From Nocardioides marinus (GTDB lineage Bacteria; Actinomycetota; Actinomycetes; Propionibacteriales; Nocardioidaceae), in NCBI RefSeq assembly GCF_013408145.1, contig NZ_JACBZI010000001.1, forward strand, positions 248,001 to 312,000: a DNA stretch of 64,000 bases, read 5' to 3'. Below, piece after piece: positions 1 to 64,000 of the stretch (position 1 is its first letter; the number at the start of each line of letters is the position of its first letter). A program made the position numbers and the translations under genes. The notes below the pieces were generated by a model. That model did no database searches, had not been told where the DNA came from, and worked only from the letters and a program-made list of their open reading frames with translations.

Positions 1-951
1 GGAGGTCGAGGTGACGCCCAGGGCGCCACCGAAGGAGGCGCCGATCGCGGCACCGATGCCGGCGATCTCGTCCTCGGCCTGGAAGGTCGTGACACCGAAG
101 CCCTTGTGCTTGCTCAGCTCGTGGAGGATGTCGGAGGCCGGGGTGATGGGGTAGGTGCCGAGGAAGACCGGCAGGCCGGACTGCACGCCACCGGCGACCA
201 GGCCCCACGCGAGCGCGAGGTTGCCGGTGATGTTGCGGTAGGTCCCGGGCGCCATCGTGGCCGGCTTGACCTCGTAGCGCACCACGAAGGTCTCGGTGGT
301 CTCGCCGAAGTTCCAGCCCGCCTTGAAGGCGGTGATGTTGGCGTCGCGGATGTCGGGGACCTTCGCGAACCGCTTGGACAGGAAGCTCTCGGTGGTGTCG
401 GTGGGACGGCCGTACATCCACGACAGCAGCCCGAGGGCGAACATGTTCTTCGCACGGGCGGCGTCCTTGCGGGAGAGCCCGAACTCCTTGACCGCCTCGA
501 CCGTCATGCCGGTCAGGTCGACGGGGTGGACCCCGAAGTCGGCCAGCGGGCCGGCCGTGTCGTCGATGGAGTCGAGCGGGTTCTCGGCGTACCCGGCCTT
601 CTCGAGGTTGCGCTTGGTGAAGTCGTGGGTGTCCACGATGATCGTCGCGCCCTTGGGCAGGTCGGCCAGGTTGGCCTTGAGTGCCGCCGGGTTCATCGCC
701 ACCAGCACGTCCGGCGCGTCGCCGGGGGTGAGGATGTCGTGGTCGGCGAAGTGCACCTGGAACGACGAGACACCCGGGATCGTGCCCTGGGGGGCGCGGA
801 TCTCGGCGGGGAAGTTGGGCAGCGTCACCAGGTCGTTGCCGAACGCGGCCGACTCCTGGGTGAACCGGTCGCCGGTGAGCTGCATGCCGTCACCGGAGTC
901 GCCCGCGAACCGGATGATCACCCGGTCGAGCTGCTTGACCTGCTTGGACAC
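1..951 (-). CDS. korA: 2-oxoacid:ferredoxin oxidoreductase, alpha subunit (partial)
   Basis: This is the alpha (gamma/alpha fusion type) subunit of 2-oxoglutarate:ferredoxin oxidoreductase, which oxidatively decarboxylates 2-oxoglutarate to succinyl-CoA with ferredoxin. The first 317 codons are present and the 3' end runs off the left edge. The reading starts SKQVKQLDRVIIRFAGDSGD, has the N-terminal gamma-type segment (GDGMQLTGDRFT), and ends inside the pyrimidine-binding domain (TYPITPASDILHELS, then QAEDEIAGIGAAIGAS). The GTG at 951 was chosen because GAAGGAG sits 9 bases upstream and the reading is conserved from there. The beta subunit (korB) would be expected beyond the edge. Family assignment is confident; the exact 2-oxoacid is inferred. 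Confidence 0.88.
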   Translation of the reverse strand, partial: MSKQVKQLDRVIIRFAGDSGDGMQLTGDRFTQESAAFGNDLVTLPNFPAEIRAPQGTIPGVSSFQVHFADHDILTPGDAPDVLVAMNPAALKANLADLPKGATIIVDTHDFTKRNLEKAGYAENPLDSIDDTAGPLADFGVHPVDLTGMTVEAVKEFGLSRKDAARAKNMFALGLLSWMYGRPTDTTESFLSKRFAKVPDIRDANITAFKAGWNFGETTETFVVRYEVKPATMAPGTYRNITGNLALAWGLVAGGVQSGLPVFLGTYPITPASDILHELSKHKGFGVTTFQAEDEIAGIGAAIGASFGGALGVTSTS

Positions 952-1005
952 GGTGCGTCCACTCCTTCGTGCTGCGCGTGGGCCGCGCACTGCCGTACGT
1001 CGTAC

Positions 1006-1019
1006 GAGAACGTGTTCTA
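1006..1019. promoter_or_regulatory. KstR-like operator box upstream of korA
   Basis: On the minus strand this reads TAGAACACGTTCTC. It matches the TNNAACNNGTTNNA consensus of the KstR family (TetR regulators of sterol and lipid catabolism in actinobacteria) at all fixed positions except the last. It lies about 55 bp upstream of the korA start. A similar box sits at the F420-enzyme promoter near 25310. Binding is inferred. Confidence 0.4.
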
Positions 1020-1040
1020 GTTTCGCACGGTTTCCGTGAC

Positions 1041-1078
1041 TTGGACAGGTGTCCAGAAATGCCCGGACACCTCGCCAA
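1041..1078. promoter_or_regulatory. Inverted repeat upstream of korA
   Basis: AGGTGTCC (1047-1054) and GGACACCT (1065-1072) form a perfect 8-bp inverted repeat around a 10-base spacer, extended by TTGG (1041-1044) and CCAA (1075-1078). A smaller one, CACGG-TTT-CCGTG, lies at 1026-1038. They fall between the divergent korA and sulfate-transport genes and could be an operator or a leader hairpin. I see no gene in 952-1291, and nothing recognisable in 1079-1185. Confidence 0.35.
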
Positions 1079-1185
1079 CTGTAGTCGCGCGGTGGTGGGC
1101 GGCCGGCCGCGTATCACCCGTCGTCGGTCCGCGCGGTGCCGGTCGGCGGGCCGGGGAGATCCGGGTCACGTCGTCGGCGCGCCGC

Positions 1186-1276
1186 TTGACGCCGAAAGCA
1201 AGTAAATGCACTAATTCACTCGACATTGACGGGAATGGCCCGTCATCCCCCCATCGGGGCCCGCCGAGTGCGGGCC
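1186..1276 (+). promoter_or_regulatory. Promoter and structured leader of the sulfate transport operon
   Basis: TTGACG (1186-1191) is followed 18 bases later by ACTAAT in an AT-rich patch, a weak but plausible sigma-70-type promoter. Two hairpins follow in the presumed leader: TGACGGG-aatgg-CCCGTCA (1227-1245) and GGCCCGC-cgagt-GCGGGCC (1258-1276). The leader could be regulatory. I do not recognise a known riboswitch. Confidence 0.35.
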
Positions 1277-1291
1277 GGAGAACGAGTGACC

Positions 1292-2356
1292 ATGACCAGG
1301 ACCCTTCCCCGCCGCGTCGCCCTGAGCGGCCTGCTCCCGATCTCCCTGCTGCTCGCCGCCTGCTCGGCCAGCGGCACCGGTGCCACGACCGAGGGGGTGG
1401 ACCCGATCGCGGTCAACGCCTTCTCGGTGATGGAGGCGGCCAACGTCCCGGTGTTCGAGGACTTCGCCGCCACCGAGGCCGCGGGCGACCTCGCCGCGTC
1501 CGACTTCGTGACCTCCTACGGCGCGTCGGGGGACCAGAGCCGGGCCGTCGTGGCCGGCGCCGACGCCGACGTCGTGCACTACTCGCTGGAGACCGACATC
1601 ACCCGGTTGGTCGACGAGGGCCTGGTGGCCGAGGACTGGCGCGAGACCCCGACCCGCGGGATCGCGACGTCCTCGGTCGTGGTCTTCGTGGTCCGCGAGG
1701 GCAACCCGTTGGGCATCGAGACCTGGGACGACCTCGTCGAGAAGGACGCCGAGATCATCACACCGAACCCCGGCTCCTCCGGCTCGGCGCGGTGGAACAT
1801 CCTCGCCGCCTGGGCGCACGTCGTGGGCAACGGCGGGGACGAGGACGAGGCGAGGGGCTTCCTGGCCGACCTGCTGGACCACACCATCGCCCTGCCCGCC
1901 TCGGGCCGTGAGGCCACGACCGCCTTCACCGACGGCAGCGGCGACGTGCTGCTGTCCTACGAGAACGAGGCGATCCTGGCCAGGCAGAACGGGGCCGAGG
2001 TCGACTACGTCGTCCCGCCGGACACGCTGCTCATCGAGAACCCGGCGGCGGTCACGACGTCGGCGGACGAGACGGCCCGGGCGTTCCTGGAGTTCATGAC
2101 CTCCGCCCAGGCGCAGGCCGACTACGCCGCCTCCGGCTTCCGGCCGGTCGTCGACGGCGTGGACGTCCCGGACGTCGAGGGGGCCAACGACCCGGCCGAC
2201 CCGTTCCCGGCGCCGGAGCAGCTGTTCACCATCGACGACCTGTTCGGGGGCTGGGGACGCGCGGCCGGCGAGTTCTTCGGTGACGGCGAGGACGGCAACC
2301 CGCTGGGCATCGTGACCGAGATCCAGCAGCGGACCGGCAAGGTCGGCGACGAGTGA
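1292..2356 (+). CDS. sbp: Sulfate ABC transporter, substrate-binding lipoprotein
   Basis: Extracytoplasmic sulfate (or thiosulfate) receptor of the CysTWA importer, 354 aa, of the Sbp/CysP family. The N-terminus has Arg residues, a hydrophobic stretch and a lipobox (LLLAAC), so the mature protein is a lipid-anchored lipoprotein. Family hallmarks include the S-YGASGDQSRAV segment, VVHYSLETDI, and PNPGSSGSARWN in the anion-binding region. The ATG at 1292 was preferred over upstream in-frame starts because it places the signal peptide at the N-terminus. The stop overlaps the next start by 4 bases (GTGA), so translation with cysT is coupled. Confidence 0.9.
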   Translation: MTRTLPRRVALSGLLPISLLLAACSASGTGATTEGVDPIAVNAFSVMEAANVPVFEDFAATEAAGDLAASDFVTSYGASGDQSRAVVAGADADVVHYSLETDITRLVDEGLVAEDWRETPTRGIATSSVVVFVVREGNPLGIETWDDLVEKDAEIITPNPGSSGSARWNILAAWAHVVGNGGDEDEARGFLADLLDHTIALPASGREATTAFTDGSGDVLLSYENEAILARQNGAEVDYVVPPDTLLIENPAAVTTSADETARAFLEFMTSAQAQADYAASGFRPVVDGVDVPDVEGANDPADPFPAPEQLFTIDDLFGGWGRAAGEFFGDGEDGNPLGIVTEIQQRTGKVGDE

Positions 2357-3228
2357 GCACCCTCCTGACCCCCGAGGCCCCTCCGGGGCCGGTGGGGCGG
2401 CCGCCCGGCACCCGCGGCCGCCCCGCCCGGCGGACCCCTCGCTCCACGCTGACCCCGGGGGCCGGCCTCGGCCTGGGCATCGCGGTGGCGTGGTTCTCGG
2501 TGCTGGTCATGCTGCCCCTCGCCGTGGTCGTGGCCACGGCGGGGGAGGGAGGATGGTCGCGCTACTGGTCGGTCCTCAGCGACCAGCAGACGTGGTCGGC
2601 GCTGACCCTGACCGTCGGCCAGGCGTTGCTGGTCACGGGTCTCAACGTCGTCATGGGCACCGTCATCGCGTGGGTGCTCGTGCGCGACGACTTCTGGGGC
2701 AAGCGGGTCCTCGACGTCATCATCGACGTCCCGTTCGCCCTGCCCACCATCGTCGCGGGTCTGGTGCTGCTCTCGCTGTACGGGCCGAACAGCCCCATCG
2801 GGGTGCACTGGGCCTTCACCCGGTGGGCGGTCTTCCTGGCGCTGGCGTTCGTCACCCTGCCCTTCGTCGTCCGGACGGTGCAGCCGGTGCTCGAGGAGCT
2901 CGACCCCGACGCCGAGGAGGCGGCCGCCTCCCTGGGGGCCGGTCGGCTGTCCACGGTGCGCCGGATCCTGCTGCCGGCCCTGCTCCCGGCCGTCACCGCC
3001 GGCGCGGCGCTGTCCTTCGCCCGGGCGATCTCGGAGTACGGCTCCCTGGTGCTGCTCAGCGGCAACCGTCCGTACCAGACCGAGGTGGTGTCGGTGCGCG
3101 TGCTGACCTTCATCGAGAACGGCAACACCGCCTCGGCGGCGGCGCTCGCGTCGATCATGCTCGTCGTCGCGCTGGTCGTCATCGTGGCGCTCGACGTCCT
3201 CCAGCGGCGGGTGAGCCGCCGTGGTTGA
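2353..3228 (+). CDS. cysT: Sulfate ABC transporter permease CysT
   Basis: First inner-membrane permease subunit of the sulfate importer, 291 aa. After a Pro/Arg-rich cytoplasmic N-terminus there are several hydrophobic segments. The EAAASLGAGRLSTVRRILLP stretch is the EAA loop that contacts the ATPase, and ISEYGSLVLLSGN is typical of CysT. It starts at a GTG overlapping the sbp stop and ends overlapping the cysW start by 8 bases. Sulfate versus molybdate specificity is supported by the sbp-type receptor and the paired second permease. Confidence 0.92.
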   Translation: MSTLLTPEAPPGPVGRPPGTRGRPARRTPRSTLTPGAGLGLGIAVAWFSVLVMLPLAVVVATAGEGGWSRYWSVLSDQQTWSALTLTVGQALLVTGLNVVMGTVIAWVLVRDDFWGKRVLDVIIDVPFALPTIVAGLVLLSLYGPNSPIGVHWAFTRWAVFLALAFVTLPFVVRTVQPVLEELDPDAEEAAASLGAGRLSTVRRILLPALLPAVTAGAALSFARAISEYGSLVLLSGNRPYQTEVVSVRVLTFIENGNTASAAALASIMLVVALVVIVALDVLQRRVSRRG

Positions 3229-4030
3229 GGCGTCGACGCCGGTGCGCTGGGCCATGCGCCTGCTGGCCGTGGGCTGGGTAGGCATGCTGGTCGCCTGGCC
3301 GGTCGGCCTGCTGGTGCGGCGGACCTTCGGCGGCGGTCCCGGCCCGCTCGTGGACGCCCTCACCGACCCGCACGTGCAGTACGCGCTGCGCCTGACCGCG
3401 ATGGTCGCCGGCTGGGCGGTGGTCATCAACCTCGTGTTCGGGGTGACGATCGCCCTGCTCCTGGTGCGCTACGAGTTCCCCGGCAAGCGGGTGCTCTCCG
3501 CCTTGATCGACGTCCCGCTCTCGGTGTCCCCGGTCGTGGTCGGCCTGGCCCTGCTGCTGACCTACAACGGGCGCGACGGGGTCGTCGGACCCACCGTGGA
3601 GGCGGCCGGTCTGCGGCTGGTCTTCGACCTGCCCGCCATGGTGATGGCGACCTGCTTCGTGGCGCTGCCCCTGGTGATCCGCGAGGTGGTCCCGGTGCTG
3701 CACGAGATCGGTGACGACCAGGAGCAGGCCGCCCGCAGCCTGGGCGCCAACGCCTGTCAGACCTTCTGGCGGATCACCCTGCCGAGCATCCGGTGGGCCG
3801 TGGTCTACGGCGTCGTCCTGAGCCTGGCCAGGTCGGTGGGCGAGTTCGGCGCGGTCAAGATCGTGTCCGGCAACATCACCGGCCGCACCCAGACGGCCAC
3901 GCTCGTGGTCGAGCAGCAGTACCAGAACTTCGCCCAGGACACGGCGTACGCCGTCTCCTTCCTGCTGATCCTCGTGTCCGTCTCCTGCCTGGTGGTCGTC
4001 GCGCTCCTGCGTCCGGCCCGGGCGCACTGA
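3221..4030 (+). CDS. cysW: Sulfate ABC transporter permease CysW
   Basis: Second permease subunit of the sulfate importer, 269 aa, pairing with CysT. The EAA loop reads EQAARSLGANACQTFWRITL, followed by SLARSVGEFGAVKIVSGN, a CysW signature. The GTG start lies inside the end of cysT, so it is translationally coupled. A 33-base gap with AGAGGT before the next ATG separates it from cysA. Confidence 0.92.
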   Translation: MVEASTPVRWAMRLLAVGWVGMLVAWPVGLLVRRTFGGGPGPLVDALTDPHVQYALRLTAMVAGWAVVINLVFGVTIALLLVRYEFPGKRVLSALIDVPLSVSPVVVGLALLLTYNGRDGVVGPTVEAAGLRLVFDLPAMVMATCFVALPLVIREVVPVLHEIGDDQEQAARSLGANACQTFWRITLPSIRWAVVYGVVLSLARSVGEFGAVKIVSGNITGRTQTATLVVEQQYQNFAQDTAYAVSFLLILVSVSCLVVVALLRPARAH

Positions 4031-4063
4031 CCGACGCGGTCCCACCACCCCGAGAGGTATCCC

Positions 4064-5059
4064 ATGAGCATCGACGTCCGTGGCGTCTCCAAGCGGTTCG
4101 GCGACTTCGTCGCCCTCGACGACGTGTCCGTCTCCATCCCCTCCGGCGGGCTGACGGCCCTCCTGGGGCCGTCCGGAGGGGGCAAGTCGACTCTGCTGCG
4201 CGTCATCGCCGGCCTCGAGAGCGCCGACTCCGGGTCGGTGCACATCGAGGGCGTCGAGGCGACCCGGCTGCCACCCCAGAAGCGCAACGTCGGCTTCGTC
4301 TTCCAGCACTACGCGGTGTTCAAGCACATGACCGTGGCCAGGAACGTGGCCTTCGGGCTCGAGATCCGCAAGCGGCCCAGGGCCGAGGTGGCCGCACGGG
4401 TGCAGGAGCTGCTCGAGCTCGTGCACCTCTCCCAGTTCGGGCACCGGCTGCCCTCCCAGCTCTCCGGGGGGCAGCGGCAGCGGATGGCGCTGGCCAGGGC
4501 CCTCGCGGTCGAGCCGACGGTGCTGCTGCTCGACGAGCCCTTCGGCGCGCTCGACGCGAAGGTCCGCAAGGAGCTGCGCGACTGGCTGCGCCGACTGCAC
4601 GACGAGGTGCACGTGACGACCGTCTTCGTCACCCACGACCAGGAGGAGGCCCTGGAGGTCGCCGACGAGATCGTCGTGGTGAACCAGGGCCGCGTGGAGC
4701 AGGTCGGCACCCCGGACCAGCTCTACGACGAGCCGGCCAACGACTTCGTCATGGGTTTCCTGGGTGAGGTCACCACGCTGGGCGGGCTCGTGCTGCGGCC
4801 GCACGACATCGAGGTCGACCGCGGTCCCGGTCGCGCGGGCGCGCACGAGGCCGTGGTCACCCGCGTCCTCCGGGTGGGCTTCGAGGTGCGGGTCAGCGCG
4901 GAGACCGTCGGAGGCGAGCGCGTCACGGTCCTGATGACGCGCACGCACGCTCGTGCCCTGGAGGTCGGGGAGGGTGCGACGCTGTGGCTGACCCCGGCGG
5001 TGGGGGCGGCCACGGTGCCGTCCATGCCGGTGCGCCTGGGGGCGGGCGTGCCGGCCTGA
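4064..5059 (+). CDS. cysA: Sulfate ABC transporter ATP-binding protein CysA
   Basis: ATPase of the sulfate importer, 331 aa. Walker A is GPSGGGKST (residues 35-43), the ABC signature is LSGGQRQR, Walker B is VLLLDEP, and the switch is VTHDQEEA. The C-terminal roughly 90 residues (from [16 protein letters not shown]) form the TOBE-like regulatory domain of CysA/MalK-type ATPases. It is the last gene of sbp-cysTWA. No sulfate-reduction genes are adjacent, so assimilation must be encoded elsewhere. Confidence 0.92.
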
Positions 5060-5077
5060 GGGCGGCGGCACGGGAGC

Positions 5078-5569
5078 TCAGCGGTAGTTGGTGAACTGCA
5101 CCGCGAAGTCGTAGTCCTGCTCCTTGACCAGGCGCTGCACGGCCTGCAGGTCGTCGCGCTTCTTGGAGGAGACCCGCAGCTCGTCGCCCTGGACCTGCGC
5201 CTTGACGCCCTTGGGGCCCTCGTCGCGGATCAGCTTGCCGATCTTCTTCGCGTCCTCGGTGGTGATGCCCTCCTTCAGCGTGATGTCGATCTTCGACTGC
5301 TGACCGGACTGGCGGACCTCGGAGGCGTCGAGCACCTTCAACGACACGTTGCGCTTGACCAGCTTGTCCTTGAAGACGTCGAGCACCGCGCTGGCGCGGT
5401 CGTCGGCCGAGGCGGTGATCTCGATCGCCTTCTCGCCCTTCCACTCGATAGTGGCGCCGGTGCCCTTGAAGTCGAAGCGGGTCGCCACCTCGCGGGCCGC
5501 CTGGCCCAGCGCGTTGTCGACCTCCTGGCGGTCGAGCTTGCTGACGATGTCGAAGGACGAGTCGGCCAC
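5078..5569 (-). CDS. yajQ: YajQ family nucleotide-binding protein
   Basis: 163-aa protein of the YajQ/DUF520 family; members bind nucleotides, and one Xanthomonas homologue binds cyclic di-GMP. It begins [20 protein letters not shown] and shows the diagnostic TRFDFKGT and [27 protein letters not shown]. The GTG at 5569 is preceded by AGGAG. It converges with cysA, only 18 bases separating the two stops. The cellular role in actinobacteria is not established. Confidence 0.95.
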
Positions 5570-5627
5570 GATGTCTCCTGGAGTGCTGGTGGTTCGTACG
5601 GCGTCGTGCCCGTCGGGCCGCGCGGAA

Positions 5628-5658
5628 TTGAGTCGGCCCCGGGGGGCTGCGCTATTGT
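5628..5658 (+). promoter_or_regulatory. Putative tRNA-Tyr promoter
   Basis: TTGAGT (5628-5633) and TATTGT (5653-5658) are separated by 19 bases, about 46 bases upstream of the mature tRNA-Tyr. The -10 is good; the spacing is longer than ideal. Confidence 0.45.
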
Positions 5659-5704
5659 TTCCTCCCGTTGCCGCGGGACCAAACGGCCCCCGTGCGTGAC
5701 ACCC

Positions 5705-5786
5705 GGCAGGTTGCCCGAGCGGCCAATGGGAGCGGACTGTAAATCCGTCGGCTTTGCCTTCGAAGGTTCGAATCCTTCACCTGCCA
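5705..5786 (+). tRNA. tRNA-Tyr (anticodon GTA)
   Basis: An 82-nt class II tRNA with a long variable arm, as expected for bacterial tRNA-Tyr. GGCAGGT (5705-5711) pairs with ACCTGCC (5779-5785), followed by discriminator A. The anticodon loop reads CTGTAAA with GTA as anticodon, and the T-loop is GGTTCGAATCC. CCA is not encoded. Confidence 0.95.
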
Positions 5787-5787
5787 C

Positions 5788-5820
5788 TGACGCCCCGAGT
5801 CGCCCGCGACCGGGGCGTCA
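5788..5820 (+). terminator. Hairpin terminator after tRNA-Tyr
   Basis: TGACGCCCC (5788-5796) pairs with GGGGCGTCA (5812-5820) around a 15-base loop, immediately after the tRNA. There is no T-run, as is usual for actinobacterial terminators. Confidence 0.6.
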
Positions 5821-5872
5821 GAGCATTTCGGGGCGCTGTCGCACCGAGGGCCGCGGGACCTAGGCTCCGCCC

Positions 5873-7039
5873 ATGGGCGCCCACCACCCCCGACACTCCA
5901 GTGCCGAGGACTCCTCCGGCCTGCACCGGCTCGCGCTGCTGGTCATCGCGCCCCTGGCGGTCATCACCCTCGTGGCGATGCTCTGGCTGTGGCCGGACCC
6001 GCTGCCCGAGCCCGAGGGGCAGAGCCGGCTGCCGGAGGTGACGGGCACGGTCACCGGTGTGGACCGGGTCGAGTGCGAGGAGGAGCTGCCCGACGAGGTC
6101 AACGGCTGCGGGACGGCGTACGTCGCCCTCGACGACGCGTTCCTGACCGGTGACCTCGCCCGCGGCGGTGACCTCGAGGTGCCGCTGCCCAACGGGCCCG
6201 GTGCGCCGGAGGTCTCCGAGGGCGACGGGGTGGTCCTGATCAGCACCGAGACCCCGGACGGGACGACCTGGGCGGTCGTCGACCACCAGCGCGGCTCGCA
6301 GCTGTGGATGCTGGCGCTGGCGTTCGTCGTGGCGCTGATCGCGTTCGGCCGGCTGCGCGGGGTGACGGCGCTGGTCGGCCTCGGGGTGACCTTCCTGGTG
6401 CTGGTGCTCTTCGTGGTGCCGGCGATCCTGGGCGGCGACCCGCCGCTGCTGATCGCCATCGTCGGGTCCGCGGCCGTCGCGCTCACCGTCCTCTACCTCA
6501 CCCACGGCTTCACCCCGTCGACCTCGGTGGCGGTCCTGGGCACGCTGTCGGCCCTGGCGCTGACCGGCCTGCTCTCGGCACTGGCGGTGTCGACCATGCA
6601 CCTGACCGGGTTCACCGACGACCTCTCGGCGGCCCTCGGGCAGACCTACGCGGTCAACATGGAGGGCCTGCTGCTGGCGGGGATCGTGATCGGCTCGCTG
6701 GGCGTGCTCGACGACGTCACGGTCACGCAGGCCGCCACGGTGGCCGAGCTGTCGCGCGCCAACCCGGAGTACCGCGGGCGCAACCTCTACCGCGCCGGCT
6801 CCCGCGTCGGGCGCTCGCACATCGCGTCGGTGGTCAACACGATCGTGCTGGCCTACGCCGGCTCCTCGTTGCCCCTGCTGATCCTGATCATCGCCAACAG
6901 CGACGGGCTCGGGAACGTCCTGACCGACCAGATCGTCGCCCAGGAGATCGTGCGCAGCCTCGTGGCGACCATCGGGCTGGTCGCCGCCGTGCCGGTGACC
7001 ACCGCCCTGGCGGCGTTGGTGGCCCGCGGGCGCTGGTGA
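5873..7039 (+). CDS. YibE/F family multi-pass membrane protein
   Basis: 388-aa integral membrane protein of the YibE/F family, whose function is unknown. An N-terminal transmembrane segment (LLVIAPLAVITLVAMLWLW) is followed by an extracytoplasmic beta-rich region (about residues 45-140) and then about seven hydrophobic helices. The family-typical ANPEYRGRNLYRAGSRVGRSHIASVVNTIVLAYAGSSLP region is clear, the stretch NMEGLLLAGIVIGSLGVLDDV precedes it. TAGGCT lies 6 bases upstream of the ATG with no ribosome-binding site, so the mRNA is probably leaderless. Confidence 0.9.
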   Translation: MGAHHPRHSSAEDSSGLHRLALLVIAPLAVITLVAMLWLWPDPLPEPEGQSRLPEVTGTVTGVDRVECEEELPDEVNGCGTAYVALDDAFLTGDLARGGDLEVPLPNGPGAPEVSEGDGVVLISTETPDGTTWAVVDHQRGSQLWMLALAFVVALIAFGRLRGVTALVGLGVTFLVLVLFVVPAILGGDPPLLIAIVGSAAVALTVLYLTHGFTPSTSVAVLGTLSALALTGLLSALAVSTMHLTGFTDDLSAALGQTYAVNMEGLLLAGIVIGSLGVLDDVTVTQAATVAELSRANPEYRGRNLYRAGSRVGRSHIASVVNTIVLAYAGSSLPLLILIIANSDGLGNVLTDQIVAQEIVRSLVATIGLVAAVPVTTALAALVARGRW

Positions 7040-7109
7040 GCGGTCGGTGGTGAGCGGTCGGTGAGGTCGGCCGACTGAGTCGTCCGGTGGGTTGTCCGGT
7101 GGGTTGTCC
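7035..7109. repeat. Two short tandem duplications
   Basis: GGTGAGCGGTCGGT occurs twice head to tail (7035-7048, 7049-7062), the first copy containing the YibE/F stop codon. Shortly after, GGTGGGTTGTCC occurs twice (7086-7097, 7098-7109). They look like slippage products in the gap between convergent genes. Confidence 0.7.
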
Positions 7110-7121
7110 GGCGGGGCCGAG

Positions 7122-7532
7122 TCAGGCCCGACCGGTCGCGTCGGCCAGGTCGGCCGACGTGGTCCCGACGTCAGGGCCCTCCTCCGCGGCCAGGAGTCGA
7201 GCCGCGAGGTCGGTGCCCCGGGAGGACAGCGCCAGCACCGCGCGGCGGCGATCGGCCGGGTCGATGCGACGTACGACGAGTGCCAGCTCGACCAGACGGT
7301 CGACGTGCCGCGTCAGGCTGGCGGCGGCCACGACCGCGGAGGCGGCCAGGCTGGTCATCGTGATGCCGGGGTGGTCGTCGACCACGGCGAGGATCCGCCA
7401 GTGCTCGGGCAGCAGCCCGTGCTCGTCGAGCAGCGGCTTGACCCGGTCCCGCAGCTCGGCCTCCTCCTGTCGCAGCCGCACCAGCCGGCTGCGGGAGAGG
7501 ACCGGGCCCTCTCCTTCTGCGTGCTCACCCAC
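7122..7532 (-). CDS. MarR family transcriptional regulator
   Basis: 136-aa winged-helix regulator. LLPEHWRILAVVDDHPGITM-TSLAASAVVAAASLTRHVDRL is the helix-turn-helix, and VVRRIDPADRRRAVLALSSRG is the wing with the family's DxRxR motif. The GTG at 7532 is the first start after an in-frame TAG. It is divergent from the UrtA-like gene at 7684, so that gene is its most likely target. The ligand is unknown. Confidence 0.88.
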   Translation of the reverse strand: MGEHAEGEGPVLSRSRLVRLRQEEAELRDRVKPLLDEHGLLPEHWRILAVVDDHPGITMTSLAASAVVAAASLTRHVDRLVELALVVRRIDPADRRRAVLALSSRGTDLAARLLAAEEGPDVGTTSADLADATGRA

Positions 7533-7584
7533 GGCGCGCCCCTACGGTGGTGTCCGTCACGTCGGCCGCCGTCCGACGGCCCAT
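7525..7584 (-). CDS. Possible 19-codon leader peptide upstream of marR
   Basis: An ATG at 7584 opens a 19-codon frame whose TGA overlaps the first codons of the MarR gene. TACGAT lies 7 bases upstream of this ATG, the same -10-to-start distance seen at the leaderless genes in this window. If translated, it could couple translation to marR or attenuate it. It may equally be chance; there is no conservation evidence. Confidence 0.25.
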   Translation of the reverse strand: MGRRTAADVTDTTVGARRG

Positions 7585-7683
7585 CGGACCTATCGTAGGT
7601 GGCGGCCGGTCACCCGGCCGGTGTTCAGGTCCTCTCGACGACGCGAGGACGGACGTCTCGTCCAGTCCGCTCCGGAGGTCCAC

Positions 7684-8763
7684 GTGACCCGACCCGTCGC
7701 CCCCGCCGACGTCGTGTCGGTGGCCTTCGTCGTGCCGCTGCAGGGTCCCACCGGCATCTACGGGCCCTCCTGCCTGGCCTGCGGTGAGCTCGCCGTGGAG
7801 CAGCTCAACGCGAGCACGGGCATCGCCGGGCGTCAGGTGGAGCTGGTGGTGGTCGACGCCGGCCGCGACCCTGCCCTGGTCGCCGAGGACGTACGCCGGT
7901 TGGTGGACTCCGGCCGCGTACAGGCCGTCGCCGGGTGGCACATCTCGGCGGTGCGCCAGGCCGTGACGCGGGTCGTCGGCGGCCGCGTGGTCTACGCCTT
8001 TGCCGCCATGCACGAGGGCGGGGACGCGACGCCCGGCGTCTTCATGATCGGCGAGCGCCCGCTCAACCAGCTGCTCCCCGCGGCGCACTGGATGCGCGAG
8101 GAGCTCTCGGTCGGTCGCTGGGCGATCATCGGCAACGACTACGTCTTCCCCCGCGTCACCGGCGCGACGGCACGCCTTGCGCTCGAGGACACGCCCTCGG
8201 AGGTCGTCAGCGAGACCTACGTTCCACTGGGGACGACCGACTTCGCAGCCGTCATCGGCGACCTGTCGCAGCGCCCGGTCGACGGCGTCATCATGCTCCT
8301 GATGGGGCAGGACGCCGTGCACTTCAACCGGCAGTTCGCCCGCGCGGGCCTCTCCGCGCAGCTGCCGCGGCTCAGCCCCGCGGTGGAGGAGAACACCCTG
8401 CTCGCGGGCGGCGCGGCCGCCAACGAGGGCCTCTTCGCGGCCGCGGCCTACTTCGACGGGATGGCGACGGCCGAGAGCGCCGAGCTGGCCCGCGCGTACT
8501 ACTCCCGCTGGGGGCGTTGGGCGCCGGCGCTGAACGCGGTCGGGGAGTCCTGCTACGAGGCGATGCTCTTCCTGGCGCGTCTCGGCGAGGTGTGCGGCTC
8601 GCTGGACGTGCGGCGGGTCAGCGCGATGGAGTCGGGACAGTTCTGGTCCAGCCCCCGCGGACTCGTGCGGCTGGACGGCAACCTGGTCGACCAGGACGTC
8701 TACGTCGCCCGAGCGGACGGCCTGGAGTTCCGGGTCGCCGACCAGATCGCCCGGGCGCACTAG
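7684..8763 (+). CDS. UrtA/AmiC-like ligand-binding protein without signal peptide
   Basis: 359-aa protein of the periplasmic-binding-protein type 1 fold (Peripla_BP_5/6), related to urea receptor UrtA and amide sensor AmiC. It shares GNDYVFPR and YVPLG with UrtA encoded at 17012-18262 (GSDYVFPR, YVPLD). It starts TRPVAPADVVSVAFVVPLQG with no hydrophobic leader or lipobox, so it should be cytoplasmic. The GTG at 7684 has GGAGG 6 bases upstream. It is convergent with ureD, the two stop codons sharing CTAG. A cytosolic urea/amide sensor role, by analogy to AmiC, is inference. Confidence 0.75.
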   Translation: MTRPVAPADVVSVAFVVPLQGPTGIYGPSCLACGELAVEQLNASTGIAGRQVELVVVDAGRDPALVAEDVRRLVDSGRVQAVAGWHISAVRQAVTRVVGGRVVYAFAAMHEGGDATPGVFMIGERPLNQLLPAAHWMREELSVGRWAIIGNDYVFPRVTGATARLALEDTPSEVVSETYVPLGTTDFAAVIGDLSQRPVDGVIMLLMGQDAVHFNRQFARAGLSAQLPRLSPAVEENTLLAGGAAANEGLFAAAAYFDGMATAESAELARAYYSRWGRWAPALNAVGESCYEAMLFLARLGEVCGSLDVRRVSAMESGQFWSSPRGLVRLDGNLVDQDVYVARADGLEFRVADQIARAH

Positions 8764-9554
8764 CGCTCCTCGCCCGGCAGGGGGGCGTCGAGCACCGCGG
8801 CGCGCGCGTGCTGCCAGGCGGTCGCGGTGCTGGCCTCGTGCGAGGCGCCGGCCAGGCGTCGCCACAGGGTGGCCCCGGGTGCCGCCAGGTCGAAGCGGTC
8901 CTCGTCCGGCCCGCCACTGAGCGGTGCGGGCAGGACCAGCAGCACGCTCTCCATCACCCGCGACCGCCCGAGCAGCGAGGGCGTCGTGCAGGCGTCGAGC
9001 GCGAGGTCCTCGGCCAGCACCCGGCGTACGTCGGAGCGGACGTCGGTCCGCAGCGACACCCGCCCCGGCGCCTCGTGGGCACGGCCCAGCACCAGCGTCT
9101 CCCGTATCGCCAGGTGCGCGCCCTCGGCGAAGCGCACCCGGGTGCGTCGATCGACCTCCGCGCCGGCGGCGACGACGAACGGCTCGCCCGCCCAGGTCAG
9201 GGCCGCCCCGGCGGCGACCCGGACGTCGACGTGCCAGGAGGCGTCCTGACCGCGCATGTCGTAGGCGACGGTCCCGCCCGGTTCGACGATCTCCAGGGAA
9301 GCGCCCGGGTCGACGGTGACGTCGAGCTCGATCCGATCGCCGGCGAGCAGCAGCGCCCCCTCCGGGACCAAGCTGAGCCGCGCGCGCCTGGCGTCGTGGT
9401 GGGTGAGGACGGGGCGCACGGTCGGCACGGTGGGGTCGGTCCCGGTGACCGACGTCCGCACCCGGCATCGTGCCCCACCCACGCCGGGCGAGACCCGCAC
9501 CCGGGTGCGTCCCAGGCGCCCGAGCGCGCCAGCGGCCTCAGTGGTGGTGGACAC
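8760..9554 (-). CDS. ureD: Urease accessory protein UreD
   Basis: 264-aa UreD (UreH), the scaffold that with UreF and UreG delivers nickel to apo-urease. It shows the family's all-beta pattern and motifs such as [34 protein letters not shown] and the C-terminal [13 protein letters not shown]. It is the last gene of the urtABCDE-ureABCFGD operon, overlapping ureG by 17 bases. Its TAG stop overlaps the convergent TAG of the UrtA-like gene. Confidence 0.88.
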
Positions 9555-10314
9555 CGACCGGCTCGCCCCCCTGGTCGTGGGTGTGGGTGTGCTCGTGCGC
9601 GTGGCTGTGGGCGGCCATCGGGCCGGGATCGACCGGGACCAGGCTGCCGGCGCGGTGCTCCGCGAGGCGGCCGTCGACCCAGGTCAGCAGGCGGTCGATG
9701 CTGTCGCGGTCGGTGCGGGAGAGGCCGATCACCGGGCGGTGGTCGCGCGCCGCGGTCGCGTCCGCGACCATCCGGGGCACGTCGACACCGACGAACGGTC
9801 CGAGGTCCGTCTTGTTCACGACCAGCAGGTCGGCGCGCTCGATCCCCGGCCCGCCCTTGCGGGCGACGTCGCCGCCGCCGGCGACGTCGAGGACGAAGAC
9901 CTGCACGTCGACCAGGGCCGGGGAGAAGGTCGCGGTGAGGTTGTCGCCGCCGGACTCCACGAGCACCATCTCCAGCCGGTGGTCGTAGTCCTCCTCGAGC
10001 TCCTCGATCGCCATCGCGTTGGCGGTGATGTCGTCGCGGATCGCCGTGTGCGGGCAGGCACCGGTCTCCACCGCGCGGATCCGGTCGGCGTCGAGGACCC
10101 CGGCCGAGCGCAGGAAGCGGGCGTCCTCGTCGGTGTAGATGTCGTTGGTGACCACGCCGAGCTCGAGGCGGTCCGACAGCTCCCGGCACAGCAGCGCGAT
10201 CAGCGAGCTCTTGCCGGTGCCGACGGGACCGCAGACGCCCAGGCGCATCGCCCGGGAGGGAGCGGACGTGGCGGTGCTGAGGGTGAAGCCGGGGGTGGGA
10301 GTGGGCTCAGGCAT
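9538..10314 (-). CDS. ureG: Urease accessory GTPase UreG with His-rich C-terminus
   Basis: 258-aa SIMIBI-class GTPase that powers nickel insertion into urease. The P-loop is GPVGTGKS (residues 29-36), the nickel-binding CPH motif is in [18 protein letters not shown] is switch II, and NKTD is the guanine-specificity motif. UreG is usually about 205-225 aa; here a C-terminal tail is rich in histidine ([12 protein letters not shown] and a terminal HHH). No ureE lies in the operon, so the tail may store or deliver nickel in its place. It overlaps ureF by 8 bases and ureD by 17. Confidence 0.95.
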
Positions 10315-10990
10315 GGAACAGCCTCCTGGTGGTGGCGGCGTGGGCCTGCGCCCACACCTCGATCAGTGGGTGGGTGGTCGCGGGCAGGTCGTCGACGTCC
10401 TGCACGGAGGAGACCCGCGCGGCCATCGCCTCGACCGCCGGCAAGGCCGCCACGACCCAGCCGACGACCGAGCCGGGGTCGAGGGGGAGCAGCTTGAGGG
10501 CCGCCGCGCAGACGGTCTGGACGTCGTCGTACCCCACGAGGTGGGCGACCGCGCGTCCCTCGAGCCCGAGGTGCCCGGCGAGCGCGCCGAGGGCCAGGGC
10601 CCGGCTGGGATGCTCCAGCGCGGCCAGCGCCTCCCAGGCGGGGGCGGCCGGCCAGGTGCGGCGGGCGATCCGCAGCAGTGCCCGGGCCTGTCGGCGGGAG
10701 GCGTCGCGCAGCGCAGGGCTCGGGGTCCGGGCCTCCCAGGCCTGCTCGAGGTCCAGCCACGCGGTGTTCGGGGCGCCCCTCTGCAGCAGGCGTGCGGCGA
10801 GGACCGAGGTCGCGGCCTCGACCTCGGTGACGGTGCGCAGCCGCACGTCGACGTACGCCGGCACGTCCTGCGCCTCGAGCCCGTCACGGGTCCCGGGCTC
10901 CAGGCCGCCGGACTGCGTGTGGCCGGCAACCGGCAGCCGCGCGTCCGCGAGCAGCATCAGCACGAGGTCGGCGTGCACGGTTCCGGACAT
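10307..10990 (-). CDS. ureF: Urease accessory protein UreF
   Basis: 227-aa all-helical accessory protein that bridges UreD and the UreG dimer. The N-terminus [21 protein letters not shown] matches the family's conserved start (LLxLADSxxPxGxxxxSxGLE), and the C-terminal [12 protein letters not shown] region is conserved. It begins 6 bases after the ureC stop and overlaps ureG by 8 bases. Confidence 0.88.
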
Positions 10991-10996
10991 CGGCGC

Positions 10997-12703
10997 TCAG
11001 AACAGGCAGTAGAGCTGCGCGAGCGGCAGTTCGGTCGCGGGCGCGGACTCGACCCGCTCGCCGTCGACGTCGATGGCGAAGGTCTCCGGGTCGATGTCGA
11101 TGCGGGGCAGGTAGGTGTTGTTGACCATCTGCGCCTTGCCGACCTCCCGTGTCGGCCGCACGGGCGCGAGCGAGCGCCTCAGCCCGAGACGCTCCTCCAC
11201 GCCGTCGTCCAACGCGGCGGGGGAGACGAAGGTGACCGCGTGCGGGCTCCCGTCGTCGACCAGCGTCGGGCGCATCAGCACCGGCTGGGGCGTGGGGATG
11301 GAGGCGTTGGGGTCACCGAGGGCGCCCCAGACCAGCGCGCCGGACTTCATCACGACGTCGGGGCGGATGCCGAAGAAGCGGGGGTCCCACAGCACCAGGT
11401 CGGCCATCTTGCCGGGCTCCACCGAGCCGACCTCGTGGTCGATGCCGTGGGCCACCGCGGGGTTGATCGTGTATTTGGCGACGTACCTCGTGGCGCGGGC
11501 GTTGTCGGCCGGTCCTTCGGTCAGGTCGCCGTGCCGGCCGAAGCGGTTCTTCATCACGTGAGCCACCTGCCAGGTGCGGCAGACCACCTCACCGATCCGG
11601 CCCATCGCCTGGGCGTCGGAGGAGGTGATCGACAGGGCGCCGAGGTCGTGCAGCAGGTCCTCGGCCGCGATCGTCGTCGCGCGGATACGGGACTCGGCGA
11701 AGGCGAGGTCCTCGGGCACCGCCGGATTGAGGTGGTGGCAGACCATCAGCATGTCGAGGTGCTCGGCGACGGTGTTGACGGTGTGCGGCAGCGTCGGGTT
11801 GGTCGACCCGGGGATCACGTGGGACAGGGAGGCGACGGTGAGGATGTCGGGGGCGTGACCACCGCCGGCCCCCTCGGTGTGGAAGGCGTGGATCGAGCGG
11901 CCGGCGATGGCACCGATGGTCGAGTCGACGTAGCCGATCTCGTTGAGCGAGTCCGAGTGCAGGGCAACCTGCAGGCCGAACTCGTCGGCTGCCCGAAGGG
12001 CCGCGTCGATCGCCGCCGGCGTCGAGCCCCAGTCCTCGTGGACCTTGAACCCGGCCGCCCCGGCCAGGGCCTGCTCACGCAGGCCACCGGTGCTGACGGT
12101 GTTGCCCTTGGCCAGCAGCAGCAGGTTGACCGGCACGGTGTCCAGCGCCCGGTGCACGGTGCCGAGGTGCCAGGCGCCCGGTGTGACCGTCGTGGCCTTC
12201 GAGCCCTCGGACGGCCCGGTGCCGCCGCCGACGACCGTGGTGATGCCGGTGGCCAGCGCCTCGACCAGCTGCGAGCGGGAGATGAGGTGCACGTGGGAGT
12301 CGATCGCCCCGGCCGTCAGGATCCGGCCCTCCCCGGAGACCACGTCGGTTCCGGGACCGATGACCAGGTCGGGGTGCACGCCGTCGGCGACGTCGGGGTT
12401 GCCGGCCCGCCCCAGGGCGACGATGCGTCCGCCGCGGACGCCGACGTCGGCGACGACGACCCCGCCGTGGTCCAGCACGATCGCGTTGGTGACGACCGTG
12501 TCCAGGGCACCCTCGGCCGAGGTGCGCACCGACTGGGCCATCGACTCGCGGATCGACTTGCCGCCGCCGAAGACCGCCTCCTCGCCGCCGACGGTGAGGT
12601 CCCGCTCGACCTCGATCCACAAGTCGGTGTCGCCCAGGCGCACCTGGTCGCCGACGGTGGGGCCGTACAGCGCTGCGTACTGCGCCCGGGAGATCTCGAC
12701 CAT
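10997..12703 (-). CDS. ureC: Urease alpha subunit UreC
   Basis: Catalytic subunit of urease, hydrolysing urea to ammonia and carbamate, 568 aa as usual. Nickel and active-site motifs are intact: [20 protein letters not shown] (carbamylated Lys), [27 protein letters not shown], and the mobile-flap MVCHHL. It starts at an ATG overlapping the ureB stop (ATGA). The three urease subunits are separate genes, as in most bacteria. Confidence 0.98.
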
Positions 12704-13053
12704 CAGGCCGCCCCGCCGTCCGTGCCTTGGCCGCCCGCGCGGACGCGGATGCCCGGCACCTGCCGTGCGCCCTTCAGGGCGACGGCCGCTACCTCGCGCG
12801 AGGCGCCCGGCTCGAATCGCTGGGAGGTGCCCGAGGGCACGTCGAGGCGGAAGCCGCGGGCGGCCTCGCGGTCCAGGGCGAGGGCGTCGTTGACGTCGGC
12901 GAGGTGCACGTGCGAGCCGATCTGCACCGGACGGTCACCGGTGTTGGTCACCACCAGCACCAGTCGCTCCTCCGGGCCACGGTCACCGTTGAGCTCGATG
13001 GTGCCCGACCGGACGCGCACCGCGCCCGGTCCCTCGCTGCTGCTGCCGCTCAT
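12703..13053 (-). CDS. ureB: Urease beta subunit UreB
   Basis: 116-aa structural subunit. [22 protein letters not shown] and [25 protein letters not shown] are the conserved family core. The ATG at 13053 was chosen over upstream in-frame starts because the family begins about ten residues before [13 protein letters not shown], and GGAGG lies upstream. An 85-base gap separates it from ureA, and its stop overlaps the ureC start. Confidence 0.95.
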
Positions 13054-13138
13054 GGCTCCTCCGTACGTCGCTCGGCTGGTGCTGCTGTTGCATGGCTGGT
13101 GCGTCGGTGCTGGCCAGGCGCCGGGTCGTGTGGTCGGG

Positions 13139-13441
13139 TCATGCGATCGGGTGGTGAAGGGTGACGAGCTTGCGGCCGTCGGGGAAGGTGGCCTCGACCT
13201 GCACGTCACGGACCATCTCCGGCACCCCCCGCATCACCTCGTCGCGGGTCAGCACCTCGCGGCCGCGCTCCATCAGGTCGCTCACCGAGGCACCGGCGCG
13301 CGCCTCCTCGACCACCCAGGTCGAGAGCAACGCAACGGTCTCGGGGTAATTGAGCCGCACGCCGCGCTCGCGTCGGTCGCGCGCGACCATCCCGGCCACG
13401 GCGAGCAGGAGCTTCTCGGTCTCCGAGGGGGTCAGGTGCAC
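13139..13441 (-). CDS. ureA: Urease gamma subunit UreA
   Basis: 100-aa gamma subunit, the usual length. [40 protein letters not shown], and the C-terminal [16 protein letters not shown] are family hallmarks. It starts 10 bases after the urtE stop, so urease genes are read on the same transcript as the urea transporter. Confidence 0.97.
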
Positions 13442-13451
13442 CGTGTCCTCC

Positions 13452-14132
13452 TCAGACGGCCATCGCCGCGCGGACCGCGTCCACGGCGCCGGGGCCGCCC
13501 TCGCCGCTGCTGGTGATCCGCCCGGACTCGAGCACGTAGTAGCTCTGCGTGGCCCGTAGCGCGAAGCCGACGTGCTGCTCGACCAGCAGCACCGACAGGT
13601 CCCCGCGCCGGGTGAGGTCGGTGATGACCGACTCGATCTCGGCGACGACGTTGGGCTGGATGCCCTCGGTGGGCTCGTCGAGGATGAGCATCCTCGGCCG
13701 GGTCAGCAGGGTGCGGGCGATCGAGAGCTGCTGGCGCTGCCCCCCGGAGAGCAGCCCGGCCCGGCGCGGGAGCAGCCCCCGCAGCGCCGGGAAGGTGTCG
13801 AGCACCTCGTCGATGGCCGCCTTCTCGGTGGTGACGAGCTGGAGGTTCTCCAGGGTGGTCATCTGCGGGAACGACAGCTGGCCCTGGGGGACGTAGCCCA
13901 GGCCGCGTCGCACGCGCGCGCTCGGTCGCAGCCTCGTCACGTCCTGCCCGTCGAGCAGCACCCGCCCCTTCATGACCGGGAGCAGGCCGACCGCCACGCG
14001 CAGCAGGGTGGTCTTGCCGGCGCCGTTGTGGCCCATGATCGCGGCGGCGCCGCCCTGTTCGACCACGACGTCCACGTCCTCGAGCACCCTGGTCCGGCCG
14101 TAGCCGGCGGTGACCCCTCGCAGCTCAAGCAC
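13452..14132 (-). CDS. urtE: Urea ABC transporter ATP-binding protein UrtE
   Basis: 226-aa ATPase of the branched-chain-amino-acid-type transporter family. Walker A is GHNGAGKTT, signature LSGGQRQQ, Walker [15 protein letters not shown], the last being typical of UrtE/LivF. It overlaps the end of urtD by 8 bases. Context (urtABCD upstream, urease downstream) gives the urea assignment. Confidence 0.93.
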
Positions 14133-14946
14133 GCTGGTCCTCCCCGGTCGTCTCGTCGGTCGTCCCCGGGTCCGGGTGCTCGGCGCCCTGGTGCCCCAGG
14201 TAGACCTCCTGGACCCGGGGGTCGGCCTGGATGGTGGCGACGTCGCCCTCGGCGAGCACGGTGCCGCCGTGCATGACGGTGACGACGTCGGCGAAGCTGC
14301 GCACGAAGTCCATGTCGTGCTCGATCACGACGATCGTGCGCTCGTGGCCGATGCGGCGCAGTAGCTCGCCGGTCTGCTCGCGCTCCTCGGCGCTCATGCC
14401 CGCCACCGGCTCGTCGAGCAGCATCACCTTCGCGTCCTGCACGAGCAGCATGCCTATCTCCAGCCACTGCTTCTGCCCGTGCGCCAGCACGCCCGCGGGC
14501 CGGTCGCGCAGGTGGGAGAGGCCGATGGTGGCCAGGGCCTCCTCGACGTACGCCGGCACGCCCCGTCGCGCGCGCAGCATGCCCCAGGGGCTGCGGTGGA
14601 TGCCGCCGGCGATGTCGAGGTTCTGCAGGACGCTGAGCTCCTCGAAGACCGTGGCGGTCTGGAAGGTACGCCCGACCCCGGCGCGCACGATGCGGTGGGA
14701 CTTCATCGAGAGCAGGTCCTGGTTGCGGTAGCTCGCCCGTCCGGTGCCCTGGACCAGGCCGGTGACCGCGTCGACCAGGGTGGTCTTGCCCGCGCCGTTG
14801 GGTCCGATGAGGAAGTGCAGTCGTCCCTGCAGCAGGGTCAGGTCCACTCCGTCGATGGCCTTGAAGCCGTCGAAGTCGACGGTGAGGCCGCGGATCTCGA
14901 GGTAGTCGTGCCCGAGCTCGTCGGGCCGGTGGGTCTGCACGCTCAT
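14125..14946 (-). CDS. urtD: Urea ABC transporter ATP-binding protein UrtD
   Basis: 273-aa second ATPase of the urea importer (LivG type). Walker A is GPNGAGKTT, RTFQTATVFEELSVLQNL is the Q-loop region, and VMLLDEPVAGMSAEE is the Walker B segment. The true start is the ATG at 14946, overlapping the urtC stop (ATGA); a longer open frame upstream is antisense-like sequence of urtC. The acidic tail (GAEHPDPGTTDETTGED) is unremarkable. Confidence 0.93.
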   Translation of the reverse strand: MSVQTHRPDELGHDYLEIRGLTVDFDGFKAIDGVDLTLLQGRLHFLIGPNGAGKTTLVDAVTGLVQGTGRASYRNQDLLSMKSHRIVRAGVGRTFQTATVFEELSVLQNLDIAGGIHRSPWGMLRARRGVPAYVEEALATIGLSHLRDRPAGVLAHGQKQWLEIGMLLVQDAKVMLLDEPVAGMSAEEREQTGELLRRIGHERTIVVIEHDMDFVRSFADVVTVMHGGTVLAEGDVATIQADPRVQEVYLGHQGAEHPDPGTTDETTGEDQRA

Positions 14947-16019
14947 GCCGCGCTCCTCCCGAACCGTGCGCGGACCAGCCGCGGCAGGTCCCCCACGCCG
15001 CGGGGCAGCAGCAGGATGACCAGGACGAAGAGCAGGCCCAGGAAGTAGGTCCACTGGGTGGGGAACTGCTCGGAGAGGTAGGTGCGTCCGAAGCCGACCG
15101 TCAGGGCCCCCAGGGCGGGGCCGAGCAGCAGCGCCCGGCCGCCCAGCGCGACGCCGGCGATGAGGAAGATCGAGGCGGTGGCGTCGACGTCGGAGGGGGA
15201 GATGATGCCGGCGATCGGGGCGAACATCGCGCCGCCGATGCTGGCCATCACCGCAGCGATGACGAAGGCGACCAGCTTGATGTTGGCCGGGTCGTGGCCC
15301 AGGAAGCGGACCCGCTCCTCGGCGTCGCGGGTCGCGACGAGCAGCTCCCCGAAGCGGCTGCGGTAGAGCTGCCAGACGATCACGAGGCAGCCGATCAGCA
15401 GCCCGGCGGCGATGGAGTAGACCATCTGCTTGTTGACCGGGTCGTAGAGGTTGTAGCCGAAGAAGAGGGTGAACTGGTTGAGCCCGTTGAAGCCGCCGGT
15501 CTCCTGGATGGTGGCGATCAGCAGCGTCGCGAACACCACGGCCAGGGCCTGGGTGAGGATCGCAAAGTAGGCGCCCTTGACCCGCCTCTTGAAGATCAGC
15601 CAGCCGAGCGCCGTCGCGGCGAGTGCGGGCAGGACCACGATCGCCACCAGGGTGAACGGGCCGCTGCGGAACGGCTCCCAGAACCCGGGCATCGTGCCGT
15701 CGCCGTACAGGATCATGAAGTCGGGGATGCCTTCGGGGCCGGCCGCCTCGAGCTTGAGGTGCATCGCCATCGCGTAGCCGCCGAGGCCGAAGAAGACGCC
15801 CTGTCCCATGACGAGCATGCCGCCGCGGCCCCAGGCCAGGCCGATGCCGACGGCGGCGATGGCCCAGCAGATGTACTTGCCCAGGCTGTTGAGGCGGAAG
15901 GCGCTCAGCGTCGCCGGTGCGACGACCAGCAGCAGCACCGCCAGCACCGCGATCGCGAGGAGGGGGGAGTAGGCCCGCAGCAGGCTCGCGGCCCTGCTCG
16001 GACCGACGGTGGTGCTCAT
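14943..16019 (-). CDS. urtC: Urea ABC transporter permease UrtC
   Basis: 358-aa permease of the LivM type with about ten hydrophobic segments. AIAAVGIGLAWGRGGMLVMGQG and NPANI-like HDPANIKLVAFVIAAVMAS are typical of UrtC. Its start overlaps the urtB stop (ATGA), and its stop overlaps the urtD start. Confidence 0.93.
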   Translation of the reverse strand: MSTTVGPSRAASLLRAYSPLLAIAVLAVLLLVVAPATLSAFRLNSLGKYICWAIAAVGIGLAWGRGGMLVMGQGVFFGLGGYAMAMHLKLEAAGPEGIPDFMILYGDGTMPGFWEPFRSGPFTLVAIVVLPALAATALGWLIFKRRVKGAYFAILTQALAVVFATLLIATIQETGGFNGLNQFTLFFGYNLYDPVNKQMVYSIAAGLLIGCLVIVWQLYRSRFGELLVATRDAEERVRFLGHDPANIKLVAFVIAAVMASIGGAMFAPIAGIISPSDVDATASIFLIAGVALGGRALLLGPALGALTVGFGRTYLSEQFPTQWTYFLGLLFVLVILLLPRGVGDLPRLVRARFGRSAA

Positions 16020-16900
16020 GCCAGACCTCTCGTCCGCACGGTGAAGAGCCCTTGGGGGCGCAGCTGGAGGAAGACCACCACCAGCGCGAAGGTGGCCACC
16101 TGCGCCATCGCCGCACTCGTCCAGTCGGCGAAGAATGCCGTGGCGATGCCGACGGTGAAGGCGGCGATGACGGTGCCCTTGAGCTGCCCGAGCCCGCCGG
16201 CGACCACGACGAGGAACGCCGAGATGATGTAGGTCTTGCCCAGGCTCGGGTTGGTGCCGGAGATCAGCGACACCGCTACCCCGCCGATGCCCGCGAGGCC
16301 GGAGCCGATGAAGAAGGTGATCCGGTCCGTCGCCCGGGTCGAGATGCCCATCGTCTCGGCCAGGTCGCGGTTCTGCACCGTGGCACGGATGCGGCGGCCG
16401 AAGGAGGTGTACTTCAGCAGGGCGGCGAGGGCGCCCAGCGAGGCCAGCGCCAGCACGATGGTGAAGATCTGGCGGTAGGGCCAGTTGTAGCCGAAGACCG
16501 GGATCGTGCCGACGAGCCAGTCGGGGACGCGGACCGGGTCACCCTGGGCCCCGAAGACGTCCTTGGCCAGCTGCTGGAGGACCAGGCTGACGCCGACGGT
16601 GACCAGCAGCGTGTCCAACGGCCTTCGGTACATGAAGGAGATGACGCAGACCTCGAGCAGCAGGCCCATCAGTCCCGCGACGACGAACGCGACCGGCAGA
16701 GCGACCAGGATGGAGAGGTCGATGTTCGTGACGACCTGCTGGGTGACGTAGGCGGTGTAGGCGCCGATCATCAGGAACTCGCCGTGGGCCATGTTGATGA
16801 CCCCCATCTGGCCGAACGTGAGGGTCAGGCCGAGGGCGGCGATGAGCAGGAGCGCGCCGGTCGCGGTGCCGGCGAGCAGCGGGGTGGTGAAGGCGTCCAC
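16016..16900 (-). CDS. urtB: Urea ABC transporter permease UrtB
   Basis: 294-aa LivH-type permease. GLTLTFGQMGVINMAHGEFLMIGAYTAY is the family signature, with further motifs RATVQNRDLAETMGI and GGLGQLKGT. The GTG at 16900 was chosen because the upstream ATG at 16963 adds a proline/alanine-rich segment that runs into the intercistronic hairpin. It is separated from urtA by 111 bases, the only large gap in the transporter operon. Confidence 0.9.
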   Translation of the reverse strand: MDAFTTPLLAGTATGALLLIAALGLTLTFGQMGVINMAHGEFLMIGAYTAYVTQQVVTNIDLSILVALPVAFVVAGLMGLLLEVCVISFMYRRPLDTLLVTVGVSLVLQQLAKDVFGAQGDPVRVPDWLVGTIPVFGYNWPYRQIFTIVLALASLGALAALLKYTSFGRRIRATVQNRDLAETMGISTRATDRITFFIGSGLAGIGGVAVSLISGTNPSLGKTYIISAFLVVVAGGLGQLKGTVIAAFTVGIATAFFADWTSAAMAQVATFALVVVFLQLRPQGLFTVRTRGLA

Positions 16901-16955
16901 GGGGGCCTTTCGATCCGAGTGACATCCGGGGGGCTGGCTGGTCGGGGCCGGGGCC

Positions 16956-16981
16956 GGGGCCACCGCGTCGGCGGTGGCCCC
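16956..16981 (-). terminator. Intercistronic hairpin between urtA and urtB
   Basis: GGGGCCACCGC (16956-16966) and GCGGTGGCCCC (16971-16981) form a perfect 11-bp stem with a 4-base loop, 31 bases after the urtA stop. With no T-run it may be a partial terminator or a 3'-end stabiliser. Either would give more receptor than permease, a common arrangement in ABC importers. Confidence 0.65.
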
Positions 16982-17011
16982 GGACCGGGTGGGGCGGGGG
17001 TCAGGCGGGGA

Positions 17012-18262
17012 TCACTCCGCGCTCGGGTCCCACCAGGAGTAGCCCTCCAGGAACGGGTCGGGCTCGATCGGCGACCCGGAGGACCAGACGACGTCGAACT
17101 GGTTGTCCTCGTTGATCTGGCCGATCAGCGCGGTCTTGGCGATGTGGTGGTTCTCGCCGTCGATCGTGACCGTGCCCTCGGGGGCGTCGAAGCTGACCCC
17201 GTCCGAGGCGGCGTTGACATCGTCGACCGCGAAGGAATCGGCCTTCTCGACGATCGCCTTGTAGAGATACAGGGAGGTGTAGGCGGCCTCCATCGGGTCC
17301 GAGGTCGGGCGGCTGGCGCCGTACTTGGCCTGGAAGGCGTCGATGAAGGCGGAGTTCTCCGGGCTCTCGACGGACTGGAAGTAGTTCCACGCGGCGTACT
17401 GGCCGGTGACGCTGTGGCCCATGGCCGGCGCCTCCTCCTCGGCGATCGAGACCGAGATGATCGGGGAGGTCTCCGCGGAGAGGCCCTGCTCGTAGTAGGC
17501 CTTGATGAATCCGACGTTGGACGAGCCGTTGATCGTGTTGAACACGAAGTCAGGCTTCGCCTTCACGATCTTGGCTACCTGCGTGGTCCAGTCGTCGTCG
17601 TCGAGCGGGACGTACTCCTCGCCGACGATCTCGATGCCCAGCTCGGCGGCGTACTGCTTGATGATCTTGTTGGCCGTGCGCGGGAAGACGTAGTCCGACC
17701 CGGCGAGGAAGAGCGTCTCCACGCCCTCGGAGGCCAGGAAGTCCATCGCGGGAATGATCTGCTGGTTGGTCGTGGCGCCGGAGTAGTAGATGTTCTCCGA
17801 GGCCTCGAGGCCCTCGTACTGCACCGGGTAGAACAGCAGGCCGTTGTTGGCCTCGACGACCGGGAGCATCGCCTTGCGCGACGCGGAGGTCCAGCCACCG
17901 AAGACCGCCGCGACGCAGTCACCGGTCAGCAGCTTCTCGATCTTCTCGGCGAAGATCGCGGGGTCGCTGGCCCCGTCCTCCTCGACGGCCTCGATCTGCT
18001 TGCCGAGGATGCCGCCGTCGGCGTTGATCTCCTCCATGGCCAGGCCGAGGGAGTCGCGGACGGTCTGCTCGCTGATCGACATCGCGCCCGAGGTCGAGTT
18101 GAGGAACCCGAGCTTGATGGTGTCGCCGGAGGTGTCGACGCAGCTCTCGGCGGCGCTGACGCCGTCGTCGGACTTGTTGCCGCAGGCAGCCAGGCTGAGT
18201 GCGGTGAGGACGGCGAGCGCTGCGCCTCCGGCAGCGCGACCGCGGGTACGGGTGGTGAACAC
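17012..18262 (-). CDS. urtA: Urea ABC transporter substrate-binding lipoprotein UrtA
   Basis: 416-aa extracytoplasmic urea receptor. The signal peptide ends in a lipobox (LSLAAC). Family motifs include KLGFLNSTSGAMSISE, FGGWTSASRKAMLPVVE, LLFYPVQYEGLE, GSDYVFPRTAN and MEAAYTSLYLYK. The GTG start has GAGAGG upstream. It leads the urtABCDE-ureABCFGD operon, which makes import and hydrolysis of urea one regulatory unit. Confidence 0.96.
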   Translation of the reverse strand: MFTTRTRGRAAGGAALAVLTALSLAACGNKSDDGVSAAESCVDTSGDTIKLGFLNSTSGAMSISEQTVRDSLGLAMEEINADGGILGKQIEAVEEDGASDPAIFAEKIEKLLTGDCVAAVFGGWTSASRKAMLPVVEANNGLLFYPVQYEGLEASENIYYSGATTNQQIIPAMDFLASEGVETLFLAGSDYVFPRTANKIIKQYAAELGIEIVGEEYVPLDDDDWTTQVAKIVKAKPDFVFNTINGSSNVGFIKAYYEQGLSAETSPIISVSIAEEEAPAMGHSVTGQYAAWNYFQSVESPENSAFIDAFQAKYGASRPTSDPMEAAYTSLYLYKAIVEKADSFAVDDVNAASDGVSFDAPEGTVTIDGENHHIAKTALIGQINEDNQFDVVWSSGSPIEPDPFLEGYSWWDPSAE

Positions 18263-18313
18263 GGCAGACCTCTCGGTGGGGGTGCGGGTGGGGCTGTGCG
18301 TGGTGTGCCGTGA

Positions 18314-18400
18314 AACCTAGGAACGTGGGATTTCAGATTGCTACCAAATGGAATTAATTCGGTGTTACGGGGTCCCGTACGACCCGGACGGTCCCGTAAC
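18314..18400. promoter_or_regulatory. Divergent promoter region of urtA and the LVIVD gene
   Basis: This AT-rich stretch lies between divergent genes. On the minus strand TAGGTT (18314-18319) could be a urtA -10. GTTACGGG (18364-18371) and CCCGTAAC (18393-18400) form a perfect inverted repeat around 21 bases. Nitrogen regulator GlnR would be the expected regulator of such an operon, but I cannot fit its GTNAC-N6-GAAAC pattern convincingly here. Confidence 0.4.
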
Positions 18401-18460
18401 CCCAGGTGCGGATGGTCCGTTGAGGCTGCAACCCCGACTCCCCTGAGCGAAGGACCATCC

Positions 18461-19999
18461 ATGTCTCGCGCCGGACACCCCGCCCTGCGGGCCCTGCTCG
18501 CCCTCGGCCTCGCCGCCGTCGCCCCCGTGCTGGCGGCCCCCGCCGTCTCCGCCCACCAGGCCGGCGACCTGCCGACCAACACCCGCGGTGCCCAGGTGGA
18601 GACCGAGGGGGAGGGCCAGGCGATGGAGTTCGTCGCCAACCTGCAGTACAACGACTCCGGCGAGGCGCAGAACGGCTCGGACATCGAGTTCATGCGGCTG
18701 GGCAAGAAGGAGTACGCCCTGGCCGGCACCCTGCGCGAGGGACTGCAGATCATCGACATCACCAGGCCGCGCAAGCCCAAGCGGGTCGCGGTCTACGACT
18801 GCGCGATCTCCCAGGGCGACATCCAGGTCTGGACCCGCCGCGGCCGCGTGCTGGCCAGCTACACCGCCGACGGGACCGTCGGCGCGGCCGGCGCCGCCTC
18901 GCGCTGTGGTCGCGACCTCGACCTCGCCGCCGACGACGCCGGCACGGTCATCGTCGACCTCACCAAGCCGAAGAAGCCGCAGAGCGTGAGCTTCCTGCCC
19001 GTCGGTGCCGGCTCGCACAACATGACGATCCACCCGAGCGGGAAGTACCTCTACAACTCCAACTCCGACCTGCTCACCGCCGGCGTCTCGCCGTTCATCA
19101 CGATCTACGACATCAGCGCGCCCACCAAGCCGCGCTTCGTCCAGGACTTCGGGATCCCGTTCGTCCCGACGTCGCTGGGCTCGGAGTCCCACGACATCAC
19201 CTTCAGTGCCGACGGCACCCGCGCCTACTCCGCCGCGCTGTCGCAGACGCTGGTGCTGGACACCACCGACCCGGCCGACCCCGAGATCATCGGCCAGATC
19301 ATCGACCCGGCCGTCAACGTGGCCCACCAGGCCGACCCGATCACCATGAAGGACTCCGACGGCGTCGAGCGCACCGTGCTCGTCGTGACCGACGAGCGTG
19401 CCGGTGCGGCCGCCTCGGTCGAGTGCCCCGGCGGTGGCCTGCACCTCTACGACATCACCGGAGACCTCGAGACCGCGCCGGCCAAGATCGGTGCCTGGTT
19501 CGCCCCGGCCTTCTCGCTCCAGGACGGCTCGACCTGCACCTCTCACGTGCTGCGGATCTACCCGCGCCAGAAGCTGATGACCATCGCCTGGTACGCCCAG
19601 GGCGTGCGCGTCATCGACCTCTCCGGCCTCGCCGACGCCGCCGCTGACCCGCTGGCCAACCCGCTCGCGATCGCCTTCGGTGACGGTGTCGGCATGACCG
19701 AGGTCGGCTACTACACGCTGCCCGACAGCGACTCGTGGTCCTTCAAGACCAACAAGATCAAGCGTGACGGCTCGTTCTTCGGCTACAGCAACGACCTGGT
19801 CCGCGGCTTCGACGTGTTCCGGTACGACGGCAGCACCATCGGCGACGTCAAGCCGCTCAAGCCGAAGAACCTCAAGCCCAAGGCCTCCGCCCGGGTCGAG
19901 GGCTCCGGCCGGTCGGCCAGCCTGGTGCTCCTGGTCCCCGCCGCGGTCGGCGGGCTCCTGCTGCACCGGGTCGGTGCGCGGCGCCGGCGTACCGCCTGA
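18461..19999 (+). CDS. Secreted LVIVD-repeat beta-propeller protein
   Basis: 512-aa exported protein. A Sec signal peptide (to about residue 33, VSAHQAGDLP) is followed by LVIVD-type repeats (GLQIIDITRPRKPKRVAVYD, IYDISAPTKPRFVQDFG, LDTTDPADPEIIGQI, GVRVIDLSG). Such repeats build beta-propellers on cell surfaces. The C-terminus has a hydrophobic segment and an Arg-rich end (GARRRRTA) without LPXTG, suggesting membrane anchoring. The ATG at 18461 has AGGA upstream and precedes the signal peptide. The function is unknown. Confidence 0.82.
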   Translation: MSRAGHPALRALLALGLAAVAPVLAAPAVSAHQAGDLPTNTRGAQVETEGEGQAMEFVANLQYNDSGEAQNGSDIEFMRLGKKEYALAGTLREGLQIIDITRPRKPKRVAVYDCAISQGDIQVWTRRGRVLASYTADGTVGAAGAASRCGRDLDLAADDAGTVIVDLTKPKKPQSVSFLPVGAGSHNMTIHPSGKYLYNSNSDLLTAGVSPFITIYDISAPTKPRFVQDFGIPFVPTSLGSESHDITFSADGTRAYSAALSQTLVLDTTDPADPEIIGQIIDPAVNVAHQADPITMKDSDGVERTVLVVTDERAGAAASVECPGGGLHLYDITGDLETAPAKIGAWFAPAFSLQDGSTCTSHVLRIYPRQKLMTIAWYAQGVRVIDLSGLADAAADPLANPLAIAFGDGVGMTEVGYYTLPDSDSWSFKTNKIKRDGSFFGYSNDLVRGFDVFRYDGSTIGDVKPLKPKNLKPKASARVEGSGRSASLVLLVPAAVGGLLLHRVGARRRRTA

Positions 20000-20020
20000 A
20001 CCCGTCCTCGCTCACCTCCC

Positions 20021-20095
20021 GCCGAGCCGGCGTATTGATACGCCGGTTCGGCGGGCTGGGCGGGTCGAGTCGGCGTATTGATACGCCGGCTCGGC
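20021..20095 (-). repeat. Two copies of a 42-bp palindromic intergenic repeat
   Basis: Each copy is a hairpin around the 18-base core CGGCGTATTGATACGCCG, with arms extending to about 15 bp (one or two wobble pairs). Copy 1 is 20021-20052 and copy 2 is 20064-20095, starts 43 bases apart. Read on the minus strand the copies match the three-copy cluster at 45735-45850, including the trailing CGACCCG. They lie between convergent stops (LVIVD gene and MpaB-like gene), so they could act as a bidirectional terminator. Confidence 0.85.
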
Positions 20096-20108
20096 GTGGA
20101 GGAGGGGC

Positions 20109-21368
20109 TCAGTGGAGGGCGGCGACCTCGGGGGCGTCGTCGCCGAAGTAGCGGACCATCAGGTCGGCGACGACGCGGTCGCCCCAGCGCTCGAGCACGC
20201 GGCGACCGCCGGGCAGGCGGCGCAGCACCTGGTGGCGCAGGGTGTGCCCGGCGATGGCCAGCGGGTGCGCCCACGGCGGGCGCAGCGGCAGGCCGAGCTC
20301 CTTCATGCTGGTCGGCCCGAGGAACACCGTGAGCATGGAGAGCAGCCGCTCCCGCTCGTACCGGGCGCGCAGCGGCGCCAAGGGTCCCCACCGGCGGAAG
20401 TCCAGCTCGAGCTGGGCGTCGACGGCCGACCGGGTCAAGAGGCCGCCGGCCTCGGTGAGCGGGCCCTGGCTGATCAGCACGTGGTAGTTGAGCCGGTGCC
20501 GCTCGCGCTCGGTCTCGACGAGGAACTCCTCGTCGACGCCCATCAGCCAGCCGACGTAGCGCCACAGGTGCATGACGGCGCGTGACTCGTAGGGGGTGAC
20601 CGGCACCCCGAGGGCGCGTACGCCGATGAGGACGACCCCGTCGAAGAGGCCCAGTGTCGAGGCCTGGTCGGCCTGGTTGATCGGCAGGCCCCAGCGGTCG
20701 ACGTCCCAGCGCGGCTCGAAGCCGTGGTTGACCAGCGCGTGCATGGCGCGCACGTGCAGCGTCAGTCGCCACCCCTCGGCGTACGGGCGCATGCCGCCCG
20801 GCTGCGTCAGTGACGTCACCCAGCGCTGGGTCTCCCCGAGTCGTCGTCGCGACTGCCCGCCGGTGAGGGCGCCCGTCTGCACCAGCAGGTCGGTCGGCCC
20901 GCCGAAGCGGTAGCCGCCGAGCAGCGAGAGCTGGAGCCCGACGTCGGCGGCAGCGCGGCCGAAGCGGCGGTAGGCGCGGGCACCTGCCTCGACGAGGTCC
21001 CAGTCCACCCAGTCGGGCACCTGCTCGACGGCCGTCATGAAGTCGACCAGCGCGGGTGCCGGGCCGCTCACCGCGCCGAGTCCGTGGCGCAGGGCGGTGT
21101 CCAGGTCCGACATCGACACCCGCCCAGGCTCGCCCGCTCGCGTCCGGATCGCCTCCGCCAGGCTCGCCCCGAGCTCGTCGCGCCGCCTCAGTGCCGCGCC
21201 GATCCGCAGCATCTGCTCCTCGTCGACGGACTCGACGCCGGCGATCCGCTTCAGCAGCGTGCCCATCCTCGCGGCCCGCGCCTCGCCCTCGCGGTAGCGG
21301 GTGGGCAAGGGCGGGTCCGCCGGTGGCACCGGGACGGGGGAGGCCGGTCGCGAGGGAGCACTCGTCAT
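20109..21368 (-). CDS. Oxygenase MpaB / latex-clearing-protein-like (DUF2236)
   Basis: 419-aa member of the DUF2236 family, which includes fungal oxygenase MpaB and the haem-b rubber oxygenase Lcp. The region GWRLTLHVRAMHALVNHGFEPRWD, with its conserved histidines, and TPYESRAVMHLWRYVGWLMGV are family signatures. No signal peptide is evident, so it is probably cytoplasmic or membrane-associated. It is divergent from a TetR regulator 45 bases away, with a palindrome between them. Substrate unknown. Confidence 0.75.
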   Translation of the reverse strand: MTSAPSRPASPVPVPPADPPLPTRYREGEARAARMGTLLKRIAGVESVDEEQMLRIGAALRRRDELGASLAEAIRTRAGEPGRVSMSDLDTALRHGLGAVSGPAPALVDFMTAVEQVPDWVDWDLVEAGARAYRRFGRAAADVGLQLSLLGGYRFGGPTDLLVQTGALTGGQSRRRLGETQRWVTSLTQPGGMRPYAEGWRLTLHVRAMHALVNHGFEPRWDVDRWGLPINQADQASTLGLFDGVVLIGVRALGVPVTPYESRAVMHLWRYVGWLMGVDEEFLVETERERHRLNYHVLISQGPLTEAGGLLTRSAVDAQLELDFRRWGPLAPLRARYERERLLSMLTVFLGPTSMKELGLPLRPPWAHPLAIAGHTLRHQVLRRLPGGRRVLERWGDRVVADLMVRYFGDDAPEVAALH

Positions 21369-21377
21369 GGACCGACC

Positions 21378-21405
21378 CTGACGCGAGCGATCACTCGCCT
21401 ACAAT
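21378..21405. promoter_or_regulatory. Operator between the -35 and -10 of tetR
   Basis: GCGAGCGATCACTCGC (21383-21398) is a 16-bp palindrome with two symmetric mismatches. It lies between a CTGAC-like -35 and the -10 TACAAT (21400-21405), which is 8 bases before the tetR ATG. It is also 15 bp upstream of the MpaB-like start, so one bound TetR dimer could repress both genes. Confidence 0.6.
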
Positions 21406-21413
21406 TCGCGTCC

Positions 21414-22019
21414 ATGAGGAAGCAGCCCCAGCAGCGTCGCTCCCGGGAGATGGTCGAGCGGATCGTCGCGGCCGGGCGGGCGGTGCTCGCCGAGGAGGGG
21501 TACGACGCCTGCTCGACCAACCGGATCGCGACCCGGGCCGGGGTGAGCCCGGGGTCGGTCTACCAGTACTTCCCCGACAAGGCTGCCATCGTGGCCGCGG
21601 TCATCGAGGGCTGGTCCGACGAGACCGCCGAGCGGGTCGCGGCGTCGTTGGCCGACCGCGTGGGCGAGCCGGGCGGGATCGGCATGGTCCGCGCGACGGT
21701 CGAGGCGCTGCTCTCCGCGCTCGAGGCCGACCCCGAGCTGCTGCGCGTGGTGAGCGAGGAGCTCCCGCTGGCACAGCACAAGGAGCGCCGTACGGCGCTG
21801 GAGCGGCGGGTCCGCGAGCTGACCGCGACCTGGCTGGCCGTCCGGCCCGGCGCCTCGACCGCGACCGACCCGGCCGTGAGCGCGTGGGTGCTGGTGCTGG
21901 CCCTGGAGAACCTCGCGGTGCGGTGGGTGCTCGACTCCCCGCCCGTGCCGCGCGAGCGGCTGGTCGAGGAGCTGGTCGCACTGGTGACCGGCTACCTGTC
22001 GGTGTCCCGCCCGCGCTGA
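21414..22019 (+). CDS. TetR family transcriptional regulator
   Basis: 201-aa regulator. The N-terminal domain MVERIVAAGRAVLAEEGYDA-CSTNRIATRAGVSPGSVYQYF is a canonical TetR helix-turn-helix. The C-terminal ligand domain is family-typical but not assignable. The ATG at 21414 is 8 bases after TACAAT with no ribosome-binding site. It is divergent from the DUF2236 oxygenase, which is its likely target besides itself. Confidence 0.92.
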   Translation: MRKQPQQRRSREMVERIVAAGRAVLAEEGYDACSTNRIATRAGVSPGSVYQYFPDKAAIVAAVIEGWSDETAERVAASLADRVGEPGGIGMVRATVEALLSALEADPELLRVVSEELPLAQHKERRTALERRVRELTATWLAVRPGASTATDPAVSAWVLVLALENLAVRWVLDSPPVPRERLVEELVALVTGYLSVSRPR

Positions 22020-22070
22020 CCCGTCCCCGGGCCGAGCCGTGCGCGAGCGACCTCTCGGCAGGCCCGGTCG

Positions 22071-23024
22071 CTAGGCCTCCAGCCCCAGCGACTGCACCAG
22101 CGCGCCGAGGTCCACGCCCTTCTTCGACAGCAGCTCGCGGCGGTCCTCGGCGGTCAGCGCCAGCACCTGGGGGGCGACCGAGAGCGGGTAGCCGTCGATC
22201 TCGGGGGCGTCGGTGACCGGCACGACGGTGTGCACGACACGGTCGTCGTAGACGTGGACCATGTTGACTGCCTGGTGGCCGTCAGCCGCGGCGAGGTAGC
22301 GGTCCGCGGGCGTGAGGTCGGAGGCGTAGCAGGTCGCCGAGGCGACAGAGACCGGGATGCCGGCGAAGAGGCTGTGGCTGGTGAAGTGGAAGTGCCCGCC
22401 GAGGATCGCCCGGACGTCGGTGCCGACCAGCACCTCCGCGAGCAGGTGCTGGTCGTAGAGCTCGATGATCTGGGCCGGGGGGAGCATCGGCACCGGGATC
22501 GGCGGGTGGTGCATCGCCAGGATCGTGCCGTGCGGCGCCGGCTCGGCCAGCACCTCGGCCAGCCAGGTCAGCTGCTCGGGGGCCAGCTCGCCGTGGTGGT
22601 AGCCGGGGACGGTGGTGTCGAGGGCGACGATGCGCAGCCCGTCCACCTCGTGCACGCGGTCCTGCGGTGCCTCGGGGTCGGCGTCGGCGCCGAAGAGCCC
22701 GTGGGCGTACGGCGCCCGCTCGTCGTGGTTGCCCATCGTCCACACCACCTCGGCGCCCCCGGGCCCCATCGCCGCGGCGACCGGCTCGACCAGCTCGCGC
22801 AGTCGGGCGTAGGCCTCGGGCTCGGCCTTGTCGGCGAGGTCGCCGGTGAACACCAGCACCTGCGGCGGCGGGTCGACGCGGCCCAGTCGCTCCAGGGCGG
22901 CGACGAGCCCGGCCTCCGGGTCGACGACGCCGTACTGCAGCTGCCCGGCGGCCAGCAGGTGCGGGTCGCTGAGGTGGGCGACGACGTGGGTGGGGTCGGG
23001 GTACTGACCGAGCGGGACCGTCAC
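22071..23024 (-). CDS. Metallophosphoesterase, CpdA/Rv0805-like
   Basis: 317-aa calcineurin-like phosphoesterase of the class III cyclic-nucleotide phosphodiesterase group. All metal motifs are present: LSDPHL (DxH), FTGDLAD, MGNHDE, MHHPPIP and GGHFHFTSH. Hydrolysis of 3',5'-cAMP is the family expectation, but related enzymes also act on other phosphodiesters. The GTG start is 6 bases after TACGCT (minus strand), so it is probably leaderless, and its promoter lies inside the end of the sulfatase gene. Confidence 0.85.
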   Translation of the reverse strand: MTVPLGQYPDPTHVVAHLSDPHLLAAGQLQYGVVDPEAGLVAALERLGRVDPPPQVLVFTGDLADKAEPEAYARLRELVEPVAAAMGPGGAEVVWTMGNHDERAPYAHGLFGADADPEAPQDRVHEVDGLRIVALDTTVPGYHHGELAPEQLTWLAEVLAEPAPHGTILAMHHPPIPVPMLPPAQIIELYDQHLLAEVLVGTDVRAILGGHFHFTSHSLFAGIPVSVASATCYASDLTPADRYLAAADGHQAVNMVHVYDDRVVHTVVPVTDAPEIDGYPLSVAPQVLALTAEDRRELLSKKGVDLGALVQSLGLEA

Positions 23025-23037
23025 CTCGTCAGCGTAG

Positions 23038-24756
23038 TCACCGGTAGCCGTAGACGCGGTCGATCTCCTGCCAGTATCCCCGGGTCCAGGCCGCCACGGT
23101 GGAAGCGTCTGCCCGGTACGCCGGCGGTGCCGGCTCCTGGCAGCCGGCGCCGGAGCAGTCGCGCAGCCGCCGCCAGACCTCCTCGAGGTCCGTGCGCACC
23201 TGACGGTGCTTCTTCGAGCGCCACAGGTTGTGGTGCTGCAACGGGTCCTCGACGAGGTCGTAGAGCTCCCCGAACCCGTCGCGGTACAGCGTCATCGACC
23301 ACCGCGCCGTGCGCAGGCCGATCGAGGAGCGCTTCCCGAAGGCGGCACTGCGACCGCCGGCGGTGTGGGTGGCCTCGGTGAGCACTGGCACGTCCCACCC
23401 GGCGTCCCCGTCCACCAGCGACGCCAGGAAGGAGGAGCCGTCGGCCTTGCGCGGTGGCTCCGCGTCGGCGAGGTCGAGGATCGTCGCGGTGAGGTCGGGG
23501 GTGTCGACCGGGTCGTAGCGGCGGTGGCCGCCGTCGCCGCGGCCGCGCATGCCGGGACCGGTGACCAGCAGCGGGACACGCAGTGACGGCTCGTAGGACC
23601 ACACCTTGCCGGTGCGGAACCGGTGCTCACCCTGGAGCAGCCCGTTGTCGGAGGTGAAGACCAGGACGGTCCGGTCCCACTCGTCGTCCTTGCGCAGGCG
23701 CCGGACGAGCCGCGACACCTCCTTGTCCATCACCCACGCCGACTCCGCGCGCTGCCGGGCGGCCTCGCGCATGGCGGCGAGGTCGCGGCCGGTCATCGCC
23801 GGGAGGCGTCGCACCGCCCGGGGCTTGTCGGAGACGTCGCCCTCGGTCGGCGACCCCGTCCGAGCGATGCCGGGTGCCCGGTCGATCACGTCGTCGAAGC
23901 GGCCGCGGTGGCGCGGCGGGACGTACGGCGTCGGGAAGACGTGCTCGAAGCCGTCCTTGTCACGCCACGAGGCCGGGTCGTCGTCGTCGCGCGGGGCACC
24001 GTGGTGCGGAGCGATGTGGTTGACGTAGAGGAAGAACGGGCGGCCGCTGCGGGCCCGGCGGTCGGCGAACCGACCCGCCATCTGCGCGGAGAGGGAGCCG
24101 ATGACCTCGGTGGAGTACCTGCCGCGGTACCGGTTGTCGATCCGCCCGCCGTGGTTGAAGGCGATGTCGGTGTAGACGTAGGTCCCGCCGTGGAAGCCGG
24201 CGTCCCCGGGGTTCTCCACCGCGCCGCGCCACTCGTCCCAGCCCCGGGGCACGTAGCGGTGCGAGGGCTGGCCGCTGACCTTCGACCGGTCCAGGCCGTA
24301 GCGGTTGAGGTACTTGCCGAGGAAGCCCGTGCGGTAGCCGGCGGCGCGCAGGGACGTCGCCACGGTCCGCGAGTCGTCGAAGGCCCCGTAGCCGTAGGGC
24401 GGCTCGTGCCAGTAGACCCCGTGGTTGTGGGCGTGCTGGCCGGTCAGGAAGGTGGCACGCGCCGGGCAGCACAGCGGGTAGGGCGCGAAGGAGTTCTCGA
24501 AGGAGATGCCGGTCCGCTCGAAGAGGCGCCGGGTCCGCGGCATCCACTGCAGGTCGTCGACACGGAGGTCGTCGGCCATCACGACCACGACGTTGGGGCG
24601 CGGGTCCTGGTCGGGCGCCCTGGACGGGAGTCCCAGCAGTGCCGATGGTGCGACCGCGGCGGCCGGAGCCGGGTTGGCGGTGGTGGCCGGGGAGGAGGAG
24701 AAGGTCAGGCAGGCGGCCAGGAGCAGGGGGGCGGCGAGCGCACGCGAACGGAGCAC
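23038..24756 (-). CDS. Secreted sulfatase (lipoprotein)
   Basis: 572-aa type I sulfatase. A signal peptide with lipobox (LLLAAC) is followed by the catalytic domain: NVVVVMADDLRVDD (metal-binding Asp pair), CCPARATFLTG (C-x-P-x-R, the formylglycine site), FTSDNGLLQGEH. It hydrolyses a sulfate ester outside the cytoplasm; substrate unknown, possibly a sulfated glycan, and a formylglycine-generating enzyme is not in the window. The GTG start lies 6 bases after TAGCGT, suggesting leaderless mRNA. Confidence 0.88.
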   Translation of the reverse strand: MLRSRALAAPLLLAACLTFSSSPATTANPAPAAAVAPSALLGLPSRAPDQDPRPNVVVVMADDLRVDDLQWMPRTRRLFERTGISFENSFAPYPLCCPARATFLTGQHAHNHGVYWHEPPYGYGAFDDSRTVATSLRAAGYRTGFLGKYLNRYGLDRSKVSGQPSHRYVPRGWDEWRGAVENPGDAGFHGGTYVYTDIAFNHGGRIDNRYRGRYSTEVIGSLSAQMAGRFADRRARSGRPFFLYVNHIAPHHGAPRDDDDPASWRDKDGFEHVFPTPYVPPRHRGRFDDVIDRAPGIARTGSPTEGDVSDKPRAVRRLPAMTGRDLAAMREAARQRAESAWVMDKEVSRLVRRLRKDDEWDRTVLVFTSDNGLLQGEHRFRTGKVWSYEPSLRVPLLVTGPGMRGRGDGGHRRYDPVDTPDLTATILDLADAEPPRKADGSSFLASLVDGDAGWDVPVLTEATHTAGGRSAAFGKRSSIGLRTARWSMTLYRDGFGELYDLVEDPLQHHNLWRSKKHRQVRTDLEEVWRRLRDCSGAGCQEPAPPAYRADASTVAAWTRGYWQEIDRVYGYR

Positions 24757-24827
24757 GACGGCACGCTAGCCCGATCCTTTACCCTCCGGCGGTCGGCGCG
24801 GCCGATGGCCGTCGGGCCAGACCGGCG

Positions 24828-25295
24828 TCAGACCCGGGTCAGGCGGAAGACCGGGATGACCCGGTCGGTGCGCTCCTCGTACTTCGCGTAGTTGGGCCAG
24901 GTGCGCAGCATCGTCCGCCACGCGGCGGCCCTCGCCTCGCCCTCGAGCTCCTCGGCGCGGACCTCGGTCTCCACCTTCGCGTAGCGGATGTGCGCGGTGT
25001 CGGCGGCGCGCAGGTTGTGCACCCACACCGGCATCTTCGGGCCGCCGAAGTAGGAGCCCGCGATCAGCCAGGTGTCACCGTCGGGCACGCACAGCAGCGG
25101 CGTGCTGCGCGGGATGCCGCTCTTGCGGCCGGCGACGGTGAGCATGAGGTTCGGCAGGCCGGCGATGTCGAGCACGCTGACCCGGCCGCGCGAGGCCTTC
25201 TGCAGGCGGGTGTCGACCCACACGATCTGCGGCAGCAGCTTCGGCATCCACTCGATCGATCCGATCTTCACGGCGAGGGGAGTCAGCAGGCCCAT
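24828..25295 (-). CDS. Nitroreductase/F420H2-dependent (Ddn-like, DUF385) oxidoreductase
   Basis: 155-aa split-beta-barrel protein of the deazaflavin-dependent nitroreductase family. TVAGRKSGIPRSTPLLCVPDGDTWLIAGSYFGGPKMPVWVHNLRA is the diagnostic F420-binding core. Such enzymes reduce quinones or other acceptors with F420H2. The ATG at 25295 is 7 bases after TAGATT on the minus strand (leaderless), and a KstR-like palindrome overlaps this -10. The long open frame continuing upstream is antisense to mptB. Confidence 0.88.
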   Translation of the reverse strand: MGLLTPLAVKIGSIEWMPKLLPQIVWVDTRLQKASRGRVSVLDIAGLPNLMLTVAGRKSGIPRSTPLLCVPDGDTWLIAGSYFGGPKMPVWVHNLRAADTAHIRYAKVETEVRAEELEGEARAAAWRTMLRTWPNYAKYEERTDRVIPVFRLTRV

Positions 25296-25302
25296 GACGG
25301 TG

Positions 25303-25320
25303 AATCTAGAACAGGTTCCG
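25303..25320. promoter_or_regulatory. Promoter with KstR-like box for the F420 oxidoreductase
   Basis: On the minus strand the -10 TAGATT occupies 25308-25303. Read on the plus strand, TAGAACAGGTTCCG (25307-25320) fits TNNAACNNGTTNNA except for the last base. The overlap of box and -10 is what a repressor site should look like. Binding is inferred. Confidence 0.45.
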
Positions 25321-25438
25321 TCGGCGCCGCGCACCCGACCCAGGGCGCGGACCGCCCGCACCCCGCGTTCACCCGGCGGCCGTCGACCCGCCGCTCGCCC
25401 GACCCCCGGCCGCTGGGAGGGGTTCCTACGGTGCCCCC

Positions 25439-26995
25439 GTGCTGTCTCGTGGCCTGCTCGGTAGCGCCCTGGTCCTCCTCGGGGGCCTGGTGGTCTCCAC
25501 CCTGCCGCGCAGCGCGCCCATCCTGCAGGTCGAGGCGCTCGCGGCCCTGCGGGGCGCGGAGGCGGGGCGGATGCTCGGGCTGGCGGTCGTCCTGACCGGG
25601 CTCGGCCTGCTGGCCGCGGCCTGGCTGCGGCTGTGCCGCGAGGTCGGCGCCGGCCGGGAGACCGGGGACCGGGACGAGGCGGTCGGGCTCGTGCGCTTCG
25701 CGACGCTGGTGTGGAGCGCGCCGCTGGTCCTCGCACCGCCGCTGTTCTCCCGCGACGGCTGGTCCTACGCCGCGCAGGGGGCGATGACCCACCTCGGGAT
25801 CTCGCCCTACGAGCACGGTCCGTCGGTGCTGCGGGGCCCGGTCGTGCAGGCCGTCGACCCGCGCTGGATGGACACCATCACGCCGTACGGCCCCGTGCCG
25901 CTCGCGGTCGGCGACCAGCTCGCGGCGCTCACCGGCAACCCGTGGATGCTGGTCATCGGGCACCGGGTGCTCGCGCTGGTCGGCCTCGCGCTGCTGGCCT
26001 GGGCGGTGCCGCGCCTGGCCACCTGGACCGGCGTCGACCCGGCCCTGGCCTCCGCGCTGGTCATCGCCTCCCCGCTGATGCTGGCCAACGGCGTCGGCGG
26101 GCTGCACAACGACCTGCTGATGGCCGGACTGATGGCCGCCGCGCTGGTGGTCGCCGTCGAGCACGGCTGGGCCTGGGGGGCGGTGCTCGGCGGCACCGCG
26201 GCCGCGGTCAAGGCGCCCGGCGGGCTGGTGTGCGTGGCCGTCGCCCTCGTCGGGCTCCCCGCCGCCGCCACCCTCACCGACCGGGTACGCCGGTTGGCCG
26301 GCGTGGCCGGGGTCTCCCTCGGGTGGCTCGTGGGGCTCGGCCTGCTCACCGGGGTCGGTGTCGGCTGGGTCGCCGGCCTGACCGTGCCCGGCACCGTGAA
26401 CACCCCGCTCTCGGTCACCACGCTGGCCGGGGGCTCCCTCGACTGGGTCGCCGGCCTGCTGGGGCTCGACCTGGCCCCGGCCACGTTGCTCGGCGTCGTA
26501 CGCACCCTGGGGTCGGGGGCGGCGCTCGGCCTGGTCGGGTGGGCGGCGCTGCGTCGGCCCACCGGTGACCGGGCCTCCGCGGTCGGCACCGCGGCGCTGC
26601 TGATGGGTGGGCTCGTGGTGCTGAGCCCGGTCGTGCACCTGTGGTACCTGCTGTGGGTGGTGCCCTTCGTCGCGACGCTGCGGCTCTCGCGGCTGGCCGT
26701 GACGGCGCTGGTGGCGGTGAGCGTCATCGCCGGGCTGGTGGCGCCGATGGACTCCTCGCTGCACGGCGCCTACTACGCGATCGTGCTCGGCTCGATGATC
26801 GTGGCGATCCTCGCGCCGGTCCTGCTGTGGACCCGCGGTGCCCGTGCGCGGGTGGAGCGGATCGCCACCGCCCACCTGCCCGGCCTCGCCGACCTGGTGC
26901 CGGCTCCGCCACGCGCCACGGCGGCGTCGGTGCCCCCGCCCCGCCAGCCGCTCGGGACCGCTGAGCTCAGCGGGCTGCTTCGATCCTTCCGCTGA
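25439..26995 (+). CDS. mptB: Polyprenol-phosphate mannose-dependent alpha-1,6-mannosyltransferase MptB-like
   Basis: 518-aa GT-C type membrane mannosyltransferase. The protein has a dozen or so hydrophobic segments; SRDGWSYAAQGAMTHLGISPYEHGP contains the acidic active-site region, and TITPYGPVPLAVG and GLHNDLLMAGLMAAALVVA are conserved in MptA/MptB. In mycobacteria and corynebacteria these enzymes build the lipomannan backbone. The GTG at 25439 is 6 bases after TACGGT (leaderless). Its 3' end overlaps the convergent fumarylacetoacetase gene by 29 bases. The specific MptB rather than MptA assignment is moderate. Confidence 0.75.
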   Translation: MLSRGLLGSALVLLGGLVVSTLPRSAPILQVEALAALRGAEAGRMLGLAVVLTGLGLLAAAWLRLCREVGAGRETGDRDEAVGLVRFATLVWSAPLVLAPPLFSRDGWSYAAQGAMTHLGISPYEHGPSVLRGPVVQAVDPRWMDTITPYGPVPLAVGDQLAALTGNPWMLVIGHRVLALVGLALLAWAVPRLATWTGVDPALASALVIASPLMLANGVGGLHNDLLMAGLMAAALVVAVEHGWAWGAVLGGTAAAVKAPGGLVCVAVALVGLPAAATLTDRVRRLAGVAGVSLGWLVGLGLLTGVGVGWVAGLTVPGTVNTPLSVTTLAGGSLDWVAGLLGLDLAPATLLGVVRTLGSGAALGLVGWAALRRPTGDRASAVGTAALLMGGLVVLSPVVHLWYLLWVVPFVATLRLSRLAVTALVAVSVIAGLVAPMDSSLHGAYYAIVLGSMIVAILAPVLLWTRGARARVERIATAHLPGLADLVPAPPRATAASVPPPRQPLGTAELSGLLRSFR

Positions 26996-28094
26996 CCTCG
27001 CCGAGGCTCAGCCGGCCGCCCGAGGTGGACGGGGCGGAGTAGCGCAGCACGACCTCGTCGCCGTCCTCCAGGAAGCGCTCGCCCTTCCACAGCTCGATGA
27101 ACGACCCCTCCTGCCCGTGCTCGGGCCCGCTGATCGTGCCGCTGGCGAACAGGTCGCCGGTGCGCACGCTCGCGCCGTTCACGGTCAGGTGGGCGAGCAT
27201 CTGGGCCGGGGACCAGTAGGTCGAGGAGTACGTCGGGCGGCTGACCACCTCGCCGTTGAGCTCGACCTCCACGTCGATGTCGAGGCCGCGGGTGCGACCC
27301 GGCTCGAGGTAGGCAGCGGGCTCGGGGTCCTGGCCCGGCAGGTCGCACCAGGCGGCGTCGAGGGCGGCGAGCGGGGTGACCCAGCAGCTGATCGTGGTGG
27401 CGAAGGACTTGCCGAGGAACGGCCCGAGCGGGACGTACTCGTAGGCCTGCACGTCGCGCGCGGACCAGTCGTTGAGCCCGACCACGCCGAAGACGTGGTC
27501 GGCCAGCGCGGCCGCGGGGACGCGGGTGCCGATCGCCGAGGGGGCGCCGACGACGAAGCCGAGCTCGGCCTCGATGTCGAGGCGCCGGGTCGGTCCGAAG
27601 GAGGGTGGCTCGCCCGGCCCGACCGGGCGCAGGCCGGAGGGGCGCACGACCGGGGTGCCGCTGGGCACGACGGTGCCGGCGCGGCCGTGGTAGCCGACCG
27701 GCAGGTGCTTCCAGTTCGGCAGCAGCGGCTCGGAGTCAGGGCGGAACATCCGACCGAGGTTGGTCGCGTGGTGCTCGGAGGCGTAGAAGTCGACGTAGTC
27801 GGCGACCTCGAACGGCAGGTGCATGACCACGTCGGCCAGCGGGATGCCGGGCAGGTCGGGCGCCAGGTCGAGCACCTGCTCGCGCAGCTGACGCCACGTC
27901 GACGGCCCGCGCTCCATGAGCGGGTTGAGCGACGTCGCGGCCAGCTCGGGACGGGACGTGGCGGTGGCGAGGTCGAGGACCTCGTCGCCACGCCGCACCC
28001 CGACGCGACGCGGGCCGCCGTCGACGGAGAAGACGCCGTAGGGCAGGTGGTCGAGCCCGAACCCGTTCTCGGCCCTGTTCGCCACACCGTTCAC
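26967..28094 (-). CDS. fahA: Fumarylacetoacetase
   Basis: 375-aa enzyme that splits fumarylacetoacetate to fumarate and acetoacetate, the last step of homogentisate (tyrosine/phenylalanine) catabolism. YVDFYASEHHATNLGRMFRP is the N-terminal catalytic segment with its conserved metal-binding Asp and His; RRLDIEAELGFVVG supplies the metal-binding Glu residues, and VVGLNDWSARDVQAYEYVPLGPF is diagnostic. The GTG at 28094 overlaps the preceding gene's stop (GTGA), so the two are coupled. Homogentisate dioxygenase is encoded divergently; a maleylacetoacetate isomerase is not seen here. Confidence 0.95.
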   Translation of the reverse strand: MNGVANRAENGFGLDHLPYGVFSVDGGPRRVGVRRGDEVLDLATATSRPELAATSLNPLMERGPSTWRQLREQVLDLAPDLPGIPLADVVMHLPFEVADYVDFYASEHHATNLGRMFRPDSEPLLPNWKHLPVGYHGRAGTVVPSGTPVVRPSGLRPVGPGEPPSFGPTRRLDIEAELGFVVGAPSAIGTRVPAAALADHVFGVVGLNDWSARDVQAYEYVPLGPFLGKSFATTISCWVTPLAALDAAWCDLPGQDPEPAAYLEPGRTRGLDIDVEVELNGEVVSRPTYSSTYWSPAQMLAHLTVNGASVRTGDLFASGTISGPEHGQEGSFIELWKGERFLEDGDEVVLRYSAPSTSGGRLSLGEVSGRIEAAR

Positions 28095-28948
28095 AGCGAC
28101 ACCATCTCCCGCAGGTCGGCCAGCGGCTCGTCGATGCTGCACGAGCCGAAGGAGGTGAACCAGCGCCGGGCGCCGGCGAGGTCGAGGGCGAGCAGGTCGG
28201 TGGCGTCGTCGCGGCGCAGGGTGGCGACGACGTCGTCGGGGGAGCCGCCGTCGAAGGCGACGCGGGTGGCGGCCAGCACCGTGAGGAAGCCGTGGTGGGT
28301 GCAGCCGTCGGCGTCCACGTGCGGCAGCGCGCGGTGGAGCCCGGCGGTGCACTTGAACGCCAGCTCGCGGTCCAGCGCCGCGTCGATCCAGGCAGCCAGC
28401 CGCTCGGGGGTCGGGAACGCGTCGGGGTCGAGCCCGCCGGTGCGGAGCTTGAGCCGCAGCTCGGCGGCCGCGACCTCGTCGGCGGCGGCCAGCCAGGAGT
28501 ACGTCGGGTCGCCGGCGGGCAGCTCGACGAAGACCGAAGTGTCCTCGTCGAGGACGCCCTCGCCCCGGGCGGCGTCGACGGCCGCGACCACCCGACGGGC
28601 GTTGCCGGCCGGGTCGTCGACGTCGCGCAGGGCGATCTCCAGGCCCGCGACCGGCAGTCCGCGGCGCGCGCACAGCTGGGCCGGCCCGAGGACCTGGCCG
28701 GCACCCCCGGTCAGCACCACGGAGACCGGCGTTCCCGGGGGGACCTGCGGGAGGTCGGTGTCGTGGACCACGAAGGAGCGCACCAGCCGCGCGGCCGCGC
28801 CGGCGCGGTCGGCGTACGTCGTCAGGGCGGCGGCCAGGGGCGCGTCGCCGGGTGGGAAGGTCGCCGCGTCGTCGACGAGCCCGACCCAGAACGGGTCGGG
28901 GACGGGTTCGGTGAACGGCTCGGTGGACACTGTCGTCTCCTCGGTCAC
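28091..28948 (-). CDS. Conserved-looking protein of unknown function in the homogentisate cluster
   Basis: 285-aa protein I do not recognise. It is soluble with no signal peptide or membrane segment; the C-terminal half has ELAFKCTAGLHRALPHVDADGCTHHGF and the end has SFGSCSIDEPLADLREMV. The first half reads like an alternating alpha/beta fold. It is first in a two-gene operon with fumarylacetoacetase, overlapping it by 4 bases, so a role in aromatic amino acid breakdown (possibly the missing isomerase step) is a guess from context. TAGAGT 6 bases before its GTG indicates a leaderless mRNA. Confidence 0.8.
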   Translation of the reverse strand: MTEETTVSTEPFTEPVPDPFWVGLVDDAATFPPGDAPLAAALTTYADRAGAAARLVRSFVVHDTDLPQVPPGTPVSVVLTGGAGQVLGPAQLCARRGLPVAGLEIALRDVDDPAGNARRVVAAVDAARGEGVLDEDTSVFVELPAGDPTYSWLAAADEVAAAELRLKLRTGGLDPDAFPTPERLAAWIDAALDRELAFKCTAGLHRALPHVDADGCTHHGFLTVLAATRVAFDGGSPDDVVATLRRDDATDLLALDLAGARRWFTSFGSCSIDEPLADLREMVSL

Positions 28949-28954
28949 GGGGCT

Positions 28955-28999
28955 ACTCTAACGGTCACATAGTGAGGCGATGCGTCCGATAAGCGGACG
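28955..28999. promoter_or_regulatory. Divergent homogentisate promoter with two palindromes
   Basis: The minus-strand -10 TAGAGT is at 28955-28960. TCACATAGTGA (28965-28975) is a perfect 4+4 palindrome and CGTCCG-ataag-CGGACG (28983-28999 core) a perfect 6+6 inverted repeat. Both lie between the two divergent genes and are good operator candidates for a regulator encoded elsewhere. Confidence 0.5.
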
Positions 29000-29015
29000 T
29001 ACCGGAGAGGGAGCG

Positions 29016-30191
29016 ATGGCCTACTACCGCAGTGTGGGAGATGTCCCGCCCACCCGCCACACCCAGCACCGCGACCCCGAGGGCCGGCTCTACCGCGAGG
29101 AGCTGATGGGGGAGGAGGGCTTCTCCTCCGACTCCTCGCTGCTCTACCACCGCGGGGTGCCCTCGGCGATCGTGGCGAGTGAGGTCTGGGAGCTGCCCGA
29201 CCAGTCGCGCACCCCCAACCACCCGCTCGCCCCGCGGCACCTCCGGCTGCACGACCTCGAGACAGGCCCCGACGCGGTCACCGGCCGGCGGGTGGTGCTG
29301 GCAAATCACGACGTCCGCATCTCCTACGTCGTCACCGGCACCGGGCCGAGCGCCTACTACCGCGACGCGATCGGCGACGAGTGCGTCTTCGTGGAGTCCG
29401 GCGCCGGCGTGGTCGAGACCGTCTTCGGGGCCGTCCCCTACCGCGCCGGTGACTTCGTCGTCATCCCGCGCGCGACCACCCACCGGTGGGTGCCCTCCGA
29501 GCCGAGCCGGCTCTACGCGACCGAGGCCAGCAGCCACGTCGCGCCGCCGAAGCGCTACCTCTCCAAGTACGGCCAGCTGCTCGAGCACGCGCCGTACTGC
29601 GAGCGCGACCTGCACGGCCCCACCGAGCCGCTGCTGCAGGAGGGCTCGGACGTCGAGGTGCTGGTCAAGCACCGCACGTCGGCCGGGATCGTCGGGACCC
29701 GGATGGTCTACGCGACCCACCCGCTCGACGTGGTCGGCTGGGACGGCTGCCTCTACCCCTACACGCTCAACATCGACGACTACATGCCCATCACCGGCAA
29801 GGTGCACCAGCCGCCGCCGGTCCACCAGGTCTTCGAGGGCTGGAACTTCGTCATCTGCGCCTTCCTGCCGCGCAAGGTCGACTACCACCCGCTCGCGGTC
29901 CCGGTGCCCTACTACCACTCCAACGTCGACAGCGACGAGGTGATGTTCTACGTCGCCGGCGACTACGAGGCGCGCAAGGGCTCCGGGATCGGGCTCGGCT
30001 CCATCTCGCTGCACCCCGGCGGCCACGCCCACGGCCCGCAGCCCTCGGCGATCGAGGCCTCGCTGGGCGCCGAGCGCTTCGAGGAGACCGCCGTCATGGT
30101 GGACACCTTCGCCCCGCTCGAGCTCGGCGAGGGCGGACTGGGCGTCGAGGACCCGTCGTACGCCACCAGCTGGGCGCGGGACCGCGGCTGA
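29016..30191 (+). CDS. hmgA: Homogentisate 1,2-dioxygenase
   Basis: 391-aa Fe(II) dioxygenase opening the homogentisate ring to maleylacetoacetate. YYHSNVDSDEVMFYVAGDYE and SLHPGGHAHGPQPS carry the iron-binding His/Glu/His residues. It is shorter than the about 440-aa proteobacterial and human enzymes, as is usual in actinobacteria. The ATG at 29016 is preceded by GGAGAGGGA. It is divergent from fahA and its partner gene. Confidence 0.93.
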   Translation: MAYYRSVGDVPPTRHTQHRDPEGRLYREELMGEEGFSSDSSLLYHRGVPSAIVASEVWELPDQSRTPNHPLAPRHLRLHDLETGPDAVTGRRVVLANHDVRISYVVTGTGPSAYYRDAIGDECVFVESGAGVVETVFGAVPYRAGDFVVIPRATTHRWVPSEPSRLYATEASSHVAPPKRYLSKYGQLLEHAPYCERDLHGPTEPLLQEGSDVEVLVKHRTSAGIVGTRMVYATHPLDVVGWDGCLYPYTLNIDDYMPITGKVHQPPPVHQVFEGWNFVICAFLPRKVDYHPLAVPVPYYHSNVDSDEVMFYVAGDYEARKGSGIGLGSISLHPGGHAHGPQPSAIEASLGAERFEETAVMVDTFAPLELGEGGLGVEDPSYATSWARDRG

Positions 30192-30204
30192 GTCGGCGCG
30201 CTCC

Positions 30205-31368
30205 TCAGCCCCGCAGCAGCTCGTCGACGGCGCGCGGCTCCAACGCACGGTCGATGGCCAGCGCCGCGCAGCCGTGCAGGCCCGCGGCCTCGCCGTGGGT
30301 GGCGGGCAGGAACCGCAGGTCGCGCACCGCACCGGGGTGGGCGCGGGCGTAGAGCGTCTCGCGCAGGCCGGCGGTGTAGAGGTCGAAGGCGCTGCCCATG
30401 TCGCCGCCGATGACGACGGCACCCGGGTGCAGCAGGTTCACCGCGACGGCCAGCACCTCGCCGAGCTGGCGCCCGGCGCCGCGCAGCAGCCGTCGCGCGA
30501 CGGGGTCGCCGGCCAGGGCCGTCGCGACCAGGTCGCGCACGTGGCGTACGTCGGTGCGCCCCTGCTCCTGGAGCGCCGCGACCAGGGCCCACCCGCCCGC
30601 CACCGTCTCGAGGCAGCCGGTCGCCCCGCACCGGCAGGGGAGCTCCCCGGCGACGTCGACCCGGGTGTGGCCGAGCTCCCCGGTGGTGCCCTGGCCCTCG
30701 CCGACGAGCCGGCCGTCCGCGACGACCCCGAGCGCGAGGCCGGTGGAGGCCTTGACCACCAGCATGGTCTCGGCGGCCGGCACCTGCCCGAACAGCTCGG
30801 AGCGGGTGAGTGCGGCGGTGTCGTTGTCGACGTGCACCGGCGCCTCGGTCACCGGCCGCAGGAACGCGGAGAGGTCCACGCCGTCCCAGCCGCGGAGCAC
30901 GGGGGCGTCGATGCTGCAGCACTTCGCGGGGTCGACGCTGCCGGGCAGGCTCAGGCCCACGCCGGCCACGCGGGTCCCGCGCAGGTCGGCCACGAGGGAC
31001 CCGAGCCGTCGGGCCACCGACGGCATCAGGTCGGCGGCGCTGGTGCCGGGCTCGTGGTCGTGGGTGTCCCCGGCGATCTCCCGGCCGGCGAGGTCGAAGA
31101 CGCCGACCTGGCTGCGGGAGCGACCCACGGCCACGGCCAGCACCACGGCGGCGTCCGGGTTCAGGTGCAGCGAGCCGGCCGGCCGGCCGCCGGTGGAGGC
31201 GTGGTCACCACCCTCGAGGAGCAGCCCGGCGTCGCTGAGGGCCGTCAGACGGGAGGTGACGGCGCCACGGGAGAGGCCGGTGAGGCGCACGAGGTCGGCG
31301 CGGGTGCTCGCCCGGCCGGTGCGCACCAGGGTGAGGAGGCCGCCCGCGGAGGTGTCGGCGACGCTCAT
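30205..31368 (-). CDS. ROK family transcriptional regulator
   Basis: 387-aa regulator with an N-terminal winged helix (STRADLVRLTGLSRGAVTSRL, about residues 22-42) and a C-terminal sugar-kinase-like ROK domain with the zinc motif CRCGATGCLE and GVGLSLPGSVD. ROK regulators respond to sugars or their phosphates. It is divergent from zwf-edd-eda across an 83-base AT-rich region with an inverted repeat, so it probably controls the Entner-Doudoroff operon. It converges with hmgA, 13 bases between the stops. Confidence 0.9.
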   Translation of the reverse strand: MSVADTSAGGLLTLVRTGRASTRADLVRLTGLSRGAVTSRLTALSDAGLLLEGGDHASTGGRPAGSLHLNPDAAVVLAVAVGRSRSQVGVFDLAGREIAGDTHDHEPGTSAADLMPSVARRLGSLVADLRGTRVAGVGLSLPGSVDPAKCCSIDAPVLRGWDGVDLSAFLRPVTEAPVHVDNDTAALTRSELFGQVPAAETMLVVKASTGLALGVVADGRLVGEGQGTTGELGHTRVDVAGELPCRCGATGCLETVAGGWALVAALQEQGRTDVRHVRDLVATALAGDPVARRLLRGAGRQLGEVLAVAVNLLHPGAVVIGGDMGSAFDLYTAGLRETLYARAHPGAVRDLRFLPATHGEAAGLHGCAALAIDRALEPRAVDELLRG

Positions 31369-31386
31369 GAGCGGGAGTGAACCACA

Positions 31387-31435
31387 GACTTTTGTCGAAA
31401 ACTAGCGAAAGAATGCTTGTATCGATCCAAAAGTC
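31387..31435. promoter_or_regulatory. Putative ROK operator upstream of zwf
   Basis: GACTTTTG (31387-31394) and CAAAAGTC (31428-31435) form a perfect inverted repeat around a 33-base AT-rich centre that also holds two CGAAA copies 11 bases apart. This is the most AT-rich stretch in the neighbourhood and lies between the divergent ROK gene and zwf. Confidence 0.55.
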
Positions 31436-31451
31436 CTGCGACCGTAGACGC

Positions 31452-32971
31452 ATGCACCTCCCGTCCTCGACCTCCCACCACCCGGTGGGGGACGTCTCCG
31501 CGACCATGCCGCCGGTCTGCGACTTCACCGTCTTCGGCGGCACCGGCGACCTCGCGCTGCGCAAGCTGCTGCCCGCGCTCTACCACCGCGACCTCGAGGG
31601 GCACCTGCCCGAGGACACCCGCATCATCGGTGTCTCCCGCTCCGAGATCGACGACGAGGGCTACCGCGCCGAGGTGCGCGCGGCCCTGGAGCGGTTCGTG
31701 GAGCCCGCGCTGCTCGAGCCCGAGGCCGTCGAGCGCCTGCTCGGTCGCCTGCACCACCTGTGCCTGGACGCCGACACGGCCGAGGGCTGGCACCTGCTGC
31801 ACGGCCTGCTCAAGGACCGCCCCCGCGAGGACGATGCGGTCCGGGTCTTCTACCTCGCCGTCGCCCCCCGGCTCTTCGGTCCCACATGCGAGCGGCTCGC
31901 CGAGATCGGCGTGGTCAACGAGCGGGCCCGCGTCGTCATGGAGAAGCCGATCGGTCACGACCTCGGCTCCGCCCGCGAGGTCAACGACGCCGTCGGCTCG
32001 GTCTTCGCCGAGCACCAGGTCTTCCGGATCGACCACTACCTGGGCAAGGAGAGCGTGCAGAACCTCCTGGTCACGCGCTTCGCCAACACCTTCCTCGAGC
32101 CGCTGTGGAACTCCCAGTGGGTCGACCACGTGCAGATCACGGTGTCCGAGACCGTGGGTGTCGGGTCCCGCGGCGGCTACTACGACCACGCCGGCGCGCT
32201 GCGCGACATGGTGCAGAACCACCTGCTGCAGCTGCTGTGCCTCGTGGCGATGGAGCCCCCGACGTACGTCGGCCGGGAGAACGTCCGCGACGAGAAGCTC
32301 AAGGTCCTGCAGGCGCTCAAGCCGCTCACCCCCGCCGACGTCGACCGCGACACCGTCCGCGGGCAGTACGTCGCCGGCCTGGTCGAGGGTGAGCGCGCCG
32401 CGTCGTACGCCGACGACCTCGGCGCGGACCGCTCCGACACCGAGACCTTCGTGGCCCTCAAGGCCGAGGTGCAGAACTGGCGCTGGGCGGGCGTGCCGTT
32501 CTACCTGCGCACCGGCAAGCGGATGGACCGCCGCGTCAGCGAGATCGTCGTGGTGTTCAAGGAGCCCCCGCACGCGATGTTCCCCGGCGCCGAGGGCGGC
32601 GCGAGCGCCAACCGGCTGCACATCTGCGTTCAGCCCGACGAGGGCATGCGCCTGCACCTCACCGCCAAGGAGCCGGGCCCCGGCGGGATCCGGCTGCGAC
32701 CCGTCTCGCTGGACCTCAGCTACGCCACGACCTTCGACCAGCGCAGCCCCGAGGCCTACGAGCGCCTGCTGATGGACGTCGTGCGCGGCAACCCCACGCT
32801 GTTCATGCGCCGCGACGAGGTGGAGGCCGCGTGGTCGTGGGTCGCGCCGATCCTCGACCGCTGGGAGGAGTCCCCCGAGCCCCCCCGCCGCTACCCCGCC
32901 GGCACCCCCGGCCCCTTCGCCGCCGCCGCGCTGCTCGAGCGCGACGGCCGATCCTGGCAGGAGACCGACCA

Positions 32972-32975
<4 letters not shown>
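31452..32975 (+). CDS. zwf: Glucose-6-phosphate 1-dehydrogenase
   Basis: 507-aa enzyme oxidising glucose-6-phosphate to 6-phosphogluconolactone. [20 protein letters not shown] is the dinucleotide fold and [15 protein letters not shown] the active site with its catalytic His. The start is uncertain: ATG 31452 gives the usual length, while ATG 31506 (489 aa) begins just before the conserved domain; neither has a good ribosome-binding site. The stop overlaps edd by 4 bases. Its position makes it the entry enzyme of an Entner-Doudoroff operon. Confidence 0.93.
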
Positions 32976-34883
<1,908 letters not shown>

Positions 34884-34891
<8 letters not shown>

Positions 34892-35513
34892 GTCCACCCC
34901 CGCCTCGATCCTCGACCTCGTCCCGGTCGTCCCCGTGGTCGTCATCGACGACCTCGACCACGCGGTGCCGCTGGCCCGGGCGCTGGTGGCCGGTGGGCTG
35001 CCGGTCATCGAGCTGACCCTGCGCACGCCGGTCGCCCTCGACGCGGTGCGCGCGATCGCGGACGAGGTCCCCGAGATCACCCTCGGGGTCGGCACGGTCT
35101 GCACGCCCGCCCAGGCCGAGCAGGCGGCCGTGGCCGGGGCCGGCTTCCTGGTCTCCCCGGGCACCACCCCGGCCCTGCTCGAGGCGATGCTCGGCACCGG
35201 GCTGCCGTTCCTGCCCGGCACGGCCACGGTCTCCGAGGTGCTCGCGGTCCTCGAGGCCGGGGTCACCGAGATGAAGTTCTTCCCCGCCGAGGCCTCCGGT
35301 GGTGCCGCCTACCTGAAGTCGCTGGCCTCGCCGCTGGCAGCCGCCCGCTTCTGCCCGACCGGCGGCATCACGGCCACCAGCGCACCGTCGTACCTCTCCC
35401 TGCCGAACGTCGGCTGCGTCGGCGGCTCCTGGCTCACCCCTCCCGACGCCCTCGCCGCCGGTGACTGGGGCCGCGTGGAGTCCCTCGCCCGGGAGGCTGC
35501 GGGGCTGGGCTGA
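34884..35513 (+). CDS. eda: KDPG aldolase (2-dehydro-3-deoxyphosphogluconate aldolase)
   Basis: 209-aa class I aldolase splitting KDPG into pyruvate and glyceraldehyde-3-phosphate. [11 protein letters not shown] holds the Schiff-base lysine, and [21 protein letters not shown] and RFCPTGGIT form the phosphate and substrate sites. It is the last gene of zwf-edd-eda, overlapping edd by 8 bases, and is followed by a perfect palindrome. Confidence 0.95.
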
Positions 35514-35522
35514 CCGGGCGCG

Positions 35523-35546
35523 GTTTCACCACCCGGGTGGTGAAAC
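35523..35546. terminator. Perfect 24-bp palindrome after eda
   Basis: A perfect 24-base palindrome whose halves are GTTTCACCACCC and GGGTGGTGAAAC. It starts 10 bases after the eda stop, between convergent eda and the glycosyltransferase. Flanking bases (GACC on the left, GGTC on the right) extend it imperfectly. It probably terminates transcription from both sides, and it could be a dispersed element. Confidence 0.65.
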
Positions 35547-35614
35547 TGGCGCTGGTCTCACGGAACTCCGGTCGACAAGCGGCAGTTCCATGCGACCAGT
35601 CGGCCCGCCGGGCG

Positions 35615-36742
35615 CTACGCCGGCACCCGGACCCGGCCGGTGACGTCGGTGGCGTCCGCGTGCACGGCGAGCATCGCGTCGGTCGCCGCCGACCACGGGT
35701 ACCGCTCGGCGCGACGTCGAGCCCCGACGCGCAGGTGCTCGCGCGGCCGGGCGGCGAGGTCGAGGACGGCGTCCGCCAGCGTCGAGGGGTACGGCGCAGC
35801 CCAGCCGCCCGAGGTGACGTCCACGAGCTCGCGGGCCCCTCCTCGGTCCGCGGTCACGACGGGAGTCCCGCAGGCCAGCGCCTCGAGCACCGCGAGCCCG
35901 AAGGTCTCCCCGGGGCAGACCGACAGGGCGATGTCCGCGGCGGCGATCCGCTCGCGCAGGGCGTCTCGTCCCGCCACGAAGCCGTGGAAGGTCACGGGGG
36001 CCGATCCGGCGATCGCCCGCAGCTCGTCGAGGTGGGGCCCCTCGCCGTAGACGTCGAGCTGCACCGGCACCCCACGCTCGTGCAGCTCCGCGGCCGTGGC
36101 GACCGCCAGGTGGGGCGACTTCTCCCGGGACAGCCGGCCGACGTGCACCAGGCGCAGGACACCGTCCGAGCGTGGGGGCTGCCGGACCGGCCGGAAGGTG
36201 TCGAGGTCGACGCCCAGCGGCACCCTGGTGACAGGGCATCGGGCGGAGGCGGCGACGGAGCGGAACTCCCGCTCGGCGTACCCCGACGTCACCACGAGCC
36301 GGTCGACGGAGCGGACCACCAGCCGGTTCAGCAGCGCGATGGGGGCCCGTGCGGAGGTGTCGAGGCCGGTGCGCATCGCCAGCATGTCGCCGAGCCGCTC
36401 GTGCGAGAGCAGCACCGTGGCGACACCTCGGCGCCGTGCCCACCTCGCCACCGGCAGCAGCGTGGTCTTGTCGTGGAGCTCGACCGAGGTCGGCGCGAAG
36501 CGCTCGAGGGCCTCGACGACCCGCCAGGGCTCGACGATGAGGCGGTAGCCGCCGCCGACCCGGGGCGCACGGACCGAGACCACCGTCCCGGTCGCGGTCT
36601 CCTCGACGGCATCGGCCGGCCCCGGCACGACCAGCAGCCGCTCGACACCGGCGTCGACGTACCCCTCGCCCATCGCCGAGACGGCGGTCCGCACCCCACC
36701 GGAGGCGGGGCCGATGAAGTTGGCGAGCTGGGCGATGCGCAC
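35615..36742 (-). CDS. GT4-family glycosyltransferase
   Basis: 375-aa GT-B fold glycosyltransferase. RIAQLANFIGPASGGVRTAV opens the acceptor domain; HVGRLSREKSPHLAVATAAEL, LDVYGEGPHLDELRAI and PGETFGLAVLEALACGTPVV (the E-x7-E motif) form the donor domain. The GTG at 36742 was preferred because related proteins start at this RIAQLANF; a GTG at 36775 adds 11 residues. No adjacent cell-envelope genes reveal its product. Confidence 0.88.
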   Translation of the reverse strand: MRIAQLANFIGPASGGVRTAVSAMGEGYVDAGVERLLVVPGPADAVEETATGTVVSVRAPRVGGGYRLIVEPWRVVEALERFAPTSVELHDKTTLLPVARWARRRGVATVLLSHERLGDMLAMRTGLDTSARAPIALLNRLVVRSVDRLVVTSGYAEREFRSVAASARCPVTRVPLGVDLDTFRPVRQPPRSDGVLRLVHVGRLSREKSPHLAVATAAELHERGVPVQLDVYGEGPHLDELRAIAGSAPVTFHGFVAGRDALRERIAAADIALSVCPGETFGLAVLEALACGTPVVTADRGGARELVDVTSGGWAAPYPSTLADAVLDLAARPREHLRVGARRRAERYPWSAATDAMLAVHADATDVTGRVRVPA

Positions 36743-36797
36743 GGCGCACACCCTGGCCGGAGCGGGTGAACGCACGGCGACCCTGCCGTGGATGGCG

Positions 36798-36830
36798 GAC
36801 GAGCGCTGGGCCGCAGGCCCAGCGCTCGTC
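36798..36830 (-). terminator. Strong hairpin terminator
   Basis: GACGAGCGCTGGGCC (36798-36812) and its exact complement (36816-36830) form a perfect 15-bp stem with a 3-base loop. It lies 44 bases downstream of the secreted-protein gene, which is transcribed on the minus strand. Confidence 0.75.
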
Positions 36831-36873
36831 GCCGGTGGATCCGTTCAGCGGGTCCGGGGGACCTGCTGCTGCC

Positions 36874-37998
36874 TCAGCAGGTGATGCCGCCCTTGGGCAC
36901 CTTGACCTTGGTCTGCAGCGGTGCGACCGCCACGTCGGCGATGACCTGGCCGGCCAGGGAGAGGACCAGGCGCAGGGTGACCGACTTGGCCTTCGCCATC
37001 CGACCGTTGTCTGTCACCTTCTCCGAGATGATGCCGGGGAACTGGATGGTCAGGCCGAGCAGCGGGTTCGCCGGGATGCCGATCTCGGCGGGCGCCCCGT
37101 CGGTCGGGATCGGGACGGGCGAGCCGTCGGGGCCGGTGATCTCCAGGACAGCGGGGGTGTACGTGATCTTGGCCTTGCCCGGACGGCCGGTGGCCACGGC
37201 GACCATCTTCGGGTCGGCGACGACCTCGACGTTCACCATGTCGCCGAAGAGGCCGATGTCGGCCAGCGCGGTGGTGGCGACGGCCTTGAGGCCGGCCTTC
37301 TTCTTCTTGGGCAGGTAGGACGTCTTCTGGATGGCCGAGACGGTGCCGTCGAGCCCGAGCAGCGAGCCGAAGCCGGGGATCACGCTGGGCAGCACCGCCA
37401 GGTCGGCGGTGGAGGAGGTCGACGAGGTCACCGCCTTGCGGCCGGGCACGCACTTCTTCGGGCCGTTCCAGCGGGCCATGGTGTCCCCGGTGGAGACACC
37501 GAGCGAGAGCAGCGGCTCAGCCGGTACGGGGACGAGGGTCTGGGAGGGCACGGCTTCCTTGCCCTTGGCCGGTCCGACCTTCGCCACCAGGGCCGTGAGC
37601 AGCCCGGAGAGGTCGTTGTCGGCGAGGCCGCGGCCGCCGAGCGTCTTCGACGTCGAGACCGCGGTGTTCTCCTTGCGGGTGTTGATGTTGGCGGCAGCGC
37701 GACCCACGCGCAGGTCGACGACCTTGCCGCCCTCGATGCCGGGGGTCTGGTCCAGCACGATCGCGCGGAGCACCTGGGAGCCCACCTTGGCGCGGTGGTG
37801 GTACTTCTGCGTGCCCTTCTTCTTGCCGGCGCGAGCGGCGAGCGCATCGGTCGTCGCGCTGGCCGACGAGGCTGCGTCGGAGCGTGCGGCGGCCCCGGCG
37901 GGGGCGCCGCTGACGGCGAGGACGGGAAGGGCGGTGATCAGCGCGGTCGAGACGGCTAGGGCCGTCCGGTGCACCGTGGCGGGGGCGTGCGGGGTCAT
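36874..37998 (-). CDS. Secreted protein of unknown function
   Basis: 374-aa exported protein I do not recognise. A signal peptide (about residues 10-36, ending in GAPAGAAA) is followed by a Lys-rich segment (AGKKKGTQKYHHR), a domain with KVVDLRVGRAAANINTRKE, a region with two Cys (GPKKCVPG and the terminal GITC) and KKKKAGLKAVATTALADIGL. The two cysteines could form one disulfide. The ATG at 37998 has AGGAGGT upstream. It stands alone between terminators. Confidence 0.75.
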   Translation of the reverse strand: MTPHAPATVHRTALAVSTALITALPVLAVSGAPAGAAARSDAASSASATTDALAARAGKKKGTQKYHHRAKVGSQVLRAIVLDQTPGIEGGKVVDLRVGRAAANINTRKENTAVSTSKTLGGRGLADNDLSGLLTALVAKVGPAKGKEAVPSQTLVPVPAEPLLSLGVSTGDTMARWNGPKKCVPGRKAVTSSTSSTADLAVLPSVIPGFGSLLGLDGTVSAIQKTSYLPKKKKAGLKAVATTALADIGLFGDMVNVEVVADPKMVAVATGRPGKAKITYTPAVLEITGPDGSPVPIPTDGAPAEIGIPANPLLGLTIQFPGIISEKVTDNGRMAKAKSVTLRLVLSLAGQVIADVAVAPLQTKVKVPKGGITC

Positions 37999-38171
37999 CA
38001 GACCTCCTGGGGGGCTTGGGGGGGTCCGGCCATGGTCACCCGGATGTGCGAGGCGGCCGGGCGCGTTCTCGCCCAGCGGACCGGTGGTCTGGACAGATAC
38101 CCCCATCCGTACGCGGGGCCCGGGCGTCGTCGGTGGTGCAGGTCACGACGGCCCGGTGGGGCGTACGCCGT

Positions 38172-38200
38172 GCCGGGCTCCTCGAGGTCGGGAGCCCGGC
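38172..38200 (-). terminator. Hairpin terminator after the Pro/Gly-rich membrane protein
   Basis: GCCGGGCTCC (38172-38181) pairs with GGAGCCCGGC (38191-38200) around a 9-base loop, about 40 bases after the stop at 38241 (minus). Nothing else is recognisable in 37999-38240 apart from this. Confidence 0.6.
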
Positions 38201-38240
38201 GCGGTCCGTGCTGCGGCTGCTGCGAGCCGGGGCGGAGTGG

Positions 38241-39065
38241 TCAGCCGGCGACCGGCTGGCCCGTCAGCCGCTTGTAGGTGAAGGCGGTGCCGAGGTAGAT
38301 CACCGGCAGCGCGGCCAGCAGCCCCACCAGGCAGGCGAGCGTCCCGGCGATCGCCAGGCCCAGGCAGGTCAGCATCCACAGCAGCACCGAGCCGAGGTTG
38401 CCCGTGACCAGCGAGACGCTGGCCTTCAGCGAGCCGATCGCGTCCAGGTCGGGACGGTCCACCAGGAAGTAGACGCTGAAGGCGGTGAGCACGATCGCCA
38501 CCAGGCCCGGCAGCACGCACAGGATCAGGCCCACGGTGACGATGACGCCCTGGAGCAGGCCGAGCAGCAGCACCTGCGGCAGCTTCGGCGGCTGGAACAG
38601 CGCCATGATGAAGTCCTGGCGGATGCCGCGACCCTCGGTCAGGTCGAGGGCGCCGCGGACGACGCCGGCGCTGAGGACCGTGCCGACCACCCAGCCGAGC
38701 ACGCCGAAGGCCAGCGTGAGCGGGATGTTGTCGCCGAAGGCCGAGCCGAGCGCCTGCAGGGCGCCGTTGACGATGAGCAGGACCAGGATCGCGAGCAGGA
38801 TCGGGCCGACGTTGGCCTTGAAGGTGCGCCACCCGAACGGCACGGCGTCGCCGACGCTCCACTGGGGCGAGGGTGCCCCGCCGTAGCCGCCGCCGCCGTA
38901 GCCACCACCGCCGTAGCCACCACCGGCCGGCGGCCCGCTCGGGGGCGGGGTGCCGTAGCCGCCGCCGTACCCACCACCGGGGGGCGGGGGCGGTGGGGTC
39001 TGGCCGTAGTCGGGTCCGGAGCCTCCCGGCTCACCGGGCGGGTAGGGCGGGGGTGTGCTCGACAT
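38241..39065 (-). CDS. Membrane protein with Pro/Gly/Tyr-rich N-terminus
   Basis: 274-aa protein. The first 65 residues are low complexity (PPPYPPGE, GGGYGGGY repeats), followed by VGDAVPFGWRTFKANVGPIL and about six hydrophobic segments (LLAILVLLIVNGALQ, LAFGVLGWVVGTVLS, VLLLGLLQGVIVTVGLILCV, LVAIVLTAFSVYFLV). The layout resembles DUF975-like integral membrane proteins of actinobacteria. The ATG at 39065 has GGAGGAG upstream. Function unknown. Confidence 0.8.
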   Translation of the reverse strand: MSSTPPPYPPGEPGGSGPDYGQTPPPPPPGGGYGGGYGTPPPSGPPAGGGYGGGGYGGGGYGGAPSPQWSVGDAVPFGWRTFKANVGPILLAILVLLIVNGALQALGSAFGDNIPLTLAFGVLGWVVGTVLSAGVVRGALDLTEGRGIRQDFIMALFQPPKLPQVLLLGLLQGVIVTVGLILCVLPGLVAIVLTAFSVYFLVDRPDLDAIGSLKASVSLVTGNLGSVLLWMLTCLGLAIAGTLACLVGLLAALPVIYLGTAFTYKRLTGQPVAG

Positions 39066-39201
39066 GTGCTCCTCCTCGACGCGTGTGCTCGGCAAGATAG
39101 CGGTCCCGGCGCCGTCCCGCAGCCGCGCCCGGCCGGCCGGCTCGGGCTGGAGGGCCCGCACGGGTGGACCCGGTGCCGGTGGCGCTGCGCATGATGGGGG
39201 C

Positions 39202-41613
39202 ATGCCTCTCGGTTGGAACCGCTCAGCCCCCCGTGACGACCTCGACGAGCGAGAGCTGCACGTGGGGGATCCCGAGGACCACGCCGCCGGGCCGACCGCG
39301 GTCGCGGTGGCGATGAAGCGGGCGGTCGAGCAGATGGGCCCGATCCGCACCGCGCGCACCCTGCTGCGGCTCAACCAGGTCGACGGGTTCGACTGCCAGG
39401 GCTGTGCCTGGCCGGACCCGGACGCGGGCCACCGGCACACCGCCGAGTTCTGCGAGAACGGCGCGAAGGCCGTGACCGAGGAGGCGACGCTGCGTCGCGT
39501 GGACCGCCGCTTCTTCGCCGACCACCCGGTCGCCGAGCTGGTCGAACGCACCGACTTCTGGCTGGGTCAGCAGGGCCGGCTCACCGAGCCGATGGTGCTC
39601 CGGCCGGGCGGGACGCACTACGAGCCGATCACCTGGGAGGACGCCTTCGAGGTCATCGCCTCGCACCTGCGCGAGCTCGCGAGCCCCGACGAGGCGATCT
39701 TCTACACCTCCGGGAAGACCTCCAACGAGGCCGCCTTCGCCTACCAGCTGCTCGCCCGCTCGCTGGGCACCAACAACCTCCCCGACTGCTCCAACATGTG
39801 CCACGAGTCGACCTCGGTCGGCCTCGCGGAGTCGATCGGCATCGGCAAGGGCTCGGTGAGCCTGCACGACGTCGAGACCGCCGAGCTGGTCGTGGTGGCC
39901 GGCCAGAACCCCGGCACCAACCACCCACGCATGCTCTCGGCCCTGGAGAAGGCCAAGCGGGGCGGCGGCAAGATCCTCGCGATCAACCCGCTGCGCGAGG
40001 CGGGCCTGGTGCGCTTCAAGAACCCGCAGAACCCCCGCGGCGTCGTCGGCCGGGGCACCGACCTGGCCGACCTGCACCTGCCGGTCCGCGTCAACGGCGA
40101 CCTCGCCCTGTTCCAGGCGATCGGCGCGCTGCTGCTGGAGTGGGACGCCCTCGACCACGACTTCATCGAGCAGCACACCCACGGTTTCGAGGAGTACGCC
40201 GCCCACCTGCGCGAGCTGGACTGGGACGCCGTGCTCGCCGCGACCGGCCTCTCGCGTGCGCAGATCGAGGAGGCGGCCCAGATGTTCCGCGACTCCTCGG
40301 CCACCGTGCTGTGCTGGGCGATGGGCATCACCCAGCACCGCAACTCCGTGGCCACGGTCAAGGAGATCGCCAACGTCGCCTTCCTCCAGGGCAACATCGG
40401 CAAGCCGGGCGCGGGGCTGTGCCCCGTCCGTGGTCACTCCAACGTCCAGGGCGACCGCACGATGGGCATCTGGGAGCGCTCGCCCGAGCACTTCCTCAGG
40501 GCCGTCGAGGACGAGTTCGAGATCCCGGTGCCGCGCCGGCACGGCTACGACTCGGTCGCCTCCGTCAGGGCGCTCCACGACGGCGACGCCTCGGTGTTCA
40601 TCGGGATGGGCGGCAACTTCGTGGCCGCCATCTCCGACACCGCCGTGACCGAGGAGGCCTTCCGGCGGGCCGCACTCACCGTGCACGTGTCCACCAAGCT
40701 CAACCGCTCCCACGTCGTCCACGGGCGGACCGCGCTCATCCTGCCCGCGCTGGGGCGCAGCGAGCGCGACCTGACCGGTGGCACCCGGCAGCGGGTGACC
40801 GTCGAGGACTCGATGTCGGCGGTGCACGCCTCGCACGGCCCGTTGGAGCCGGCCTCGGAGCACCTGCGCTCGGAGGTCGACATCATCTGCGGCATCGCCC
40901 TGGCCACCCTCGGCGCCGACCACGCCGTGCCGTGGGAGCGGTTCCGCGCCGACTACACCGAGATCCGGCACCGGATCTCGCGCGTGGTGCCCGGTGCCGC
41001 GGCGTACGCCGAGAAGGTCGACCAGCCCGGCGGGTTCGTGCTGCCGCACCCGCCGCGCGACAGCCGCACCTTCCCCACCCGGCAAGAGCGGGCGGTCTTC
41101 GCCGTCAGCCCGCTGGACGTGCTGCACGTCCCCGAGGGGCGGCTGCTGCTGCAGACCATGCGCAGCCACGACCAGTTCAACACCACGATCTACGGTCTCG
41201 ACGACCGCTACCGCGGGGTGCGCAACGGGCGCCGCGTGGTCTTCGTGCACCCCGAGGACGTCACCGCCCTCGGGTTCGCCGACGGTGACCTGGTCGACCT
41301 GGTCAGCGAGTGGCGCGACCCCGACGACGATTCCTCCGCGGTCGTCGAGCGGGTCGCCCCGGCCTTCCGGGTCGTGGCCTACGAGCAGCCGCGCGGGTGC
41401 GCGGCGGCCTACTACCCCGAGACCAACCCGCTCGTCCCGCTCGCCTCGACCGCGCTGGGCAGCAACACCCCGACGTCGAAGTCGGTGGTGGTGCGCCTGG
41501 AGCGCACCACCCACGACGACGCCCGGCGCTGGTCCAGCGACGCCGGGCACGTGGTCCCGTCGGGCCGTGGCGACGAGGCCAAGCGGGTCGTCGAGCCGGA
41601 CCAGCTGTCGTAG
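39202..41613 (+). CDS. FdhF/YdeP family molybdopterin oxidoreductase
   Basis: 803-aa molybdopterin enzyme of the YdeP branch of the formate dehydrogenase/DMSO reductase superfamily. FDCQGCAWPDP is the N-terminal Cys motif, VVAGQNPGTNHPRMLSALEKAKR and MGITQHRNSVATVKEIANV-AFLQGNIGKPGAGLCPVRGHSNVQGD bind the cofactor, and TMRSHDQFNTTIYGLDDRYRGV opens the C-terminal domain. No in-frame TGA suggests selenocysteine. The substrate of YdeP-type enzymes is unknown. ATG 39202 is preceded by CATGAT and 6 bases, resembling the leaderless starts. Confidence 0.85.
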   Translation: MPLGWNRSAPRDDLDERELHVGDPEDHAAGPTAVAVAMKRAVEQMGPIRTARTLLRLNQVDGFDCQGCAWPDPDAGHRHTAEFCENGAKAVTEEATLRRVDRRFFADHPVAELVERTDFWLGQQGRLTEPMVLRPGGTHYEPITWEDAFEVIASHLRELASPDEAIFYTSGKTSNEAAFAYQLLARSLGTNNLPDCSNMCHESTSVGLAESIGIGKGSVSLHDVETAELVVVAGQNPGTNHPRMLSALEKAKRGGGKILAINPLREAGLVRFKNPQNPRGVVGRGTDLADLHLPVRVNGDLALFQAIGALLLEWDALDHDFIEQHTHGFEEYAAHLRELDWDAVLAATGLSRAQIEEAAQMFRDSSATVLCWAMGITQHRNSVATVKEIANVAFLQGNIGKPGAGLCPVRGHSNVQGDRTMGIWERSPEHFLRAVEDEFEIPVPRRHGYDSVASVRALHDGDASVFIGMGGNFVAAISDTAVTEEAFRRAALTVHVSTKLNRSHVVHGRTALILPALGRSERDLTGGTRQRVTVEDSMSAVHASHGPLEPASEHLRSEVDIICGIALATLGADHAVPWERFRADYTEIRHRISRVVPGAAAYAEKVDQPGGFVLPHPPRDSRTFPTRQERAVFAVSPLDVLHVPEGRLLLQTMRSHDQFNTTIYGLDDRYRGVRNGRRVVFVHPEDVTALGFADGDLVDLVSEWRDPDDDSSAVVERVAPAFRVVAYEQPRGCAAAYYPETNPLVPLASTALGSNTPTSKSVVVRLERTTHDDARRWSSDAGHVVPSGRGDEAKRVVEPDQLS

Positions 41614-41633
41614 CCGGCTCCTAGGATCGGTCC

Positions 41634-42638
41634 ATGACCCGCCTGGAGCCGCCCGCCGACGCGATGGACGAGGTGACCTGCTCCAGCCGCGACGGCGGGC
41701 AGGTCGAGGTGATGTCAGCCCGTGAGGTGCCGCTCGGCGGTCCCCGCGCGATGACGGTGCGCCGCACCCTCCCGCAGCGCTCGCGGACGCTGGTGGGCGC
41801 GTGGTGCTTCGTGGACCACTACGGCCCCGACCAGGTGGCCGAGAGCGGGGGCATGAAGGTCGCCCCTCACCCGCACACCGGGCTGCAGACGGTCTCGTGG
41901 CTGTTCACCGGGGAGATCGAGCACCGCGACTCCGCCGGCCACCACGCCATGGTGCGGCCCGGGGAGCTCAACCTGATGACGGCCGGGAGGGGGATCTCCC
42001 ACTCCGAGGTCTCCACCGCGCGCACCACCACGCTGCACGGGGCGCAGCTGTGGGTGGCACTGCCGGCCGCCCACCGCGCGACCGACCCCGGCTTCACCCA
42101 CTACGTGCCCGATCCGGTGGGCGGGCCCGGGTGGGAGGCCCGGGTCTTCCTCGGGTCGCTGCTGGGCAGCACGTCCCCGGTCACGACGTTCTCCCCGCTC
42201 GTGGGTGCCGAGCTGCTGCTCGAGGCGGGCACCAGCCTCGACCTCGACGTCGACCCCGCCCACGAGCACGCCGTGCTGGTCGATGCCGGCGCACCGGTGG
42301 TCGCCGGCGCGCCCACGACCCGCGGCGACCTCGCCTACCTCCCGACCGGTGCGGCCGGTGTGCGCGTCGAGGCGGGGGAGGAGCCGGTCCGCGCCCTGCT
42401 GCTCGGCGGCGAGCCGTTGGGCGAGGCGATCGTGATGTTCTGGAACTTCATCGGCGCCGACCACGACGAGGTCGCGGCGTACCGCGAGGAGTGGCAGGCC
42501 CAGATCACCCGGGACGGCGAGGTCGTCGCCGACTCCCAGGACGTCGCCGACGGGCGCTTCGGCACCGTCGTGGGCGACCACCACCGCCCCATCCCCGCGC
42601 CGGCGCTGCCCACCGTACGGCTCAAGGAGCGTCGGTGA
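41634..42638 (+). CDS. Pirin family protein
   Basis: 334-aa bicupin. HPHTGLQTVSWLFTGEIEHRD and GRGISHSEV carry the metal-binding His/His/His/Glu residues, followed by LHGAQLWVALP; EAIVMFWNFIGAD is the C-terminal cupin signature. Pirins have quercetinase or regulatory roles; the role here is unknown. The ATG is 6 bases after TAGGAT with no ribosome-binding site. The stop overlaps the tag gene by 4 bases. Confidence 0.92.
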   Translation: MTRLEPPADAMDEVTCSSRDGGQVEVMSAREVPLGGPRAMTVRRTLPQRSRTLVGAWCFVDHYGPDQVAESGGMKVAPHPHTGLQTVSWLFTGEIEHRDSAGHHAMVRPGELNLMTAGRGISHSEVSTARTTTLHGAQLWVALPAAHRATDPGFTHYVPDPVGGPGWEARVFLGSLLGSTSPVTTFSPLVGAELLLEAGTSLDLDVDPAHEHAVLVDAGAPVVAGAPTTRGDLAYLPTGAAGVRVEAGEEPVRALLLGGEPLGEAIVMFWNFIGADHDEVAAYREEWQAQITRDGEVVADSQDVADGRFGTVVGDHHRPIPAPALPTVRLKERR

Positions 42639-43216
42639 CGGGGCCGGTCGTCGGGGAGGACGGCCTGGCCCGCTGTCCGTGGGCGGCGGGTCCGGGGGAG
42701 ATGCGCGACTACCACGACCACGAGTGGGGGCGTCCCATCGTCGGGGACGCCGCGTGGTTCGAGCGGCTGAGCCTCGAGGCCTTCCAGTCCGGCCTCTCGT
42801 GGGCGACCATCCTGCGCAAGCGCCCCGCCTTCCGGGCGGCCTTCGACGCCTTCGACCCCGAGCGGGTCGCGGGCTACGACGAGACCGACGTCGTCCGGCT
42901 GATGGGTGACGCGGGGATCGTCCGCAACCGCGCCAAGGTGCTCGCCGCGATCACCAACGCCCGGGCGTTGGTGGCCTTGCGCGAGGCACAGGGCGCCGAC
43001 AGCCTGGAGCGGCTGGTGCGCGAGCACGCACCGCCGGTGGCGCCCGCCCCGCACGACACCGAGCAGCAGCAGACGACCTCCCCCGAGTCGGTGGCGCTCT
43101 CCAAGGCGCTGAAGAAGCGCGGCTTCACCTTCGTCGGGCCCACCACGATGTTCGCGCTGATGGAGGCCACCGGCGTCTTCGACCCCCACCTCGTGGGCTG
43201 CCACCGCCGCGGCTGA
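42635..43216 (+). CDS. tag: DNA-3-methyladenine glycosylase I
   Basis: 193-aa base-excision repair enzyme removing 3-methyladenine. RCPWAA and YHDHEWGRP provide the zinc-binding Cys and His and the conserved entry motif; HLVGCHRRG at the C-terminus gives the other zinc ligands; LSLEAFQSGLSWATIL-RKRPAFR is the core. It starts at a GTG overlapping the pirin stop, so the two are coupled. Confidence 0.95.
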   Translation: MTGPVVGEDGLARCPWAAGPGEMRDYHDHEWGRPIVGDAAWFERLSLEAFQSGLSWATILRKRPAFRAAFDAFDPERVAGYDETDVVRLMGDAGIVRNRAKVLAAITNARALVALREAQGADSLERLVREHAPPVAPAPHDTEQQQTTSPESVALSKALKKRGFTFVGPTTMFALMEATGVFDPHLVGCHRRG

Positions 43217-43238
43217 TCCCGGCTGGGAGACTCACCGG

Positions 43239-43619
43239 GTGCGCGTCGTCCCCGGTCTGACCTGGCTGCTGGGCTGCCAGCTCGCCGGCGAGGTGCTCGC
43301 CCACGCGACCGGCGCGCCGGTCCCGGGTGCCGTGCTCGGGATGGTCGTCCTGCTGGTCGTCCTGCTGGTCCGCCGTCGGGAGGACACCTCCGCCCACGTC
43401 GCCGCCGACGCGCTGCTGCCGCACCTCCAGCTGCTGTTCATCGTCCCCGGGGTGGGGGTCGTGGCCTACGGCGCGGTGATCGCCGCGGACTGGCTGCCCA
43501 TCGTCGTGGCCCTCGTCGGGTCGTGGGTGCTGGGCCTGGCCACGATCGGGCTCAGCGCGCAGGCGCTCACCCGCTGGGCCCCCCGGTCCCGCGGCCGGGC
43601 CGCAGGGGGCCCGCGATGA
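43239..43619 (+). CDS. CidA/LrgA family membrane protein
   Basis: 126-aa small membrane protein of the CidA/LrgA holin-like family, with four hydrophobic segments; GAPVPGAVLGMVVLLVVLL and LLPHLQLLFIVPGVGVV are characteristic. Usually paired with an LrgB partner, as here: its stop overlaps the next ATG (ATGA). In other bacteria the pair modulates murein hydrolase activity or exports small metabolites. Confidence 0.88.
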   Translation: MRVVPGLTWLLGCQLAGEVLAHATGAPVPGAVLGMVVLLVVLLVRRREDTSAHVAADALLPHLQLLFIVPGVGVVAYGAVIAADWLPIVVALVGSWVLGLATIGLSAQALTRWAPRSRGRAAGGPR

Positions 43620-44308
43620 GGTGGGTCGTCGAGCAGCCGCTGACCTGGCTGGTGGCCACGTTGCTGGCCTACCGGGTCGGTGTGTGGCTGCTCGACCGCA
43701 CCCGCCTCTCCGTGGCCCAGCCGGTGCTCGTGGCCGTCGTGCTGCTGGGGTCGGCCCTGCTGCTGCTCGACGTCGACCTCGGGATCTACGCCGAGGGCAC
43801 CGCCGTGCTCACCTTCCTGCTCGGGCCGGCGACGGTCGCGCTGGCGGTGCCGCTGCACCGCCAGCTGCACCGGCTGCGCGGCTTCGCGCTGCCGATGCTG
43901 GTCGCCCTGGTGCTCGGGGTCCTGGTCTCCGTGGGGTCGGCGGTCCTGCTCGTCCAGCTCCTCGGTGGCTCCGAGGAGCTCGCACGCACCATGGCGCCCA
44001 AGGCCACGACGACGCCGGTCTCGCTCGCGCTGAGCGCCGAGATCGGCGGCATCCCCGCCCTCAGCGCGGTCCTCACCATCACCGCGGGCATCCTCGGGGC
44101 CGTGGCCGGACCGTGGGTGCTGGACCGGCTGCGGGTGCGCGAGCCCCGGGCGCGGGGGGTGGCGATCGGCGGGGTCTCCCACGGCATCGGCACGGCCAGG
44201 GCGCTGGCCGAGGACCCGGTGGAGGGCGCGTTCTCCGGGCTGTCCATGGGGCTGACCGCGCTGCTCACCAGCCTGCTCATCCCGCTGGTCGTCGCCCTGC
44301 TCCTCTGA
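43616..44308 (+). CDS. CidB/LrgB family membrane protein
   Basis: 230-aa multi-pass membrane partner of the CidA/LrgA protein. MAPKATTTPVSLALSAEIGG-IPALSAVLTITAGILGA and GVAIGGVSHGIGTARALAED are diagnostic LrgB motifs. It follows the CidA/LrgA gene by a 4-base overlap. The frame extends upstream, but ATG 43616 places the first membrane segment at the N-terminus. Confidence 0.9.
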   Translation: MRWVVEQPLTWLVATLLAYRVGVWLLDRTRLSVAQPVLVAVVLLGSALLLLDVDLGIYAEGTAVLTFLLGPATVALAVPLHRQLHRLRGFALPMLVALVLGVLVSVGSAVLLVQLLGGSEELARTMAPKATTTPVSLALSAEIGGIPALSAVLTITAGILGAVAGPWVLDRLRVREPRARGVAIGGVSHGIGTARALAEDPVEGAFSGLSMGLTALLTSLLIPLVVALLL

Positions 44309-44335
44309 CCCGGTCGGCCCGCTACGGTCGGCGCC

Positions 44336-45733
44336 ATGCCGCGCGTGCACGCCTTCACCGATGACGCCCTCCGCGACCTCGACGCCGTCGGGCTGGTCGC
44401 CGCCCTGCACGCCGGTGAGGTGTCGGCGCCCGAGGTGGTGGACGCGGCGATCGCGCGCACCGAGGCCGTCGACCCCGAGCTGGGGGCCGTCGCCTGGCGG
44501 GCGTGGGAGCGGGCGCGTGCGGAGGCACGCGACCTGCGGGGCGGGTTCTTCGCCGGCGTACCCACCTTCGTGAAGGACAACGTCGACGTCGCCGGGATGC
44601 CCACCCTGCAGGGCACCGACGCGTACGTCGGTGGGCCGGTCGCCCGCGACGGCGACTTCGCGCGGATGTACCTGGCCACCGGGCTGGTCGCCCTCGGCAA
44701 GACCCGGCTCTCGGAGTACGGTTTCAACGCCGCCGTCGAGCACCCCCGCCTCGGCCCGGTCCGCAACCCGTGGGACCCGGCCCGGACCGCCGGCGCCTCC
44801 TCCGCCGGGTCCGCGGCGCTCGTGGCTGCGGGGGCGGTGCCGATCGCGCACGCCAACGACGGCGGCGGCTCGATCCGGATCCCCGCGGCGGTCAACGGCC
44901 TGGTCGGGCTCAAGCCGACCCGTGGCCGGCTGGCCCAGGACGCGATGCTGCGCGGCCAGCCGGTGCGCATCGTGAGCGACGGCGTGGTCACGCGCTCGGT
45001 GCGGGACACCGCGGCACTGCTCCGGGAGGCCGAGAAGGTCTACCGCCCGCTGCGGCTCCCGCCGGTCGGTGACATCACCCGGCCCGGCCGCCAGCGGCTG
45101 CGGGTCGCGGTGCACACCGAGGGCGCCGGTCGCAGCGCGGACGCCGCCACCGCCGAGGCGACCTGGCGCACCGCCACGCTCCTGGAGGAGCTGGGCCACC
45201 ACGTCGAGGAGGTACCGGCGCCGGTGCCGGACTCCTTCCCCGACGACTTCCTGCTCTACTGGGCCACGCTCGCCGGGGTCCTCGTGGCCGGCGGTCGGCG
45301 CAACCACGGCCGCACCTTCGACCGGTCCCGGCTCGACCCGCTGACGACGGGACTCGCCCGTCACGCCGCCCGCTCCGCGCACCGCATCCCGGGTGCGATC
45401 GCCCGGCTGCGCCGCTCCACCGCGCTGGCCGAGCGCTTCCACGAGCGGTGGGACGTCGCGCTCACGCCCACCCTCGGCTCGGCGACTCCACCGATCGGCC
45501 ACCTCTCCCCGGAGCCGGGCTACGAGCAGGTCATGGAGCGGCTCATGGACTGGGTCGTGTTCACCCCCTGGCAGAACGCCACCGGCGCCCCCGCGGTCTC
45601 CCTGCCGCTGGCCACGACCCCCGACGGACTGCCGCTGGGGATGATGCTCGCCGCCGCCCCGGGTCGCGAGGCCCTTCTGCTGGAGCTGTCCTACGAGCTC
45701 GAGCAGGCCCACCCCTTCCCCACCCTCGCCTGA
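44336..45733 (+). CDS. Amidase (amidase-signature family)
   Basis: 465-aa hydrolase of the amidase-signature family. The Ser-cisSer-Lys triad is visible: FVKDNVDVAGM (Lys), GASSAGSAALVAAG (Ser nucleophile region) and GGGSIRIPAAVNGLVGLKP (cis-Ser). No GatB/GatC neighbours, so it is not the GatA subunit. The substrate is unknown. The ATG is 7 bases after TACGGT with no ribosome-binding site. It is followed by the repeat cluster at 45735. Confidence 0.92.
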   Translation: MPRVHAFTDDALRDLDAVGLVAALHAGEVSAPEVVDAAIARTEAVDPELGAVAWRAWERARAEARDLRGGFFAGVPTFVKDNVDVAGMPTLQGTDAYVGGPVARDGDFARMYLATGLVALGKTRLSEYGFNAAVEHPRLGPVRNPWDPARTAGASSAGSAALVAAGAVPIAHANDGGGSIRIPAAVNGLVGLKPTRGRLAQDAMLRGQPVRIVSDGVVTRSVRDTAALLREAEKVYRPLRLPPVGDITRPGRQRLRVAVHTEGAGRSADAATAEATWRTATLLEELGHHVEEVPAPVPDSFPDDFLLYWATLAGVLVAGGRRNHGRTFDRSRLDPLTTGLARHAARSAHRIPGAIARLRRSTALAERFHERWDVALTPTLGSATPPIGHLSPEPGYEQVMERLMDWVVFTPWQNATGAPAVSLPLATTPDGLPLGMMLAAAPGREALLLELSYELEQAHPFPTLA

Positions 45734-45734
45734 C

Positions 45735-45850
45735 GCCGAGCCGGCGCATCAATACGCCGGTTCGACCCGTTGCCCTGCCGAGCCGGCGTATCAATACGCC
45801 GGCTCGACCCGCTGTCCCGCCGAGCCGGCGTATCAATACGCCGGTTCGAC
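45735..45850 (+). repeat. Three tandem copies of the 42-bp palindromic repeat
   Basis: Copies start at 45735, 45777 and 45819, an exact 42-base period. Each has a hairpin around CGGCGTATCAATACGCCG (first copy with one base change, CGCAT) with arms up to about 14 bp and a trailing CGACCCG plus a variable linker. The array begins just after the amidase stop. The family also occurs at 20021-20095 in the opposite orientation. Confidence 0.9.
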
Positions 45851-46078
45851 CCGATCCACCCACTCCCGCAGGTCGGGCATCGAACTGGCCCCCGACGCGG
45901 GTGGACGCGGGTGAGAGCGCTCGCCCGGGTCGCGAGGACGCGCTCTGCGAGGGCCCGGCCGCCGCCCTCCTCGGCGGGGGCGGAGGCGTCGCCGGAGGTG
46001 CCGTCAGGGGTGCCGTGGGGGGTGTGGAAGCAGGAGGTCACGCCCCGATTTTTCCCCACGGGGAAGACTCTGTATGGT
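45851..46078 (+). promoter_or_regulatory. Gap with tRNA-Thr promoter
   Basis: About 200 bases with no recognisable gene. At its end, TATGGT (46073-46078) is a good -10 for the tRNA-Thr/tRNA-Met/rpmG transcript, 11 bases before the tRNA. A palindrome TTCCCCACGGGGAA (46052-46065) lies in the spacer. The -35 is not clear. Confidence 0.5.
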
Positions 46079-46089
46079 TCTGCGTCGTT

Positions 46090-46162
46090 GCCCCTTTAGC
46101 TCAGTCGGCAGAGCGTCTCCATGGTAAGGAGAAGGTCTACGGTTCGATTCCGTAAAGGGGCT
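46090..46162 (+). tRNA. tRNA-Thr (anticodon GGT)
   Basis: 73-nt tRNA. GCCCCTT (46090-46096) pairs with AAGGGGC (46155-46161), discriminator T. The anticodon loop ATGGTAA holds GGT. T-arm GGTTCGATTCC. CCA is not encoded. It heads a cluster with tRNA-Met and rpmG, as in mycobacteria. Confidence 0.95.
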
Positions 46163-46212
46163 CTGGGTCGGGTCGGCGCCGGTCGAAGACCGGGGTCGAC
46201 CCTCATCCATGT

Positions 46213-46289
46213 GGCGGGGTAGCTCAGGTGGTTAGAGCACACGGCTCATAATCGTGGTGTCGCGGGTTCGAGTCCCGCCCCCGCTACCA
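46213..46289 (+). tRNA. tRNA-Met (anticodon CAT, elongator)
   Basis: 77-nt gene including an encoded CCA (46287-46289). GGCGGGG pairs with CCCCGCT (one G-T pair), discriminator A. The loop CTCATAA gives anticodon CAT. The first pair is not the C-A mismatch of initiator tRNA, so this is elongator Met; tRNA-Ile2 (CAT) is less likely given the sequence. Confidence 0.9.
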
Positions 46290-46329
46290 CACTCTCCGCA
46301 CACGGACTCCGATCAAGCAAGGAACCACC

Positions 46330-46500
46330 ATGGCCAGCAAGAGCTCTGACGTTCGCCCCAAGATCACGCTCGCCTGCGTGGACTGCAAGGAGCGGAACTA
46401 CATCACCAAGAAGAACCGTCGGAACAACCCCGACCGCATGGAGATGAAGAAGTTCTGCCCGCGTTGCCGGACGCACACCGACCACCGCGAGACCCGCTGA
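46330..46500 (+). CDS. rpmG: 50S ribosomal protein L33
   Basis: 56-aa ribosomal protein ([20 protein letters not shown] at the N-terminus). Two CxxC pairs (ACVDC and FCPRC) show it is the zinc-binding form. A weak AAGGA precedes the ATG. It follows tRNA-Met by 40 bases and is followed by a strong hairpin. Confidence 0.97.
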
Positions 46501-46522
46501 CCCCAGCGCTCGTCGCGAACGC

Positions 46523-46552
46523 ACGGCCCGCCAGGTCCTCCTGGCGGGCCGT
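46523..46552 (+). terminator. rpmG terminator
   Basis: ACGGCCCGCCAGG (46523-46535) and CCTGGCGGGCCGT (46540-46552) form a perfect 13-bp stem with a 4-base loop, 22 bases after the rpmG stop. Confidence 0.8.
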
Positions 46553-46613
46553 CGGCGTTCGCCGGGCCCTGGAGCCCAGGCCCTGGCCCTTGGAGCCCGG
46601 GACCCCGGTTCCG

Positions 46614-47675
46614 TCAGTCGGCCGGGTCGCAGGTCGGCTCGGGCCAGGCGCCCACCCGCGAGGTGTCGAGCCTGGACAGCGTGGGGACGACGGGACGACC
46701 GCCGCGGGTCCAGAACGCTCGCGCGCTCGACTCGCTGACCACCCACACACCGGCCCGCGTGGCGACCATCCCCTCGGCCCCGGGGAGGAACGCGCGCGCT
46801 CGGCCGCCCGGGCCCTCCAGGACCCCGCACCTCGTGTGCGAGCGGGCGAACCACACCCCGGTGCGCCCGCCCATCCGAGCCCACACCGCCCCCTGCGCGT
46901 GGGAGGGCACCTTCCGCGACGCCACCGCGTCCGCCGCGCCCAGCGCCGTGACGCCGGGCGCCAGCACGTCAGTCACGCGGAACCAGTCCATCGCCGCACG
47001 ACCCGGGTGCACCCGTGACGGACGGAAGCGCCCGAGACCGATCCGCCCGTCGGGTGCCAGGAGGCCGAACGAGCCCTGCACCGGGTCCTCGAGCCGCCAG
47101 ACCCGCAGCACGTCCAGCGAGCCGGGGTCCAGCAGCCACAACCGCGAGCTCTCCGTGAGCCACAGGCCGTGCCGGTCCAGGGCCGCGCCGCCGCCGTGCC
47201 GGCAGCTCACCTCGGGCCCACCGGGCACGCTGCCCTCGACCCGCGGACGGTCGGCCAGCAGCCGCCCGGTGCGCAGGTCCACGCGCAGCACCCGGCACCA
47301 CAACGAGCCCGGCTCACCCTCGTCGTAGCCGGTCAGCCAGGCGGTGCGCCCGCGCACCGCCACGCCCTGCGGCACGAACGCCGCGGCCCCGCGGGGCGCC
47401 CAGACGGCGGCGCAGACCGCGTCCGAGACGGGGAGCGGAGTGAGCCCGGCCCGGTCCGGCAGGTACGACGGGGCCCGGCCGCGGACGTCGGCGGACGTCA
47501 CCGGTGGGCAGTCGGCCAACCGGGGGGACGGGCCGGACCCGGCCGGGTCCGGGTCGGCCGACGGCGTCGTGCACGCCCCGAGCAGTGCCAGGACCGTGGC
47601 CACGACCACGGCCGCGCGGGCCGTAGGTTGGACCCATGCCAGTCGACCCCTCGATCGTCGGTCGCTCCTTCCCAT
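46614..47675 (-). CDS. Lipoprotein of unknown function, predicted propeller-like
   Basis: 353-aa exported protein. The N-terminus has a lipobox (VLALLGAC) after an unusually long charged region. The body contains repeated GxxW/L-type strands (GVAVRGRTAWLTGYDEG, GLWLTESSRLWLLDPGSLDV, TGVWFARSHTRCGVL, AGVWVVSESSARAFW), suggesting a beta-propeller. ATG 47675 is needed for a full signal peptide and makes it overlap the divergent HadA-like gene by 40 bases; the start is therefore uncertain. It is inserted antisense between rpmG and the HadA/B-like pair. Confidence 0.7.
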   Translation of the reverse strand: MGRSDRRSRGRLAWVQPTARAAVVVATVLALLGACTTPSADPDPAGSGPSPRLADCPPVTSADVRGRAPSYLPDRAGLTPLPVSDAVCAAVWAPRGAAAFVPQGVAVRGRTAWLTGYDEGEPGSLWCRVLRVDLRTGRLLADRPRVEGSVPGGPEVSCRHGGGAALDRHGLWLTESSRLWLLDPGSLDVLRVWRLEDPVQGSFGLLAPDGRIGLGRFRPSRVHPGRAAMDWFRVTDVLAPGVTALGAADAVASRKVPSHAQGAVWARMGGRTGVWFARSHTRCGVLEGPGGRARAFLPGAEGMVATRAGVWVVSESSARAFWTRGGRPVVPTLSRLDTSRVGAWPEPTCDPAD

Positions 47676-48046
47676 CCACGCGACCGTACCCCGTCACCGC
47701 CGAGGGCCTGCGCGCCTTCGCCGCCGCCACCGGAGGGGAGTGGGACGGGGGGCCGGCGCCGGCGACGTACCCGATCGTGATGGCCTTCGAGGCGATGAAC
47801 GCCTTCCTCGAGGCCGAGCAGGTCCAGCTGCACCGCATCGTCCACGGCGAGCAGCGCTTCACCTACGAGCGTCCCGTGCGCGAGGGCGACGTCCTCACCG
47901 CGACACTCACCGTCGCCGGGCTCCGCCAGATCGGCGGCAACGACATCATCAGCACCACCAGCGAGGTCCTCGACGCCGACGGCGCGCTCGTGTGCACGAC
48001 CGGCGCCACGCTGGTGCACCGCGCCGGGACGGAGGGCGACGCATGA
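47636..48046 (+). CDS. MaoC/HadA-like (3R)-hydroxyacyl dehydratase subunit
   Basis: 136-aa hotdog-fold protein of the FAS1_DH/HadA type, non-catalytic partner of the next gene. PSIVGRSFPSTRPYPVTAEGLRAFAAATG and GEQRFTYERPVREGDVLTAT are conserved. In mycobacteria the HadAB/HadBC dehydratases act in fatty-acid elongation for mycolic acids and lie in this same position between rpmG and secE. The ATG is 6 bases after TAGGTT (leaderless). ATGA overlap with the next gene. Confidence 0.85.
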   Translation: MPVDPSIVGRSFPSTRPYPVTAEGLRAFAAATGGEWDGGPAPATYPIVMAFEAMNAFLEAEQVQLHRIVHGEQRFTYERPVREGDVLTATLTVAGLRQIGGNDIISTTSEVLDADGALVCTTGATLVHRAGTEGDA

Positions 48047-48429
48047 GCCTGCCGAGCCGCACCTTCATCATCACCCGCGCCGACCTCGTCGCGTACGCCG
48101 CCGCGAGCGGCGACCACAACCCGATCCACCAGGACGAGGCGGTCGCGACGGCCGTGGGGCTGCCCGGGGTCATCGCGCACGGGATGTACACCATGGCGCT
48201 GGCCGCCCGCGCCGTCGCCGACTGGTTCCCCGATCGCGAGGTCGTCTCCCTGGGCTGCAAGTTCACCGCCCCGGTCGTGGTGCCGGCCGAGGGCGGCGTC
48301 GAGGTGCTCGTGGAGGGCCAGGAGAAGCCGGGCGACGACGGCACCACCACCGTCGCCCTGACCGTCACCTGCGGCGGCACCAAGGTGCTGGGCGTGCCCA
48401 AGGCCGTGCTGGGGCCGGTCCGTGGCTGA
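48043..48429 (+). CDS. MaoC/HadB-like (3R)-hydroxyacyl dehydratase catalytic subunit
   Basis: 128-aa hotdog protein with the catalytic hydratase-2 motif YAAASGDHNPIHQDEAVATA (Asp and His) and GVIAHGMYTMALAARAV. It forms the active heterodimer with the preceding gene. It starts at an overlapping ATGA and ends 8 bases inside murB. No hadC copy follows. Confidence 0.88.
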   Translation: MSLPSRTFIITRADLVAYAAASGDHNPIHQDEAVATAVGLPGVIAHGMYTMALAARAVADWFPDREVVSLGCKFTAPVVVPAEGGVEVLVEGQEKPGDDGTTTVALTVTCGGTKVLGVPKAVLGPVRG

Positions 48430-49468
48430 GGCCCCCGCCCTGCGCGACCGCACCACGCTGCGTCTCGGCGGCCCCGCGCGACGCTGGGTCACCGCCACGA
48501 CCGAGGCCGAGCTGGTCGAGGCCGTGCGCGCCGCCGACGACGCGGGCGAGCCGGTCCTGGTGCTCGGTGGCGGGAGCAACCTCGTCGTCGCCGACGAGGG
48601 CTTCGCGGGCACGGTGGTCGAGGTGGCCACCCGCGGCATCCGCAGCGACGTCGAGGACGACGACCCGACGTGCGGCGGCGCGATGGTGACCGTCGCGGCG
48701 GGGGAGTCGTGGGACGCCTTCGTCGCCACCGCCGTCGAGCGCGGCTGGGTCGGCGTGGAGGCGCTGTCCGGCATCCCCGGGTCGGTCGGCGCGACGCCGA
48801 TCCAGAACGTCGGCGCCTACGGCCAGGACGTCTCCCAGACCATCGCCCAGGTGCGCGCGTGGGACCGCCGCGAGCGGACGTTCCGCACCTTCGCCCACGC
48901 CGAGTGCGACTTCGGCTACCGCCACTCGCGGTTCAAGTCCGACCCCGGCCGCCACGTGGTGGTGTCGGTGACCTTCCAGCTGCGGCAGGGCAGCCTCGGC
49001 GCCCCGGTCGCGTACGCCGAGCTGGCCCGCGCCCTCGGGGTCGAGACCGGCCAGCGGGCGCCTCTCGCCGAGGTGCGCGCCGCCGTCCTCGCGCTGCGGG
49101 GCGGCAAGGGGATGGTCCTCGACGCCGGCGACCACGACACGTGGAGCGCCGGCTCGTTCTTCACCAACCCCGTGCTCGACGCCGCCGACGTGCCCGAGGG
49201 GGCACCGGCGTGGCCGCAGCCCGACGGCACCGTCAAGACCAGCGCCGCCTGGCTCATCGAGCACGCCGGGCTGCCCAAGGGTTGGGGCGCCGAGGTGACC
49301 GGCGGGCGCGCGACGCTGTCCACCAAGCACACCCTCGCGCTGACCAACCGCGGCGGTGCGACGACCGCCGACCTGCTCGGTCTCGCGCGGGCGGTGCAGG
49401 AGCGGGTCGACCAGCGCTTCGGCGTACGCCTGGTCAACGAGCCGGTGCTCGTCGGCTGCACCCTCTGA
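48422..49468 (+). CDS. murB: UDP-N-acetylenolpyruvoylglucosamine reductase
   Basis: 348-aa flavoenzyme completing UDP-MurNAc for peptidoglycan. FAD-binding VLGGGSNLVVADEGFAGTVV and GIPGSVGATPIQNVGAYGQD, substrate loop YRHSRFK, catalytic Ser in SAGSFFTNPV and Glu in NEPVLVG are present. The GTG at 48422 lies inside the end of the HadB-like gene, so all three are one operon. Confidence 0.95.
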   Translation: MAEAPALRDRTTLRLGGPARRWVTATTEAELVEAVRAADDAGEPVLVLGGGSNLVVADEGFAGTVVEVATRGIRSDVEDDDPTCGGAMVTVAAGESWDAFVATAVERGWVGVEALSGIPGSVGATPIQNVGAYGQDVSQTIAQVRAWDRRERTFRTFAHAECDFGYRHSRFKSDPGRHVVVSVTFQLRQGSLGAPVAYAELARALGVETGQRAPLAEVRAAVLALRGGKGMVLDAGDHDTWSAGSFFTNPVLDAADVPEGAPAWPQPDGTVKTSAAWLIEHAGLPKGWGAEVTGGRATLSTKHTLALTNRGGATTADLLGLARAVQERVDQRFGVRLVNEPVLVGCTL

Positions 49469-49486
49469 CGAGGGCGCAGCCGGTCG

Positions 49487-50098
49487 TCAGTAGCCGGAGG
49501 TCCCCGCCGCGATCGCGATGATGGCGACGAACGCCAGCACGCCCAGCGCGAGCAGCACGGTCGCGATGATGCCCAGGATCATCCCGGCGCTGGCCTCGCT
49601 GCGCCCGCCGAGCTGGCCGCCGGCCTCGTCGATCTCGCGCCGGACCCGGGAGCCGAGGAACCAGGCGTAGGGCCCCACCAGCAGCGGCAGGCCGCACACG
49701 AAGCCCCCGCCCAGCGCCACGATGCCCCACACCAGGGAGGCGTTGGCCTGGGGGTGCGACGGCACCGACGGGAAGGGCTGGTAGCCCGGCTGCTGGGCAT
49801 AGGGCTGCCCGTAGGGCTGGCCGTACTGCTGGCCGTACTGCTGGCCGTAGGGCTGCTGGGCCGGCGGCGGGTAGCCCTGCGTGCCGTAGCCCGGCTGCCC
49901 CCACTGCGGCTGTCCCTGGCCGTACGGCGGCGGGGTGCCCTGACCCTGCTGAGGCTGCTGGCCCTCCTGGGCCGCCCGCTCCGGGTCGGCGTAGGGGTTC
50001 GTCGGGTACGACGGCGGGGTCGGCGGCTGGTTGGCCCCACTGCCGTAGGGCTGGTGGGTCCAGGGCGTGTTGTCGTCCTCGGGCTCGCGATCGCTCAC
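49487..50098 (-). CDS. DUF4190-type membrane protein with Tyr/Gln/Pro-rich N-terminus
   Basis: 203-aa protein. The first about 125 residues are low complexity with repeats of the type QQYGQ/PYGQ; two hydrophobic segments (ASLVWGIVALGGGFVCGLPL, ASAGMILGIIATVLLALGVL) form the DUF4190-like domain. The GTG at 50098 has AGGA upstream; longer frames are antisense to adenosine deaminase. It is convergent with murB, 18 bases between the stops. Confidence 0.8.
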   Translation of the reverse strand: MSDREPEDDNTPWTHQPYGSGANQPPTPPSYPTNPYADPERAAQEGQQPQQGQGTPPPYGQGQPQWGQPGYGTQGYPPPAQQPYGQQYGQQYGQPYGQPYAQQPGYQPFPSVPSHPQANASLVWGIVALGGGFVCGLPLLVGPYAWFLGSRVRREIDEAGGQLGGRSEASAGMILGIIATVLLALGVLAFVAIIAIAAGTSGY

Positions 50099-50120
50099 GG
50101 GGCCATCCTCGCAGAGGCGA

Positions 50121-51149
50121 TCAGGGCGAGGGCTCGTCCGGACCGGCGAGCCACGCGTCGATGCCGGCCAGCAGGCGGGTCCGCACGTCCGAGGGGGCTC
50201 GCGAGGCCCGCACCGACATCCGGGCCAGCTCGGCCAGCGTGGCGTCGTCGAGGTCGTGGGCGGCGCGCATCGTGGCGTACTGCGCGGCCAACCGGGAGCC
50301 GAACAGCAGCGGGTCGTCGGCGCCCAGCGCGATCGTCGCGCCGGCCGCGAGCAGCTGGGGGAGCGGCACCGAGGTGAGGTCGGAGTAGACCCCCAGGGCG
50401 ACGTTGGAGACCGGGCAGACCTCCAGGGCGACACCGCAGGAGACGACCCGCTCCAGGAGCTCGGGGTCCTCGACGGAGCGCACGCCGTGACCGAGGCGGT
50501 CGGCGTGCAGGTGGTCCAGGCAGGTGCGGACGTGGTCGGCGCCCAGCAGCTCCCCGCCGTGCGGCGCGAGCATCAGCCCCGCCCGCTCGGCGATGGCGAA
50601 CGCCGGCCCGAAGTCCTCGGTGGTGCCCCGGCGCTCGTCGTTGGACAGCCCGAAGCCGACGACGCCTCTCCCGGCGTACTGCGCGGCCAGGCGAGCCAGC
50701 GTCCGGGCGTCGAGGGGGTGACGGGTCCGGTTGGCCGCGATCACCACGGCCATCCCGAGGCCGGTCTCCCGCGACGCCTCGACCACCGCGTCCAGGACCA
50801 GGTCGGTGAAGGCGGTGATGCCGCCGAAGCGCGCGGCGTAGCCGCTGGGGTCCACCTGGATCTCCAGCCACCCGCCCCCGTCACGTACGTCGTCCTCGGC
50901 CGCCTCCCGGACCAGTCGGCGCACGTCGCCCTCGGTCCGCAGCACCGAGCGCGCGACGTCGTAGAGCCGCTGGAAGCGGAACCAGCCCTTCTCGTCGGCG
51001 GCGGAGAGGTGCGGCGGCCACTCGGAGACCAGCGACTCCGGCAGGGAGATGCCGTCGCGCTCGGCCAGCTCCAGCAGCGTCCCGTGCCGCATGGAGCCGG
51101 TGAAGTGCAGGTGCAGGTGCGCCTTGGGCAGCAGGTGGAGGTCGCGCAC
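50121..51149 (-). CDS. add: Adenosine deaminase family protein
   Basis: 342-aa zinc hydrolase deaminating adenosine (or adenine). AHLHLHFTGS gives the HxH zinc ligands, HGGELLGADHV the catalytic His/Glu, HRLG-like DRLGHGVRS and the aspartate pair in ALGADDPLLFGS. The GTG start is 6 bases after TAGGGT on the minus strand, suggesting a leaderless mRNA. It runs antisense to the neighbouring secE block. Confidence 0.9.
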   Translation of the reverse strand: MRDLHLLPKAHLHLHFTGSMRHGTLLELAERDGISLPESLVSEWPPHLSAADEKGWFRFQRLYDVARSVLRTEGDVRRLVREAAEDDVRDGGGWLEIQVDPSGYAARFGGITAFTDLVLDAVVEASRETGLGMAVVIAANRTRHPLDARTLARLAAQYAGRGVVGFGLSNDERRGTTEDFGPAFAIAERAGLMLAPHGGELLGADHVRTCLDHLHADRLGHGVRSVEDPELLERVVSCGVALEVCPVSNVALGVYSDLTSVPLPQLLAAGATIALGADDPLLFGSRLAAQYATMRAAHDLDDATLAELARMSVRASRAPSDVRTRLLAGIDAWLAGPDEPSP

Positions 51150-51195
51150 GGCGCCACCCTAGGCGTCGCCGCCACGCCCGTCGGGCGGCGGGCGT

Positions 51196-51226
51196 TTGGA
51201 CGCGGCGTGGACGGCACCCGTAGACT
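51196..51226 (+). promoter_or_regulatory. Putative tRNA-Trp/secE promoter
   Basis: TTGGAC (51196-51201) and TAGACT (51221-51226) are separated by 19 bases. A UUCG-capped hairpin (ATGC-TTCG-GCAT) follows in the leader before the tRNA. Confidence 0.45.
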
Positions 51227-51281
51227 CCCCGCTTGGTGGTCTCCCCCCATGCTTCGGCATGCCCCGGGGGTGGACCGTCGG

Positions 51282-51354
51282 AGGGCACTAGCTCAACTGG
51301 CAGAGCATCGGTCTCCAAAACCGAAGGTTGGGGGTTCAAGTCCCTCGTGCCCTG
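51282..51354 (+). tRNA. tRNA-Trp (anticodon CCA)
   Basis: 73-nt tRNA. AGGGCAC (51282-51288) pairs with GTGCCCT (51347-51353), discriminator G. The loop CTCCAAA gives CCA. It is directly upstream of secE, the standard actinobacterial order. Confidence 0.97.
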
Positions 51355-51419
51355 CAGGACGCAGCGACCACACGGTCGGCTGCGAGCAGCACCAGCAACG
51401 ATGCGAGAGAGGTGGCGGC

Positions 51420-51653
51420 GTGACGGACAACGCGGTCCGCGACGACAAGCCCGTGCGCACCAGCCCGGTGACCTTCTACCGGCAGGTCGTCGCCGAGCTG
51501 CGCAAGGTCGTCTGGCCCACCCAGGACCAGCTGGTCACCTACTTCTTCGTGGTGATGGTGTTCGTGCTGGTGATGATGGCGATCATCTCGGCCCTCGACC
51601 TCGGTCTGGGCCGCCTGGCGTTCGCGGTGTTCGGCGGCAACGCCGACCAGTGA
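51420..51653 (+). CDS. secE: Preprotein translocase subunit SecE
   Basis: 77-aa single-membrane-span subunit of the SecYEG channel. FYRQVVAELRKVVWPTQDQL is the conserved amphipathic segment, followed by the transmembrane helix (YFFVVMVFVLVMMAIISALDL). The GTG at 51420 has GAGAGG upstream; a longer frame continuing to the left is antisense to adenosine deaminase. Confidence 0.96.
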   Translation: MTDNAVRDDKPVRTSPVTFYRQVVAELRKVVWPTQDQLVTYFFVVMVFVLVMMAIISALDLGLGRLAFAVFGGNADQ

Positions 51654-51754
51654 GCCCAGACCGGCGGTGAGCCCGGCGAGGCCGGACCTCGCAGCCACCA
51701 CCCGCGGGCGGCCACCCGCACCCGGCCCGGCCACGAGCCCGGGCGACGTACGAC

Positions 51755-52606
51755 GTGATGGAGCAGGACGTGACTGAGCAGTTCGAGCCGGCGGAGACCG
51801 ACGGCACCCTCGACGAGACCGTCGTGGACGCAGCCGACGACAGCGCCGAGGAGACCGTCGAGGTCGCCGATGGCGCTGAGGAGACCGCCGACCAGGTCGA
51901 CGGCGACGCCGACCAGGTCGACGGCGACGCCGACCAGGACGACGCCGACGAGGACGAGCAGGCCGAGGAGCCCGACGCGGACGACCCGCTGGAGAAGTTC
52001 CGTCGCGAGCTGTGGGCCAAGCCCGGCGACTGGTTCGTGGTGCACACCTACTCCGGCATGGAGAACCGGGTGAAGCAGAACCTCGAGAACCGCGCCATCT
52101 CCCTCAACATGGAGGACTACATCCACGAGATCGTGGTCCCCACCGAGGAGGTCGCGGAGATCAAGAACGGCCAGCGCAAGATGGTCAAGCGCACCGTGCT
52201 CCCCGGTTACGTCCTGGTCCGCATGGACCTCACCGACGAGTCCTGGTCCGCGGTGCGCCACACGCCCTCGGTCACCGGCTTCGTCGGCAACTCCCACCAG
52301 CCGGTCCCGTTGACGATGAGCGAGGTCGAGGACATGCTGGCCCCCGCCGTCGTGGCCCGCGCCGAGGCCGAGGCCGTCGCGGCCGGCACCGCCCCCGTCG
52401 GCTCGCCCACCACCGCGAAGAAGCCGGTCGAGGTCGCGGACTTCTCGGTCTCCGACTCCGTGATGGTCGTCGACGGCCCGTTCGCCACGCTGCACGCGAC
52501 GATCACCGAGATCAACGCCGAGAGCCAGCGCGTCAAGGCGCTCGTCGAGATCTTCGGCCGGGAGACCCCGGTCGAGCTGTCCTTCAGCCAGATCCAGCGC
52601 GTCTGA
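51755..52606 (+). CDS. nusG: Transcription termination/antitermination protein NusG
   Basis: 283-aa transcription elongation factor. The NGN domain begins near residue 92 ([19 protein letters not shown]) and the KOW domain near [20 protein letters not shown]. The first about 90 residues are an Asp/Glu-rich extension absent from E. coli NusG (181 aa) but common in actinobacteria. A 21-base DNA unit beginning GACCAGGTCGACG is duplicated at 51890-51931, giving the repeat DQVDGDA. GTG 51755 and ATG 51758 are both possible starts. Confidence 0.95.
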
Positions 52607-52612
52607 CGCACC

Positions 52613-52637
52613 GGTCGGGCGGCGCCGCCGCCCGACC
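52613..52637 (+). terminator. Hairpin after nusG
   Basis: GGTCGGGCGGC (52613-52623) and GCCGCCCGACC (52627-52637) form a perfect 11-bp stem with a 3-base loop, directly after the nusG stop. Confidence 0.7.
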
Positions 52638-52645
52638 CCGCAGAT

Positions 52646-52675
52646 TTGGGCGGACCCCCGGCTCCGTCCCACAAT
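52646..52675 (+). promoter_or_regulatory. rplK promoter
   Basis: TTGGGC (52646-52651) and CACAAT (52670-52675) are separated by 18 bases, giving a leader of about 75 bases before rplK. The leader contains a hairpin GAGGCCGC-acacg-GCGGCCTC (52708-52728), which could be a site of L1 feedback control. Confidence 0.5.
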
Positions 52676-52758
52676 GATCGCTGCGCCTCCGGTTGGCGCA
52701 GGTGGCAGAGGCCGCACACGGCGGCCTCGACATGACCACGAGAAGAAAGAGAAGCAGC

Positions 52759-53187
52759 ATGCCTCCGAAGAAGAAGATCGCTGCCCTGGTCAAGGTGCAG
52801 CTCCAGGCCGGCGCCGCCTCCCCGGCCCCGCCGGTCGGTACCGCCCTGGGTCCCCACGGCGTCAACATCATGGACTTCTGCAAGGCGTACAACGCCCAGA
52901 CCGAGTCCATGCGCGGCAACGTCATCCCGGTCGAGATCACGATCTACGAGGACCGGTCCTTCGACTTCATCACGAAGACGCCGCCGGCCGCCGAGCTGAT
53001 CAAGAAGGCCGCCGGTCTGAAGAAGGGCTCCTCGGTCCCGCACAAGGAGAAGGTCGGCAAGCTGACCAAGGACCAGGTGCGCGAGATCGCCCAGACGAAG
53101 CTCCCCGACCTCAACGCGAACGACATCGACGCCGCGATGAAGATCGTCGAGGGCACCGCCCGCTCGATGGGCATCACGACCGACTGA
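52759..53187 (+). CDS. rplK: 50S ribosomal protein L11
   Basis: 142-aa protein of the ribosomal GTPase-associated centre. [34 protein letters not shown] is the N-terminal domain, and [22 protein letters not shown] the rRNA-binding domain. The ATG at 52759 follows a purine-rich AAGAAAGAGAAG. It is followed by rplA after 92 bases. Confidence 0.98.
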
Positions 53188-53279
53188 CGTCCCGGGGCAC
53201 CGCCCCGACGTCGCACCCCTGTGGCAGGGCCGCGCTGGCCCGAGCGACCACACCTGGACCGAGAAGAGAGAACCCAGAC

Positions 53280-53999
53280 ATGCAGCGCAGCAAGACCTAC
53301 CGCGCAGCGGCCGCCTCGTTCGACAAGGACGAGGTCTTCGCCCCGCTCGCCGCGATCAAGATCGCCAAGACCACCTCGAAGAAGAAGTTCGACGAGACCG
53401 TCGACGTCGTGATGCGTCTCGGCGTCGACCCCCGCAAGGCCGACCAGATGGTGCGCGGCACCGTCAACCTGCCCCACGGCACCGGCAAGACCGCCAAGGT
53501 CCTCGTCTTCGCCGTCGGTGACAAGGCCCAGGCCGCCCTCGACGCCGGTGCCGACGAGGTCGGTGGCGACGAGCTGATCGAGAAGGTGGCCGGCGGCTAC
53601 CTCGACTTCGACGCCGTGGTCGCCACCCCGGACCTCATGGGCAAGGTCGGCCGCCTCGGCCGCGTGCTCGGTCCCCGTGGCCTCATGCCGAACCCGAAGA
53701 CCGGCACCGTGACGCCCGACCCGGCCAAGGCCGTGACGGACATCAAGGGCGGCAAGATCGAGTTCCGCGTCGACCGCCACGCCAACCTGCACTTCATCAT
53801 CGGCAAGGCGTCGTTCTCCGAGGCCGCGCTGGCCGAGAACTACGCCGCCGCCCTCGAGGAGGTGCTGCGTCTCAAGCCGGCCAGCTCCAAGGGCCGCTAC
53901 ATCAAGAAGATCACGGTCTCGACCACCATGGGCCCCGGCGTCCAGGTCGACCCGAACCGCACCAAGAACGTCGCCGCCGAGGACGAGGCCAGCGCCTGA
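53280..53999 (+). CDS. rplA: 50S ribosomal protein L1
   Basis: 239-aa L1-stalk protein and probable translational repressor of its own operon. [42 protein letters not shown] and [19 protein letters not shown] are conserved. The ATG at 53280 follows GAGAAGAGAGAA. A strong terminator follows. Confidence 0.98.
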
Positions 54000-54027
54000 G
54001 TCCACGCGGTCGACACCGCTGTACGCC

Positions 54028-54061
54028 GAAGGCCCGGTCCCCGCGAGGGGGCCGGGCCTTC
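54028..54061 (+). terminator. rplKA terminator
   Basis: GAAGGCCCGGTCCCC (54028-54042) pairs with GGGGGCCGGGCCTTC (54047-54061), 15 bp with one G-T pair and a GCGA loop, 28 bases after rplA. It is followed by GTGTCGTTCT. Confidence 0.85.
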
Positions 54062-54110
54062 GTGTCGTTCTCCGTGGCTGGGTGGGTGGTGTCGCCCGGG
54101 ATGGTGGTGT

Positions 54111-54279
54111 CGGGGCGCCGCCCCGCGGGAGTGGGGCGACGGCGGTGGGCCCGCCACACCCCCTTCGTCGGAACCACCCCTCTCGCTCGTTCCTCACGAG
54201 AGGGGGCCAGGCCCGTCCACCCTCCTCCGGGGGCGCGGCGGGCCCACCGCCGACGCCGCTGACGCGGCGCGGCGCCCCG
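54111..54279. repeat. Long imperfect palindrome 1 after rplA
   Basis: Arms of about 45 bases pair across a 169-bp element. CGGGGCGCCGC (54111-54121) matches GCGGCGCCCCG (54269-54279), and CGGCGGTGGGCCCGCC (54140-54155) matches GGCGGGCCCACCGCCG (54237-54252). The centre has its own hairpin, CCCCTCTCG (54177-54185) with CGAGAGGGG (54197-54205). No gene is apparent. Confidence 0.75.
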
Positions 54280-54306
54280 GCACCGTGGAGACCTCAAGCG
54301 TGCGGG

Positions 54307-54481
54307 TCGGACCTGCGGGCGGGCACGAGGGCGGAGCGGTACACGGACGCACGCACCCCCGCCGGAGGGTGGCGGGATTGGCCCCCCTGGAGCGACGAAG
54401 GAGCGGAAGGGGTGGATCCCTCCGGCGGGGGTGTGGGCGACCGGGAGCCGCTCCGCCCCCAACACCCCGTCGGGGGTCCGA
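54307..54481. repeat. Long imperfect palindrome 2 after rplA
   Basis: A second 175-bp palindrome adjoining the first. TCGGACC (54307-54313) pairs with GGTCCGA (54475-54481), GGCGGAGCGG (54330-54339) with CCGCTCCGCC (54448-54457), and CACCCCCGCCGGAGGG (54354-54369) with CCCTCCGGCGGGGGTG (54418-54433). Together with palindrome 1 it fills most of the 507-base gap between rplA and aspT. Confidence 0.75.
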
Positions 54482-54506
54482 GCCCTGCTCCGCCACCCAC
54501 AGCGCG

Positions 54507-55787
54507 TCAGCGGGTGAGCGCCTCCGCGGCGGCGAGCGCCACGCAGGTGGCGACGCCGGCCATGGCGGTCTCGACCTGCTCCAGCGGCGGGAAGGTGGGG
54601 GCGAGGCGGATGTTGCGGTCGCGCGGGTCCTGGCCGTGGGGGAAGGACGCGCCGGCGGGGGTGAGGGCGATACCGGCCTCCTTGGCCAGCTGCACGACCC
54701 GGGTGGCGGTGCCGTCCATGACGTCGAGGTTCACGAAGTAGCCGCCGGTCGGCTCGGTCCACTCGGCGACCTCGAGCCCGGCGAGCTCGGCGGTCAGGGC
54801 GGCCTGCACCGCGGCGAACTTCGGCGCGATGAGCTCGCGGTGCTTGCGCATGTGGGCCCGCACGCCGTCGGCGTCGCCGAAGAACTGCACGTGGCGCAGG
54901 TGGTTGACCTTGTCGGGGCCGATGGAGGCCATGCCGAGGTGCTTCAGGAACCACGCCTTGTTGGTCTCGGACATCGCCATCACTGCGACGCCGGCGCCGG
55001 CGAAGGTGATCTTGGAGGTCGAGGCGAACATGATCGGCCGGTCGGGGTGGCCGTTGGCGGCGGCAATCGAGAGGGCGTCGGCGCTCTTGACCTCGGTGTC
55101 GGTGAGGTGGTGCAGCGCGTAGGCGTTGTCCCAGAAGACCCGGAAGTCCGGGGCCGCGGTCGGCATCGACATCAGGGCGGTCGCGACCTCGACCGAGCAG
55201 GTGGCGCCGGTCGGGTTGGCGTACGTCGGGACGATCCACAGGCCCTTGACCGACGGGTCGTCGGCGACCAGCGCCCGGACCGCCTCGACGTCGGGGCCGT
55301 CCTCGTTCATCGGGACGGTCACCATCTCGATGCCGAAGTCGGCCAGCATCGAGAAGTGCCGGTCGTAGCCGGGGACGGGGCAGACGAACTTCACGACCGG
55401 CTCGTCCTTCCACGCCCGCTCCGAGCCGGGGCCGCCCCACAGCAGTAGGTCGGTGAGCGCCTGGTGCATCATCGTGAGGCTGGAGTTGCCGCCGCAGATG
55501 ACCTGGGCGGTCTCCACGCCCAGCAGCTCGGCGAACATCTCGCGCAGCTCCAGGAGCCCCTCGAGCCCGCCGTAGTTGCGCACGTCCGCGCCGCTGCGGT
55601 CGGTGTGCCCGGTCGGGAGCGAGAGCAGCGCCTCGGAGAGGTCGAGCTGGTCGCTCGCCGGCTTGCCGCGCGTGAGGTCGAGCGAGAGCCCGCGGTCCTT
55701 GAGCTCGGCGTACGCCGCCTGCTTGTCGGCGAGGAAGGCAGCCAGCTCGTCGGCGGAGAGGGAGGACAGGGGCGCGCGCTCGGTCAT
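54507..55787 (-). CDS. aspT: Aspartate aminotransferase, AspT type
   Basis: 426-aa PLP enzyme of the class Ic aspartate aminotransferase group, the same length as Corynebacterium AspT. SLDLTRGKPASDQLDL is the N-terminal signature, DVRNYGGLEGLLELREMFAELLG the next block, VPTYANPTGAT and WDNAYALHHL bind PLP, and FASTSKITFAGAGVAVM contains the PLP-lysine. It transfers amino groups between aspartate and 2-oxoglutarate. It lies antisense to the ribosomal genes. Confidence 0.9.
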   Translation of the reverse strand: MTERAPLSSLSADELAAFLADKQAAYAELKDRGLSLDLTRGKPASDQLDLSEALLSLPTGHTDRSGADVRNYGGLEGLLELREMFAELLGVETAQVICGGNSSLTMMHQALTDLLLWGGPGSERAWKDEPVVKFVCPVPGYDRHFSMLADFGIEMVTVPMNEDGPDVEAVRALVADDPSVKGLWIVPTYANPTGATCSVEVATALMSMPTAAPDFRVFWDNAYALHHLTDTEVKSADALSIAAANGHPDRPIMFASTSKITFAGAGVAVMAMSETNKAWFLKHLGMASIGPDKVNHLRHVQFFGDADGVRAHMRKHRELIAPKFAAVQAALTAELAGLEVAEWTEPTGGYFVNLDVMDGTATRVVQLAKEAGIALTPAGASFPHGQDPRDRNIRLAPTFPPLEQVETAMAGVATCVALAAAEALTR

Positions 55788-55845
55788 GGCCCCGATCCTG
55801 CCAGCCCCGCCGGCGGGCCCGGTGGGGGTGTCCGCCGGGACAGGC

Positions 55846-56538
55846 TCAGATCAGGATGCCGCGGCTGGCCAGGCCCACGCCGCGCCCGAGGTTGCCGCGG
55901 AACATCGCGTCCAGTCGCGGGTTGTCGGCGAGGTCCCACAACATCTGCGCCACCTGCCAGGCGCCGGCCCGGGCGACGTGGATGCCGAACATCGCGAAGC
56001 CGTCGTCGAGGCGCCCGCCGATCTCGTCGAGCCGGGCCACGACGCCGTTGGAGAACCACGACTTGATCTCGTCCGCGGCCTCCTCCAGCACGCTGTTGGT
56101 CGTGGAGAAGTCCACGTGCTCGGGGCTGTCGTCGACCGGGTCGACGCCGAGCTCCCGGCAGGTCAGCACCACCGCGGAGGGCAGGTCGTGGCAGATGTGG
56201 GCGTTCATGCCGGCCAGGGCGAACTGGATCGGGTGGGTCCGTGGCTTGCGGCGGTTGTCGAAGAGCGGCGCCCAGGCGTCGTTGACCTCGCGGCCGTCGA
56301 GGTCGGCGGCGTAGGCGTCGAAGAACAGGTTGGCGAAGTGCACGTCGAGGCGCCCGAGGAACGGACCGGCCCCGAACCTGCCCTGGTCGATCGCGACGTC
56401 GACGAGCCGGGTGACCTGCTGGTACATCCGGTTGAACGTCGCCACGCCGTCCTCGGACGGGAGGGCGGCCTCGATCGTCGCCATCCGCTCCAGGACGTCG
56501 TCGATGCTCTGGGCGTCGGCCCAGCCGGTGCTCGTCAT
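55846..56538 (-). CDS. DUF5995 family protein
   Basis: 230-aa soluble protein matching the DUF5995 pattern as I recall it: DGVATFNRMYQQVTRLVDVA, FLGRLDVHFANLFFDAYAAD, FALAGMNAHICHDLPSAVVLT. The conserved His residues suggest a metal-dependent or hydrolase-like helical bundle, but the function is unknown. The ATG at 56538 is 6 bases after CATGGT (minus strand). It is divergent from the rplJ promoter. Confidence 0.75.
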   Translation of the reverse strand: MTSTGWADAQSIDDVLERMATIEAALPSEDGVATFNRMYQQVTRLVDVAIDQGRFGAGPFLGRLDVHFANLFFDAYAADLDGREVNDAWAPLFDNRRKPRTHPIQFALAGMNAHICHDLPSAVVLTCRELGVDPVDDSPEHVDFSTTNSVLEEAADEIKSWFSNGVVARLDEIGGRLDDGFAMFGIHVARAGAWQVAQMLWDLADNPRLDAMFRGNLGRGVGLASRGILI

Positions 56539-56556
56539 GGTCCGACCATGCCCGAT

Positions 56557-56585
56557 TTGGCGGGCTCGTGGGTTGCACCTATCGT
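56557..56585 (+). promoter_or_regulatory. rplJL promoter
   Basis: TTGGCG (56557-56562) and TATCGT (56580-56585) with exactly 17 bases between them. A palindrome GTTACG-tcc-CGTAAC (56584-56598) overlaps the -10 and the likely start site. Confidence 0.65.
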
Positions 56586-56591
56586 TACGTC

Positions 56592-56730
56592 CCGTAACCA
56601 GAGACCGCCGGTCGTCCGGCTGCCCAGGCAGTCGGTCCGAAGGCCCCGCGAGAGCGGGCGACCTGCGCAGGTGAGCAGAGCAGCCGGCCCCGCCGGTCCA
56701 CGCCCTGAGCACCTGTGCTCGGGGCGTTCG
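56592..56730 (+). ncRNA. Ribosomal protein L10 leader
   Basis: The 5' leader of rplJ resembles the L10 leader that binds the L10(L12) complex for autoregulation: AGAGACCGCCGGTCGTCCGG, GGCCCCGCGAGAGCGGG and CGACCTGCGCAGGTGA occur in order. It ends with a terminator-like hairpin, CGCCCTGAGCA (56701-56711) pairing with TGCTCGGGGCG followed by TTCGTCATT. Boundaries are approximate. Confidence 0.75.
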
Positions 56731-56777
56731 TCATTCCACGGGTGCCCGCGGTCTCTCCAGCAGAAGTGAGGAGACCC

Positions 56778-57437
56778 ATGGCGCGGGCAGACAAGCAGGC
56801 GGCCGTCGCGGAGATCGTTGAGTCGTTCAACGCCTCCGCAGGTGCCGTGCTGACCGAGTACCGCGGTCTCACCGTGAAGGAGCTGCAGGACCTCCGTCGC
56901 TCCCTCGGCGAGAACGCTTCGTACGCCGTGGTCAAGAACACGCTGGCCAAGCTGGCCGCCGACGAGGTCGGGATCTCCGGCTTCGACGAGCTGCTGACCG
57001 GTCCCACCGCGATCGCCTTCATCAACGGCGACGTGGTCGAGGCCGCCAAGGGCCTGCGTGACTTTGCCAAGGCCAACCCCACCCTCGTGATCAAGGGTGG
57101 CGTCCTCGACGGCCAGCCCCTCGACGCGGCCGAGATCGCCAAGCTGGCGGACCTCGAGTCCCGTGAGGTGCTGCTGGGCAAGCTGGCCGGCGCGATGCTC
57201 GCGTCGCTCAGCCAGGCCGTCTACCTGCTCAACGCGCCGATCGCCCAGGCCGCCCGCCTCGCGGGTGCGCTGCAGGCCAAGGCCGAGCAGGACCCCTCGA
57301 TCCTCGCAGGTGGTGCCGGTACGCCGGTCGCCGCCGAGGAGGCCCCCGCCGCGGAGGACACCGCGGCCGAGGCCCCCGCCGACGAGGCCCCGGCTGCCGC
57401 CGAGGCCTCTGACGAGGGCGACACCGCCGAGGCCTGA
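56778..57437 (+). CDS. rplJ: 50S ribosomal protein L10
   Basis: 219-aa base of the L7/L12 stalk. [39 protein letters not shown] and [17 protein letters not shown] are conserved. The C-terminus is a long Ala/Glu-rich acidic tail (from about residue 175), longer than in E. coli (165 aa). ATG 56778 has GAGGAG upstream. Confidence 0.97.
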
Positions 57438-57524
57438 GCCACCAGGCTCCGACCCCGGCACACCACCACCTGAAACCCGGCCGACGACCGAGATGTCGCG
57501 GCCACCAACGGAAGGAACGCCATC

Positions 57525-57917
57525 ATGGCGAAGCTGAGCACTGACGAGCTCCTCGACGCGTTCAAGGAGATGACCCTCATCGAGCTCTCCGAGTTCGTGA
57601 AGCAGTTCGAGGACACCTTCGGCGTCACCGCCGCCGCCCCGGTCGCCGTGGCCGCCGCTCCCGCCGCCGGCGGTGCCGGTGGTGGCGAGGCCGCCGCTGC
57701 CGAGCAGGACGAGTTCGACGTCATCCTCGAGGCCGCTGGTGACAAGAAGATCAACGTCATCAAGGAGGTGCGCGCCCTGACCTCGCTCGGTCTGAAGGAG
57801 GCCAAGGAGCTCGTCGAGGCCGCCCCGAAGCCGATCCTGGAGAAGGTCGCCAAGGACGCCGCTGAGAAGGCCAAGGAGGCCCTCGAGGGCGCCGGCGCCA
57901 CCGTCACCGTCAAGTGA
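57525..57917 (+). CDS. rplL: 50S ribosomal protein L7/L12
   Basis: 130-aa stalk protein with N-terminal dimerisation domain ([20 protein letters not shown]), an Ala/Gly hinge ([16 protein letters not shown]) and C-terminal factor-binding domain ([20 protein letters not shown]). GGAAGGA precedes the ATG. 87 bases after rplJ. Confidence 0.98.
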
Positions 57918-57959
57918 CCCCCTGACCGGTGGGCGGCCCAGGCCGCCCTCGGTCGCACC

Positions 57960-57994
57960 GACGGCCCCGTTTCCCTCGTGGGAGCGGGGCCGTC
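57960..57994 (+). terminator. rplJL terminator
   Basis: GACGGCCCCG (57960-57969) pairs with CGGGGCCGTC (57985-57994); the loop contains a further CCC/GGG pairing. 42 bases after the rplL stop. Confidence 0.75.
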
Positions 57995-58233
57995 AGGCAT
58001 TTGTGCAGGTCGCAGGCAGCTTCGGGGTGGTCCGGCCCGAGCAGCGGGCGTACCCGCCGGGGGATAGCGCCCACGGGACCGTGGACACGTCTCGGTGATC
58101 GGCGTCTGAGTGACGCCGACGACAAAGTGACGTAACCTCGCCGCGGTAACGGCGTTGTTACCCGTGAGTGTGGTCACCTCCCCGACGGGGCGTGGTGGAC
58201 GCTGCAGCCGCAGGACGAAGGGGAGTCACGTAC
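57995..58233 (+). promoter_or_regulatory. Upstream region of the mce operon
   Basis: No gene seen. TCGGCGTC-tgagt-GACGCCGA (58099-58119) is a perfect 8+8 inverted repeat, and GTAAC/GTTAC words recur at about 58132-58160 (CGTAAC, GGTAAC, GTTGTTAC). These are candidate operator sites. I cannot name a clear -35/-10 pair. Confidence 0.35.
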
Positions 58234-59187
58234 ATGGGCGTGGAGATCAAGGTCGAGAACCTGACCAAGTCCTTCGGGAAGCAGCTGATCTGGGGGGACG
58301 TGACGCTGACCGTCCCCGCCGGCGAGATCTGCGTGATGCTCGGCCCCTCGGGCACCGGCAAGTCGGTGTTCCTGAAGACGCTGATCGGTCTGCTGAAGCC
58401 CGACCAGGGCTCGATCATCATCGAGGGCACCGACATCGCCTCCTGCTCCGAGCGTGAGCTCTACGAGATCCGCAAGCTCTTCGGCGTGCTGTTCCAGGAC
58501 GGCGCGATGTTCGGCTCGATGAACCTCTACGACAACGTCGCCTTCCCGCTGCGCGAGCACACCAAGAAGTCCGAGTCCGAGGTCCGCTCCATCGTGATGG
58601 AGAAGATGGACCTCGTCGGTCTCCTCGGCGCCGAGGACAAGCTTCCCGGTGAGATCTCCGGCGGCATGCGCAAGCGCGCCGGCCTGGCCCGCGCGCTGGT
58701 GCTCGACCCCGAGATCGTCCTCTTCGACGAGCCCGACTCCGGCCTCGACCCGGTCCGCACCGCGTTCCTCAACCAGCTGATCGTCGACCTCAACGCCCAG
58801 ATCGACGCGACGTTCCTGATCGTCACCCACGACATCAACACCGCTCGCACGGTGCCCGACAACATCGGCCTGCTCTACCACAAGCACCTGGCGATGTTCG
58901 GCCCGCGCGAGATGCTGCTCAGCTCCGAGGAGCCGGTGGTGCGCCAGTTCCTCAACGCCCAGCGCGTCGGCCCCATCGGCATGTCCGAGGAGAAGGACGC
59001 CGACGAGCTGGCGGCCGAGGCCGACCAGGAGCTGCCCCCGCTGCCGCCGATCCCGATGCAGCTCGAGCCCTCGAACGGCATCCCGCGCCGCTCCCAGCGC
59101 GAGCCGGGTGCCTGGTGCCGCGACAACGGCGTGACGCCCCCGCCGGGGTCGTTCGAGGAGAACATGACCATGACCACGGGCGCCTGA
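58234..59187 (+). CDS. Mce transporter ATP-binding protein (MlaF/MceG-like)
   Basis: 317-aa ATPase energising the Mce lipid importer. Walker A is GPSGTGKS, signature ISGGMRKRAGLARAL (the ISGGM variant is typical of MlaF/Mkl), Walker B IVLFDEPDSGLDP, switch VTHDIN. The C-terminal about 70 residues after LNAQRVGPIGMSEE are a Pro-rich tail. ATG 58234 has GGGGAG upstream. In mycobacteria the MceG ATPase is encoded away from mce operons; here it leads one. Confidence 0.92.
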   Translation: MGVEIKVENLTKSFGKQLIWGDVTLTVPAGEICVMLGPSGTGKSVFLKTLIGLLKPDQGSIIIEGTDIASCSERELYEIRKLFGVLFQDGAMFGSMNLYDNVAFPLREHTKKSESEVRSIVMEKMDLVGLLGAEDKLPGEISGGMRKRAGLARALVLDPEIVLFDEPDSGLDPVRTAFLNQLIVDLNAQIDATFLIVTHDINTARTVPDNIGLLYHKHLAMFGPREMLLSSEEPVVRQFLNAQRVGPIGMSEEKDADELAAEADQELPPLPPIPMQLEPSNGIPRRSQREPGAWCRDNGVTPPPGSFEENMTMTTGA

Positions 59188-59203
59188 GGAGTACGAGACA
59201 CAC

Positions 59204-59989
59204 GTGGCGTCCATGACCGCGACCAGGGTGCTCGCCCCGGTCGGGGCCGCAGGCAAGCTCTTCGCCTTCGGCCTCGACGTGGGACGGGCCCTGTTCCGTC
59301 GCCCCTTCCAGCTCCGCGAGTTCATCCAGCAGGCCTGGTTCATCGCGTCGGTGACGATCATCCCCACCGCGCTGGTGGCCATCCCCTTCGGCGCGGTCAT
59401 CGCGCTGCAGGTGGGCGGGCTCATCAAGCAGTTCGGGGCGCAGTCCTTCACCGGCTCGGCCTCCGTGCTGGCGGTCGTCCAGCAGGCCGCACCGATCGCG
59501 ACGGCGCTGCTCATCGCAGGAGCGGGCGGGTCGGCGATCGCCGCCGACCTCGGTGCCCGCAAGATCCGCGAGGAGCTCGACGCCATGATGGTGCTGGGCA
59601 TCGACCCGATCCAGCGCCTCGTGGTGCCCCGGGTGCTCGCGGCCATGCTCGTCGCCGTCTTCCTCAACGGCCTGGTCTCGGTGGTCGGCGTGGCCGGCGG
59701 CTACGTCTTCAACGTCGTGCTCCAGGACGGGACGCCGGGCGCCTACATCGCCAGCTTCACCGCCCTGGCCCAGCTGCCAGACCTGTGGGTCGGCCTGGTG
59801 AAGGCGACGATCTTCGGTCTGATCGCAGCGGTGGTGGCCGCCTACAAGGGCATGAACGCGGCCGGCGGACCCAAGGGCGTGGGTGATGCGGTGAACGAGT
59901 CCGTGGTCATCACCTTCGTCCTGCTGTTCATCGTCAACTTCGTCATCAGTGCGATCTACCTCCAGGTCGTCCCCCCGAAGACGGGCTGA
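59204..59989 (+). CDS. YrbE/MlaE-type permease, first subunit
   Basis: 261-aa permease of the Mce transporter (YrbE A type). FIQQAWFIASVTIIPTALVAIPFGAVIALQVG and GARKIREELDAMMVLGIDPIQRLVVPR are diagnostic MlaE-family motifs. The GTG at 59204 has GAGGAG upstream. 16 bases after the ATPase gene. Confidence 0.93.
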   Translation: MASMTATRVLAPVGAAGKLFAFGLDVGRALFRRPFQLREFIQQAWFIASVTIIPTALVAIPFGAVIALQVGGLIKQFGAQSFTGSASVLAVVQQAAPIATALLIAGAGGSAIAADLGARKIREELDAMMVLGIDPIQRLVVPRVLAAMLVAVFLNGLVSVVGVAGGYVFNVVLQDGTPGAYIASFTALAQLPDLWVGLVKATIFGLIAAVVAAYKGMNAAGGPKGVGDAVNESVVITFVLLFIVNFVISAIYLQVVPPKTG

Positions 59990-59993
59990 TCCC

Positions 59994-60821
59994 ATGGCGA
60001 ACCTCAAGGCGGTCTACACCAAGCCCCTCTCGTCCCTCGACGACCTGGGCCAGCAGCTCGCGTTCTACATCCGGGCCCTCGTGGCGGCGCCCCGTGCAGC
60101 GGTGCGCTACCAGAAGGAGGTCCTGCGGATCCTCGCCGAGGTCACCCTCGGCTCCGGCTCCCTGGCCGTCATCGGCGGCACCGTGGGCGTCATCGTGTCG
60201 ATGACGTTCTTCACCGGCGCGCAGGTCGGCCTCTCCGGGTACGCCGCGCTCGACCAGATCGGCACGGCCCCGTTCGCCGGGTTCGTCTCGGCGTACTTCA
60301 ACACCCGCGAGATCGCGCCGCTGGTCGCGGGCATCGCGCTGGCTGCGACCGTGGGCTGCGGCTTCACCGCCCAGCTCGGCGCGATGCGCATCTCCGAGGA
60401 GATCGACGCCGTCGAGGTGATGGCGATCCCGTCGATGCAGTACCTCGTCTCCACGCGCATCGTCGGCGGCCTGATCGCGATCATCCCGCTCTACGTCGTG
60501 GGCCTGCTCTCCTCCTACTTCGCCACGCGCCTGACCGTGATCCAGTTCTACGGACAGTCCGCGGGCACCTACGACCACTACTTCAACCAGTTCCTGCCGC
60601 CCGGCGACGTGCTGTGGTCCTTCGGCAAGGTGCTGGTCTTCGCCGTCACCGTGATCCTGATCCACTGCTACTACGGCTACACCGCCTCCGGCGGCCCGGC
60701 CGGGGTCGGCGTGGCCGTGGGACGCGCGGTGCGGACGTCCATCGTGGCCGTGAACGTCATCGACCTGTTCTTGTCGATGGCGATCTGGGGCACCACCACG
60801 ACCGTGAGACTGGCGGGCTAG
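59994..60821 (+). CDS. YrbE/MlaE-type permease, second subunit
   Basis: 275-aa second permease (YrbE B type). FTGAQVGLSGYAALDQIGTAPFAGFVSAYFNTREIAPL and MRISEEIDAVEVMAIPSMQYLVSTR are typical. Together with the first it forms the inner-membrane channel. 4 bases after the previous stop. Confidence 0.93.
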   Translation: MANLKAVYTKPLSSLDDLGQQLAFYIRALVAAPRAAVRYQKEVLRILAEVTLGSGSLAVIGGTVGVIVSMTFFTGAQVGLSGYAALDQIGTAPFAGFVSAYFNTREIAPLVAGIALAATVGCGFTAQLGAMRISEEIDAVEVMAIPSMQYLVSTRIVGGLIAIIPLYVVGLLSSYFATRLTVIQFYGQSAGTYDHYFNQFLPPGDVLWSFGKVLVFAVTVILIHCYYGYTASGGPAGVGVAVGRAVRTSIVAVNVIDLFLSMAIWGTTTTVRLAG

Positions 60822-60824
60822 GCG

Positions 60825-62105
60825 ATGTTGAAGCAGTTCAAGCTCCTCGGGATCGTCTTCCTCGCGCTGCTCCTCGGCGGCGTGTGGTTGACCTATGCCG
60901 TGTTCACCAAGAAGTTCGCCGAGTACGACGAGGTCACGCTTCAGTCCTCGACGCTGGGTCTTCAGCTGCCCACCCGCGGGGACGTCAAGATCCGCGGCGT
61001 GATCATCGGCGAGGTCCTCGACTTCGAGCCGGTCGCCGACGGGGCCGAGGTCACCCTGGGCATCTACCCCGGTGAGATCGACCAGGTCCCTGCCGACGTG
61101 ACCGGCCAGATCGTGCCCAAGACCCTGTTCGGCGAGAAGTACGTCTCCCTGGTCATCCCCGACGCTCCCGCGTCGGACTCCCTGCAGCCGGGCGACGTCA
61201 TCGACCAGACCAAGACCGCCACCGAGGTGGAGGCCGTGCTCAACGACCTCTACCCGTTGCTGCGCACGGTGCAGCCGGCCGAGCTCAACATGACCCTGAA
61301 CGCCCTGGCGACCGCCCTCGAGGGCCGCGGCGACCAGCTCGGCGACAACCTGGAGACGGTGGACCGCTACCTCAAGCGATTCAACCCCCAGCTGCCGGCG
61401 CTGGTCGAGGACCTGCGGCTCACGGCCCAGGTCTCCGACATCTACGCCGACGTGCTGCCCGAGGTGGGCCAGATCCTGCGTGACCAGATCACGACGCTCG
61501 GGACGCTGGAGAACCGCGAGGACGCCCTGAACGCACTCTTCAACGACGTCTCGGACTTCTCCGGCAGCGCGGAGTCCTTCCTGCGCACCAACGGGGACAA
61601 CCTGATCCGTCTCGGCGAGATCAGCAAGCCCCAGGTCACGATGCTGGCGAAGTACGCCCCGGAGTTCTCGTGCCTGTCCAAGGGCATCGTCAACGCCGGC
61701 AAGCTGCAGGCCGAGGCGTTCCGCAACTTCACCCTGCACATCGTGCTGGAGACCCTGCCCAACCAGCCGCGCGCGTACGGGGTCAACGACCTGCCGCGCT
61801 ACGGCGAGGACCGGGGCCCCAACTGCCTGAACCTGCCCAACCCGCCCTGGAACCAGGACAACCCCGTGCGAGCCCAACCGAACATGGACGACGGCGTCGA
61901 CGAGCCGACCGGCAAGGGCACCTCCCGGGTCGCCCCCGGGCCGTGGTTCCGCAGCAGTGAGGGCTGGACCGGCACCGCCACCGAGTCCTCCTTCCTCAAG
62001 GAGCTGCTCGCGCCCGGCCTCGGGGTCAGCGCCGAGGACGTCTCCGACCTCGGGCCGCTGCTGCTCGGGCCGATGGCACGCGGCGCGGAGGTGAGCATGC
62101 GATGA
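60825..62105 (+). CDS. MCE-family lipid-binding protein A
   Basis: 426-aa MCE protein. An N-terminal membrane anchor (LGIVFLALLLGGVWLTYAV) is followed by the MCE domain (about residues 38-115: LPTRGDVKIRGVIIGEVLDF, FGEKYVSL) and a long helical region forming the lipid tunnel. It is the first of the mce A-F series. The stop overlaps the next start by 4 bases. Confidence 0.92.
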   Translation: MLKQFKLLGIVFLALLLGGVWLTYAVFTKKFAEYDEVTLQSSTLGLQLPTRGDVKIRGVIIGEVLDFEPVADGAEVTLGIYPGEIDQVPADVTGQIVPKTLFGEKYVSLVIPDAPASDSLQPGDVIDQTKTATEVEAVLNDLYPLLRTVQPAELNMTLNALATALEGRGDQLGDNLETVDRYLKRFNPQLPALVEDLRLTAQVSDIYADVLPEVGQILRDQITTLGTLENREDALNALFNDVSDFSGSAESFLRTNGDNLIRLGEISKPQVTMLAKYAPEFSCLSKGIVNAGKLQAEAFRNFTLHIVLETLPNQPRAYGVNDLPRYGEDRGPNCLNLPNPPWNQDNPVRAQPNMDDGVDEPTGKGTSRVAPGPWFRSSEGWTGTATESSFLKELLAPGLGVSAEDVSDLGPLLLGPMARGAEVSMR

Positions 62106-63136
62106 AGCTCCTCGACGCGAAGACCTCCGCCGACCTCGTCAAGCTCCTCGTCTTCATCGTGGTCACCACGATGGCCACGGGACTGCTGGTCGTGATGGTC
62201 GGCAACCTCACCTTCGGCGCCTCCAAGCCCTACCGCGCCGAGTTCGTCGACGCCACCGGCGTCGTGAAGGGCGACGACGTCCGGGTGGCCGGCGTGAAGG
62301 TCGGCAGCGTGACCGACATCGAGATCGTCGACCGGACCCGTGCCCTGGTGTCCTTCGACGTCGACGAGGACGTCGCGGTCAACCTCGCCACCCACGCCGC
62401 CATCCGCTACCGCAACCTCGTCGGTCAGCGCTACATCTCGCTGAGCCAGCAGGTCGGCGACACGACCCCGCTGGAGGAGGACGCCGTCATCGACGTCCGC
62501 AACACCAGCCCGGCACTCGACCTGACGGTGCTCTTCAACGGTTTCAAGCCGTTGTTCCAGGCCCTGTCGCCCGACGACATCAACCAGCTCTCCTACGAGA
62601 TCGTCCAGGTCTTCCAGGGCGAGGGCGGCACGCTGGAGAGCCTGCTGGGCCACACGGCCTCGGTCACCAAGACGCTGGCCGACCGTGACGAGGTGATCAG
62701 CGACCTGATCGTCAACCTCGACGACGTGCTGGACCGCATCGCCGACCGCGACAGCGAGCTGAGCGACCTGATCATCACCTTCAAGCAGCTCGTCAAGGGC
62801 CTGAAGCAGGACCGCAAGCCGATCCTCGACTCGCTCGAGCAGATCTCGGCGCTCTCCGAGGAGACGGCCTCGCTGGTCACCGGCATCCGCAAGCCCTTCA
62901 CCAACGACATCAAGCAGCTGCGCCGATTCGCCGACAACGTCAACCGCAACAAGGGTGAGCTCGACCGTGCGCTCCAGGTGCTGCCGATCAAGCTGGAGAA
63001 GGTGGGTCGCACCGCGATCTACGGCTCCTACTTCAACTTCTACCTCTGCCACTTCCAGGGCCGTGTCCGGCTCCCCGGAGGCAGCTCGGTGCCGATCGAC
63101 TACAACGTGGGTGGAGCGAGGTGTGACCTCGGATGA
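62102..63136 (+). CDS. MCE-family lipid-binding protein B
   Basis: 344-aa MCE protein with an N-terminal anchor (LLVFIVVTTMATGLLVVMVG), MCE domain (FVDATGVVKGDDVRVAGVKVGSV, LVGQRYISL) and a helical region. The C-terminus carries a Cys pair (YLCHF, ARCDLG). It overlaps both neighbours by ATGA. Confidence 0.92.
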   Translation: MKLLDAKTSADLVKLLVFIVVTTMATGLLVVMVGNLTFGASKPYRAEFVDATGVVKGDDVRVAGVKVGSVTDIEIVDRTRALVSFDVDEDVAVNLATHAAIRYRNLVGQRYISLSQQVGDTTPLEEDAVIDVRNTSPALDLTVLFNGFKPLFQALSPDDINQLSYEIVQVFQGEGGTLESLLGHTASVTKTLADRDEVISDLIVNLDDVLDRIADRDSELSDLIITFKQLVKGLKQDRKPILDSLEQISALSEETASLVTGIRKPFTNDIKQLRRFADNVNRNKGELDRALQVLPIKLEKVGRTAIYGSYFNFYLCHFQGRVRLPGGSSVPIDYNVGGARCDLG

Positions 63137-64000
63137 AGCCCTTCCGTGAGCGCAACCCGATCGTCGTCGGGGCGATCAGCATCGCCGTCCTGGCGGTCGC
63201 CCTCGTCGCGGCCTTCCGTGCCCAGGACCTCCCGCTGATCGGCGGCGGCGACACCTACTACGCCAACTTCGCCGAGGCCGGTGGCATCAAGGTCGGCGAC
63301 GAGGTCCGCATCGCCGGCGTCCGCGTGGGTGCCGTCGAGAGCATCGAGCTCGACGGCGACAAGGTGCACGTCGGGTTCCGCATCAAGACCGACTCCCAGT
63401 TCGGCCCCACCTCGCGCGCCGACCTCAAGGTCAAGACGCTGCTCGGCGACATGTTCCTGGCCATCGAGCCGGCCGGGTCCGGGCAGATGGCCGAGGGCAC
63501 CACGATCCCCGTGGAACGGACGAGCTCGCCGTACGACGTCGTCGACGCCTTCGAGGGCCTCGCCGACACCGCGGCCGACATCAACACCGACCAGCTGGCG
63601 CAGTCCCTGACCACGCTGGCCGACCTCTCCCGCAACACGCCCGAGGAGTTTCAGGGCGCGCTGGAGGGCGTCTCGGCGCTCTCGGCCAACGTCGCGGCCA
63701 AGAACGACGAGATCAACAGCCTGCTGAAGAACCTGCGCCGGGTTTCGACCGTCCTCGACGACCGCGACCAGGACATCATCGAGCTGATGGAGGACTCCGA
63801 CGTCCTGTTCCGGGCCCTGGTGGCCCGCCGGGACGCGGTGCACCGCCTGCTGGTCTCGACCACACAGCTCTCCCAGGAGCTCACGGCGCTCGTGCGTGAC
63901 ACCCGCGCCGACCTCAAGCCGGCGCTGTCCAGCCTGGAGGAGGTCCTCGACGTGCTCAACAAGAACGAGGACAACCTCGACGACACGCTGCGGCTGATGG
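63133..64000 (+). CDS. MCE-family lipid-binding protein C (partial)
   Basis: The first 289 codons of the third MCE protein; the rest lies beyond the right edge. N-terminal anchor (IVVGAISIAVLAVALVAAF), MCE domain (FAEAGGIKVGDEVRIAGVRVGAVES, LLGDMFLAI) and the start of the helical region. Starts at an ATGA overlap. MceD, E and F are expected next. Confidence 0.92.
   Translation, partial: MKPFRERNPIVVGAISIAVLAVALVAAFRAQDLPLIGGGDTYYANFAEAGGIKVGDEVRIAGVRVGAVESIELDGDKVHVGFRIKTDSQFGPTSRADLKVKTLLGDMFLAIEPAGSGQMAEGTTIPVERTSSPYDVVDAFEGLADTAADINTDQLAQSLTTLADLSRNTPEEFQGALEGVSALSANVAAKNDEINSLLKNLRRVSTVLDDRDQDIIELMEDSDVLFRALVARRDAVHRLLVSTTQLSQELTALVRDTRADLKPALSSLEEVLDVLNKNEDNLDDTLRLM

Follow-up and report, generated by a model that had tools for sequence, protein, structure and literature searches.

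The gene pair examined here, an AmiC-like binding protein ("the sensor") and an adjoining MarR-type regulator next to the urt-ure operon of Nocardioides marinus, is one urea-linked branch of a widespread family of AmiC-like/MarR pairs that lie beside amidase, acetamidase/formamidase, and nitrile hydratase genes. Most likely, the sensor responds to cytosolic urea, or to a small amide there, and controls its MarR. Because such pairs recur beside urea, amide, and nitrile breakdown genes in many bacteria, this one probably switches its neighbouring genes when the nutrient arrives. The window (the whole stretch of DNA analysed, 64 000 nucleotides) belongs to a genome of 4.11 Mb in a single contig, in which the sensor gene is situated at 0.256 Mb; among named relatives, Nocardioides sp. 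REDSEA-S33_B3 comes closest at this gene (98%). The following features of the window were used:

7122..7532, minus strand: marR, 136 aa, MarR_2 family (from Pfam, and from adjacency in 109 of 111 loci)
7533..7683: divergent intergenic region between marR and the sensor gene
7589–7599: CCTATCGTAGG, conserved in Nocardioides relatives, possibly a −10 element
7629–7637/7642–7650: inverted repeat in the intergenic region
7674..7678, plus strand: ribosome-binding site GGAGG, 5 nt 5' of the GTG start (from sequence)
7684..8763, plus strand: sensor candidate, putatively cytosolic binding protein of AmiC/UrtA fold, 359 aa (from Pfam, structure model, tree, and upstream frames of homologues)
8760..9554, minus strand: ureD, last gene of the urt-ure operon, the stop of which overlaps that of the sensor gene by 4 bp (8760–8763)
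9538..13441, minus strand: ureG, ureF, ureC, ureB, and ureA, probable target operon (from gene order in relatives)
13452..18262, minus strand: urtE, urtD, urtC, urtB, and urtA, urea ABC transporter
17012..18262, minus strand: urtA, the true UrtA (TIGR03407, 514.4 bits)
18341..18354, minus strand: ATTCCATTTGGTAG, inverted-repeat-like site upstream of urtA (from a palindromic motif search)

The layout given in a preliminary description of this DNA, with a good ribosome-binding site at the sensor start, a divergent marR gene, and a urt-ure operon converging on the sensor gene, was found as described: GGAGG precedes the GTG start codon, marR and the sensor gene stand head-to-head, and the sensor gene meets ureD tail-to-tail. 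The sensor protein scored above the cut-offs of Peripla_BP_6 (231.4 bits) and Peripla_BP_5 (181 bits), and the marR product contains a winged-helix MarR domain (PF12802, MarR_2; 52 bits, cut-off 27). Purifying selection acts on the sensor gene (dN/dS 0.06 to 0.20 in five comparisons), and the sensor is strongly conserved over 31 rows. It has a type-I binding-protein fold. Its AlphaFold model (pLDDT 85.3 overall, below 50 in the pocket loop residues 109–113) was matched in structure comparison to 8tg1 (Z 40.2), 8hic (Z 38.8), and 1pea (Z 38.1), and by these near-equal scores it is about equally close to the urea-binding proteins and to AmiC; the earlier proposal of an AmiC-like fold thus agrees with the model. 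Identity to UrtA in the structure alignments was 24–27%.

The sensor protein appears to be cytosolic. Its reading frame in the window is open far upstream of the GTG start; in the homologues L033, L039, L040, L051, L059, L077, and L079 an in-frame stop is present about 10–17 codons ahead of the domain's first strand. A missed upstream signal peptide, named beforehand as the observation that would speak against a cytosolic protein, was looked for in the frames of the homologues and none was found, since these stops leave too little room upstream of the domain; the description of the sensor as a protein with neither signal peptide nor lipobox therefore holds. As a reservation, longer N-terminal stretches occur in some homologues (the N. 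luteus group, L091, and L121–L123).

Loci carrying an intact homologue of the sensor numbered 111, made up of the window, 53 loci from a search of genome contigs, 14 plasmid loci (chosen among the matches listed, 40 of 1019 records), 36 loci that represent all further places from a search of 394 genomes of the class, and 7 distant places in the genus. An eighth distant place (G023), in which the gene is frameshifted, was left out, and duplicates were kept (L133 is a second copy of L084, and L085 and L086 encode an identical protein). With six MarR queries taken from these same loci, marR was detected within 1.5 kb of the sensor gene in 109 of the 111 loci; in a control with the same queries it was detected at none of 812 positions drawn at random from these loci at a distance of over 3.5 kb from the sensor, so that the marR neighbourhood, the conservation of which had been proposed as a check, is conserved. 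The two loci lacking a match within this distance, L164 (36%) and L167 (33%), are the most distant members. The AmiC-like gene adjoins marR in all 14 inspected plasmid loci. Of these 109 marR genes, 100 are divergent from the sensor gene, 6 meet it tail-to-tail, and 3 share its strand. Homologues pairing with permeases had also been named in advance as counter-evidence; the homologues were found to pair with MarR instead of with their own permeases, and where a urt operon lies near a homologue, that operon has its own UrtA.

Each sensor is inherited together with its MarR. Their evolutionary distances are correlated (r 0.833, n=107), also when the urea branch is omitted (r 0.746, n=56), with permutation maxima of 0.144 and 0.162, respectively. 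The genomes G086 and G135 each carry two paralogous pairs, and between the two genomes both members of each pair match those of its counterpart (sensor 93/89%, MarR 90/85%), whereas the paralogous copies inside one genome share 47% and 37–40%; species relatedness alone therefore cannot explain the pairwise inheritance. Genes for urease/urtA, amidase, acetamidase/formamidase, or nitrile hydratase were present within 9 kb in 104 of the 111 loci, an uncontrolled count based on marker genes from the same loci. The seven loci lacking these markers are L056, L121, L122, L123, L137, L144, and L146, of which L056 is a short contig with ureA and ureB. For the Pseudonocardia pairs the adjoining nitrile hydratase and FmdA_AmdA genes were confirmed by Pfam. 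As a separate observation, L164 and L167 adjoin amidase and nitrile hydratase genes and may use a partner other than MarR.

In the best tree (88 rows, 13 of them UrtA), nitrile hydratase rows join the Nocardioidales urea-linked branch (21 rows, SH-aLRT 100) with a support of 80, and formamidase-type rows join a second branch linked to urea genes (7 rows, SH-aLRT 99). A single origin of the urea linkage is compatible with the data (AU p 0.292), and since it is unrejected, two separate recruitments to urea genes are not claimed. AmiC is placed on a long branch at the base of the sensor's family, with long-branch warnings for AmiC and several other rows. Within the Nocardioidales branch three arrangements were encountered: in Nocardioides and Aeromicrobium the sensor gene meets ureD tail-to-tail, in Kribbella marR stands immediately upstream of a permease gene and ureABC, and in the N. 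luteus group it stands immediately upstream of urtA. In 25 comparable loci the stops of the sensor gene and ureD overlap by 4 bp (9 loci) or by 64 bp (5 loci) or are at most 67 bp apart (the rest), and since they overlap or nearly touch, the convergent transcripts must overlap.

The link to the urea genes was surveyed in 147 genomes of the genus, with a urea-type sensor defined by at least 65% identity. Such a sensor was found in 31 genomes, in 30 of them as an apparently intact gene and in G023 as a broken one; 52 genomes have ureC and 37 have urtA. In every one of the 31 sensor genomes both urtA and ureC share the contig of the sensor gene, and no urea-type sensor was detected in the 110 genomes lacking urtA (0/110), which substantiates the connection to urea genes that had been drawn from position (Fisher p 3.8e-26 against urtA and 3.1e-18 against ureC, relatedness being ignored). 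The sensor is absent from 21 of the 52 ureC-bearing and 6 of the 37 urtA-bearing genomes, and is therefore dispensable. Two of the urtA genomes lacking a sensor keep marR, beside ureD in G129 and upstream of urtA in G127; in G028, G062, and G143 neither sensor nor marR was found in the stretches examined. Intact-looking urt-ure genes accompany a mere C-terminal sensor fragment in G120 (L196), the remaining one of the six urtA genomes lacking the sensor, and the frameshifted sensor gene in G023 (L168).

Three known systems are close to the pair. NhhC and NhhD, reportedly an AmiC-like protein beside a MarR-like protein, are reported to regulate the H-nitrile hydratase that amides induce in Rhodococcus rhodochrous J1, both being needed for this induction (Komeda, Kobayashi, and Shimizu, 1996). 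The likeness lies in the AmiC-like gene adjoining a marR-like gene and the difference in the target, nitrile hydratase in J1 and, adjoining the window pair, urt-ure. The comparison was made through the locus of strain M8 (L085) as a stand-in for J1, which has the make-up expected for the NhhC/NhhD kind (binding protein, MarR, nthB, nthA) and a binding protein that shares about 42% identity with the window sensor. The window pair shows two features of this kind, an AmiC-like gene adjoining marR and a position beside a urea hydrolysis operon; the M8 genes are tail-to-tail, whereas the window genes are head-to-head.

AmiC of Pseudomonas aeruginosa (PDB 1pea, 1qnl, 1qo0) is a cytosolic amide sensor that controls a partner protein, the ANTAR antiterminator AmiR. 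It resembles the sensor in type-I binding-protein fold (Z 38.1) and in the cytosolic location predicted for the latter but differs in that the partner of the window sensor is MarR. A genome-wide search for an ANTAR gene adjoining the sensor gave four matches, at 2.18 and 3.98 Mb, none of them beside the sensor, and antitermination of the AmiC/AmiR type was ruled out on this ground. UrtA (PDB 8hic, 7s6e, 7s6f; 8tg1), the third system, shares the fold and some pocket residues with the sensor; it is an exported lipoprotein, whereas the sensor is predicted to be cytosolic and belongs to a separate clade.

The pair had been proposed as a possible new urea/amide-sensing regulatory pair. The conserved MarR partner and the tight link to urea genes bear this proposal out in part; a pair unique to the window it is not, as the family is widespread. 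The type of pair is reportedly already known from the regulation of Rhodococcus nitrile hydratase; what is new, as far as can be told, is that it has urea-linked branches and occurs so broadly. No MarR/AmiC-like pair at urea genes was found in the open-access literature searched, which counts as weak evidence of absence, MarR being an ambiguous term.

In the mechanism that we favour, the sensor would close inside the cell on urea, or on a small amide standing for urea. The change between its open and closed states would alter its hold on MarR (by analogy with AmiC and NhhC/NhhD), and the action of MarR at the urt-ure promoters and at those of its own gene and the sensor gene would change in turn. 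The operon would thereby be released or activated, with urea uptake and urease being made when substrate is present. MarR would most plausibly be a DNA-binding repressor and the sensor its ligand-driven modulator. This division of roles is suggested by the persistence of marR in the absence of the sensor in G129 and G127 together with the presence of marR in 109 of the 111 sensor loci. More tentatively, and with rather less confidence, the pairs could represent a widespread two-protein sensor, in which a binding-protein (LacI-like) ligand domain and MarR are encoded by separate genes and which radiated over amide, nitrile, and urea catabolism, the Nocardioidales branch being dedicated to sensing urea inside the cell by means of a pocket constructed unlike that of UrtA.

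Urea is the simplest ligand in view of the strict genomic partnership with urea genes, and caution is called for by the pocket, from which the decisive contacts of UrtA are absent. Nine urea-pocket residues have been defined in Prochlorococcus UrtA, and mutation of three of these (W120, Q144, N246) weakens or abolishes urea binding (PMC10392092). With positions assigned by counting residues in the 7s6e sequence, all nine are kept in 18 of 18 UrtA rows. The sensor keeps four, namely S88, E111, Y153, and F155 (UrtA S122, E146, Y190, and F192), of which S88 and Y153 correspond to the Ser and Tyr contacts common to UrtA and AmiC, and differs at five (sensor/UrtA: H86/W120, F106/Y141, M109/Q144, M207/N246, A233/S274). 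The second urea-linked branch has the amide-type residues L109, W155, and V207 at these pocket positions, and a common urea signature is therefore lacking.

These findings bear on an alternative in which the pair is a regulator responding to another small amide or nitrogen metabolite and the urea operon is merely one of its targets. We regard it as unlikely, yet as the strongest of the rivals: the three decisive UrtA contacts are lost from a pocket lined by Met, Phe/Tyr, and Ala, AmiC has hydrophobic residues (P, V) at the same pocket places, and relatives outside the urea branch adjoin amidases and nitrile hydratases. The strict partner genes in the urea branch, on the other hand, are urtA and ureC, and the pocket changed specifically in that branch: 3 of its 19 specific columns (of 343) fall on the nine UrtA pocket positions (M109, F/Y155, M207; p 0.0098, weakening to p 0.11 once neighbours within two residues are counted), which suggests a re-tuned ligand.

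Still less probable is a sensor that binds urea in the cytosol for urease, or delivers it to the enzyme, while MarR regulates alone. The retention of marR without the sensor in the two genomes named above and the abutment of the sensor gene on ureD in 25 loci would suit such a role, but the same pair stands beside non-urease operons, the sensor is co-inherited with MarR, and loci of the Kribbella and N. luteus types place the sensor on the marR side of the operon.

The kinship to UrtA was assessed separately. The sensor scored 169 bits against TIGR03407, below the cut-off of 492.75, and lies outside the single clade formed by the 13 UrtA rows (SH-aLRT 99), so that an origin from UrtA has to be abandoned. 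The N-terminus of the window's true UrtA resembles that of a lipoprotein and ends in LAAC. The motifs reported as common to both proteins proved to be near matches rather than identical (GNDYVFPR and YVPLG in the sensor, GSDYVFPR and YVPLD in the true UrtA). A UrtA paralogue or pseudogene was accordingly ruled out: the frameshifted copy in G023 and the C-terminal fragment in G120 might hint at a functionless degenerate or leftover copy, but the separate clade, the low dN/dS, and the strong conservation make this highly improbable for the window gene.

Where the favoured regulator would act on DNA was approached through motif searches. A palindromic motif search over the Nocardioides marR/sensor intergenic regions gave CCTATCCTAGG, perhaps a −10 element. 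The site ATTCCATTTGGTAG, sought with at most one mismatch, occurred at 26 places in 24 of 147 genus genomes; 24 of the places are immediately upstream of urtA, the others being in G004 and at a contig end of G057. The site is nearly unique per genome and lies upstream of urtA in 23 of the 147 genomes, and a reversed control gave 1 match. Among the 24 genomes with this site 22 have the sensor, and G129 has marR only; 9 of the 31 sensor genomes lack the exact site, some of them having the variants TTTCCGTCTGGAAAC and TTCCACATGGAA. Two observations speak against MarR as its regulator: in the marR/sensor intergenic regions the repeat occurred at chance level, and its block begins with GTAAC, which resembles GlnR boxes (PMC10704036). 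MarR or GlnR may bind there as candidate regulators.

Control by nitrogen status through GlnR is known in actinomycetes (PMC10704036). If the proposed function is correct, urea uptake and urease are induced in these actinobacteria, in addition, by a dedicated cytosolic sensor of the substrate, and the question arises how a binding protein lacking the key contacts of UrtA would recognise urea. Scattered annotations of a "substrate-binding domain-containing protein" and a MarR would then join into one regulatory module with predictable inducers, of use in nitrile hydratase/amidase biotechnology and in biosensors for small amides or urea.

Two further observations were made at individual loci. 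On plasmid pBAM1 of Aminobacter sp. MSH1 (L091) an AmiC-like/MarR pair lies about 4 kb from an amidase gene and may regulate benzamide breakdown. In 17 Kribbella-type loci a protein of 566 aa with 12 membrane-like segments (L047:5624–7324, minus strand) is encoded between marR and ureA. It matched no Pfam family above the cut-off (best E 0.031) and, judged from its sequence, is a candidate permease for urea or short amides that belongs to no described family; relatives lie beside the sensor/MarR pair in L120 (67%, amiE), L131 (65%, fmdS), and L139 (47%, fmdS).
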